DNA of 43,545 nt from a virus. Both the position numbers and the translations under genes were made by a program. The notes beneath the pieces are model-generated. The model was given only the letters and a program-made list of their open reading frames with translations, did not search any database and was not told the origin of the DNA. The stretch spans positions 1 to 43,545 of IMG/VR virus record IMGVR_UViG_3300021961_000189; one strand, given 5' to 3'. This document shows positions 1 through 43,545 of the stretch, one piece after another. Position 1 is the first letter of the stretch. Each line of letters starts with the position of its first letter.

Positions 1-1170
1 GTCTCTTTGTTCTGAGACTCGGATGATTTGTTGTCCTGGGTCATACGTAGATACTCGGAAATTCTGCAGTCTTGCGCCAGGATATACTTTTACAATCTGG
101 TCTTGAACTTCTTGTCTTGTGGGAAGTTTGACCTGAGGGAAAAATAATCTAAGTTCGTAAAGTTTGCCTCTCCAATTTACCAGAGTAATTATAATATTAC
201 CAGTTTTTGCTGGAAGTCTTACTGCCTCTTCCAATTCAATTTCTTCTTTTTTTACGCAGTTTGGATATTTTTTTCCAAACATTGTTTTCATACCTTTTTT
301 CTCATAACCAGACCAACACTTTTCACCCAACATGTCGCTACCAATTCCTTTACTGGGTTGAAGTGGTTCTGGTTTGATTATGTCAATAAATTCAGCAAAA
401 GTTTTTCCAGAAGAATCTTCGACACTTATAGATTCATTTTTTGATTTGCTTCCCCAATTCTTAGCACCAACTTTACGGCATTTGACTAGTGCTCCTGACG
501 CATACGCACTTGGCCAAACTTTGTAACGTGATTTTACTTTATGGTAGCAAGCATCCTTTTCTCCTGCCGCTTCATTTGTCACATAATCGGCAGCAGTATC
601 TATGTAATCTGCTGCTTTAGTGATTTTAGATTGAACCCATGCTTCAAGGTTTCCTTCACCCTTTTTGCCCATTTTCTTTTCAAGTCTTTTGGCAGCATTT
701 TTAATCGTTTTTATTTCAGAACGAGCCATAGAATATTCATGATCTTTCTTTGTTTCTTCAGTTGCCACGTTCTTTGCTTTTCCTCTACGGTCTGGGTTTG
801 GATCTTGACGATTTTTACGACGAAATGCTCTTTCTTCTTCGTCTGAAGAAAGTTCTCTTTTCATTTTGCTGGAACCACACTTTGGTTTGGTTGTTTGTCC
901 AGGTTGTTTGGCACAGGGTTTTCCTGCATATTTGCCGCCCAGTTGAACCCAACCAGGGGTGCCATCAGAAGCACGACTCTTGCTAAACCAGTCACGCAGA
1001 GAAGAATCACCACTCTTGTTCGCTTCATCAATAATACCCGATTCTTTAGCAGCAGTTTCTTGCTCCTTTTCAGAAGCATCATTCACAGAATACTTATCCC
1101 ACATTTTGGGCCCGTATCCACATTCTTCTCTCGTTTCTTTCTTTTTGCAAAGACGGCAATATTTTTTCAT
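1..1170 (-). CDS. Mosaic Cys-rich/basic-module cyanophage protein, 3' end cut by window edge
   Basis: An open frame of 390 codons starts at 1170 and runs off the left edge without a stop. The N-terminus carries cysteines at residues 5, 8 and 17 (MKKYCRLCKKKE). It is followed by a DWFSKSRASDGTPGWVQLGG segment, a lysine-rich stretch, an AWVQSKITKAADYIDTAADY helix, a CYHKVKSRYKVWPSAYASG module and a CWSGYEKKGMKTMFGKKYP module, then a longer globular part. These short modules recur in different combinations in proteins of marine T4-like phages and some giant viruses, according to my memory of those families; their function is unknown to me. The start overlaps the stop of the preceding 51-aa gene (ATGA), implying translational coupling. 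Possible roles are a virion-associated or nucleic-acid-binding protein, but nothing here proves either. I am sure that it is coding, not of what it does. Confidence 0.85.
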   Translation of the reverse strand, partial: MKKYCRLCKKKETREECGYGPKMWDKYSVNDASEKEQETAAKESGIIDEANKSGDSSLRDWFSKSRASDGTPGWVQLGGKYAGKPCAKQPGQTTKPKCGSSKMKRELSSDEEERAFRRKNRQDPNPDRRGKAKNVATEETKKDHEYSMARSEIKTIKNAAKRLEKKMGKKGEGNLEAWVQSKITKAADYIDTAADYVTNEAAGEKDACYHKVKSRYKVWPSAYASGALVKCRKVGAKNWGSKSKNESISVEDSSGKTFAEFIDIIKPEPLQPSKGIGSDMLGEKCWSGYEKKGMKTMFGKKYPNCVKKEEIELEEAVRLPAKTGNIIITLVNWRGKLYELRLFFPQVKLPTRQEVQDQIVKVYPGARLQNFRVSTYDPGQQIIRVSEQRD

Positions 1171-1322
1171 GAAACTGGTTTAGATTTTGTTGCCTCACCT
1201 CTTGCTCTCTTTCTCCTCGCCGCACAATGAGCACGTTGAGAGAATCCCTTGGGATTGGAGCAATCAATACTCTTTTTATATTTATTAGACCACTCTTCTT
1301 GAAATTGTTTGAATGTCTTCAT
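1167..1322 (-). CDS. 51-aa basic Cys-module protein
   Basis: A 51-residue frame (MKTFKQFQEEWSNKYKKSID...) starts at 1322 inside the stop of the oxygenase gene (TAATG) and ends in a TGA that overlaps the ATG of the next gene (ATGA). The central part reads DCSNPKGFSQRAHCAARRK, a short two-cysteine basic module that I recognise as recurrent in cyanophage proteins, often attached to larger proteins. The C-terminus is rich in Arg and Lys. Overlaps at both ends place it as the fourth member of a five-gene coupled cassette. Function is unknown. The tight overlaps and the module match make a real gene likely despite the small size. Confidence 0.72.
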   Translation of the reverse strand: MKTFKQFQEEWSNKYKKSIDCSNPKGFSQRAHCAARRKRARGEATKSKPVS

Positions 1323-1915
1323 TATTCTGTATCAAAAAAGAACATGTGGAATAATCTAGAGTCGTATTTATCATACCCAAAGTATTTAGATGCTGTATGA
1401 GGACAGCGGCCGTCCCAAATAACAAGACGATTGTATACATTAGCAATAACATCAATATGCTCCCATGGAGTTGGATCTAAGTGCTTATTAGCCCAAATTA
1501 CATCAGATCCTTCAGTATCTACATGACGTATTCCTGTCTTCTTATGCGCCAATAGAGAAGTGCCACATTCGTAGGGAGCATTTGGTGTCAAATAAACTGT
1601 TGCTGCCCACTTTTGGGAATCAGCATGATATACCAAAGCATCTTCACAAGTGCAGTGTTGAAATCTTCCACACATTCCATGAGTTTCCATCCAGTTGGAA
1701 ATTTTCATTCCCATTATTTTTTCAAATGCTTCTTTTGTTCCCGGAATTTCAAACTGATTTTCAGTTCTTCTGCCACGATGATAGTCACTAAAATTAAATT
1801 CTTGAGTTAAAGCAAACTCACGGATAGCTTTTGGATCACTATAAAAATTGTCAACGACCCAAAGAGTTTGTCTTTTATTGTCATTTACTGATGGACCATT
1901 TATTTGATATCTCAT
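1322..1915 (-). CDS. 2-oxoglutarate/Fe(II)-type oxygenase (DUF6445-like)
   Basis: This 197-aa protein looks like a compact double-stranded beta-helix dioxygenase. The putative iron ligands are His97 and Asp99 (YHADSQKWAATVYLTP) and distal His173 (DGRCPHTASKYFG), with Arg187 in the last strand as a candidate 2-oxoglutarate contact. The N-terminal part (WVVDNFYSDPKAIREFALTQ) and a GRRT element resemble the DUF6445 family. Members of the superfamily hydroxylate or otherwise oxidise peptides, nucleotides or small molecules; the substrate here cannot be read from sequence. The start overlaps the stop of the radical SAM gene by ATGA, and its stop overlaps the next start. Its position beside the tail fibres suggests modification of a virion or surface component, which is inference. 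Confidence 0.75.
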   Translation of the reverse strand: MRYQINGPSVNDNKRQTLWVVDNFYSDPKAIREFALTQEFNFSDYHRGRRTENQFEIPGTKEAFEKIMGMKISNWMETHGMCGRFQHCTCEDALVYHADSQKWAATVYLTPNAPYECGTSLLAHKKTGIRHVDTEGSDVIWANKHLDPTPWEHIDVIANVYNRLVIWDGRCPHTASKYFGYDKYDSRLFHMFFFDTE

Positions 1916-3351
1916 GGTTTTATTGCGTTTTCACAAAATCTACAGAGATTGAAACATGTATTATTTTCTGGCATTATCTCATCATATGATTGCTCAAATA
2001 AATTGCCAAGAATATGTTCAAGACCATAATCCATACAACAAAGAGATACATCTCCGTTTGGGAGCATGACATTGTGATATAACTTTTCCAAGCACCCACA
2101 GGTCATCTCTTGATTGCCGTGGTAAATCGATTTATATTCATCTTTTCTATTCAAAAGTTCTGGTTTCATAATACTCTCACCAAGTAGATTACCTGCTCTA
2201 GACCACATTTGGTATGTTGGAGCTTCTGGAAATACATGACGAACTGATTCATGAACTGTTCCCATACACATCAAAGTGAAATTGTGAATATCTTTGTGAA
2301 CTTCTCCAAATTTTTCAATTACTTCAATGTATCTTTTAGTTATTGGATGCTTTGCTTTTCTTTCCTGATCCGGTAAGTGAAGAACAAATCCGCCATTTGG
2401 ATTGCCAGCATACTTAACATGCTTAATCCTATCAATATCATCTAAACTCATGCCAATACCAGTTGTGAATACTGAAATTGGATGACCTTCCTGATTCGCA
2501 TAAAGAAGCATATCTGTTGCCTTTGGGTTTAACCAAGGTTCTGTAAATCCAGCAAATGTGACTCTTACTTGTGTTGGTAATTTATCAACGCATTTTTTAA
2601 AGTTATCGAGACTTAAGAATCTTTCTCCTTTATAAACTTTTTGAAGAGTTCTTTGTGGACAGAAAACACAATCGACTACACATCCATTTTGAGCATCGAT
2701 GGAAGTTGTAAATTCCATTGTTGGTGCTATGGAATTCTCCCAAGGTTTTCTTGTCTTGTTTTTATGATAAACCTCATGAAGATTTACATTTTTGCTATTC
2801 AATTTTTTTAAGTTTTGAATAACTGATTGTTTGTGAATTGTATCTAATGGATAATTTTCTAAAAGATCTTCAAACATTCTTCTAGATTCATCACACAACC
2901 CTGTCCACCAAGAACTTACGGCTTTTTCATATAATATTCCCCAAAATCCAGGGTAATCTGTCACCATTGGTAATGGAGACGCATCTTTGATGGAAACTTT
3001 TTCTCCAATAGAAGCAATTAAATATGCATCATGATAATTTCCTTCCCTCTCAAGAAATCGACTTAAGAAAAAATATCCCTCTGGCCTATTAGGCATGATT
3101 GCGAGAGCATGTTGGAGAAGACCTCTTACCGTAAAATTCCTACATCCTTGTTTTTCAAAACAAAAAGCAGATCTAAGAAGACATTGATATTGCTTTTCTA
3201 AATCATCGACTCTTTCAGCACATCTCAGATAATAAGAAATTGCTGAGGCCGTTTGGCCAATATTATCATAATAAAGAGCAAGATTTAAATTATTTTCAGG
3301 ATCTTCTGGATTGAAAATAAAATCATAAAGAAGTTGCGTTAAATCAGACAT
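1912..3351 (-). CDS. TPR-radical SAM-SPASM domain enzyme
   Basis: The 479-aa product has three parts. Residues 1 to about 195 are helical and TPR-like (LALYYDNIGQTASAISYYL, LSRFLEREGNYHDAYLIAS, SSWWTGLCDESRRMFEDLL). The radical SAM core starts at about 210 with the CX3CX2C cluster motif at Cys224, Cys228 and Cys231 (CVVDCVFCPQR), followed by LDNFKKCVDKLP and VTFAGFTEPWLNP, where the GE-type motif would lie. The C-terminus (about 412-479) has many cysteines (TCGCLEK, DVSLCCMDYG, CFNLCRFCEN) around a PNGDVSLCC turn and a LGNLFEQSYDEIM helix, typical of a SPASM extension holding auxiliary iron-sulfur clusters. SPASM enzymes usually modify peptides or carbohydrates. The gene overlaps the propeller gene upstream by 8 nt and the oxygenase gene downstream by 4 nt. 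Confidence 0.85.
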   Translation of the reverse strand: MSDLTQLLYDFIFNPEDPENNLNLALYYDNIGQTASAISYYLRCAERVDDLEKQYQCLLRSAFCFEKQGCRNFTVRGLLQHALAIMPNRPEGYFFLSRFLEREGNYHDAYLIASIGEKVSIKDASPLPMVTDYPGFWGILYEKAVSSWWTGLCDESRRMFEDLLENYPLDTIHKQSVIQNLKKLNSKNVNLHEVYHKNKTRKPWENSIAPTMEFTTSIDAQNGCVVDCVFCPQRTLQKVYKGERFLSLDNFKKCVDKLPTQVRVTFAGFTEPWLNPKATDMLLYANQEGHPISVFTTGIGMSLDDIDRIKHVKYAGNPNGGFVLHLPDQERKAKHPITKRYIEVIEKFGEVHKDIHNFTLMCMGTVHESVRHVFPEAPTYQMWSRAGNLLGESIMKPELLNRKDEYKSIYHGNQEMTCGCLEKLYHNVMLPNGDVSLCCMDYGLEHILGNLFEQSYDEIMPENNTCFNLCRFCENAIKP

Positions 3352-4321
3352 CTAGAATCTCCTCAATAATTGACTGTGGGAACTTTAGTAAATATGCTGC
3401 GTTGTCTTGAAAACCAAAAGATAAAACAAAATCATCTCCATCTTCAATTATACCAATAGCAAATTCAACATGGCCACTCATAATGGAAAAATCACTGGTC
3501 CATTTAATTAGGTTCCAATTTTTATCCCATAAGATTACCCTGTGTCTATAAATGGCATCTTTTCTTTCTACTTCGCTTTTAAACAAATCAACTTCGTGAG
3601 TAATAGCAAGGTAGTAGTTTTTCCATGGAATAACTTGAGTCCCTCCACGCAAATCTCTTGGAATGTCTTGCCTTCTTCCTTGAAAAACAAATTCAGAACT
3701 ATTATCTTCCAAATTTACCTTTACAATTTCAGTTGGATTCCCCCATTTCACAAAATGATATGGTTTATCCAAAATTGGCATCCAGTTTTTCTCACAATAT
3801 GCCTCTCTTGGTGGTTCAATTCTGTTTCTAGATATTTCCACAACTTTATCAGCATGAACCTCAATTTCACATAACTCCATTCTCCCCGTTCCTACTTTGT
3901 CCAAATCCCTACGGACTCCACATGTCCATAGTTTTCCTTCCCATCTAAAAATTCTTGCATCCTCAAGACCAACAAAGTCCCATAATTCCTTTTCTGGAAA
4001 CTTTGATGTATCTATTTTATTATAACGAATTATTCTGTAATCATCATCAAACTCTAGATAGTGATTCCAAGTTCTTAAATGGATATCATTTTCTGGGTGG
4101 ACATATGTTAGAGGTCCATATTGATGTTGAAATAATTTCTCTTCCGAATGGTAAAAAGTATAATTAACTGCTCTTAATATAGCTACTTTTTTATTCCCAT
4201 CTTTATAGATGGATGGATTCATCAGTCCAAGACCATTATTCTCCTCTGCCGGAATAATGAGTGGGTATATTTTTCCACCTCTCTCTAATGCCAACTTAGC
4301 AAGAGAATTTGTAAAATCCAT
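3344..4321 (-). CDS. Five-bladed beta-propeller, glycosidase-like protein
   Basis: The 325-aa protein has the repeated beta-blade pattern of the GH43/GH130-like five-bladed propeller fold: LMNPSIYKDGNKKVAILRA, DFVGLEDARIFRWEGKLWTC, EKNWMPILDKPYHFVKWGNP, LRGGTQVIPWKNYYLAITHE and EFAIGIIEDGDDFVLSFGFQ. The GLEDARIF motif corresponds to the GLEDPRI-type element of predicted glycosidases and mannoside phosphorylases. I cannot confirm catalytic acids, so it may bind or process a glycan or be a non-catalytic relative. It opens a coupled gene cassette, and its stop lies within the start of the radical SAM gene. Such proteins often neighbour glycosyltransferases, which would fit a surface-glycan role. 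Confidence 0.65.
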   Translation of the reverse strand: MDFTNSLAKLALERGGKIYPLIIPAEENNGLGLMNPSIYKDGNKKVAILRAVNYTFYHSEEKLFQHQYGPLTYVHPENDIHLRTWNHYLEFDDDYRIIRYNKIDTSKFPEKELWDFVGLEDARIFRWEGKLWTCGVRRDLDKVGTGRMELCEIEVHADKVVEISRNRIEPPREAYCEKNWMPILDKPYHFVKWGNPTEIVKVNLEDNSSEFVFQGRRQDIPRDLRGGTQVIPWKNYYLAITHEVDLFKSEVERKDAIYRHRVILWDKNWNLIKWTSDFSIMSGHVEFAIGIIEDGDDFVLSFGFQDNAAYLLKFPQSIIEEILDV

Positions 4322-4340
4322 AATAAAAAAAATAAATCGA

Positions 4341-4541
4341 TTATGATAAGATAAAGTTTACTGCGCTAAAAACTTTGGTTAATCCAGAACCATCGCCCTT
4401 AAAAGATGTTGCTGAAACAATGCCAACTACATCTAAAGTTGATGTGGGAATAGTAGATCCAATGCCAACTCTATCGTTGGTAATATCGACGAATATATTA
4501 TCATCGGATACTAAATCCGCAGTTCTCCTAGTTTTCCCCAT
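4341..4541 (-). CDS. 66-aa mini fibre-like protein
   Basis: The 66-residue protein contains a short version of the fibre motif common in marine phages: NDRVGIGSTIPTSTLDVVGIVSATSFKGDGSGLTKV. Its last residues, FSAVNFILS, closely match the C-terminus of the adjacent 1224-aa fibre (FSAINFVLG). It has its own late-promoter motif 19 nt upstream. The protein is too short to be a complete fibre. It could be a small tip or adaptor protein, or a residual cassette from fibre rearrangement. The regular start, the promoter and the intact frame favour an expressed gene. Confidence 0.7.
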   Translation of the reverse strand: MGKTRRTADLVSDDNIFVDITNDRVGIGSTIPTSTLDVVGIVSATSFKGDGSGLTKVFSAVNFILS

Positions 4542-4560
4542 TTTATTGGTTAACTTTTAA

Positions 4561-4568
4561 CTATTTAG
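4561..4568 (-). promoter_or_regulatory. T4-type late promoter (CTAAATAG)
   Basis: CTAAATAG on the minus strand lies 19 nt upstream of the 66-aa gene start, between that start and the stop of the 1224-aa fibre gene. It matches the TAAATA core of T4-like late promoters and sits at the spacing seen for the other late promoters in this window. Confidence 0.6.
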
Positions 4569-4569
4569 A

Positions 4570-7500
4570 CTATCCAAGAACAAAATTAATTGCGCTGAAT
4601 CCTGCTGTGGAACCTTGAATACCTTGAGCACCAGTAATTCCTTGAATACCTTGTGTTCCTGCTCCGGTTACACCTTGAGTACCTTGTGGGCCAGCAGATT
4701 CAAACGCTACAATATCAACAACGTCTCCATAAGTAGCAGCAGTTCCGAGAACAATACTTGTGCCATTAGATGCGGTAATGTCATTGTCACTTAATCGAAC
4801 ACCATTTAAGAATACATCAACATTTCCAACCGAATAAGTGGCACTGAATGTTGTTTGACTTGCTGTTGTTACACTGTAACTAGTTGTTGTCTTACTGTAA
4901 TTTGATCCTTGAACGCCTTGTGCCCCTTGTGTACCAGTAGTACCCTGAGGACCAGCAGAAACATATGTAGCAATCGTTAAAGTGTCACCTACCGAAGCAC
5001 CTGATGTCAGAACAATACTAGTACCGTTTGTAGCAGTAAAGTCGTCTGGATCTAAGTGCGATCCATTTAGATAAACATCAATATTTGATGGGGTATATGA
5101 AAGTGTATTTGCGTTATCATCCGAACCACTAAATGTAGTTTGGTCTGCCGTTGCTGTATAAGTGAATGATGATCTAGTGTGACTAAATCCTTGAATACCT
5201 TGAATACCTTGAGTGCCAGTTATTCCTTGGATACCTTGGATTCCCTGAATACCTTGGATTCCTTGAGGGCCCTGAACGCCTTGAACACCCTGAATGCCTT
5301 GAATACCTTGAACACCTTGGGTTCCTTGAGGTCCAGCAGATTCAAAGGCAACTACATCGATAATGTCACCATAAGTTGCTCCCGTCGCTAATACAATACT
5401 TGTACCGTCAGTTGCCGTATAGTCAGTTGGACTTAATCTTACACCATTCAAGAATACATCAATTTGACCAACTGAATAATTTACACTAAATGTTGTTTGA
5501 CTACTAGTACTAACAGTAAAGGAATTTTCGGACTTGGCAAAACTTGATCCTTGAATACCTTGAATACCTTGGATTCCTTGAATTCCTTGAGTACCATCGA
5601 CTCCTTGAGTACCCGTGATTCCTTGAATTCCTTGTGTTCCTTGAATTCCTTGAATACCTTGAGTACCTTGAGGTCCAGCAGATTCAAAAGCAACAATCGT
5701 TAAGGTATCCCCTACAGAAGCCCCAGATACTAATACTACGCTAGTTCCATTTGTAGCAGTAAAGTCATCCGGATCTAAGTGTGAACCATTAAGGAATACG
5801 TCAAGATTTCCTATAGAGTATGCTAATGTATTTGTATTGTCATCAGCACCACTAAATGTAGTTTGACTTGCGGTAGCAGTATAAGTGAATGATGATCTAG
5901 AAAAACTAAAACCTTGAATACCTTGAGTACCTTGAGTACCAGTGATTCCTTGAATTCCCTGAGCACCATCTGTTCCTTGGATTCCCGTAGTACCCTGGGT
6001 TCCGGTAATACCTTGAGTACCAGTAGTTCCTTGAGGACCAGCAGATTCGAAGGCAACTATATCAATAACATCATTTAATGAAGCACCAACATCTAATACT
6101 ACTGAAGTTCCGTTTGATGCAGTATATTCATCTGGGCTCAACCTAACGCCATTCAAGAATACATCAATTTGACCAACTGTGTAAATTACATTAAATGTAG
6201 TCTGTGATGCTGTAGCAGTAAAACTACTTTCTGTTTTAGTGAAACTAAATCCTTGAATACCTTGAGTACCAGTTGTGCCTTGAGGTCCTATTATTCCTTG
6301 AACGCCTTGAGTACCATCTGTTCCTTGAGTACCATCTGTTCCTTGAATTCCCTGTGTTCCTTGAACACCTTGGATTCCTTGAGTACCTTGAGTACCATCT
6401 GTTCCTTGAGTACCAGTAATTCCCTGAGTTCCCGTTATTCCCTGAATTCCTTGGGCCCCATCGGTTCCTTGAGTTCCCTGAGTTCCAGTTGTTCCTTGAG
6501 TTCCAGTATCTCCCTTATCTCCAGTTCTAGCAAAAGTAACTATTACATCTTCAGAATTTGAAAATGAAGTAACACCAGAAAGATAAGTACATGGTATTCT
6601 AAAATATCCAGTTTCTTCTACACTGGACCCATCAATTGTAAAAATAGCAAAATCATCAGCATTTAATCTATTTGAAACTCTAAAGTGTCCCTTTATTGTC
6701 GATGTTGAATCATCAATAACTCTAAGAAAACTTTGAATATCTGTTGAATTATCGTCAACATCATCAATATAAACTTCAGTGACAGTGCTGAGACCTACAT
6801 AATTGAATTTTAAGGTTCCAGTACCTGGATCGGTGTTTGTTGTATCTGTAGAAAATGTGTAATCAAAGGTAGCTCCACCAAAATTACCATCAGTTCCAGT
6901 TATTCCCTGAATACCTTGTACGCCAGTAATTCCCTGAATTCCTTGGGTTCCTTGGACACCTTGAATTCCTTGGACACCTTGAATGCCTTGAACTCCTTGA
7001 GTTCCTTGAGTTCCATCAGTGCCCTGTGTTCCAGTGATACCCTGAATTCCTTGGACACCTTGGGTTCCTTGAACTCCTTGAGTTCCTTGAGTTCCATCGG
7101 TTCCTTGAGTACCTGTGAGTCCTTGAATACCCTGAGTTCCTTGAACTCCTTGAATACCTTGAGTACCTTGAGGTCCAGCAGATTCAAAAGCAACAATAGT
7201 TAAAGTATCATCAAGTGTAGCTCCAGATGATAAAACTACAGATGATCCATCTGTTGCGGTAAAATCACTAGGATCCAAATGGGATCCATTAAGGAATACG
7301 TCAAGATTTCCTACAGAGTATGCTAATGTATTTGTATTGTCATCAGCACCACTAAATGAGGTTTGACCAGAGGTTGCTGTGTAAGTGAAAGATGATCTTG
7401 TGTAACTAAATCCTTGAATACCTTGAGTACCTTGAGTACCAGTGATTCCTTGAATTCCCTGTGTTCCTTGAACACCTTGGATTCCTTGAGTACCTTGAGT

Positions 7501-8244
7501 ACCATCTGTTCCTTGAGTACCAGTGATTCCTTGAGCACCTGTAATTCCTTGAATACCTTGAGGACCAGCGGATTCAAAGGCAACTACATCAATAATATCC
7601 CCATAAGTAGCGGCAGTCCCCAGTACTATGCTGGTTCCATTTGATGCTGTGTAATCTGTTGGACTTAATCTGACACCATTCAAGAAGACATCAATTTGAC
7701 CAACAGTATAATTTACTGAAAATGTTGTTTGACTAGATGAAGTTACTGTAAAACTTGTCTCAGTTTTTGTAAAACTAAATCCTTGGACGCCTTGAATTCC
7801 CTGAGCACCAGTAGTTCCCTGTGTACCGGTTGTTCCTTGAAGTGGTTCTGCCCAAACCACTCCACTTCCAGTTGAAGTAAGTACGGAGGAAGCAGAACCA
7901 ACTCTTCCATAAACATCAGTAATAGTACTATCAAAATCTACATTGCCATTAAATGTAGTGATGCCTGTAACTATTACATTGCCAGATACATGAAGTCTTT
8001 CTGTTGGGTTAGTCAGACCAAGACCAACATTGCCGGCAGTAAAATATGCGTTATATGAATCTGTTCCAGTTCCAACCCTAAATGGGTTAAGTACTATGAC
8101 TGTTGTGCCAATACCTACATTTTTAGATGCGTAGAGATATCCGTCATAAGTATTAAGAGCTACCTCACCTAATGGCAACTGATCTGCGGTCGGAATCTTG
8201 CCAGATACAGCCGACCTTTTTAGTTTAATTATTGGATCTGCCAT
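4570..8244 (-). CDS. Collagen-like tail fibre with alternating beta-modules
   Basis: The 1224-aa protein starts with a domain of about 135 residues ([20 protein letters not shown]..., then [18 protein letters not shown]). It resembles the virion-attaching N-terminus of phage fibres and Mtd-like proteins, and is related to the start of the 620-aa protein upstream. From about residue 136 to near the end, Gly-X-Y collagen-like stretches (GTQGIQG, GVQGIQG, GTDGTQG) alternate with beta-modules of about 70-80 residues. Type A contains [15 protein letters not shown]; type B contains [15 protein letters not shown]. The order is A-B-unique-A-B-A-B-A, the unique module including [16 protein letters not shown]. 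It ends FSAINFVLG, like its 66-aa neighbour. Most likely a trimeric host-recognition fibre. The internal DNA repeats would make it prone to recombination. Confidence 0.88.
4596..7839 (-). repeat. In-gene repeat array encoding collagen-like spacers
   Basis: Multiple clusters of a 9-nt periodic sequence (plus-strand variants of CCTTGAATA / CCTTGAGTA / CCTTGGATT) encode Gly-X-Y triplets such as GTQ, GIQ, GVQ and GTD. The clusters separate longer repeats of about 220-250 nt that encode the beta-modules. The periodicity also produces spurious open frames on both strands. The array is coding, not CRISPR-like: there are no unique spacers between constant repeats. Confidence 0.85.
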
Positions 8245-8255
8245 TTTTTAGGTGT

Positions 8256-8263
8256 CTATTTAG
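8256..8263 (-). promoter_or_regulatory. T4-type late promoter (CTAAATAG) for the tail fibre
   Basis: CTAAATAG on the minus strand, 11 nt upstream of the 1224-aa fibre ATG. It is the shortest promoter-start distance among the late motifs here. A CATAAATA motif (8295-8302), overlapping the stop of the 66-aa coiled-coil gene, could act as a second late promoter for the same fibre. Confidence 0.6.
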
Positions 8264-8270
8264 TCATACA

Positions 8271-8286
8271 ACCAGTATATACTGGT
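8271..8286. repeat. Perfect 16-bp palindrome
   Basis: ACCAGTATATACTGGT reads identically on both strands and sits in the short gap between the 66-aa coiled-coil gene and the fibre gene. Neither side has a clear U-tract on the minus strand, so it is a poor intrinsic terminator (6-bp stem with a 4-nt loop). It could be a protein-binding site, a weak transcript hairpin or a recombination scar. Confidence 0.6.
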
Positions 8287-8297
8287 GTTTTGAATAT

Positions 8298-8498
8298 TTA
8301 TGCGAACTCACCTGCGTCTTTAGTTGCTCTTTTTGGTTTTTCTAACTTACTTTCCAATTGTTGAATTTGTTGATTCAAAATTTCAATTGTTTGCCTGTAT
8401 TTCATTTCTCTTGCTTCTAAAGCAATATTTTGATTGATGGAATCAAAATATTTACTTTGATATACCGAAATCAAATTTTTATAATCTTGTTCTTCCAT
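8298..8498 (-). CDS. 66-aa coiled-coil protein, unknown function
   Basis: A 66-residue charged, helical protein. Residues 23-58 have a heptad-like pattern (YRQTIEILNQQIQQLESKLE), indicating a short coiled coil, and the C-terminus is basic and then acidic (KPKRATKDAGEFA). It lies between two fibre-like genes and has its own late-promoter motif, so it may be a small structural or chaperone-like oligomeriser for the fibres, which is inference. An unusual feature is a terminator-like hairpin between that promoter motif and its ATG. No family recognised. Confidence 0.7.
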   Translation of the reverse strand: MEEQDYKNLISVYQSKYFDSINQNIALEAREMKYRQTIEILNQQIQQLESKLEKPKRATKDAGEFA

Positions 8499-8524
8499 AA
8501 AAAAAGAGGGAGGTTGACTCCCTC
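8497..8524 (-). terminator. Rho-independent terminator after the 620-aa gene
   Basis: On the minus strand a 7-bp GAGGGAG/CTCCCTC stem with a 5-nt loop is followed by a run of T residues that reaches the next ATG (8498). It lies downstream of the 620-aa fibre-like gene and would end that transcript. It also sits just after a late-promoter motif. Confidence 0.75.
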
Positions 8525-8531
8525 TATTTAG
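8524..8531 (-). promoter_or_regulatory. T4-type late promoter (CTAAATAG) abutting a terminator
   Basis: CTAAATAG on the minus strand, 25 nt upstream of the 66-aa coiled-coil gene. Its last base is shared with the base of the terminator stem, so a transcript started here would begin inside or just after the hairpin and probably escape termination. Confidence 0.5.
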
Positions 8532-8553
8532 AGAATGTTATTAATTATTGATA

Positions 8554-10416
8554 TCAGAATGACCCGCCGTCGATTGTTGCGTTTGTGATTACAATCGTGT
8601 TTCCATTACAACCAATTACCTGATCAGTAGTTCCACTACATCCACTTACATACAATGACGCAACTTCTAATGCTCCACCAGTATTGCTGGTCAGAACTCC
8701 AGCAGATTCAGATACGTCAGCAGAGACTACAATTCTTGAAGTGCTGTCGTCCCAATAAACGGCTGCCTTCTTGGCAGAACCAGAATAATAGTTAAACAGA
8801 ACACCAATATCCTTATTGAGATCTGAAGATGGTGCAGAACCATCAACGAATCCAAGGTCAAGCAGCTGGTCTTCAATAGTAGTTGTTGAAGTATTAACTT
8901 GCGTTGTGGAACCATTTACATAAAGGTTTCCAGAAACAGTCAGGTTATTGGCAACAGTTACATCAGATGGCAATCCATAAGTGATTGATTGACCAGAAAC
9001 AGTAACGTCAATTTCATTAGTTGTTCCACTAAAGGTCATTGTCTGTGACGTTGCCACAGAACCTCCACCACCACCAGTACCATTTGTACCTTCAGCAGTT
9101 GTAATCGTTAAATCAACTGCTCCAACGGTAGTATCAACATATGCTTTAATTGACTGTTGAGTTGCCAGAGCAGTATCACTATTTGAAGACATATTGTCTT
9201 CATCTAAAACTGTAGTGATGCCAACAGCGTTTGCTGTTCCAATTTTAAGAGTGCCTGTTGTAGTAACGCCACTAACGTTTACATTAGTAGCAGAGGCAGT
9301 TCCCAGGACAGGAGTTACAAGAGTTGGACTTGTAGCAAATACAAGTGATCCAGACCCAGTTTCATCAGTTACAGCTGATGCTAAGTTTGCTGATGAAGGA
9401 GTACCTAAGAATGTAGCAACATTGACACCAAGTCCAGAAACACCTGTGCTAATAGGAAGATTAGTAGCATCAGAAAGATCAAAAGCTGGAGATGCGTCAG
9501 AACCACCTAATGAAAGTTGAACTCCTCCATAAGATACTGTTGAATTATCAAGAGCTCCATTGGGAATATTTGTTAAAGAGGCACCAGAACCACTAAATGT
9601 TGTAGCAGTAACAATTCCAGAAACATTTACATTATCAAGAGCAATAGTACCTGCGATATCGTGACCATCACCATTTACGTCTATGGATTGGTCAAAGGTT
9701 GCGATACCAGTTACTTTTAAATGTCTAGTTGTGATATCTTGGCCAACCGAAGCGCCACCAGTTATTTCAATGCCACCAACAAACAGAGAATTGTCAATGT
9801 AAACATCTGATGTTGTAAATGTAGTAACTCCAACAACAGTTATAAGATCTCCGCCAGCGTTTCCAAGATTTACATTACCATTAGCATTCAATGTTCCAGT
9901 AACTGTCAATGCTGCGCCAACAGTTACATTGTCGGGAAGACCAATTTGAATTTGATTGTTTGAGACTGTGGTTTCAATTTCTCCAGTTGTTCCTGCAAAA
10001 GTTAAAGTCTCTCCTGTGGTAACAGTATCAGTTGAACCTGAGTCCGCAGCAATACTTAAAGAACTTACAACTTCTGCCCAGGATAAATCTCCAGAAGCAT
10101 TTGTCTTCAGAAAATAATTATTAGTTGGAGAAGCAGGGAAAGTATATGTAGTAATCCCAGCAAGACTATCTGGAGATTTGAGAGTGATGTAAGAAGAACC
10201 ATTGTCAGTTCCTTCTACAAGATTAACACCGCTACCAACAGTAGTGGTATTAACTGACCAATATCTTCCAGATCCTACAAACTTATTATTTGAAGTTGTT
10301 GAATCGATACCTACGTATAAATCGTAACTATCTGTAGTAAAGCCGGGTTCACCTGCCCTTAATCCAGGGAGATCAGCAAGGAGGCCTCTTTTAAACTGAA
10401 TTACAGGTGCCACCAT
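8554..10416 (-). CDS. 620-aa fibre-like virion structural protein
   Basis: The N-terminus (MVAPVIQFKRGLLADLPGLR, then GEPGFTTDSYDLYVGID) resembles the capsid- or tail-attaching start of marine phage fibres and is related to that of the 1224-aa fibre. The rest is Thr/Ser/Gly/Val-rich with repeating elements such as VTVGAALTVTGTLNANGNV and VTVANNLTVSGNLYVNGST, typical of beta-helical trimeric fibre shafts. It also has TATNVNVSGVTTTG-like turns and a YWDDSTSRIVVS segment near the end. It ends ATIDGGSF, sharing a DGG(A/S)F tail with the next two small proteins upstream. Late-promoter motif upstream and terminator downstream. Role: probable fibre or baseplate-associated adhesin; the partner is unknown. 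Confidence 0.82.
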   Translation of the reverse strand: MVAPVIQFKRGLLADLPGLRAGEPGFTTDSYDLYVGIDSTTSNNKFVGSGRYWSVNTTTVGSGVNLVEGTDNGSSYITLKSPDSLAGITTYTFPASPTNNYFLKTNASGDLSWAEVVSSLSIAADSGSTDTVTTGETLTFAGTTGEIETTVSNNQIQIGLPDNVTVGAALTVTGTLNANGNVNLGNAGGDLITVVGVTTFTTSDVYIDNSLFVGGIEITGGASVGQDITTRHLKVTGIATFDQSIDVNGDGHDIAGTIALDNVNVSGIVTATTFSGSGASLTNIPNGALDNSTVSYGGVQLSLGGSDASPAFDLSDATNLPISTGVSGLGVNVATFLGTPSSANLASAVTDETGSGSLVFATSPTLVTPVLGTASATNVNVSGVTTTGTLKIGTANAVGITTVLDEDNMSSNSDTALATQQSIKAYVDTTVGAVDLTITTAEGTNGTGGGGGSVATSQTMTFSGTTNEIDVTVSGQSITYGLPSDVTVANNLTVSGNLYVNGSTTQVNTSTTTIEDQLLDLGFVDGSAPSSDLNKDIGVLFNYYSGSAKKAAVYWDDSTSRIVVSADVSESAGVLTSNTGGALEVASLYVSGCSGTTDQVIGCNGNTIVITNATIDGGSF

Positions 10417-10443
10417 TTTTTTCTAGTCTAACAATTCTTTTTA

Positions 10444-10451
10444 TTATTTAG
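10444..10451 (-). promoter_or_regulatory. T4-type late promoter (CTAAATAA)
   Basis: CTAAATAA on the minus strand, 27 nt upstream of the 620-aa gene start, immediately after the stop of the 79-aa gene. Confidence 0.6.
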
Positions 10452-10452
10452 A

Positions 10453-10692
10453 CTAGAATGCTCCTCCATCATAAGTGAAGTTTGTAACCTCCGCAACTTC
10501 AATTTCTTCTTCTAATTGATCCACAAATGAATCTGAAATATCATTATCGGATGCAGATACATCTAAAGCAGTGTCAAATGGTATTAAGTCAAATTTATTA
10601 CTAGTTGAGTTGTATCTGAGAACATATTTATTTTTTGTACTGTTGAGAGGATCTACGTCCAAATCGGTTAATTGTCTAATCTTGGTTGCCAT
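10453..10692 (-). CDS. 79-aa DGGAF-tail structural protein
   Basis: A small acidic protein (MATKIRQLTDLDVDPLNSTK...) with the segment YVLRYNSTSNKFDLIPFDTAL, then NDISDSFVDQLEEEIEVAE, ending TYDGGAF. It is a paralogue of the 107-aa protein just upstream: both have a (V/L)xYxSxTxKFxL element, an ISD(S/A)FVDQLE(K/E)E helix and the same last residues. The start overlaps the stop of the 107-aa gene by ATGA. Such proteins are found among marine T4-like phage virion genes as I remember them. The exact role is unknown; accessory fibre or tail protein is the likely class. Confidence 0.75.
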   Translation of the reverse strand: MATKIRQLTDLDVDPLNSTKNKYVLRYNSTSNKFDLIPFDTALDVSASDNDISDSFVDQLEEEIEVAEVTNFTYDGGAF

Positions 10693-11015
10693 CAGAATGC
10701 TCCTCCATCAACATCTCCTGCCTGTATTTGACCAAAATCCAATTCTTTTTCCAATTGATCTACAAATGCGTCAGAGATATCTTGGTCTTCTGCAGATGAT
10801 GCTAAAGCATCATCTGGTGTGACCAAAATAAATTTATCAGTAACACTATCATATGTTACAATTAAACCATTTTTCGTGGCATCAAGAGTTCCAAAATTAG
10901 TGTCCCCCATCTCATTTATAGCAGATGGTTGTCTAACCGATCTTACAGATGGTTTTTCAACTTTTGGTTTTTTTGCTATGATGTTAGCTACTGTTACCTT
11001 TTTTACTACTGGCAT
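10692..11015 (-). CDS. 107-aa DGGAF-tail structural protein (paralogue)
   Basis: Begins with a basic, Val/Lys-rich stretch (MPVVKKVTVANIIAKKPKVEK), then LIVTYDSVTDKFILVTPDDAL, an EDQDISDAFVDQLEKELDF helix and the tail DVDGGAF. It is longer at the N-terminus than its 79-aa paralogue, with which it overlaps by ATGA. It lies just 1 nt after the 112-aa gene, so the three small genes are one transcription unit. Likely a small virion protein; function not known. Confidence 0.75.
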   Translation of the reverse strand: MPVVKKVTVANIIAKKPKVEKPSVRSVRQPSAINEMGDTNFGTLDATKNGLIVTYDSVTDKFILVTPDDALASSAEDQDISDAFVDQLEKELDFGQIQAGDVDGGAF

Positions 11016-11016
11016 T

Positions 11017-11355
11017 TTAGGTAGTTGTAATTCCAGGTTCTACTAAAGCCATCCCTTCTACCAATCTAGAAACCGCACCGGAAGAGGATTGTAAACGAAC
11101 ATCATAATAATATCTACCGGGAGTTAATCCAACGGTTACTCCACTTGTCATAGCAATTGATACTTCTCCAGTAGATCCTGTTATAGAAACACTAAATGAA
11201 GTTGATGTAGTTGAACTAAAATGTTTTTTCATTTTAGCACTACCACTATATCCAGAAAGGTTTGATGCTGAACCATCACTTTCCGTTGATTGAAATGTTT
11301 CAGAAAAATCAGAACCTTGAGGAATAACTATATTGATAACAGGATTTGCTGCCAT
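11017..11355 (-). CDS. 112-aa beta-rich virion protein
   Basis: The protein is a single beta-sandwich-like domain: INIVIPQGSDFSETFQ, LSGYSGSAKMKKHFSS, VSITGSTGEVSIAMTSG, then LTPGRYYYDVRLQSSSGAVS and RLVEGMALVEPGITTT. The layout (a polymer-like N-terminal strand, then a GRYYYDV turn and a final VxEGxALVxPxVT strand) resembles the N-terminal domain of receptor-binding or baseplate accessory proteins of other phages, but I make no firm family assignment. It has a late-promoter motif 13 nt upstream, which overlaps the gp16 stop codon, and it starts the small-protein unit behind gp16. Confidence 0.72.
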   Translation of the reverse strand: MAANPVINIVIPQGSDFSETFQSTESDGSASNLSGYSGSAKMKKHFSSTTSTSFSVSITGSTGEVSIAMTSGVTVGLTPGRYYYDVRLQSSSGAVSRLVEGMALVEPGITTT

Positions 11356-11368
11356 GATCCTTTTTTAA

Positions 11369-11376
11369 CTATTTAG
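11369..11376 (-). promoter_or_regulatory. T4-type late promoter (CTAAATAG) overlapping gp16 stop
   Basis: CTAAATAG on the minus strand, 13 nt upstream of the 112-aa gene. The gp16 TAG stop is its last three bases. Confidence 0.6.
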
Positions 11377-11803
11377 TTTCTTCCTTGTCTAGATTAGTAT
11401 TTTTGAGCAACTTTGATAATTCTGCTGTAGAACCAACAAATAAAGCATTGGTTACGTTAGTCGGTCCTTTTGATTTTGTCTCCTCCTCAACGTCTTTCAA
11501 TTTTTTCTGTAGTTCCATAAGTTTGTCCGTAGCATCAGCCACGTTCTTAATTAATTGCCCAGCAACTTCATATGCCCTAGGCATCTCACTTTCTTGTGCC
11601 AATTCAAGAATTCCATTAATTGCTTCTTGACCTTTTTCTATAAGAGAATATAAATTTCCTCTAGTATATTCATAATCTTTTTTTATATCTTCCGTCGAAG
11701 AAGAAAGTGTCTTTAAATCTTTTTCTGTTGGTTCTGCGGAAATAATGTCTCCAGCAACATCAAATGTTTCATTGAGTTCATCAAATTTTCTACTCATTTT
11801 CAT
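11369..11803 (-). CDS. 16: Terminase small subunit gp16
   Basis: The 144-aa protein matches T4 gp16 (about 164 aa) in its central and C-terminal parts: DYEYTRGNLYSLIEKGQEAI, ESEMPRAYEVAGQLIKNVAD, LMELQKKLKDVEE and the conserved NALFVGSTAELSKLL. gp16 forms a ring that regulates DNA recognition and packaging by the large terminase gp17 at the prohead portal. It follows gp15 by 7 nt, as in T4. The large subunit is not next to it here: a fibre region follows instead. Identification is strong. Confidence 0.93.
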   Translation of the reverse strand: MKMSRKFDELNETFDVAGDIISAEPTEKDLKTLSSSTEDIKKDYEYTRGNLYSLIEKGQEAINGILELAQESEMPRAYEVAGQLIKNVADATDKLMELQKKLKDVEEETKSKGPTNVTNALFVGSTAELSKLLKNTNLDKEETK

Positions 11804-11810
11804 CTCTCTA

Positions 11811-12812
11811 TCAATAACTTACACTGAATCCAAAATCATCCCCATCCTCAATAAGAGAATCGTCTGAAGTAGTAATAGATTTGACTGGAGCTCCTCTAAG
11901 ATGAACGGTCGCATCTGTATTATCTTGACCTCTTCTAACTTTAATACTATCAGTTAGAACTTCAACAACAAATACTTCTTCACCATCAAGGTCCACATAT
12001 GTGCTTTCTGTAATTGCTGAAACATCATCGAGTTTGATTACTGTGTCAACAGCAGTGATATCATCAGTTAAGTTGGTTAATACAGTTCCAGTATAATTCT
12101 TAATCGCTCTTGGTTCAATAGCATATTGAACGTCTCTCTGTGGAGTTCCAGAACCAGTAGTTCCTGCAGTAAATCCAACAGTAACTTTTTTGACAAGATC
12201 GCTGCTTGCCGAAGAAATAGGACCGAAAAGATATGTTTTTGCGCTAAATCTGAGAGTATAAACTAGTGCTCTCCTTGTAGTATAATCTCCTTCATAATCA
12301 TCACTCATTGTAATACCTTCAAGAACAATTGGAATATCTCGTTTTTCTCCAATAGTCTCTACAAGATTTATAGTCATATTGTATGACGGTTGAAAATATG
12401 GTAAAATTTGCTCCACAATCTGAAGCATGTCATCATTTAACTTAGTCATGATAGATAATTCAAATTCCATATTGTATGGAACTGGCATATATGCTGTTTG
12501 AATATCTGTACTATCTGAGGTTAATGCTTTTTTAAATTTTTGAGTTTGAGTTATTTTTCTTGATGGATCATAAGTTAATCCAACAAACTCAAAAGACATT
12601 CTTGGTAAAGATAAAGAAACTGCCTTGTTTAAATCTGGTTGTTGGTTAATTCTTGCTAGAAATTTTTGTGTTGGTCCATAAGCAAGAGGAACTCTAAATT
12701 GATTCGAGACATTTCCTGATGAGTCTTCTTGTTTTATGACAATGTTATTAAACAAAGAACCGAATGATATAATGGTTCTTCTGAAAATTTCGTTATAAAA
12801 GTATTCAAACAT
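11811..12812 (-). CDS. 15: Tail completion / sheath terminator protein gp15
   Basis: The start MFEYFYNEIFRRTIISFGSL is very close to T4 gp15, as are VPLAYGPTQKFLARI, MEFELSIMTKLNDDMLQIVE and QILPYFQPSYNMTINL. In T4, gp15 caps the tail tube and sheath and joins the tail to the neck. This copy is 333 aa, against about 272 in T4; the extra length is a C-terminal module (about residues 255-315, VIKLDDVSAITESTYVDLDG followed by KVRRGQ) that also occurs in other structural proteins of this window. It has its own late-promoter motif and is followed closely by gp16. Confidence 0.93.
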   Translation of the reverse strand: MFEYFYNEIFRRTIISFGSLFNNIVIKQEDSSGNVSNQFRVPLAYGPTQKFLARINQQPDLNKAVSLSLPRMSFEFVGLTYDPSRKITQTQKFKKALTSDSTDIQTAYMPVPYNMEFELSIMTKLNDDMLQIVEQILPYFQPSYNMTINLVETIGEKRDIPIVLEGITMSDDYEGDYTTRRALVYTLRFSAKTYLFGPISSASSDLVKKVTVGFTAGTTGSGTPQRDVQYAIEPRAIKNYTGTVLTNLTDDITAVDTVIKLDDVSAITESTYVDLDGEEVFVVEVLTDSIKVRRGQDNTDATVHLRGAPVKSITTSDDSLIEDGDDFGFSVSY

Positions 12813-12835
12813 CTCTTGGTTCTTTGATTAACTAT

Positions 12836-12843
12836 TATTTATG
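12836..12843 (-). promoter_or_regulatory. T4-type late promoter (CATAAATA)
   Basis: CATAAATA on the minus strand, 23 nt upstream of gp15, directly after the gp14 stop. A good match to the T4 late consensus TATAAATA. Confidence 0.68.
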
Positions 12844-14289
12844 TTAAGGCATTCCAAAAGGATTTATTTCTGAAAAATCAATAATATTGTCAGCCTCGTT
12901 TTCTATCTCATTATTTGAGGTAAATCCATCCTCAGAATAGACAGCAGATGAAAGTTTATAACTTGCAGAAGACGCTGATCCAACAATATTTTCTCCAACA
13001 ACAAATGATCCATCTGGACTAACCACTTCCAACTTAGCAGTAGTTGCAACCCAATTGAGTACTCTTGCCGTAGTTCCGGAAATAGAACCAGTGACAACTT
13101 CATTCTTTTGGAATGTTCCAACTCCAACTTGATTTGGTGCTCCAATAGTAATTGTTGGAGGCTCAGTGTATCCAAGTCCAGCGCTAGTAAGATAAATGGC
13201 ACTAATTGTTCCAGCAGCACTAACAACGACAGTAGCAGCTGCAGAAACTGTGGAAACACCAGTAAATGTTACAGATGGTGCTGTAGCCGTTGTGTATCCA
13301 GAACCTCCTCCTGTTATAGTTACAATACCAAGAACACCATTTCCAATGGTTGCGGTTGCTGCTGCTCCAACACCATCACCAATAAATCTAATACCAGGTG
13401 CTTGAGTATATCCCGCTCCTGGATTAATTAATCTAACACTTTGAATTGATTGACTTACTGGATTTACATTTTGCTCACAAGCTACAATTCCAGAAATTCT
13501 TTCTGCGGTGGCAATTCCAGTTGTTCCTCCAGAAGGAGCTGATGAAATTGCTACGATTGGATTGTATGTATATCCACCACCGCGATTCGTTACTGTAATT
13601 TGTCTAATAGCGCCATTTCCAACATATCCAACAACAGCAGTTGCTGTTGTTCCAAGGCCAACAAGGTTGAGAATCGTTGACATCACGCCAGTTCCAACAA
13701 TTTCTCCTCCACCACCAGAACTTAAATCATCACCATAACTTCCAAGTGTTCCTGTTATAGAATCATCAATTTCTGCAATTTCCGTATCTATAATTTCATT
13801 TTCTGGTCTGAATAGTTCACACTTTAAAGTATAAACATATGTTTTTTGAAGTTGATAGAAAGGTTGTTCATGCTCTACAAATTTTATTTCAAATAATCTA
13901 TCTCCAAGAGGAAAATAAATTAAATCACCTTCTTTTGGTCTAGTGCTTAATTTAATATTTGGTTTCCCTGCCAAAAGTGGAGAAATATATGTCTGAAATC
14001 TTTCCTTTGATATTGTTATGGTTATTTCTTGTGTTGACTGTATACCAAATTTTGAGAGTATTGTTGTTTGATCTCCATAACCCTCAAAGTTTTCCAAATA
14101 TGCCTCAATCGGGTGAGCCTCATCAAAATTAGACTCAATTACTTCTCTAATTACTGTTTTTGATGTAATATACTTCCTTGGCAAATAATGTACTTCAACT
14201 CCATACATACGAAGTTGTTCATTAATTAAATCTTGAATCAGACTTTGTTCTGACTTTGATCCCTGTAGAAAAAATGGATTTAATGCCAT
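12844..14289 (-). CDS. 14: Neck protein gp14, enlarged by GYT repeats
   Basis: The N-terminal half matches T4 gp14: MALNPFFLQGSKSEQSLIQD, RMYGVEVHYLPRKYITSK, VIREVIESNFDEAHPIEAYL and GDLIYFPLGDRLFEIKFVEH. gp14 and gp13 form the neck collar between portal and tail. The protein is 481 aa against about 256 in T4. The surplus (about residues 190-440) has four copies of a beta repeat: ITVTNRGGGYTYNPIVAIS, VRLINPGAGYTQAPGIRFI, VTITGGGSGYTTATAPSVTF and IYLTSAGLGYTEPPTITIG. The conserved ending NIIDFSEINPFGMP is kept, so the repeats are an internal insertion. It starts 4 nt after gp13. Confidence 0.92.
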   Translation of the reverse strand: MALNPFFLQGSKSEQSLIQDLINEQLRMYGVEVHYLPRKYITSKTVIREVIESNFDEAHPIEAYLENFEGYGDQTTILSKFGIQSTQEITITISKERFQTYISPLLAGKPNIKLSTRPKEGDLIYFPLGDRLFEIKFVEHEQPFYQLQKTYVYTLKCELFRPENEIIDTEIAEIDDSITGTLGSYGDDLSSGGGGEIVGTGVMSTILNLVGLGTTATAVVGYVGNGAIRQITVTNRGGGYTYNPIVAISSAPSGGTTGIATAERISGIVACEQNVNPVSQSIQSVRLINPGAGYTQAPGIRFIGDGVGAAATATIGNGVLGIVTITGGGSGYTTATAPSVTFTGVSTVSAAATVVVSAAGTISAIYLTSAGLGYTEPPTITIGAPNQVGVGTFQKNEVVTGSISGTTARVLNWVATTAKLEVVSPDGSFVVGENIVGSASSASYKLSSAVYSEDGFTSNNEIENEADNIIDFSEINPFGMP

Positions 14290-14293
14290 GTTT

Positions 14294-15142
14294 TTATCCG
14301 ATCATGTCAAATGGTGGAAGTTCATATGTATTAGACATCTTTTCCATTATTGTTTCAAGATCTTTTTGGGCATCATCATACATTTGCCTTCCATTCAATT
14401 CTACTCCTCCTGGGAGTTTGACACCAGTAAACTTCATCATATTCATTCCCCACTGCCTTTTGATCAAGGCTGTTAGGTATGGTTTAATAAATGAATCATT
14501 CCAAACTCTTGCGTAGTCATTAGGATCTAAAGTAGAATAACAATCTATAATAAGATAGTCATCTACGTTTAAACTTCCCCAATCAATGTCCAAATATAGT
14601 CTATCTTGACGTTTATTAAATCTTATCTGTTTTTGTGTTGTTAATAAGAAATCCATATCTTCTAGATATGTCTTCACCATAGCATAAGAGAGTAACTCAG
14701 TTGAACCCCAGTAGTAAATATCATTCAAAAACAACTGATACTTAACACTAAACATATTGTTAGTGATTGTATTTGATCCATCAAAATGAAACAGTTTAGT
14801 TACCCCAATCACATTTGGTGGAACTTGAAGATAGTTACTATTTTCTTCGTAACTAAATGAAGTTGTTGAAGACCCAGTGATAGAAGCACTTGCTGTAGTT
14901 GTTGCGATACCTACAGTTGAATTTCCACCTCTAGCTCTTCCTCTATCAATATCATCTTGCGTTACTTTATACTTGTAAAAAGTTTGATATACCCCATCAA
15001 AATGTCTCTCTTGGAAAAATTGAATAGCGTCATCTACCAGATCATCAATCTGCTCATCTGCTACGTTTATTTCAAGAACAGGATATCCAAGTTGTCTCTT
15101 ACAGTAGTCTATTAACTCCTGCCTGGTAGATGGTTGTGCCAT
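14294..15142 (-). CDS. 13: Neck protein gp13
   Basis: A 282-aa protein matching T4 gp13 (about 309 aa): RQELIDYCKRQLGYPVLEIN, EQIDDLVDDAIQFFQERHFD, GVYQTFYKYKVTQDDID, FSVKYQLFLNDIYYWGSTEL and LIKRQWGMNMMKFTGVKLPG. gp13 binds the portal after packaging and, with gp14, prepares the head for tail joining. The last helix (LETIMEKMSNTYELPPFDMIG) is conserved. A late-promoter motif lies 22 nt upstream, and gp14 follows after 4 nt, so gp13 and gp14 are one unit. Confidence 0.93.
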   Translation of the reverse strand: MAQPSTRQELIDYCKRQLGYPVLEINVADEQIDDLVDDAIQFFQERHFDGVYQTFYKYKVTQDDIDRGRARGGNSTVGIATTTASASITGSSTTSFSYEENSNYLQVPPNVIGVTKLFHFDGSNTITNNMFSVKYQLFLNDIYYWGSTELLSYAMVKTYLEDMDFLLTTQKQIRFNKRQDRLYLDIDWGSLNVDDYLIIDCYSTLDPNDYARVWNDSFIKPYLTALIKRQWGMNMMKFTGVKLPGGVELNGRQMYDDAQKDLETIMEKMSNTYELPPFDMIG

Positions 15143-15164
15143 TTACTCATTTCCCCCTATATTG

Positions 15165-15172
15165 ATATTTAG
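15165..15172 (-). promoter_or_regulatory. T4-type late promoter (CTAAATAT) for gp13-gp14
   Basis: CTAAATAT on the minus strand, 22 nt upstream of gp13 and overlapping the end of the 75-aa gene. A purine-rich AGGGGGAAA element between it and the start could serve as ribosome binding site. Confidence 0.6.
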
Positions 15173-15396
15173 TCAGATCCTTTTACCAGTTGTTGAAGAA
15201 AATTCTTAATAGTTTCCAAATCATTTTTAATCATTTCAATGTCACTCTCCAACTCTCCGACTCTTTGTGATTCTGAGAGTTTTTTATTCCTTCTTTTCAT
15301 ATACTCATCATACTCATTTTTATTTGTATTGAGTATTGCATTAGTTTTTGGATCTCTCACTAAATTTAGATGATCCTTTACTTTTATATATTCCAT
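15169..15396 (-). CDS. 75-aa charged helical protein, unknown function
   Basis: Starts MEYIKVKDHLNLVRDPKTNA and continues with NKNEYDEYMKRRNKKLSESQR, followed by a coiled-coil-like helix (ELESDIEMIKNDLETIKNFL). It lies 2 nt after the 2506-aa gene and just before gp13, a position where small proteins of this type recur in cyanophage genomes as I remember them. It may be a virion or assembly protein; no function can be read. Its stop overlaps the gp13 promoter motif. Confidence 0.75.
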   Translation of the reverse strand: MEYIKVKDHLNLVRDPKTNAILNTNKNEYDEYMKRRNKKLSESQRVGELESDIEMIKNDLETIKNFLQQLVKGSD

Positions 15397-15398
15397 AA

Positions 15399-18300
15399 TT
15401 AAGCGAGCGCGATAACTCTCAGATCTCTAAGGGAAGGAGGATAGGCTTGACTTGTAGAGGTCAAAATCAGTTTGATTCTAAAGTACTTGAATGTAGGTAA
15501 GCGATCTCTTGTAAATGTAAATTCTTGGAAACTATCTGGATTTCCTTCAGAAGATGACTGAATCAGCTCAACGTAAGAATCTGATCTTCCACTACAATCT
15601 TGGAGATTGATAATTTCTCCTCTATCATTCAAATTATTCCATCCGGGGAATGGAGTAAATATTGGATCAAAACCTGGTTCTGAACCGATAGCATAAAGTG
15701 CTCTAATGTCAGTATATGGATTCATGTGAGCAGAAGTAATGATCTTAATTGAACTTGCTGCATTTTCCAGAGACATTTCTTTCGAAATATATTGGAAAGC
15801 AGATGGGTCATTATCAATAGTAGATACTCTATTGTCAAGAGCGTAATCTTCAATAACATTATTAATTCTGTTCGAAGTCAGAATTACATTTACTCTTTGT
15901 GCATCGATTACTGGAGTTAGGCGACTGTCAGTAGTTGCCAACTGAAGACTCAGATTCAGAGATTTGTTTCCAGGTAAATCAGTTAAATTATTTGTGGCAT
16001 TAATGTCAGATGAAATAATTCTTGTCGATGCCAAATAGTTTGGTGTATTCAATGATATTGATTCAAATCCATTATCAATGAATGGAATTTCATTTCCACT
16101 TAAACTCTTTCCAGTAACTGTTCTCAAAGATGCTGTAATATTCGTTCCTTGTGGAGTGATATTTTGTACAACTGGTGTGATTATTTCAAAAGGCATATTT
16201 TGAGTTGCCTTGATAGAATTTCCTCCGGCAGACTTCTTGGTGTTTGTGAAGAGTTTTGGATGCCCAGAAGATGCGGTTCTATCCACACCATCAGATGACA
16301 TGTCAATTTTAATATTATATGAATCAAAACCAATTGGATTTGATACAGTGGCATCGCCGAGATAATGTGTCTTATTGATTCTTCTCAGAGAAACACCATT
16401 CAACTCATACTTATAAACTGGTGTTCCCACTGGATAATTCTTGGGATTACTACCTCTTGTAATTGTTCCTCCAAGTGTTCCCGCAGATGAAGTAGTAAAT
16501 CCAATAACTTCATCACCAATGAGAATGTAACCAGCATTGGTTGTTCCAACTCCAACATTTTCAAAAGTAACAAAGTTTGATCCACTATCAACAGAAATTG
16601 GAGCCGTTGAAGTTGAAGAATATTCTGCGGTTAACTTAGTTGGTTTTACATCTGGTGTTACTCCAGAAATTGTAACACTATTATCATCAGCATACATTCC
16701 GTGGTTTTTGTGATTGACGAGAATATGGAGTCCATCACTTTCAACAACCACTTCTGTTGGTCTAATCCAAGGTCCAATTGTTCCAATTCCAGAATAGTTG
16801 AGAGTTGTTGTTACTCCAGAACTATTGATAAACTGAATTGTGTTACCAACTCCTGTCGCAAATTCTCCTTGGACATTATCCAGAATGATCTCACTGCTAC
16901 TTCCGATAGAAGTGACAGACAGTCTAACACCAGATCCCAAATTATTTGAACCAATGGTGGTTATACCTAAGACATCGCCAATTTGATAACCAGATCCACC
17001 ACCACTTAGAGTTGAAATGGTAGCAAATCCAATAGTTCCATCAGATGCTACCTGAATGTTTGCTGTAGCATTTCTTCCATTACCAGTTACTGTGGTAAGA
17101 GCAACTCCAGTATATGTAAATGGTCCAGTATAACCAATTCCAGCATTAATAACATTTAAAGTTCCAACAGCAGTACCAGCAGTTCCTACAAAATTGGCAG
17201 TAGCATCGGTTCCTATCTGAATTACAGTATTTCCCAAAGCTAAATCTGGATCATTAAATGATGCGGAAAGTGCCATTCTTACTCTCTTTGAATTCATAGA
17301 GAGTGAATTTGGAAGGAGTTTGGCAATTTGACCATTTCCTTCTTTGAGAGAAGGGTTGTAGAATTCTACTGATCCTTGTTCAATAAAATCTGCTCTATAA
17401 AGAGTAAACTTAAGATCTTCCCACTGACTTGGTTCCCAAGTAGAAGCATTTTGTGACTTAAACAGCGAGCCAAGGTATGGTTGGTTGGAGATGAAGGTAT
17501 CTGTAATTAAATCAGTTTCACCTACTCTTGAAATATAAACACTATACTTAGTGGAATTTGACGCAACACAAATTGCGTATTCAGTTCCTCTTCCTTCTAA
17601 GTAGACTGGAGCAGCAAATTCGAATGAAGTTGCTATAGATCCATCAGCAGATATGTTAACTTGATCTGGGTCTAATGTAATCTCTGAGAATGGTAAGATT
17701 TTCTGTGTTGGAAGTCCACCACTCATGGTTCTTATCTGAAGAGTTACGGGAACATCTCCATCATCTTTTGTTCTAAAGAAGATATCACACTTGGTTAGAT
17801 ATATTCCAGTATCATCATCAACTAAGAACGATTGAGCCAAAGGATCATACCAGAAATTAACTCTTTGCTCAACTGGTCTAGAACCAATAACTCTACTACT
17901 GACTAATTGTGTTCCAGTTGTTCTGGCAACCGCTTGCTCTTCAAATTCGAGTTTATTTTGTATTCTAGCATTTCTTACAGAAATAATATTTTCCTGTACA
18001 GTTTCAATAGTACCGCTCGCTACATAACCCTCTTCAGCGATGGTAGTAGCGTTCTCTTGATTGTTATTCTCATTATTTACAAAAGTAAGAACTCTTGTAC
18101 CAACTTCAAATCTTGGATTTGTAATTACATTTGGATCTGGAATAAAGAAACTTCCTCTAAGATCAGCACCAACGTCAGAGATTAACCTGACATTACTAAT
18201 TGTTGCTTGAGCACCACTTGTTTGTCCAACAAGGATCATATTTGGTTCAACATAACCAAAATAATCTCCTTGTGGTTGATTTGATAATGAGAAGGTATCA

Positions 18301-21300
18301 ACGTTCAAAATAGTTGATGTTGAAGAATAAGTCTCTGAAAGTGGTTGAGAGTTATATGGATTTGATCTATAAACTCTATCTGGAGAATCATATGGTCCTT
18401 CTTTATGGTTGGATTGAGCAACTCTAAAAGTAATTCTTGGAGAATTTGGATTGACTGGCCCAGTACCAGCATTTCTCACTGTTCCAACTATGGTCTCACC
18501 GACATCAAAAGTTCCAGAAATCATAGAAATTTCAAGAAGTTTTGGTACACAGAATTTTGTTACATTTGTATTATCAAAGAAAGCATATAATCTAGTTAAT
18601 GGTTTTACTTTTTTGGCAACAAATTGAATATTTCTGGATCTCATGTATGGGACAACATCCCTACTTACAACCCTATCACCAACAGAAGTTCTATCAAATT
18701 GCTCAGAAATAATTGTTCTGGTTCCTGTCCTGGACATTACACCAGTATCTCTTACTTCTCTAAAGGTATCTTCTATTACATCAGCATTAACTGTTCTTGT
18801 GGATCTATTAACTCTTCCTCTAGCACCAGGGCCTTGAATATCAACGTCTCTTGGAGGATTTGTTGATCTTACTCTCGATGTTTCTATTACATCCTGACCT
18901 GTCCAATTTGTTTCCCAGGCATTCCAAATTGTTGGGGCAAATCCAGTTTGTGGATCAACACCTTGTTCTTCAACTGCTCTCGCTAAAGTTTCAGCATAGT
19001 TTCCTTCTGCCTGAATTACTTTAGCTTCAAGTCTTACTGTATCTACCCAAGTATCTGTTGCTGGAGTAAGTTCCAGAGTTCCTTGCCAGAAACTTACAAG
19101 GAATGGAGTTACACTTTCGGTTCTTGTAGCAAAAGTTTGCTTTAACCATTCTACTTCAGCATAATCAAGTGTAATAATATCACTTGATTTTCTAATATTA
19201 ACACCTTCTGGTTGTTCAAATGATAAATCAGCCGTTACATCGACATTTTCTACTGGACCTTGAATCAAATCAACAGAATTTGTATAATGTTGTGGTCTGA
19301 GAACCTTATTTTTTATATCTAAACTATTTTTAAATCTAAAAGCACCTTCCTGTGCGTTTAGTGATGTGAAATTATCTACAAAAAATCCAGACTTAAATCT
19401 ATTCAATCCACTTTCGTCTGGAATGAAGAAATTAGCAGTATTAGTTTCTAATAGAGAAAGGGCAGTGTAGTACTCTAGATTTTTAATTCTATTTTCAAGT
19501 TGATTGATATCGGACATGCGATATCTCTTGTATTGTAAGAAATCAACCTTCGCGTCAGATACATTATAAAGATATGGTGGTAGGGTTACGGTAGCAATTT
19601 CTATAGCATCATCTACTGGAAGCGGTTTTTCCAATCTTTCTGATGGAGTTCCATATTGAACTTGGAATTTTCCAGAATTAGTAAGGAAAATTCTGTCTAC
19701 TCTGGGGAGATAATATGAGAATGTTACGTCAAAAGCATCATCAGATGAAATTACACCAGAAGAATTTCCAGACTGATTAAATGTTCTACCATAAAATTCA
19801 AATGGAGATCTAGAATCTACTGCTGTTGTATAAGTAGAAACTTTTGGTCTTATGTCAATAATATCAGTATTTCTATGACCATCAACAGATCTTATATCAT
19901 CAGCATAATCAAAATCGGTGTATGAATTTGCAGTTACAATATCTCCATTATCTGTAGATTCAAAGTAAGCATTGCTGAAGTAAATTTTTAGTTGTTTTGT
20001 TGGCTCATCAACACCGTCTTTTCTTATTACGGAAGAATGTCCATAATAAGATCCTTTCTGACCAGTATTAAACTTAAAGTTTTTAGAAATATTGAAACTT
20101 GCTTCATTTAGTACGGACACTATCCCCTGTACTCTAGTTTCTTCAAATAGTAAAACCTCACCTTCTCTTAAATCAGTGTTATTTTTTGGTATAAATCCAA
20201 TTTGAGTATCGGACAGTCTCTCAGCTACAATTCCTCTAGCTCCACTGGTTTGTCCAATAAATCTTTCACCAATCAAAAGATCACTGGTTTTTGCTGTTGG
20301 TCCAGAAAGAGAGGAAAGAATTATAGTTGGAGCAGATGGTGCGCTTGTGTCGGCAGATTCATAGATAGCATGAATTGAAATTACATCACCAACATTCAAA
20401 GATATTGTCTTATCTTGAACTCTTGTTCCAAATGGATAATTTCCATAAGTTAAACCATCATTTAAAGTAGTTGCTCCAATACCAGATCCAACTAATTTAG
20501 ATTTATCTATAATAATAGAATTAACTCTATTTTTCTTTTTCTTCTTAGCTACTGGTTTAATTTTTTTAACAGTATAAATTAATTGTGCTCCAGTATCATC
20601 TGACCCCAAATTATAAATTTGAAGTTCTGTCGCACCATTGGCAAAAGCGAACTTGTCTGATGTTAAAACTTCTGCTGATCCATCGGATCTAATTAAAGAA
20701 TATCTTTCTTCATCAAATGGTAAAAATGTTTCATTTGTTCCAGAAGTTACAACAGCAGATAACTGATTTCCACTGATGTTTACTGTCTGATATTTTCTAA
20801 GAGTTATAGACGAATCATTTAAAGAAAGTTCCGAAACATTTTCTTTTGGTAAAGTAGTAAATAATGTGCTGTCACTAGAAGATGCCAGTTTTGTCTGTAA
20901 AACTTTTAAGTCAGTAACCTCAATTCTTGGAGAAGTTTCTGGCAGTCTTCCTTGTGCTATTCCAGAAACCGTAGTAATACCACTAACCGTTATATTTGAA
21001 GTACTTACTGTTTCTACTCTAGCAAATACTGGATCAGTAAAACTTTGAGCGGTGTCTGTGCTTGTAAAACTTATTAAATCACCAACACTTACTACCTGTC
21101 CAGGGAATAATGGATTTGTGGAAGTTACTGTGCTAATACCATTATTGTCAACTGATGTAATAGTTGCTATTCCAACTTCAAACTTTGTTGATGGAATTAC
21201 ATCGGCACTAAAAGTTGTTCCTACGCCAACTTTTCCATAAACCGATTGAATATCAGATAAACCATATGCGGTAATTGCTGTAGCTACTCTTCCATTATCT

Positions 21301-22919
21301 ATTCCATCAAATTCAAATCCTTCAAATTTAATAAAAGTTCCTGAAGTGTCATATAATTCAATAACATTACTATCTGAAATGGCATTTTTCAGGAATCCAG
21401 TCGCGCCGCTATTTTTTCCCTTTACAAAAGTTGGAGTAGATAGGGTGGTATTCTCATTTAAAGTGATTTTTGTAACTGTTTGAACATCAAATAACGAAAG
21501 ATCCCACTCATTCAAATTTCCATTTGATGTACTATAGGATCCAGATTCCAGTCTAAAATCATAAACTCTAGCAACACCAATTTCTTCACCTGCTGGTTCT
21601 GTTTGTGCTGCTCCAACCGTTCCGTCACTAAGAGATCCAACTCTACGATCTCTCAGACTCAAGACATAAGTGTTTCCAGTACCAACCAAAGGTGCGCCAT
21701 AAACTCTATTGAGTTTGAGTGTTGATCCTGTATTATAGAATACGGACTGATTCTCGATTGTTTTTACTGATCTTGGTTTTGGAGAATCTAAAAGAGTAGA
21801 ACTTACTGTTTCAATCTCATAACCCTTTACATAAGCCTTTCCTGGAGAAACTTCATAAAGTGATAATGAGTCTGAAGGAATGCTACCTCCGGGAGATATT
21901 TGATTCTCTTCTAAAATTCCACGATTACCTTCACCATCATTCAATGATTCTTTAATAGTTACGTTAAATGGTTTTACGTAGTAATTACCAGACTCATCAT
22001 AAGTTCTTCTAGCTAATTCGTCGGTGATTAAACTATATTGACTTGTAGTTTTTGACGATCTTAAAATTCCATCCTCAACAATAGCAAGTTCAACGAAATT
22101 TTCATCATTGAAATCTGTTAATGATTTTTTAAATAGTGAAGTTGTTATTTTTAATCTATCTGCTCCTGGAGCAGCATAGTTATTATATCCTTGAGAATTA
22201 TCTGTTAACTCCTCATCTTGATCTGGAGTGATAATTTCTTCAGTGATATACAGTCCAATTCTATAAGATGGATTGTTTGAATATTGATCAAGAATTAAAG
22301 TTTCATCGGAAACGTTTACAAATTGACCACGTATAAAGTAAACTCCATTGACAATTGAAAATGCGGATCCAATTGAAGTTGGACTTGAGGAAATAGTTGT
22401 AGCAAATGGTTCTCCAGAAACGATAATTTCGTTTCCAAGAAGTCCACTTATAATATCTCCGTCTGCTACAAGATTTTCTCCACCATAAAACACTTGTGTG
22501 GAGTTATCTTGATTACTAGAAGCTAAATAACTTACATAAATTGTTGGATTTCCCCTTTCTGATTCAGTAGATGTTAAAAAATAATCTACGGTAGCGGTGA
22601 CTCCTGAGTTTTGCCCAGTTAATTTTAATCCAACAAGTTGATCAACATATGCGTCAATCGGAACACCTTGAAATGTAGAATTTAATTCTACAGCATAATA
22701 ATTTCTGCTATAAGCAGTATTTCCAGGAATAACTTTAGCACCTTCTTTAAAGAAGTGCTGTCCAAATCTCTCAATTTGATTTTGGAGAATTGATTGTAAA
22801 GTAGTTAATTCTCTAGCCTGAACTGGATATCCAGGTTTGAATAAGACCCTATGATAGTTGTTTTCCGGGTCAAAATCATCATAGTATGGAGCAACATTGA
22901 GATTTGTGATTTGCGACAT
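15399..22919 (-). CDS. 2506-aa DUF4815-type virion structural protein
   Basis: The N-terminus (LNVAPYYDDFDPENNYHRVL, FKPGYPVQARELTTLQSILQ, NQIERFGQHFFKEGAKVIPG) is characteristic of DUF4815 phage structural proteins. Further on come a lysine cluster (PVAKKKKKNRV, near residue 790), an extended Arg-rich segment and VVPYMRSRNIQFVAKKVKPL near residue 1430. Copies of the GYT-type repeat (LNVINAGIGYTGPFTYTG) and the GDEVIGFT/TRGSNP module follow, and the C-terminus (DRLPTFKYFRIKLILTSTSQ) looks discoidin-like. It lies between gp8 and gp13, where T4 has gp9-gp12, so it is probably a baseplate wedge, tail-pin or short-fibre analogue. No direct similarity to T4 gp10 can be claimed by eye. Confidence 0.85.
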   Translation of the reverse strand: MSQITNLNVAPYYDDFDPENNYHRVLFKPGYPVQARELTTLQSILQNQIERFGQHFFKEGAKVIPGNTAYSRNYYAVELNSTFQGVPIDAYVDQLVGLKLTGQNSGVTATVDYFLTSTESERGNPTIYVSYLASSNQDNSTQVFYGGENLVADGDIISGLLGNEIIVSGEPFATTISSSPTSIGSAFSIVNGVYFIRGQFVNVSDETLILDQYSNNPSYRIGLYITEEIITPDQDEELTDNSQGYNNYAAPGADRLKITTSLFKKSLTDFNDENFVELAIVEDGILRSSKTTSQYSLITDELARRTYDESGNYYVKPFNVTIKESLNDGEGNRGILEENQISPGGSIPSDSLSLYEVSPGKAYVKGYEIETVSSTLLDSPKPRSVKTIENQSVFYNTGSTLKLNRVYGAPLVGTGNTYVLSLRDRRVGSLSDGTVGAAQTEPAGEEIGVARVYDFRLESGSYSTSNGNLNEWDLSLFDVQTVTKITLNENTTLSTPTFVKGKNSGATGFLKNAISDSNVIELYDTSGTFIKFEGFEFDGIDNGRVATAITAYGLSDIQSVYGKVGVGTTFSADVIPSTKFEVGIATITSVDNNGISTVTSTNPLFPGQVVSVGDLISFTSTDTAQSFTDPVFARVETVSTSNITVSGITTVSGIAQGRLPETSPRIEVTDLKVLQTKLASSSDSTLFTTLPKENVSELSLNDSSITLRKYQTVNISGNQLSAVVTSGTNETFLPFDEERYSLIRSDGSAEVLTSDKFAFANGATELQIYNLGSDDTGAQLIYTVKKIKPVAKKKKKNRVNSIIIDKSKLVGSGIGATTLNDGLTYGNYPFGTRVQDKTISLNVGDVISIHAIYESADTSAPSAPTIILSSLSGPTAKTSDLLIGERFIGQTSGARGIVAERLSDTQIGFIPKNNTDLREGEVLLFEETRVQGIVSVLNEASFNISKNFKFNTGQKGSYYGHSSVIRKDGVDEPTKQLKIYFSNAYFESTDNGDIVTANSYTDFDYADDIRSVDGHRNTDIIDIRPKVSTYTTAVDSRSPFEFYGRTFNQSGNSSGVISSDDAFDVTFSYYLPRVDRIFLTNSGKFQVQYGTPSERLEKPLPVDDAIEIATVTLPPYLYNVSDAKVDFLQYKRYRMSDINQLENRIKNLEYYTALSLLETNTANFFIPDESGLNRFKSGFFVDNFTSLNAQEGAFRFKNSLDIKNKVLRPQHYTNSVDLIQGPVENVDVTADLSFEQPEGVNIRKSSDIITLDYAEVEWLKQTFATRTESVTPFLVSFWQGTLELTPATDTWVDTVRLEAKVIQAEGNYAETLARAVEEQGVDPQTGFAPTIWNAWETNWTGQDVIETSRVRSTNPPRDVDIQGPGARGRVNRSTRTVNADVIEDTFREVRDTGVMSRTGTRTIISEQFDRTSVGDRVVSRDVVPYMRSRNIQFVAKKVKPLTRLYAFFDNTNVTKFCVPKLLEISMISGTFDVGETIVGTVRNAGTGPVNPNSPRITFRVAQSNHKEGPYDSPDRVYRSNPYNSQPLSETYSSTSTILNVDTFSLSNQPQGDYFGYVEPNMILVGQTSGAQATISNVRLISDVGADLRGSFFIPDPNVITNPRFEVGTRVLTFVNNENNNQENATTIAEEGYVASGTIETVQENIISVRNARIQNKLEFEEQAVARTTGTQLVSSRVIGSRPVEQRVNFWYDPLAQSFLVDDDTGIYLTKCDIFFRTKDDGDVPVTLQIRTMSGGLPTQKILPFSEITLDPDQVNISADGSIATSFEFAAPVYLEGRGTEYAICVASNSTKYSVYISRVGETDLITDTFISNQPYLGSLFKSQNASTWEPSQWEDLKFTLYRADFIEQGSVEFYNPSLKEGNGQIAKLLPNSLSMNSKRVRMALSASFNDPDLALGNTVIQIGTDATANFVGTAGTAVGTLNVINAGIGYTGPFTYTGVALTTVTGNGRNATANIQVASDGTIGFATISTLSGGGSGYQIGDVLGITTIGSNNLGSGVRLSVTSIGSSSEIILDNVQGEFATGVGNTIQFINSSGVTTTLNYSGIGTIGPWIRPTEVVVESDGLHILVNHKNHGMYADDNSVTISGVTPDVKPTKLTAEYSSTSTAPISVDSGSNFVTFENVGVGTTNAGYILIGDEVIGFTTSSAGTLGGTITRGSNPKNYPVGTPVYKYELNGVSLRRINKTHYLGDATVSNPIGFDSYNIKIDMSSDGVDRTASSGHPKLFTNTKKSAGGNSIKATQNMPFEIITPVVQNITPQGTNITASLRTVTGKSLSGNEIPFIDNGFESISLNTPNYLASTRIISSDINATNNLTDLPGNKSLNLSLQLATTDSRLTPVIDAQRVNVILTSNRINNVIEDYALDNRVSTIDNDPSAFQYISKEMSLENAASSIKIITSAHMNPYTDIRALYAIGSEPGFDPIFTPFPGWNNLNDRGEIINLQDCSGRSDSYVELIQSSSEGNPDSFQEFTFTRDRLPTFKYFRIKLILTSTSQAYPPSLRDLRVIALA

Positions 22920-22925
22920 AATTCC

Positions 22926-24482
22926 TTAGAATTGTAATATAACCTTGATGTCTTCTTTTTGATTGGTTGATCTTGTCACAGATGGTCTGTTATCAACATA
23001 CAGTATGTTTCCTGAATATTTTGCAACTTCAGGATTCGCAATACCATTTGTAAATGATTGACCAAGGTAGAATGTTCTATTATTTATTACAGTAGATACA
23101 CCCGTAAAAGTGTTATCAATGGTCAATCCACCAGATATAGATCCACCAACAACTGTAAGAGAACCACTTCCAGTTGGAGATGCTGTAAAGTCAACTTGAT
23201 CAAATCCATACTGAGGATTAGTAATTGCTGCGCCTACGGTGTTAAATCCAGATTGCGAACGATCTTGCCATACTTTCAACACTCCAGTTGATTGATCATA
23301 ACTGATTACTCTAGCGACGGCTGTGGTTCCAGTTGATACTGTTTGAGTAACAAATGAATCTGCTTCATATGTTGCAGAACTATATCCAATTCCAGTTAAT
23401 CTAAGTGCTGTTACGGCACTTGCTTTATCCGAAGTAAGTGGTGTTGAAGTTCCAAATACATATGGTTTTTCGACAATTCCAACTCTAGCAACTTGGTTTC
23501 CTGTTATAAAGTCTGGATTCTGAATATCATTTTCAAATCTAGAATATAAGAGAACATTTTTGGTTCCCAATTCTCTAAAAATGTCAGCACCATGACCTCC
23601 AGTTGGTGAAATAATTACATCAAATGTTGGTCTGGTTGATCCTGTAGGAACACCTCCAGCAACTAAATCAACATTTCCATAAGTATAACCAGATCCTTGA
23701 GAAGAAACTGTAATAGAATCTACTTGAGAGTCTGCGTTCATAGTTATGGTACACTCAGCACCTGTTCCATTTCCTTTAATTGGAACATTGGAATAAACAG
23801 CGTTTGCTGTCCCTAAACCAATACCTCTATTTGTAATAGTTACTATTTTGATAGAACCATCGACAGCGTTATCTCTAACAGAAGCATTCGTTGTAGAATC
23901 CATCCAATCAGATGGAACTGGAATATAATTAGTCGAATCAAATTTTACGATTTCTGAAGGGCTAATCGTATACAAATATTTCCAAATATATCCATCACCA
24001 CTAGAACCAGCAACTCTTGGTTCTAAATCTACGAATGTTGGCTCATCCAAAGAAGGTGAACCATTAGGAGTTTCTGGAGTAGTTCCGTTCTGTAAGCAAA
24101 CATAAACTCTATAATCACTATTCATGACATAGAAAGATGCTCCATACAAATTAGTAGCACCAGATACTTTTGCTGTGTTTGAAGTACTATAATCATGGCG
24201 ATACATATCGTAAGTATTGCCAGATCTCCAAATAATTTTTGGAACTACTAATTTAATATCACTACTAGTAATTTTTTTTAAACCAATTATAGTTTCCCAT
24301 ATTTCATTTTCACTATCAAAATTATCGATAGGAGCTGGTGGACTATTATCCCAATCAGATTGAATCTCTGTGGCATTTGGTAGTCCTATAAATGAATAGT
24401 AAGAACTACCCGAAGTGGTTACACCAGCAAGAAAGTTTCTTGCGTTCAATATTCTAATTTGATCAGTTATTATTGCAGCCAT
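22926..24482 (-). CDS. 8: Baseplate wedge protein gp8
   Basis: A 518-aa protein with T4 gp8 hallmarks: YDMYRHDYSTSNTAKVSG, a central SSGDGYIWKYLYTISPSE followed by STNYIPVPSDW, and the C-terminal NILYVDNRPSVTRSTNQKED then IKVILQF, which parallels the T4 ending. gp8 is a dimeric part of the baseplate wedge that binds gp10, gp7 and gp6. T4 gp8 is about 334 aa. The extra length includes at least one GYT-type repeat (ITVSSQGSGYTYGNVDL, about residue 255). Own late-promoter motif; the 2506-aa gene follows after 6 nt. Confidence 0.9.
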   Translation of the reverse strand: MAAIITDQIRILNARNFLAGVTTSGSSYYSFIGLPNATEIQSDWDNSPPAPIDNFDSENEIWETIIGLKKITSSDIKLVVPKIIWRSGNTYDMYRHDYSTSNTAKVSGATNLYGASFYVMNSDYRVYVCLQNGTTPETPNGSPSLDEPTFVDLEPRVAGSSGDGYIWKYLYTISPSEIVKFDSTNYIPVPSDWMDSTTNASVRDNAVDGSIKIVTITNRGIGLGTANAVYSNVPIKGNGTGAECTITMNADSQVDSITVSSQGSGYTYGNVDLVAGGVPTGSTRPTFDVIISPTGGHGADIFRELGTKNVLLYSRFENDIQNPDFITGNQVARVGIVEKPYVFGTSTPLTSDKASAVTALRLTGIGYSSATYEADSFVTQTVSTGTTAVARVISYDQSTGVLKVWQDRSQSGFNTVGAAITNPQYGFDQVDFTASPTGSGSLTVVGGSISGGLTIDNTFTGVSTVINNRTFYLGQSFTNGIANPEVAKYSGNILYVDNRPSVTRSTNQKEDIKVILQF

Positions 24483-24498
24483 TTTGGTGTTTTTTACT

Positions 24499-24506
24499 TA
24501 TTTATT
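24499..24506 (-). promoter_or_regulatory. T4-type late promoter (AATAAATA) for gp8
   Basis: AATAAATA on the minus strand, 16 nt upstream of gp8, in the 56-nt gap after the giant 3736-aa gene. A short inverted repeat, TTGGTTAAC / ACTAAATAAATTTTAGTTGG-like sequence, surrounds the gap; I do not call it a terminator. Confidence 0.62.
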
Positions 24507-24538
24507 AGGGGTTAACCAACTAAAATTTATTTAGTTGG

Positions 24539-27500
24539 TCACACAATGTAGTCTTGTATTTTTAGTGGAACAAATCTTCTAACATAAGAAGAAGTTGAAA
24601 TTCCAGCAAGTCCGTTTTGATTATAGAATGGGAACTCTGAAGTAGATGTTCTCGCATTTGTCATTATTTTTCCAAAACTATAGTATCCAAAATTGGACTG
24701 AGTGCTGACACCAAGAACACTAAAATCATATCCATTATAACTCAACAGACTTACCGTAATATCGTTTACAGTAGTGGTTCCAAAACCAACAATATTTCTT
24801 TGAGTAGTTGCCGATCCAACGACCTGGTAAACATTATCGATACAAGTTGTTCCAACACCAACAGTTTCTGAACCAGAACTGATTGAAGTAACTCCCAGTC
24901 CAATGTTTGATCCCTTAACAACGAAATAATCTCCGATAGAAAGACTACTTACAGTAATTGCTGTTCCTACAATATCAGTATCTTTTAAAACAGAATCATT
25001 TGGAATAAACAAACTAAGAATTAATCCAGTGGAAGCAACTCCAACTACACTAGTTGTGGCTACACCAACGATGGTTCCAAAATCACCACTAAAGGATACT
25101 CCAGAATTAATTCTTTCTGTAAGTGTTGTTGGTGGTTCAATAAGAACAACAGGAGGATTTGTAGAGGCATAACCCGTTCCACCAGAACCAGTGATTGTAA
25201 TAGAAGTTACAACACCACTTGTGATTGAAGCGACTGCGGCAGCTCTTTGGGTAGTTCCCAATCCAACTGGGTTACCAACAATAACAGAAGGAGCAGTTGT
25301 ATAACCAACACCACCATCAGAAATAACAATAGATGAGATTGTTCCTCCACTAGAAACAACTGCTGTAGCAGCTGCTGCTACCTTTTCGTTTTGAGAAACC
25401 AGTAAAATATCATCTTGGAATGACAATGAAATGCTGCTTTCATTTTGTTGATTAAACAATGGTAAAACACTTTCAACATAAATGTGTGTTGATCCAACCC
25501 CAACCGTTTGAATTACATTAGTGACTGGATAAATGTTTGCTTTGTATTGATCACGATCTTTAGCGACTCTCTTGCCATTAATAATTCTATCCTCAGTCTG
25601 TTTACACCAAATAACTGGTCTTTCCAAAGTTACATTGTTAACATTTCCTGGTCCATAATAAGCATTTGTTGTTACAACATCTGTAGCATCTACACTATAA
25701 ACAATTCTTGAATCTTCTTCTAAGAATTTGCTTTGTGAAAGTGATGGATCATATGTAATCTGTAAGGTGTCACCTTGCTTGACTGTTTCTAAAACATCAA
25801 CTGAAGTAACATCAATAGATCCATTTCCTTTGTAGAAAAGTATATCTACCGTATCACCAGATTTTGGTGGTTCTGGGAAGATAATTGTACTTCCTCCATT
25901 GAATGTATATCCTTCCCCAGGAACTTGAAGAATATTATTATAGAATACCAAAAGTACATCCTGAATAACAATACTTGATCCCTTAGAAGCAATAATAGAA
26001 GTAATATTTCCACCAATCTTTAATTGGAAATCAGTTTTTTCCCCATCAAATTCTTCGCTAAAATTATCTAAGGTCTGGAGTTGTCCAACTGTCCAGCCAG
26101 CAAATTTATCAGTGTATGTTCTTTCAATGAAAATACTGAATCTTTCAAAATTGCCACCAAGAGTTGGATCCGTAGGAATACCAGCAACTCCTCCAGTAGG
26201 AACTGTTAAATATTGATTTTCCCCATATCCAAACCCAGTGTTTGAGATTTCAAAATCAATTACATCCGATCCAAATCCAACAACGATACTTGCCTTAGCC
26301 TGAGTTCCTACTCCAGTTGATGGAGATGCTAATCCATCTGTTTGATAAACAAGAGGAATATTTTCATAAGATAATGGATCTTCAATGACAACATTTGGTA
26401 CATTTGTACTTGTGTATCCGCTACCAACACTTGTTATATGTACTGTTGGGAGTAGATGACCATTACTAATAGTTGCCACACCAATATGAGTTACGGTAGT
26501 AACACCAACGGAACTACTTGCCACGCCAACTCTAACAACACCAAGTTGTGGATCTGGAATGTTAATTACAACTGTAGTGTTGGCAGCAATTTCATATGGG
26601 GATGTGCTACCAATTCCAATATTTACAGAAGTTGCTCCAACAGAAATTATGTTGGTTGATTTAATGTAAGTGCCAACTCCAATCGTACAAGTGCTTCCAG
26701 AAGCTAAGAAATCCAAATACTTGAATACACTGTTTTCATCATTAATGGTTATTGTGGTGGAGGCCGCAGCAACTGTTGTTGCGACACTGGCAATGACCTG
26801 ATAATTATTACTTGCTCTGTATCCAGAACCAGTATTTCCAATTGATATTGCTGATATTGTACCAGCAACAGAAACAGTTGCTGTTCCTCCTGCCGAGACA
26901 AGAGGTTGATAACCAAATCCAGCAGATGATCCAACAGAAACAATAACACCTCCCACTGGAAGATTTGAAGAATTTACATCATATGTGATGGTTTGACCAT
27001 CATCACCAAATACTGCTGAGGTAATTCCTGTTACTTCTTGAAGAGTATAATCTCTTGCTGTTCCTGGAATTTGGAATATATCATTAATCAGGAGAATAGA
27101 ATTTTCGTTTTCAATACCAGTAGTATTTGATCCATCAGCAGTCAGTGTGAAGATATTTTCTGTTCCATTAAAGTTTGATGAAATATCATCAAAGACATAA
27201 TTTTTGCTGTAAGTTTCTGTGGTTCCACCTGGAGTTCCTGATCTTAAGAAAACCCTTCCTTGGAAAGTTGAACTGGTGGTTATTCCAGTCCAATCTCTTG
27301 AGTCTGGTGGATTGGTTGTTGATGAAAGAGGATTATTTCCATATGGAGCCTCAACAAAGTTCAAAGTGTTATTGACAATGTTATAGTTTCCAGTAATCTT
27401 AGTTATTACAGATCCAGTTGAATATCCAGCACGAACTGTTCCAAGCCATGCTCTTCTTACTCTGATAATATTTGTCGAACCAACTCCAACTGATTGGACT

Positions 27501-30500
27501 TTCATAATTTCAGAACCAATCTGAAGTAGATCGCCACCAAAAATAGATGAAATTCCAGACAAATACAAATCATCCTGACTCGCAAATAATTGACGATCAA
27601 GAGAAGTTGTAAGTGCTGTTGAAACTATTGGAGATTGAATATAGTTATCAATTGTAATCAAACACTTCGCATTCTGATTCGTTGATGTAAATGTATGAGA
27701 TGTTCCTATTCCAACACTAGTGATATTGAAATATTCTGGAACAACTTTAAGTGCTTTTTCTGCTGTATCCGTAAGTCTTATCTTATTTGAGTCAATCTTA
27801 ATAGCAAATACAGAACTTGGAAGTTTATCTGTAGTTCCAATACCGGTAATTGTAGTTGATGCTATTCCAATGTTTTCCGTTGTTCCAACCCCAGGAGTTG
27901 AATAAACTAATTCTTCACCAGTAACGAAGAAGTGATTTGGTATTGTGATCGCACTTGGAACTTCCAAACCTGCAGCCGAACCAATAATATTTTCATCAGT
28001 AGAATCAATATATCTTTCGAATACATCATATCCACCATATTGAAGTCTAAATGCTCGTTTTATGTCTGAATTTGTTCCGGAATAATTTCCATACTGTGTA
28101 TCAATATACGCATTTGTATAATCAATTGAAACTATATCAGATCCAGAATCAACGTACTTCATGTAGTTGTAGAAAGTTCTAACCTCAGCATTAATACCAG
28201 CATTTGGAGTGAAAGTTAATCTAACAATGTCACCAGTTACTGAAGCACCAAAAGTACCAAGTCCACTGGATGGAGCATTAGTGCTGGTAATATTTCCATA
28301 TTCAGTTAAAAATGTATCGGAATAATCTGGACCATTATCAATAAGCATCAATTCAGAAACTTGATGATGATTATTATCTGGATCGGAAACTTGTACTATG
28401 AAATACGCACCATTAAAAGTTCCATTGCTATATTCAGCAATAGCGTTTTCTGTTGGTGATCCGCTAGCAGCAATAGAAGTTGGCAATGCTCCGATTTCAG
28501 AATGATTAAGGGCAAAAGATCCTACTCCTACACCTTCAGATGATATTGCCACAACAATGGTGTTTACTGTAGATGCCACAGAAACGTTTGGAACAAAGTC
28601 AATCTTAACGTTGGAACCATCAATGTATGGATGATAAGTTCCAAATCCAGATCCAACATATCCACTTTCCCCTATTGTTACCAGTTGGCCATATTCTAAA
28701 AGATCAACATCAGTACCATCATGAATGAGAGTTAATTCATCATACTCATATTCACCATCAGCAGTTTTTACCTCAACAAGAACTTTGGCAGAACCAAAAG
28801 TATTGCCGATGCTTACAATATTCGTTGTCACTCCAACAGATACTGACGTACTAGTTGTCTCTATTTTTACTGATCCTCCAAAGTAACTAGATCCTACACT
28901 TGTAGCAATGTCTCCAATATTGTATGATAGTGTGAAAACATTGTAAGAGTTATCTTCAAATTTGGTTGGATAGAATTGTAATACACCATCAGTTCCGTCG
29001 AGTGTATAATCAAATGAACCCAAATCTAATTGAGTTTCAACTCTTGCGTACTGATTCAAATATCCATTTCCATTAGAGTCATGAAGAACACTAACGAACA
29101 TAATTTGTGCTTCGGAAGTATAATCTACGTCTTGAACATAAGTTAAAAACTTATGTGCCTTAGCATCAGAAATAGGCCAACTAACAACATTATTGAATCT
29201 AGTTGGTCTTGGATTGCTATTGAAAGTGTCAGCAACATTATCAACATTAAGAACCCTGTTTCCTATAGACTCTTCATAATCAGTTAGAATTTTATTGCTA
29301 AAAATAATATTATCCGAAAAACCAGACTTATAATTTTCTTTAACTCTATCAAAATTATATACACAATTCAAATCAACATTTTCTACAAATTCAATAATCC
29401 TATCAAAATATGATTGAGTAGTTCCAAGACCAACGATTGCGTTTTCTTCTGGAGTAGTTTCTACTAAAAGATTTGAAAATCTCTTAAATCCAGAAGTATG
29501 GTTTAAAGATCCTACGATGTCATCCCATTGAGACATGTCAATTTTGGATTTTAAAGAATATGAAAACTTTTGATAGTAATCACTATCTTGTATTACTTGT
29601 CTAGTATCATTTAAAAATCCACTAACATCTTCCCATCCAGATTCTACTCTGGAAGAAGAATCTAAATCATAATTTGAATTGTATGAAATTATAGAAGAAA
29701 TAGTTCCTCTTGTTTTTGATGATTGTCCTTCTATAATATGTCCTTTAGAAAAATCATCATTTGTTCTAAGTTTTAAATAACCGTTTCTAGAATCCCATCT
29801 GTCCACAATTCCAGTCATGTTGGAATCATTTAAACAAATGACATCTTCATTTTGAACAAAATTTGTAGTTGTTAATTCAACTTCAAAAGTTGGGAAATGT
29901 TTCTTTGGAATAATTCTTCCGGCAGATCTAGCAACACTAAATGTTCCTGGAGTTTCTCCACTGGAAATATATCCATCAAGGCTAAAGGTTACGATTCCTA
30001 TTCCACCAATATTTTCATCAACAGATGAAACTACAAATAACTTATAATCATAATCTTTAGTATTGTAACCACGACCAGTATCTACTACAATTACTTGACC
30101 ATCTGGATTTGTTGAGGCAATACCAACACTAGTATTCTCAATCATAATTTCATCACCAACAGCAAATGGGAATGAACCACTTGTTGTAAATCCAGTGGAT
30201 AAGGTTACAGTAACATCCTTTGTTCCAGAATCATATGATATTGTAGAAATTCCTACACCATTTGTGTTTTGAGTTGGAAGAATTCTTGGTTTTACCTTGG
30301 AAATTCCATATGTATTTCTAACAATTTGAAGTTGGTTTGTTCCAAATTCAAATCTCAGATCAACTTCTGTTTTTTGTTCTCCAGTTTGCCCATCAAATAG
30401 TAATACTTTTGGTGGAATGGTTCCATATCCAAATCCAAAAGAAGTAATTCCAACAGAATCGAGAATAGCAAGATTATCAATCTTAACAATTTCTGGAAGT

Positions 30501-33500
30501 TTTGCTGTTGGTCTCAGAGTCTTATCGTATGGATAATCAAATCCAATACTTCTCAATTTTGTTTTTTGAATGGATCCAATACTATCACTTAAAATTTCAA
30601 ATGCGGCATTAGATCCAATTCCACTCAGCACTCCAGTTATAGCTGGAAGTTTATAGTAATTTGATCCTTTATTGAAGGTTTTTAATTCAACAATAGATCC
30701 AATTCCAGTTAATGAATCTGTAGAATATTTGATCTCAGTACCGTTTTGAGTATATGACGATTGCTCAGGAATTTCCGATATTTCATATGTAAATGAAGTA
30801 GAAGAAGCAACGGAAACGGTTTGCTTTCCGGAATATTTGCTGTCAAGAATTTGTAATTGATTATATCCAATTACAGTGTCATCTATAACTAATCCCAGTT
30901 TTTCTGTTGGGATTGAATCGGTTGAAACAGGAATTAATTTATAATATAGAACCTTAGGTATTTTGTTATTTAAAGTTAGAGTAACTTTTCCGTTGACTCC
31001 AACGGTTCCTGTGCTAGAGACTTCAAAATCATCACTGTCAATAGATTTATTGAATTCGGTATAGAAATTATTGTCTATAAAAAGTCCAAATTTAAACGCA
31101 GGATACGCGACCGAATTTTTAATATATGTTAGCGAAGAATCTGATAGATCAAATTCTACTATAGAATTTTTATATACTTTAATTGGAGGATTTACAGGAG
31201 AGAATGTTGAATCTGAAGAACTAGTGATATTAACTACAGATGGAACATTGCTAATTGAATCTGTATATGTTTCTGATAATTTAATAGTATTCTTATCTAC
31301 AATTACCACATAATATATTTTTTCATTTACTAATCCACCAGCTGGTGAAGAAGAGGTATAAATGAGTGCTTGTCCAAGATTATATCCATGATTGTCTATC
31401 GTTATTTCATTTGTTGTTGTGTTTATTCCACCCGAAGATACATCTTTTTTGTCAACTATGATTCTTCTATTATAGTTGTTATAAGAAATTCCAAGTGAAG
31501 TTGTAAATCCTGGTCGAACATCAACATAAATTGTATCCGATGATTTTAGGCCATGAGTCTGTGATGTTGATACAGTTACGGTATTTTTGGAAGCAGAAAC
31601 TGTAATGACATTTGAATAATTTGTCTGGAAACTATGATTATCACCTGATCCAGTGTCTGTGAAATACAAAAGACCTAAAGATGATGTTGTACTTCCAACT
31701 CCAGCAAATGATCCAACACTATTAATTCCAACCTTTATAGTAGAAATACCAATCTGGTCGTCATTTATTTTTGCGACATATACTTTAGATTGATCTGAAA
31801 GAGTTACTGAGGTTGATATGCCATTAGTGGAAACTCCTATTGCAGATCCACCATTTAAATTATAGACCAATTCGTCTCCAGTGTTTAACTCATGTTTTGG
31901 TATGTACAGAACTTGTGTTGGTACAAATACTTGAGTGAGACCAGCTCCTGGATTTGAAAATACGATAGTTGTGCCAATACCAACTCCAGATTGAGTTCCA
32001 ATAGCAACAGTATCAACTGGGTTGAAATAAATTTCTCTATTGAGTTGGAAATTAAATGATGTTTTAAATCCTACAGAAGCACTAAACTTTCTTGGATCTT
32101 CATAGAAAACAGTAGTTGCTGTATGAGCAGATCCAGTAGTACTGGCAACTTCTCGCAATACTCTAATTCTAGATGATACTAAATCGACGTTTAAAATCTT
32201 GACTTTTTCATCTTCAATCAAAAAGACATCATTCACATTTACAGATTCTAATCCAGTCCCATACACAGAGAAATATGTGACTATACCTGTTGCTCCAGTG
32301 GTTCCAACTCCAGCACGAAGAACGAGAGTTGCCGTTGATATTCCGATATTATACTGACCAGACAAATCAGCTGCGGTTGTGCTGACTCCAGAAATGGTAA
32401 TCAGTTCTGAATTTTTAAAGTTGTGTGGAGAATCCGCATAGAAAGAATATTTTCCAGAACTTCCCGCTGGAATAACTTCAATAGAACTAACTGAAGTTGT
32501 AGCACAACTGATAGAAGATACTGATTTTCCACCAATTCTGGAAACCTTTACGTCAATTCCAAATCCATTAGTTTCAGCACTATCAAAAATTAAAGAGTCA
32601 TTAACCTTATAGTTTGTTCCTCCAGTCAAAATGCCAACATAATCAATTCCACCAGGAGAAGCATAAGTTACTTTTGAAATTTGATCGCTTTGAAGTTTAT
32701 ATGGTCTTTCTACATAATTGTAAGAAGAAATATCTTGATCAAGATTGTAGAATTTAGTATTTCTTATCCACCCATTTCCCTGTACATCATATGAATCGTG
32801 GTTGGAAGATTTTAAATAATTAAGGGAAGATGGTTTTGAATAAAAGGATTTGCCAATCAGATATGGAAATTGTGGTGATTTATAATTTTTAAATACTCCC
32901 TGAGAATCTGGAGTCTCTGAAAGAGTAGAAAAATATGCGTAAGTTCCTTTTGGAAATTCTGGAGTTACGCAGAATCTTCCATTGTTCTCATCAAGAACAA
33001 ATTCATCCGAAGAACTTACATACTCATAGTCTTCCACAAAAAACCCTTCAGGGAAGACTGATGTTGGTGGCCTATTAGATTTTAGTTTTAATTTATAACC
33101 AGATTTCATCTGAGTTACAATACCACCCGATTTGTTCAAGTACCCAAAAGGACCATAAATTGGATTTCCGTCATAGGCCCATCCAATAATAGCAGAGTGA
33201 TTTTTTGAAGTTATTTTTTCAGCACCATTATCAATAACTAAGTCTGGATTGTTATATTGAGTATTGCCACTTTGATCCGTAGTATATAAAAGTCCTCTCA
33301 ATAATCTTGGAGCATAAAGATGAACATATTGGAGACCAAAACTATCATTTAATCCATCGGTGATGAAACCATCATCACTAAAAATATTTGTACTGTATTT
33401 TTTAAATTGGTTTATATTCCAAGTTTGAATTTTTGATCTTAATGACGCATTTTTTCCTGGATACGTTACACTTATTGAGGTTTTTCCTTTAATATATCCA

Positions 33501-35749
33501 GTTCCTTTATTGATTATATTGACCGATGTTATTCTTCCACCAGAAATTACTGGACTTAAAATACATCCCTGTCCTGTTTCAGAATTAACTGATATCTTAG
33601 GAATAGCATTGATATTTGATCCACCGTTATTAACTATTACTTCGATTACTTGTCCATTTGATACGATGGGTGTTAATTGGGCATCTGAACCAGTTTGGAT
33701 AGTAATTTCTGGAAGACGAATATAATTTAAAACTTCAGAAGAACCATATCCAACTCCAGAATTTTGTAAGTTGACAGAAACTATTCTTCCCCTAACAATG
33801 GGTAAAACTCTGGCTTCAAAAGTTTCTGATCCTACAGAAGAAATACCAATTTTTCCAGAAACAGAAACTGAAATATCAGGATAATTAAAATGATGTATAC
33901 CATCTTCTGGGAGTAACTTTCCATATCTTTGTGGAGAAGTTAGATTTATAAACTGTCTGGTTCTATAGTAATATTCTACATCTGCTGAAGAACCTATTTG
34001 GGAAAGTCTAATAGTGTCCGAATCAACGACAGTAACATAATATTCTGTTCCTGAAGTCAATCCTCCAATTTCAGTATCATCTGTCGTATACTTAATTTTT
34101 TCTCCAGAAGAGTACCCATGAGAATTTATTGTAATATGATTTAGTGCTGTAGATACTCCAACTACTGTTGTTTTTTTATTTTCATACCCTTCTCCAGTAG
34201 AAGTGAGGTTAATAGACGATACAACTTTTTTTGTTTGTTCTGCCAGAAAGGTGTGTCTACCAACGCCATAATCAGTAAAAATTACTGTATTGATTCCAGA
34301 AACAGCATCTTGATATGTTTTGTGTAATTTTATATTTGTGGAATTTTGTACAGAAACAAAATATGAAGCTCCTGTTGATAGTCCCGAGATAGCATTTTGT
34401 CCATTTGGTTTATAAATTACTTTTTCATAATCTCTGAATTTGTGATAGGTGGAGAATCCAATAGATGAAGTTGATCCCAGAGTAACTAATCCAAATCTTT
34501 CTTCACTATTGAAATTAATTTCATGTTGAACAAATTTTACACTTGCTTTTGCTGTAGCATTTTTTCCATTTCCTCCAGTTATTATAACTTTTGGTTCATC
34601 TATGTAATCAAATCCACCATCAAGCAAGTCTATTCTTTCAAAAGATCCTCTTATAGCTAAGTTTCCAGTTGCTCCAATTCCAGTTAAATCTGAAATAACT
34701 AAATTTGGTGGAGTAATTACATCATATCCTTCACCAGAATTGTCAACAGAGATTGATTTCAATTCACCATAATGAATGAAATCCAAAGATTTGTAGTTTA
34801 AAATCTCAACACCATTTAAAAGAATCCCGTTTTTAGTTCCAGGAAAAGTTTCTGTTTGGTTTAAATCATTATTTTGTTTTGGGATTTCTCTGAAAAGTTT
34901 TTGATGTGCTAAAGTTTTTCCTTTAAACTTATATGGTTCTATAGAATTATTCGTGACTGAAATAGGTTCAGTGGTAATATATTCTTCAGAATATAATTGA
35001 CTTCTACTTTTTGCTAATTTTATTGATGTTGGATCAGAAAGTCTCTTTACAAAATAAACACCTTCCTCAGCAATACCAGTCTGAGTGGTGGTTGTTGTTA
35101 TTGTGTTACCGTCAACATCAGTACTGGTAGTAGTTACTTTTTGTGGCGTATAATATACAGCGTCTCCAGTATAAAATCCATGATCCCCAGATGAGATTAT
35201 TTTAAATGTGTCTGTAGAATTTGATCCAGTTGGAGGAAAAGTTCCACTAAAAGTGATTACATTTTTTTCTACTCCTAGAGAAGTAGTATTAAAATGTGGA
35301 ATAGATGAAGATGCTACTAAAGTACTTTCATCCTTTTTATATACATTTTGTACGTTTGCTGAAATTTGGGAAATATCAAAGTTTTTTGCGTTCCCTTTTA
35401 AAATATTTTTTCTTACTTCAATGGAATTCACAGAAACATTATCAAGATTCCCTTGATCACCTATGGTTATTGTTTTACTTCCATTAACTGAATAAACTTT
35501 TGAGGTTCCGCTAAAATTATTACCAGTAATAGTTAAAGTGTCACCAACTCTAAAAATGTGATTATTATTGAGAGTTAATTTATATCTAAAATTAGATACA
35601 TTAATTTTTTCCAATGTATCTACTTTATACGTAGTAGCAGTATTTAAAATCCAAGAATTAGCCGCAGCATCATTTGCGACTACTCCCAGTGTTTTAACTT
35701 GAATGGTGTCACCCTTCTCGTAATATTTGCTATTCAACTGCTGCGACAT
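24539..35749 (-). CDS. Giant 3736-aa virion protein with YHYH-type domain
   Basis: The largest gene in the window (11.2 kb), in the slot of T4 gene 7. The product is beta-rich with many GYT-type repeats (INLTSTGEGYENKKTT, VNIINKGTGYIKGKTSI, HITSVGSGYTSTNVPNV, VISDGGVGYTTAPSVIVGNP). Around residues 845-970 lies a YHYH-type domain: HSAIIGWAYDGNPIYGPFGY, FFVEDYEYVSSSDEFVLDEN, NGRFCVTPEFPKGTYAYF. A central part (about 1950-2150) is more ordinary globular sequence with aromatic-rich helices. Near residue 2730 is the SEIMKVQSVGVGSTNIIRVR module. It ends FGYYSFGKIMTNAR and FVPLKIQDYIV. Likely a very large baseplate or peripheral tail component. Homology to gp7 is not shown by eye. Confidence 0.85.
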   Translation of the reverse strand: MSQQLNSKYYEKGDTIQVKTLGVVANDAAANSWILNTATTYKVDTLEKINVSNFRYKLTLNNNHIFRVGDTLTITGNNFSGTSKVYSVNGSKTITIGDQGNLDNVSVNSIEVRKNILKGNAKNFDISQISANVQNVYKKDESTLVASSSIPHFNTTSLGVEKNVITFSGTFPPTGSNSTDTFKIISSGDHGFYTGDAVYYTPQKVTTTSTDVDGNTITTTTTQTGIAEEGVYFVKRLSDPTSIKLAKSRSQLYSEEYITTEPISVTNNSIEPYKFKGKTLAHQKLFREIPKQNNDLNQTETFPGTKNGILLNGVEILNYKSLDFIHYGELKSISVDNSGEGYDVITPPNLVISDLTGIGATGNLAIRGSFERIDLLDGGFDYIDEPKVIITGGNGKNATAKASVKFVQHEINFNSEERFGLVTLGSTSSIGFSTYHKFRDYEKVIYKPNGQNAISGLSTGASYFVSVQNSTNIKLHKTYQDAVSGINTVIFTDYGVGRHTFLAEQTKKVVSSINLTSTGEGYENKKTTVVGVSTALNHITINSHGYSSGEKIKYTTDDTEIGGLTSGTEYYVTVVDSDTIRLSQIGSSADVEYYYRTRQFINLTSPQRYGKLLPEDGIHHFNYPDISVSVSGKIGISSVGSETFEARVLPIVRGRIVSVNLQNSGVGYGSSEVLNYIRLPEITIQTGSDAQLTPIVSNGQVIEVIVNNGGSNINAIPKISVNSETGQGCILSPVISGGRITSVNIINKGTGYIKGKTSISVTYPGKNASLRSKIQTWNINQFKKYSTNIFSDDGFITDGLNDSFGLQYVHLYAPRLLRGLLYTTDQSGNTQYNNPDLVIDNGAEKITSKNHSAIIGWAYDGNPIYGPFGYLNKSGGIVTQMKSGYKLKLKSNRPPTSVFPEGFFVEDYEYVSSSDEFVLDENNGRFCVTPEFPKGTYAYFSTLSETPDSQGVFKNYKSPQFPYLIGKSFYSKPSSLNYLKSSNHDSYDVQGNGWIRNTKFYNLDQDISSYNYVERPYKLQSDQISKVTYASPGGIDYVGILTGGTNYKVNDSLIFDSAETNGFGIDVKVSRIGGKSVSSISCATTSVSSIEVIPAGSSGKYSFYADSPHNFKNSELITISGVSTTAADLSGQYNIGISTATLVLRAGVGTTGATGIVTYFSVYGTGLESVNVNDVFLIEDEKVKILNVDLVSSRIRVLREVASTTGSAHTATTVFYEDPRKFSASVGFKTSFNFQLNREIYFNPVDTVAIGTQSGVGIGTTIVFSNPGAGLTQVFVPTQVLYIPKHELNTGDELVYNLNGGSAIGVSTNGISTSVTLSDQSKVYVAKINDDQIGISTIKVGINSVGSFAGVGSTTSSLGLLYFTDTGSGDNHSFQTNYSNVITVSASKNTVTVSTSQTHGLKSSDTIYVDVRPGFTTSLGISYNNYNRRIIVDKKDVSSGGINTTTNEITIDNHGYNLGQALIYTSSSPAGGLVNEKIYYVVIVDKNTIKLSETYTDSISNVPSVVNITSSSDSTFSPVNPPIKVYKNSIVEFDLSDSSLTYIKNSVAYPAFKFGLFIDNNFYTEFNKSIDSDDFEVSSTGTVGVNGKVTLTLNNKIPKVLYYKLIPVSTDSIPTEKLGLVIDDTVIGYNQLQILDSKYSGKQTVSVASSTSFTYEISEIPEQSSYTQNGTEIKYSTDSLTGIGSIVELKTFNKGSNYYKLPAITGVLSGIGSNAAFEILSDSIGSIQKTKLRSIGFDYPYDKTLRPTAKLPEIVKIDNLAILDSVGITSFGFGYGTIPPKVLLFDGQTGEQKTEVDLRFEFGTNQLQIVRNTYGISKVKPRILPTQNTNGVGISTISYDSGTKDVTVTLSTGFTTSGSFPFAVGDEIMIENTSVGIASTNPDGQVIVVDTGRGYNTKDYDYKLFVVSSVDENIGGIGIVTFSLDGYISSGETPGTFSVARSAGRIIPKKHFPTFEVELTTTNFVQNEDVICLNDSNMTGIVDRWDSRNGYLKLRTNDDFSKGHIIEGQSSKTRGTISSIISYNSNYDLDSSSRVESGWEDVSGFLNDTRQVIQDSDYYQKFSYSLKSKIDMSQWDDIVGSLNHTSGFKRFSNLLVETTPEENAIVGLGTTQSYFDRIIEFVENVDLNCVYNFDRVKENYKSGFSDNIIFSNKILTDYEESIGNRVLNVDNVADTFNSNPRPTRFNNVVSWPISDAKAHKFLTYVQDVDYTSEAQIMFVSVLHDSNGNGYLNQYARVETQLDLGSFDYTLDGTDGVLQFYPTKFEDNSYNVFTLSYNIGDIATSVGSSYFGGSVKIETTSTSVSVGVTTNIVSIGNTFGSAKVLVEVKTADGEYEYDELTLIHDGTDVDLLEYGQLVTIGESGYVGSGFGTYHPYIDGSNVKIDFVPNVSVASTVNTIVVAISSEGVGVGSFALNHSEIGALPTSIAASGSPTENAIAEYSNGTFNGAYFIVQVSDPDNNHHQVSELMLIDNGPDYSDTFLTEYGNITSTNAPSSGLGTFGASVTGDIVRLTFTPNAGINAEVRTFYNYMKYVDSGSDIVSIDYTNAYIDTQYGNYSGTNSDIKRAFRLQYGGYDVFERYIDSTDENIIGSAAGLEVPSAITIPNHFFVTGEELVYSTPGVGTTENIGIASTTITGIGTTDKLPSSVFAIKIDSNKIRLTDTAEKALKVVPEYFNITSVGIGTSHTFTSTNQNAKCLITIDNYIQSPIVSTALTTSLDRQLFASQDDLYLSGISSIFGGDLLQIGSEIMKVQSVGVGSTNIIRVRRAWLGTVRAGYSTGSVITKITGNYNIVNNTLNFVEAPYGNNPLSSTTNPPDSRDWTGITTSSTFQGRVFLRSGTPGGTTETYSKNYVFDDISSNFNGTENIFTLTADGSNTTGIENENSILLINDIFQIPGTARDYTLQEVTGITSAVFGDDGQTITYDVNSSNLPVGGVIVSVGSSAGFGYQPLVSAGGTATVSVAGTISAISIGNTGSGYRASNNYQVIASVATTVAAASTTITINDENSVFKYLDFLASGSTCTIGVGTYIKSTNIISVGATSVNIGIGSTSPYEIAANTTVVINIPDPQLGVVRVGVASSSVGVTTVTHIGVATISNGHLLPTVHITSVGSGYTSTNVPNVVIEDPLSYENIPLVYQTDGLASPSTGVGTQAKASIVVGFGSDVIDFEISNTGFGYGENQYLTVPTGGVAGIPTDPTLGGNFERFSIFIERTYTDKFAGWTVGQLQTLDNFSEEFDGEKTDFQLKIGGNITSIIASKGSSIVIQDVLLVFYNNILQVPGEGYTFNGGSTIIFPEPPKSGDTVDILFYKGNGSIDVTSVDVLETVKQGDTLQITYDPSLSQSKFLEEDSRIVYSVDATDVVTTNAYYGPGNVNNVTLERPVIWCKQTEDRIINGKRVAKDRDQYKANIYPVTNVIQTVGVGSTHIYVESVLPLFNQQNESSISLSFQDDILLVSQNEKVAAAATAVVSSGGTISSIVISDGGVGYTTAPSVIVGNPVGLGTTQRAAAVASITSGVVTSITITGSGGTGYASTNPPVVLIEPPTTLTERINSGVSFSGDFGTIVGVATTSVVGVASTGLILSLFIPNDSVLKDTDIVGTAITVSSLSIGDYFVVKGSNIGLGVTSISSGSETVGVGTTCIDNVYQVVGSATTQRNIVGFGTTTVNDITVSLLSYNGYDFSVLGVSTQSNFGYYSFGKIMTNARTSTSEFPFYNQNGLAGISTSSYVRRFVPLKIQDYIV

Positions 35750-35771
35750 ATCTGCCCAAGGACTTTTTTAC

Positions 35772-35779
35772 TTATTTAG
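35772..35779 (-). promoter_or_regulatory. T4-type late promoter (CTAAATAA) for the giant gene
   Basis: CTAAATAA on the minus strand, 22 nt upstream of the 3736-aa gene, overlapping the stop of the 492-aa gene. Confidence 0.62.
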
Positions 35780-37254
35780 TAACTATACCCACCACTTCCT
35801 CCTTCGGAGGGAGTTAAACTATTACTTGAATTTGTGGAAAAATTAACTCCAGATGTGTTTCTCATAGCAGAAGAAGTTCCATACTGTTCTGGGTTGGCTA
35901 GACTTTCTTCCTTTGTATCATAGATGTATGAATGTTGCCTTGAAGTGTGTCTGGGACCCACCATCTTTCTATTATTATGGATATGATATGGCCCATAATA
36001 TGGTTTTCCGTTCACCCAACCAATTAGTTTTCCAACATAAAGATCAGATAGAACATTTACAATTCTAACAGAAACTACAGTATCATCATTTAAAGTTACT
36101 GTAGCAAATGTATTAATTCCAACAGTAGTTTCATTTGTCACACTGCCACTAATTCCAGTAACTCCATAAAATTGAGTTAAAGATTTAGAAGTATACGAAA
36201 CTATTCCAGCAGTTCTATCGGAGTAAGTCAGTCTTAATTCTCCAGAAGTTGGAAAACCTACTGTTGAATCAACATCAAATGTTTTTGATAATGGAGTGTA
36301 ATTACCGATAAGTTTTGTTTTTGGATGAGAAACAAACTTACCATATTCTGCCCCCTCATATTGAAGATCTCTACTATAGTTTGCGTCAAAACTAATCCTG
36401 TAGTAATCAGTTGTAGCTCCCCCAACTAGAATTCTTTCAACATCAACTACTGGAGCGTATGATTTGTAAATAATATCCTTATATGCGTTCTGATAAAGGG
36501 TGTATCCACGTATATCCATTACATTACCAGATATTGGTTCCACCACCATATCTTTGGTGATTTTATATAAAGATTGAGATGGTGTAAAAAGATTTTCTGC
36601 TGGTTTTATTATTTCAACATCTTCTCCATATAATGCTTTGAAAAGGATCTTAAACGATTCATCTGTTCCTTTTGATGAATAAAAATCTTTTGATTGTTTA
36701 ATGAATAAATTTTGGTCAAGATTACCATAAAGATCTCTATCTTCTAATCCTGGAAGAAACTGATATTTTACTTTTGTCAGAAATGAGGATAAGAAATCAA
36801 TACTTAAGTTTTCTACTGTAGAATTAGCAGAATGTGAAGTAGAATTGCTTGATGAAAAAACAAAACTATTATTTGAATTATTTTTTACATGACCTTGAAA
36901 ACCACGGACACAACCTGTAAAACTAAATGCCGTCTTTCCAGTATATGTGATAATTTCACTGTCAATTCTAATTAGACCATATTCATCAGGAAATCCATTT
37001 GTATTATCAACTACTATAGTTGTTTCAGTGCCTTCGATGTCCGATCTCAATATAGCAGATCTAATAACATTGGCATTATTGTTTAACTTAATGTACCTAT
37101 CAATATTCTGAATTAAATCAATAGGTGCTCCCTGAAATTCTTGAGAAAGATAATATTGAGACAAAAATTCCCCAATTAGAGGAAATTCACTCCTGACATA
37201 AAACGGGAGTTGATTTTTTACAATTGTCTTAAAAGGAACTCTAGTTTGTGTCAT
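35776..37254 (-). CDS. 492-aa baseplate-region structural protein
   Basis: Starts MTQTRVPFKTIVKNQLPFYV with RSEFPLIGEFLSQYYLSQEF, a motif set shared by T4-like cyanophage proteins encoded right after gp6. Residues 70-115 hold the shared module (TTIVVDNTNGFPDEYGLIRI, DSEIITYTG, CVRGFQGH). YSSKGTDESFKILFKALYGE (about 195-215) is a conserved helical stretch. The C-terminal region has GKPYYGPYHIHNNRKMVGPR followed by HSYIYDTKEES, rich in aromatic and His residues and similar in flavour to YHYH domains. It starts 1 nt after gp6. It probably contributes to the baseplate wedge; it may take part of the role of T4 gp7, which is inference from gene order only. Confidence 0.82.
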   Translation of the reverse strand: MTQTRVPFKTIVKNQLPFYVRSEFPLIGEFLSQYYLSQEFQGAPIDLIQNIDRYIKLNNNANVIRSAILRSDIEGTETTIVVDNTNGFPDEYGLIRIDSEIITYTGKTAFSFTGCVRGFQGHVKNNSNNSFVFSSSNSTSHSANSTVENLSIDFLSSFLTKVKYQFLPGLEDRDLYGNLDQNLFIKQSKDFYSSKGTDESFKILFKALYGEDVEIIKPAENLFTPSQSLYKITKDMVVEPISGNVMDIRGYTLYQNAYKDIIYKSYAPVVDVERILVGGATTDYYRISFDANYSRDLQYEGAEYGKFVSHPKTKLIGNYTPLSKTFDVDSTVGFPTSGELRLTYSDRTAGIVSYTSKSLTQFYGVTGISGSVTNETTVGINTFATVTLNDDTVVSVRIVNVLSDLYVGKLIGWVNGKPYYGPYHIHNNRKMVGPRHTSRQHSYIYDTKEESLANPEQYGTSSAMRNTSGVNFSTNSSNSLTPSEGGSGGYSY

Positions 37255-37255
37255 T

Positions 37256-39187
37256 TTATGGCCTTATCAGTAAACCTCTGTTGTAATCATAACTTGAAGA
37301 AACTATGTAAGATGAAGCGGAAGGATCTAATCCAGAAGCAATAGAATCATTTACCATCTCAAATACACTGTTATTAATATCTAATTGGAGATACAAATCT
37401 TGAAGACCAATCACATCATTTGATTGTGGTGTGGCCACTATTTGAATGACTGATTGACCATCAATTGTCTTCTGCGTAGATTGGATATTAATTGGATTGA
37501 GTGTGATAATCCCTTTAACATAGTCAATTCTTCCAACATTTCTTCTAACAATTGTTGGATTTATTGCCGTTGGCGAACTAAGAGTAAAAAGGAATAGCGA
37601 ACCAGTATTTCTATTTGTATCTGGAACATCACCGATGTAAACAGTTTGAGTAATACCAGCAGCTCTAAATCCACTTGAACGGATATTATAGCCACTCATG
37701 CTGGAAATATGGAATTGATTACCAAACCCTATAGAGTACTCTGCGAGTGTGTTGAGGGCAGCCCTAACGTCTCTACGCATTGATATAGAGGTGATATTGG
37801 ATGTGATAGATTCGTGGCTATCATCAATAATTTTTAAAAATTTACTATATTTGAACCTAGCACCATATTTGTTTAATTCACTAGATTCAGCATAATCTGT
37901 AGCATTATTTTGAATTATTGAAGAAACTTGAGATGCTGATGAGGATTGATTTGAGTTATAGTAAATTTTTGAATTTACCTCAAGATAAAGGTACTTGAGA
38001 TCCAATATTTCTGGAACAATTCCAGCAACAGCATATTTTTTCAAATCTCTTTTAATATTCTGTTTAATGAGATTTGGAAGAAATTCTCCATTTCTAGGTT
38101 TAATACTAATAAAAACTTTTCCATATTGAGGTGGAATCAAATCTTCACCACCAAAAACGGAAATTGATTCTGTTTCTGGATAAATTCTTGCGGGAATCAA
38201 AGTTTCATAGTCATTTGCTGTTAGAGCTCTATTTTGAGACGCATAAATTCTTGGAGCAAACTTCTTAATCGAATCTACTTTTTCGATTACATCACCACCA
38301 GTTGAACTTATATCTGTGGTAATAAGAGAAACTCCCTGAGAAATTGTATATTCAATAGAATTTCTTACATAAGTCATTCTACCATTAAAGGCAAAAACAC
38401 TTAATCCGTTTGATCCACCACCACTTGTTGTCAAATATGAAATCTCTATTTCATTACCTTCACTTAAAGCCTTTCCAAAAATTCCATCACCAAAAATAAT
38501 TTCATATCTTTCATCTTCTACTTCTTGAAGGAAATAAACTCTTGAATCTCCATCAATATCAAACAAACTATCTTGCTTAGCATATGTTTGTTTTAATGTG
38601 CTACTATTTGTACCAACTTTTACGCGAATAAGATCAGTATCAACACCAACATTGTTGATTAAAAATCTTTGATTTGGATTTCTTGAGTTATATGTGTATG
38701 TTTCGGTAATATATGATCCTTCGTAAATTGAAAGTAAGTCAAAATTAGCAATTCCATCGACTACTGGAACTGTAACATCATCTAATATTGAGAAAATATA
38801 CGAATCACTTCCAAATGCTCCATTAGAAGTAGCAACAGGTCCTCTTTTTAGGGTTATAGATGTTGGAACTGGAGTAATTCCGTTAGTATCAACAAAAAAA
38901 CTTATAAAAGACGTTGATGCTTTTCTTGATCTTGGGGTATATCCAATATTTCTTGCTAAGGCAACTACATTTTCTCTTAGAGTTGCACTATCAATAAAAC
39001 ATTCATTGGACACCATATTAGCATTATATGATGTCAGGTAAGTATTATAAGCCAGAACGTCCAAAATCGTTGACAGATTAGACCCTTCAAAGTCATAATC
39101 CGTAAAATTAGAATTATTTCTAAGATATTCTACAAGAGTTGATTTAATCTGGTCAAAATCCAGATTTGCGTAGTTTATTAGTGCCAT
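37256..39187 (-). CDS. 6: Baseplate wedge protein gp6
   Basis: A 643-aa protein (T4 gp6 about 660 aa) of the baseplate J family. Diagnostic stretches are NYANLDFDQIKSTLVEYLRN, DYDFEGSNLSTILDVLAYNT, NMVSNECFIDSATLRENVVA, LARNIGYTPRSRKA, and later RYEIIFGDGIFGKALSEGNE and NRALTANDYETLIPARIYPE. gp6 forms the inner ring of the baseplate that links the wedges and rearranges on sheath contraction. It is directly adjacent to gp25 (no gap), with which it contacts the sheath. Length and motifs are complete. Confidence 0.94.
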   Translation of the reverse strand: MALINYANLDFDQIKSTLVEYLRNNSNFTDYDFEGSNLSTILDVLAYNTYLTSYNANMVSNECFIDSATLRENVVALARNIGYTPRSRKASTSFISFFVDTNGITPVPTSITLKRGPVATSNGAFGSDSYIFSILDDVTVPVVDGIANFDLLSIYEGSYITETYTYNSRNPNQRFLINNVGVDTDLIRVKVGTNSSTLKQTYAKQDSLFDIDGDSRVYFLQEVEDERYEIIFGDGIFGKALSEGNEIEISYLTTSGGGSNGLSVFAFNGRMTYVRNSIEYTISQGVSLITTDISSTGGDVIEKVDSIKKFAPRIYASQNRALTANDYETLIPARIYPETESISVFGGEDLIPPQYGKVFISIKPRNGEFLPNLIKQNIKRDLKKYAVAGIVPEILDLKYLYLEVNSKIYYNSNQSSSASQVSSIIQNNATDYAESSELNKYGARFKYSKFLKIIDDSHESITSNITSISMRRDVRAALNTLAEYSIGFGNQFHISSMSGYNIRSSGFRAAGITQTVYIGDVPDTNRNTGSLFLFTLSSPTAINPTIVRRNVGRIDYVKGIITLNPINIQSTQKTIDGQSVIQIVATPQSNDVIGLQDLYLQLDINNSVFEMVNDSIASGLDPSASSYIVSSSYDYNRGLLIRP

Positions 39188-39589
39188 TTATCGAGTTGAT
39201 TGTAATACAAACTCTAGTTGTTGAGATGGTATATCAACTCCAACAATTCTGTAGACAACAGTCACATTAAATGAATTATTATCAAAGTCTGGATCTACCA
39301 AAACTTTATCCAATATGACTCTTGGTTCATAATTACGAATGGAGTTTTCTATTTCATCTTTAATTGTAACCGCTGTAATGTTATCAATGTTTTCAAACAG
39401 CGATTGTCCTATACGAGATCCAAAATTTGGATCAAAAAATTTTTCACCAGGGTAAGTAAGAACGATATTGCGAACTGATCTTGCAACAGCCGAAGCATTT
39501 TTAAGAGCAATCAAGTCATTAGTCAGAGGATTACTCTGAAATGATGCGCTAATATCTTTAAAACCTTGACTTACCCTTTCTAAAGGCAT
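39188..39589 (-). CDS. 25: Baseplate wedge protein gp25
   Basis: A 133-aa protein of the gp25/lysozyme-like baseplate family (T4 gp25 about 132 aa). The family signature is YPGEKFFDPNFGSRIGQSLF, followed by TVIKDEI-like helix residues (VTIKDEIENSIRNYEPRVIL) and a C-terminal strand pair (FNVTVVYRIVGVDIPSQQLE). gp25 initiates sheath polymerisation on the baseplate together with gp6. It is the first late structural gene in the window, behind a near-perfect T4 late promoter, and gp6 begins at the next base. Confidence 0.95.
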   Translation of the reverse strand: MPLERVSQGFKDISASFQSNPLTNDLIALKNASAVARSVRNIVLTYPGEKFFDPNFGSRIGQSLFENIDNITAVTIKDEIENSIRNYEPRVILDKVLVDPDFDNNSFNVTVVYRIVGVDIPSQQLEFVLQSTR

Positions 39590-39618
39590 TATTTATGTTT
39601 GTATGATATATTCTGTCT

Positions 39619-39626
39619 TATTTATA
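39619..39626 (-). promoter_or_regulatory. T4-type late promoter (TATAAATA) for gp25 operon
   Basis: An exact T4 late consensus TATAAATA on the minus strand, 29 nt upstream of gp25. It is the best late promoter in the window and marks the switch from the early/middle block to the structural block. A second CATAAATA (39590-39597) abuts the gp25 ATG and is too close to provide a leader. Confidence 0.8.
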
Positions 39627-39630
39627 GGGG

Positions 39631-39822
39631 TCAAAATTCATTAAGAGGAATGGGTTCAGTACCATATTCCCAGTCATCATAGTCTTCATCATTGCGAATT
39701 TTCTCATGAAGATCATTTTGGACTTTAAAATCATGTTTTTTAGGTGTCAAATCATCATTCGCAATTTCACGAAGCATCTTTTGATGTTGATGATTAGCTA
39801 AATTGTCTAAAAAATCGTTCAT
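39631..39822 (-). CDS. 63-aa acidic protein, unknown function
   Basis: A small hydrophilic protein, MNDFLDNLANHQHQKMLREI continuing with DDLTPKKHDFKVQNDLHEKI and ending in an acidic-aromatic DEDYDDWEYGTEPIPLNEF. Start supported by an AGGAG ribosome binding site 5 nt before the ATG. It begins 2 nt after the 223-aa gene, forming a pair with it, and its stop lies just before the gp25 late promoter. No family with known function recognised. Confidence 0.72.
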   Translation of the reverse strand: MNDFLDNLANHQHQKMLREIANDDLTPKKHDFKVQNDLHEKIRNDEDYDDWEYGTEPIPLNEF

Positions 39823-39824
39823 TT

Positions 39825-40496
39825 TTACTCCTGATCGGTTAAATCAGAACTTTTTACGGGGTTGCTATCCCGAATATCTTTGATTTCGTACATAAAATCA
39901 TCAGATGTTTCAATTTTACGACGATTTTCGACTGAATATTCGGTTAAATCAATCTCATATCCTGGATTTTTGGTAATTCTATCTTTAGTCCATGCATCAT
40001 CATACCATAATATCTTATTATTTGGATATGCATAGAAATTTCCATTATCCATTTTAAAAAAATGAGCACATTTATGCTCTGGAGTCTCACTGAAGTTAGT
40101 GTTTAGTGTAGATTTTGACTCCCATGACCAATCTAAAGTGAAAAGATATGTTCCTTCATTCCTTTCTCCACGATAATTGATAAGTTCTGCACGTAAGTTA
40201 GCCAATCTTGAGCGCACTTGAACATCAATATAAGGAGAAAAACAATCCCACCACATACACTCTTCTAATTTAGGAACAGGCACATCAGGTTTCCAACAAA
40301 ATGCATGAATGGGCCTACGTGTCCAATTTACCCCATTCTCTAGAAATGCCTCAAAGAGAGGTACATGCTTCTCTAAGGACGCTACAGAGTGTACATCACA
40401 TAAAGTTACTTCTCCATGTCCTTTTTTATGATTGTAAAGGAATTCATTACGAATGTAGCAGGTAATCGTTGGAAGATTGTGATTTAGATATGCCAT
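39825..40496 (-). CDS. 223-aa conserved cyanophage protein, unknown function
   Basis: Starts MAYLNHNLPTITCYIRNEFL with YNHKKGHGEVTLCDVHSVAS, then HVPLFEAFLENGVNWTRRPI and HAFCWKPDVPVPKLEECMWW. The protein is rich in aromatic residues and cysteines, with a KILWYDDAWTKDRITKNPGY stretch and a charged C-terminus. I remember proteins of this type near gp25 in other T4-like cyanophages, without known function. It lies after the terminator at 40507-40530 with no obvious late motif in front, so its promoter is not identified. Confidence 0.78.
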   Translation of the reverse strand: MAYLNHNLPTITCYIRNEFLYNHKKGHGEVTLCDVHSVASLEKHVPLFEAFLENGVNWTRRPIHAFCWKPDVPVPKLEECMWWDCFSPYIDVQVRSRLANLRAELINYRGERNEGTYLFTLDWSWESKSTLNTNFSETPEHKCAHFFKMDNGNFYAYPNNKILWYDDAWTKDRITKNPGYEIDLTEYSVENRRKIETSDDFMYEIKDIRDSNPVKSSDLTDQE

Positions 40497-40506
40497 AAAA
40501 ATTACT

Positions 40507-40530
40507 AAAAAAGCAGGATTTTACTCCTGC
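40507..40530 (-). terminator. Rho-independent terminator after the 46-aa gene
   Basis: On the minus strand GCAGGA-loop-TCCTGC (6 bp, loop GTAAAA) is followed by six T residues. It closes the glycosyltransferase / 49-aa / 46-aa unit. Confidence 0.82.
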
Positions 40531-40540
40531 CTTATCTATA

Positions 40541-40681
40541 CTATTTACCCTGCCCACGATAACGCTTCTTTCTACCATTACGAGAGGTTGCTGAAAGAAG
40601 AGTATTTTGCGAGCGACCTTGGCGAGTCTTTTTGGGCTTTCCGGGAGTATAAGAACCACCCTTCATCATTGCTTTAGCCAT
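40541..40681 (-). CDS. 46-aa highly basic protein
   Basis: MAKAMMKGGSYTPGKPKKTR followed by QGRSQNTLLSATSRNGRKKR and YRGQGK. Net charge is strongly positive, with Gly, Ser and Arg/Lys throughout; it looks like a small nucleic-acid-binding or ribosome-associated-type peptide. The ATG follows directly after the TAA of the 49-aa gene (TAAATG), and a terminator follows the stop. I recognise a nearly invariant GKPKKTRQGRSQNT-type peptide as recurrent in cyanophages; the function is unknown. Confidence 0.75.
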   Translation of the reverse strand: MAKAMMKGGSYTPGKPKKTRQGRSQNTLLSATSRNGRKKRYRGQGK

Positions 40682-40831
40682 TTAGATTTCCTCCAGTTCA
40701 ATAAGTTTGGGATTAATATCATCTCCCGAGAAAAATGCTTCCGAGAGTTCTTGAAGGACCTCAGTACATTCTTCATGTGTGAGGTCCGAGTAAATTTTAC
40801 GCCCCTGATAAAGAACGTTAAATTTTTTCAT
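40682..40831 (-). CDS. 49-aa small conserved cyanophage protein
   Basis: MKKFNVLYQGRKIYSDLTHE continues with ECTEVLQELSEAFFSGDDIN and ends PKLIELEEI: a beta-hairpin start, a central helix and an acidic end. The ATG overlaps the TGA of the glycosyltransferase gene (ATGA), and the next gene starts at the base after its stop, so it is translationally coupled on both sides. Function unknown. Confidence 0.75.
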   Translation of the reverse strand: MKKFNVLYQGRKIYSDLTHEECTEVLQELSEAFFSGDDINPKLIELEEI

Positions 40832-41604
40832 CAGATTACGCGAGTCTTTTCGTGGCCAACGCGGATCCGGGGGTCACACCAGATCTTATAACCAGCATCA
40901 ATGGCATCAAGACAGAACGAAACGTCTTCCCCACACATATCCTGAACAGAACCAGATTCAAAGACTTGCATCTTCGGAGCAAACCAGGGATACTTCATCT
41001 TAGGATCTTCAAAGACTCCGTGCTTAATCATGACCCACCCAAAACCAGTGTAGTCAACCGTGAAGGGCTTACGGCGCTTTTGAATGGATTCAACAGTCTC
41101 ATGATTCATGACACCACCATTCTTGCGGAAATCATCTTCCTCCAACCAGTGTGCGACAGAAGTTGTGTGACCATCTTCAGTAGCATACCAACCAGCAGTA
41201 ATCTCACGCTCTGTACCATCCTCACTCAGAGAAAGATCACAAAGCTGCCAGAACTTGTTCGTGTCAAAGACAATATCCGAGTCAATCCACAGTTGATAAT
41301 CATACTTCAGTTTACCATCCCAGGGAATCTGATCAGGTCCACGAAGTACATTCGCACCAAGTACTTTACAACGTGCAAAGTTGACCATGGATGAATAGTC
41401 TTGACTAATCTGAATGGCCATACCATTCTGTACCATGTCAAAACAAAGTTGTACAAAGTTCTTCAAAAAGATATATGACACACCTCTTCCTGGAAGACAA
41501 AAGACAATCGTCTTTCCCCTCATCCGTTCTTTGATAGCATCAATATCGAACTCCTCTTCTTTCTTCACAGGAGCAGTTGCTTTTACAGTAAATCCTTTTG
41601 CCAT
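40831..41604 (-). CDS. GT-A fold glycosyltransferase-like protein
   Basis: A 257-aa protein. After a charged start, VFCLPGRGVSYIFLKNFVQL begins a Rossmann-like GT-A core. The DxD-type metal motif is LWIDSDIVF with Asp108 and Asp110, preceded by YDYQ. ITAGWYATEDG, YTGFGWVMIKHGVFED and GEDVSFCLDAIDAGYKIW supply the acceptor-side motifs, and the ending CDPRIRVGHEK has the His typical of this group. Probably uses a nucleotide sugar to modify a host or phage surface component; donor and acceptor are unknown. Driven by a near-consensus sigma-70 promoter, it heads a three-gene unit. The identification as glycosyltransferase is good; the target is open. Confidence 0.85.
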   Translation of the reverse strand: MAKGFTVKATAPVKKEEEFDIDAIKERMRGKTIVFCLPGRGVSYIFLKNFVQLCFDMVQNGMAIQISQDYSSMVNFARCKVLGANVLRGPDQIPWDGKLKYDYQLWIDSDIVFDTNKFWQLCDLSLSEDGTEREITAGWYATEDGHTTSVAHWLEEDDFRKNGGVMNHETVESIQKRRKPFTVDYTGFGWVMIKHGVFEDPKMKYPWFAPKMQVFESGSVQDMCGEDVSFCLDAIDAGYKIWCDPRIRVGHEKTRVI

Positions 41605-41626
41605 AAGTCTTAAAAACTTCAGTTCA

Positions 41627-41655
41627 ATTCTAACAGTCTATGTAGTGATTGTCAA
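41627..41655 (-). promoter_or_regulatory. Sigma-70 promoter for the glycosyltransferase unit
   Basis: On the minus strand TTGACA (41650-41655), a 17-nt spacer and TAGAAT (41627-41632) lie upstream of the glycosyltransferase ATG. The -35 is perfect and the -10 has one mismatch. The -35 lies at the end of the 67-aa gene region, so this is an internal, host-type promoter in the early/middle block. Confidence 0.78.
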
Positions 41656-41656
41656 T

Positions 41657-41860
41657 TTAATATGAATGGTCTTCGATTTGATTTGATGACACATTCACAG
41701 GGAGTTCCTCAAAATTTAAATCGCTTGTGGTATAGTCAGTTTTCATTAAACCAACCATCTTATTGAGATTCTCCCATACTTTGTGAAACTCTTCTTCCTT
41801 GAGGGAATGATATAAACATGTATCCCTAGCATAGATGTGAAAAACCTTTTCTCCTCTCAT
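41657..41860 (-). CDS. 67-aa conserved cyanophage protein, unknown function
   Basis: MRGEKVFHIYARDTCLYHSL continues with KEEEFHKVWENLNKMVGLMK and an acidic tail. The ATG at 41860 follows a strong GGAGGT ribosome binding site 4 nt away, so I prefer it over the upstream in-frame ATG at 41893, which would add 11 residues. That upstream ATG overlaps the stop of the 49-aa membrane ORF (ATGA), so the longer form could be produced by coupling. I recognise the VYHIYARD/CLYHSLKEEEFH-type protein from other cyanophages; no function known. Confidence 0.75.
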   Translation of the reverse strand: MRGEKVFHIYARDTCLYHSLKEEEFHKVWENLNKMVGLMKTDYTTSDLNFEELPVNVSSNQIEDHSY

Positions 41861-41889
41861 TTTACCTCCGGAAATTTTTTCCTCTCTTT

Positions 41890-42039
41890 TCATCTCACTA
41901 CCGCATTATATATCAGAACAAGCAAAAACCCCAAAGGGAGGAAAACCACCTTGGGGCGCCGTATTAACCACCCAGCAATTACAACCTTCCAAAAGGTCCA
42001 GTAGGGGCGATTATACTTCCGGAAATTTTTTCTGAGCAT
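41890..42039 (-). CDS. Putative 49-aa single-pass membrane protein
   Basis: MLRKNFRKYNRPYWTFWKVV continues with IAGWLIRRPKVVFLPLGFLL and VLIYNAVVR. A basic start is followed by two hydrophobic segments with Trp at the boundaries, suggesting one or two membrane helices. The composition is protein-like, and the stop overlaps the ATG at 41893. Against it, the frame contains a terminator-like hairpin plus T run (41924-41956), and no clear ribosome binding site precedes the ATG. A phage membrane microprotein is possible; I rate it a candidate, not a certain gene. Confidence 0.5.
   Translation of the reverse strand: MLRKNFRKYNRPYWTFWKVVIAGWLIRRPKVVFLPLGFLLVLIYNAVVR
41924..41956 (-). terminator. 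Terminator-like hairpin inside the 49-aa ORF
   Basis: On the minus strand CCCCAAGG...CCTTTGGGG forms a GC-rich stem (6 bp plus inner GG/CC pairs) followed by TTTTTG. It looks like a genuine intrinsic terminator, yet it is inside the possible membrane ORF and upstream of the 67-aa gene. Confidence 0.65.
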
Positions 42040-42186
42040 GATATTTAGAGGTCGATTTGTCACCTCTGTAGGTTAGGGTAGTGGTGCTTTTTTATATACG
42101 GGGGGCATCGATCACGCCGCCGCGACGATATAAACCAACGGCATCAATCAACTGCTGATCACGCACGAATAGGCTAACAGATTACA

Positions 42187-42209
42187 GGGGCAAAGTCAAG
42201 CTCTGCCCC
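42187..42209 (-). terminator. GGGGCA/TGCCCC hairpin after the 51-aa gene
   Basis: On the minus strand GGGGCAGAG-CTTGA-CTTTGCCCC makes a 9-bp stem with one mismatch and a 5-nt loop, 15 nt after the 51-aa stop. There is no clear T run after it, so it may be a weak terminator, an attenuator or an mRNA-stabilising hairpin. Confidence 0.45.
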
Positions 42210-42224
42210 CGCACTTAAGTTACA

Positions 42225-42380
42225 TCAGAACTCCACAGCCTCCCCAGTGATATAACTAACTGCCGAAGAGTTAGTGTCAATGGACTGACCAGATTCCTCA
42301 ACAAAACTATCAAGAATTGACAGAAGTTGATTACCGTCAGCAGCACGATTGAGCAGAGACAGCATCACGGACTTGGACAT
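42225..42380 (-). CDS. 51-aa small cyanophage protein
   Basis: MSKSVMLSLLNRAADGNQLL continues with SILDSFVEESGQSIDTNSSA and VSYITGEAVEF. The MSKSVMLSLL...LLSILD pattern is one I recognise as recurrent in T4-like cyanophages, where such proteins are unannotated. It is a short amphipathic-helix protein. A TATAAA-like box lies about 35-40 nt upstream in the gap before it, without a convincing -35. Followed by a GC-rich hairpin. Function unknown. Confidence 0.7.
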   Translation of the reverse strand: MSKSVMLSLLNRAADGNQLLSILDSFVEESGQSIDTNSSAVSYITGEAVEF

Positions 42381-42454
42381 AATAACAAAGAAAAGTGAAG
42401 TTAACTGTGTGTTGAGTAGTTTATAGTCTTGCTCAGGACTTGGTGCCTTAAGTA

Positions 42455-42583
42455 TTAGTAATCGATGTTGCCGTTGATATACTCATTGATATCAAACTTG
42501 TCTTCATCTTGTAACTCAGGCACATCATAGATCTCTCCATCAAGTTCGGAGATTTCGTACCAGTTGATGTCAGTTGTGGTCAT
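42455..42583 (-). CDS. 42-aa acidic protein (alternative start at 42607 gives 50 aa)
   Basis: MTTTDINWYEISELDGEIYD continues with VPELQDEDKFDINEYINGNIDY, very acidic with many Tyr and Ile residues. An in-frame ATG eight codons upstream (42607) would give an MSFVNTYS extension. Neither start has a clear ribosome binding site. The N-terminal MTTT resembles that of the 84-aa gene just before it. Located between two other small conserved genes, it is probably translated; function unknown. An acidic small early protein might be a DNA mimic, which is speculation. Confidence 0.6.
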   Translation of the reverse strand: MTTTDINWYEISELDGEIYDVPELQDEDKFDINEYINGNIDY

Positions 42584-42626
42584 GGAGTAAGTGTTAACGA
42601 AGGACATGAACTTAGGGGACGTGATA

Positions 42627-42881
42627 TCAGATATCGAACACGTCAGAGTTAAGCTGAATCACATTAACTTTCGGATCGGCAAACTTCACACCGTCCTTAG
42701 TTTCAGTCACGCCATAATCATTGTAGAGACGATTTACAAGGGTTTCATAATCACCACACTCTTGTGCCAGGTGATACAAACCCTCATCATTGTTGATCCA
42801 CAGAGCAACATTCCAGGTCTCATAATTCTCCCAACCGTTATAAGAAACGTCGAGGGCATTGCGTTGGAAAGTGGTGGTCAT
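42627..42881 (-). CDS. 84-aa NYETWNVALWI-family protein (DUF7249-like)
   Basis: The segment SYNGWENYETWNVALWINND is the hallmark of a small phage/bacterial family (I believe catalogued as DUF7249; the number is from memory). It is followed by GLYHLAQECGDYETLVNRLY and an acidic C-terminus, PKVNVIQLNSDVFDI. The same NYETWNV signature appears in some small antirestriction-type and plasmid proteins, but function is not established here. It follows the strongest promoter in the window with a leader of about 75 nt, and an AAGGACG element before the ATG may act as ribosome binding site. Probably an early gene. Confidence 0.8.
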   Translation of the reverse strand: MTTTFQRNALDVSYNGWENYETWNVALWINNDEGLYHLAQECGDYETLVNRLYNDYGVTETKDGVKFADPKVNVIQLNSDVFDI

Positions 42882-42945
42882 GTCGTTGGGTCGTCCTTAT
42901 ACTACTGAGACACTTTACAGGCTACAGTTACTATCAGTCCCACCT

Positions 42946-42981
42946 CTCTGAGATACTCTGTCATTATAAAGCTTCTCAGAG
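42946..42981. repeat. Inverted repeat CTCTGAGA...TCTCAGAG straddling the -10
   Basis: Perfect 8-bp arms at 42946-42953 and 42974-42981, 20 bp apart. One arm lies in the promoter spacer and the other just downstream of the -10 near the transcription start. Suitable as an operator or as a leader hairpin. A related TCTCAGAGG sequence recurs at 43185-43193. Confidence 0.6.
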
Positions 42982-42991
42982 GTGATGTCAA
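42963..42991 (-). promoter_or_regulatory. Consensus sigma-70 promoter for the 84-aa gene
   Basis: On the minus strand TTGACA (42986-42991), exactly 17 nt, then TATAAT (42963-42968). Both hexamers match the bacterial consensus perfectly. Transcription would start near 42955 and give a leader of about 75 nt before the 84-aa ATG. Confidence 0.88.
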
Positions 42992-43044
42992 TAAGCACTG
43001 ATAGATTCATGAGCGATCCTTATAGTATTTTTGAGGACTGGGGG

Positions 43045-43216
43045 TGGATTTTTATAAGTGGGGGGTTGACATTTTTCGGAGTCTCGTGTAAGCTTACGCA
43101 CGCTTAGATCACAAGGTCTGAGCACATTAAAAGACACATAAATCACAAGACCTGGCTGGATTTATAAGTGGTTTAATCACAAGGTCTCAGAGGATTTAAA
43201 GACACATAAATCACCA
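43045..43216. repeat. Imperfect direct repeats in the gene-free stretch
   Basis: Two 41-bp copies (43108-43148 and 43176-43216, about 35 of 41 bases equal, offset 68 bp) begin ATCACAAGGTCT and end ACACATAAATCAC. Each is preceded by a GGATTT(TT)ATAAGTGG element (from about 43046 and 43158). A further ACACATAAAT lies at 43283-43292. The stretch from 42882 to 43410 has no supportable gene. Confidence 0.75.
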
Positions 43217-43221
43217 CACTC

Positions 43222-43283
43222 TTATGCTTTTATGCGTCTATTCTTTTATGCTTTCTAAGACTTTATGCGTCTACAAGCATAAA
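43222..43283. repeat. TTTATGC repeat cluster
   Basis: Repeated (T)TTATGC elements: 43222-43227, 43229-43240 (TTTATGCGTCTA), about 43245-43251, 43262-43273 (TTTATGCGTCTA again), and the inverse GCATAAA at 43277-43283. Spacing 7-17 bp. Possible protein-binding array, origin-like or regulatory region; no function shown. Confidence 0.6.
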
Positions 43284-43365
43284 CACATAAATTAGATAGC
43301 TTAATTAAAAAAAGGCTTTTTTAACCTTTTATTATACATTTTAACCTTATTTTGGTAAAAAAACA

Positions 43366-43394
43366 ATAAAAAAGAGGGGTAGAAGTTCCCCTCT
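43366..43394 (-). terminator. Rho-independent terminator after the 43-aa gene
   Basis: On the minus strand AGAGGGG-AACTTCTA-CCCCTCT (7 bp, 8-nt loop) is followed by a T-rich run, 16 nt after the stop of the 43-aa gene. Confidence 0.82.
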
Positions 43395-43410
43395 CTATGT
43401 TATACTCTTA

Positions 43411-43542
43411 TCAGATAACTTTAGCAGGTGAACCACAAGAAATGTAGAAAGCTACCATACGTTCTGCTTCCTCAAGTGTGGGGAAAGATTGTTGTCTCCA
43501 CTCACAGTTGTTGTAAGGAACTTGATAGGTGATAGTGAACAT
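43411..43542 (-). CDS. 43-aa small conserved cyanophage protein
   Basis: MFTITYQVPYNNCEWRQQSF continues with PTLEEAERMVAFYISCGSPA and KVI: a beta-strand start with a CEWR motif, a helix, and a final SCGSPAKV strand. I recognise the YQVPYNNCEWR...CG.PA.V pattern from other T4-like cyanophages; no function known. Its start lies 3 nt from the window edge, so upstream control signals cannot be seen. An excellent terminator follows. Confidence 0.75.
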   Translation of the reverse strand: MFTITYQVPYNNCEWRQQSFPTLEEAERMVAFYISCGSPAKVI

Positions 43543-43545
43543 TTT

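Follow-up and report, generated by a model that had tools for sequence, protein, structure and literature searches.

The window analysed here is a virus record of 43,545 bases whose structural genes match T4-like cyanophage families, and its first bases carry five overlapping genes beside tail fibre genes. The question is whether these genes form one system, as an earlier note on this DNA proposed, and on what molecule such a system would act. All five lie on the minus strand: a propeller gene (4321-3344, 325 aa), a gene with TPR, radical SAM and SPASM domains (3351-1912, 479 aa, TPR at about residues 1-186), a DUF6445 gene for a predicted Fe(II)/2OG oxygenase (1915-1322, 197 aa), a 51-aa Cys-module ORF (1322-1167), and a core cyanomyovirus gene that runs from 1170 to beyond base 1 and is cut by the window end (at least 390 aa). 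The four junctions overlap just as had been described (8 nt; ATGA, 4 nt; TAATG, 1 nt; ATGA, 4 nt), and the coupling is indeed tighter than elsewhere in the window, where all remaining junctions in our gene list are gaps of 0 nt or more.

A 66-aa fibre-like ORF with weak PHROG tail-family matches (4341-4541, minus strand) lies directly upstream of the propeller gene, across a gap of 19 nt, and is likely to be co-transcribed with the cassette. Its C-terminus, FSAVNFILS, is similar to that of the 1224-aa collagen-like fibre (4570-8244), FSAINFVLG, and to judge from these residues the ORF resembles the C-terminal end of a fibre that became detached or was duplicated.

Border and modular composition of the cassette

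The proposal of a single five-gene unit does not hold. The 51-aa and 390-aa genes, both assigned to phrog_727 (E 6e-91 for the latter), represent a core family found where the other three are absent. A DNA search with this stretch matches 287 phage records, most of them over just those two genes, whereas the propeller protein matches 3 phage records only. Since the last two genes are thus core phage genes, we rejected the five-gene unit; they are the neighbours that flank the cassette insertion and mark its border, and in phage S-SM2 a phrog_727-type homologue adjoins gp17. In one related locus (L071), the 51-aa and the 390-aa gene both match one ORF of 699 aa, and in this window the pair (1-1322) could be the two parts of a split gene. 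In two other loci (L082 and L087), the slot beside the core phrog_727-like gene holds a GT2-methyltransferase gene and a DUF6445 gene rather than the propeller cassette.

The three genes at 1322-4321 are a real, mobile module. Single-sequence searches of IMG/VR returned 52 propeller, 5 radical SAM and 52 2OG loci, and 123 non-redundant related loci were compared; these share ancestry, so that the counts below do not represent independent events. The TPR module is found within six genes of the propeller in 112 of the 123 loci, and downstream of it in 98 of the 103 that have at least 4 kb of downstream sequence. Among the same 103 loci, the optional partners are less frequent (radical SAM in 36, 2OG in 48). 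Of the 119 loci in which the propeller gene and its successor share a strand, 92 have the two overlapping, most commonly by 8 nt (29) or 4 nt (21), and the modules are repeatedly fused, as TPR-rSAM (24), TPR-2OG (8) and PROP-rSAM (5), more rarely as PROP-TPR (3), PROP-2OG (1) and TPR-rSAM-2OG (1). These loci show a conserved propeller gene with a TPR module after it, to which exchangeable enzyme modules are added, and the genes are translationally coupled.

Two phages illustrate the arrangement. Synechococcus phage DSL-LC02 carries the propeller, middle and 2OG genes in the same order, inverted between fibre genes, while in S-SCSM2R the middle gene is a TPR part fused to a 2OG domain and the cassette lies beside nrdA/nrdB and other metabolic genes. 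Propeller, radical SAM/SPASM enzyme and dioxygenase travel together in related loci, as expected of a conserved set, although the co-occurrence is graded: propeller and TPR are near-obligate companions, radical SAM and 2OG modules are optional, and the last two genes go independently. The earlier note held that independent occurrence of the genes would refute a joint system; the 51-aa and 390-aa genes do occur in this way, and the 2OG gene partly does.

Predicted enzymes and the glycan connection

The glycosidase-like propeller recognised in the earlier note is borne out by structure prediction. The first gene is the near-invariant core of the cassette; the AF2 model of its product has a pLDDT of 92.4, and its top Foldseek matches in the PDB are almost all GH130/GT108 proteins (best E 3e-10), with moderate TM scores of 0.5-0.6 and identities of 10-17%. 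The window protein has no Pfam match and does not reach the curated cut-off of PF04041, which 12 of 49 propeller homologues match weakly (best E 4e-4); being below Pfam detection by sequence, it is not classed here as a GH130 member. PDB sequence searches with the propeller, radical SAM and 2OG proteins gave nothing useful. Rows from the annotated phage collection were excluded from the input for structure prediction.

Residues E120, D121 and R123 are invariant in the propeller homologues. In hhalign comparisons with GH130 proteins taken from bacterial genomes (relatives of G002), the EDAR motif at 120-123 is placed on the GH130 EDPR motif with Pro replaced by Ala (E 1.2e-5, probability 81), and the N-P and C-terminal D motifs likewise align with their GH130 counterparts. 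D121 falls on the EDPR aspartate, the catalytic acid of the GH130 family. GT108 members are dual transferase-phosphorylases that share the propeller fold (PMC8950772). On the basis of the predicted fold, the propeller is probably a transferase or phosphorylase for beta-mannosides or similar linkages, while it could also be a catalytically dead binding module.

The family is essentially viral, because at least 598 IMG/VR stretches carry it (alignment search) as against 5 of 84,980 prokaryote genomes. All five of these matches are on small or metagenome contigs, and a host origin of the propeller was rejected. At one locus (L115), fibre-like ORFs adjoin the propeller and the surrounding DNA looks like that of a phage.

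The domains claimed for the middle gene are found by Pfam, with PF04055 and PF13186 above cut-off and single TPR matches below or near theirs. The CX3CX2C motif is present in all 43 aligned radical SAM domains, and the C-terminal cysteines are conserved in at least 98%. NCBIfam gives weak matches far below its cut-offs, such as the peptide maturase TIGR04080 and the sugar enzyme DesII. Of the parts of this protein, TPR forms the second core module of the cassette, and radical SAM-SPASM is an exchangeable one.

The dioxygenase call for the third gene is supported by a Pfam DUF6445 match over the cut-off (E 3.6e-8), a 2OG-oxygenase fold and an HxD...H...R pattern. The model (pLDDT 91.3) matches OGFOD1, PHD2, P4H and HygX; in the family D99, H173 and R187 are invariant and H97 is conserved in at least 90%. 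If our reading is right, it assigns a likely role, that of an exchangeable tailoring module, to a Pfam family of unknown function. Two existing labels look wrong with regard to the fold and motif: 'minor coat protein' for the DUF6445 family (phrog_1644), and FkbM methyltransferase for the 197-aa homologue in DSL-LC02 (window 1322-1915; L001:14139-14732). The literature searches found nothing on DUF6445 or S-SCSM2R, and the DSL-LC02 paper does not discuss the cassette genes. In phage Sf-FS3, the neighbours of the DUF6445 gene are glycosyltransferases and sugar-nucleotide genes, and propeller-less loci often have DUF6445 next to a GT2-methyltransferase protein or as part of a GT2-TPR-DUF6445 fusion. 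Three loci (L099, L107 and L109) have DUF6445 genes with neither propeller nor glycan genes nearby; in L099 the upstream gene weakly matches family B DNA polymerase.

The partner proteins in the related loci are recognised by Pfam as FkbM, Methyltransf_24 and other methyltransferases, WavE LPS synthesis proteins, and glycosyltransferases of the GT2, GT7C, GT17, GT25 and group-1 types. One locus has a HAD plus nucleotidyl transferase protein near the cassette, and some relatives encode large fused GT-GT-TPR-MT proteins. From these glycosyltransferase, methyltransferase and nucleotidyl-transferase neighbours, the glycan modification pathway suggested earlier appears likely. Taken together with the GH130/GT108 placement, the alignment of EDAR on EDPR, and the 2OG fold fused to glycosyltransferases, the partner enzymes lead us to conclude that the three genes are probably one version of a modular cassette with which T4-like cyanophages and related viruses tailor glycans. 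Elsewhere in the window, a conserved phrog_1574 protein (40831-41604) weakly matches a phage glycosyltransferase family.

Promoters and the target of modification

We propose that the cassette, inserted in a plastic host-recognition region beside fibre genes, would most likely alter a surface glycan. The propeller would make or phosphorolyse a beta-mannoside-type linkage, the TPR part may gather the enzymes or hold the acceptor, and the radical SAM and 2OG enzymes may oxidise or rearrange the sugar or its carrier, a tailoring role that methyltransferases and classical glycosyltransferases would fill in sister cassettes. We slightly favour the envelope glycan of the infected cell as the target, with adsorption of competing or sister phages blocked as a result, and give this an even chance; the phage's own fibres seem somewhat less probable, and other targets account for the rest.

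The promoters bear on this choice. CTAAATA is the described late motif of the T4-like phage Aeh1 (PMC1524935), and cyanomyoviruses have sigma-70-like motifs before homologues of early T4 genes and NATAAATA before late ones (PMC2984593). Of the 23 window genes, 8 have CTAAATA in the 60 nt that precede them, against 0.28 expected from random placement; its total number is that of chance, and only the placement upstream of genes is significant. It is concentrated before structural genes (e.g. 4562-4568, 8257-8263 and 15166-15172). The genes so preceded include the 66-aa ORF but not the cassette itself, for which the copy at 4562-4568 (minus strand) is the nearest upstream. The window cassette is not itself preceded by a good sigma-70 site and lies behind this late-type promoter with fibre genes; in four close relatives, CTAAATA stands 24-25 nt before the propeller gene. 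In contrast, a sigma-70-like site (at most 2 mismatches) precedes the propeller in 31 of 109 loci, compared with 46 of 922 other genes; after clustering at 75% identity the count is 17 of 59 clusters, where dinucleotide shuffles give 3.3 and the reverse strand gives 6. The DSL-LC02 cassette, for instance, is behind TTGACA-17-TAGAAT. These data imply that an early-type promoter often accompanies the cassette, whereas the window copy and its closest relatives look late. A late-type promoter fits with modification of the virion or fibre, a host-type sigma-70 promoter with host-surface remodelling at an early stage. Judged from such motifs, the promoters of the relatives favour the host surface no less than the fibre.

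In the leading alternative, fibres of the phage itself would be glycosylated and tailored by the cassette, one possible site being the collagen-like G-T-Q repeats in the 1224-aa protein, and the TPR part would bind the fibre. TPR domains often bind protein acceptors. The fibre genes are adjacent, the cassette begins 19 nt behind a fibre-like ORF, and the nearest promoter motif is of the late type here as in the four close relatives. Moreover, the GT-GT-TPR-MT fusions resemble the chlorovirus PBCV-1 protein A111/114R (PMC7826918), and mycobacteriophage glycosyltransferases are reported to glycosylate virions (PMC11256854). Nevertheless, about a quarter of the relatives have their own host-type promoter, the DSL-LC02 cassette is inverted relative to the fibres, and that of S-SCSM2R adjoins metabolic genes instead. 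Fibres with the same repeats also exist in phages without the cassette. We hold the alternative to be possible but less likely than not. A specific form of it, in which a virus-specific, TPR-scaffolded glycosylation with a divergent GH130-like transferase and interchangeable tailoring enzymes would build an unusual oxidised or methylated glycan, varying between phages, on the collagen-like fibres, we consider unlikely.

It is also conceivable that the radical SAM, SPASM and 2OG enzymes modify a peptide, RiPP-like or of the virion, with the propeller as a partner or binder and no glycan involved. SPASM enzymes often mature peptides, radical SAM-SPASM and 2OG enzymes can act on peptides too, and the matches include peptide maturases such as TIGR04080 and, for the 2OG fold, prolyl hydroxylases. 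Yet the NCBIfam matches are far below cut-offs and include DesII, the cassette region of the window shows no recognisable gene for a precursor peptide, and the partner modules of the relatives are glycosyl- and methyltransferases, which makes this reading improbable. That the genes are unrelated morons side by side, their overlaps mere genome compaction, is very improbable: overlapping genes are common in phages and 2OG and radical SAM are individually optional, but the propeller-TPR linkage in 98 of 103 loci, the conserved 8-nt overlap and the repeated fusions argue against it.

Relation to known systems

If the glycan-tailoring reading holds, a combinatorial kit for tailoring sugars sits in the host-range region of hundreds of aquatic phage contigs, with a nearly virus-only family of sugar enzymes at its core. 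Lytic cyanophages may remodel the infected cell's surface or coat their own fibres, and the cassette would then offer a concrete way to tell which. We found no description of the propeller-TPR core and its module swapping in the literature searched, which was mostly without subscription journals.

The nearest enzymes are those of GH130/GT108, such as Listeria Lin0857, Uhgb_MS and Leishmania MPT-2/MPT-4, which have in common with the cassette propeller the fold, N-P, E-D-x-R and the C-terminal D. The cassette propeller differs in its 10-17% identity below Pfam detection, in having EDAR rather than EDPR, and in being essentially viral and coupled to a TPR protein. With regard to location, the host recognition cluster of cyano- and pelagimyophages, described as containing glycosyltransferases and radical SAM cassettes with a proposed role in modifying the host O-chain (PMC7029224), occupies the same region beside fibres and gp13-gp15 and shares the sugar enzymes and radical SAM; the main text of that paper is without the words 'TPR' or 'methyltransferase', and we found no description of the propeller-TPR core or of module swapping there. 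Campylobacter phages CP220 and CPt10 similarly have an exchangeable cluster rich in radical SAM genes, which however goes with a putative glycine amidinotransferase and for which no propeller-TPR core is mentioned (PMC2853527). The fused glycosyltransferase modules of relatives of the cassette have a virus-encoded counterpart in PBCV-1 A111/114R, that of a eukaryotic virus in which a capsid N-glycan target is shown (PMC7826918).

In its mode of life, the cassette may be likened to serotype-converting glycosyltransferase morons, being mobile, sometimes equipped with its own promoter, and predicted to change a surface glycan. Such O-antigen modifying morons of phages are mobile, sometimes have their own promoter and alter the surface glycan. 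In the cassette, the promoter trait is seen in about a quarter of relatives and is absent from the window copy, and no membrane flippase or GtrAB-type set is recognised. Unlike those morons, the cassette consists of multi-enzyme tailoring modules in lytic T4-like phages.
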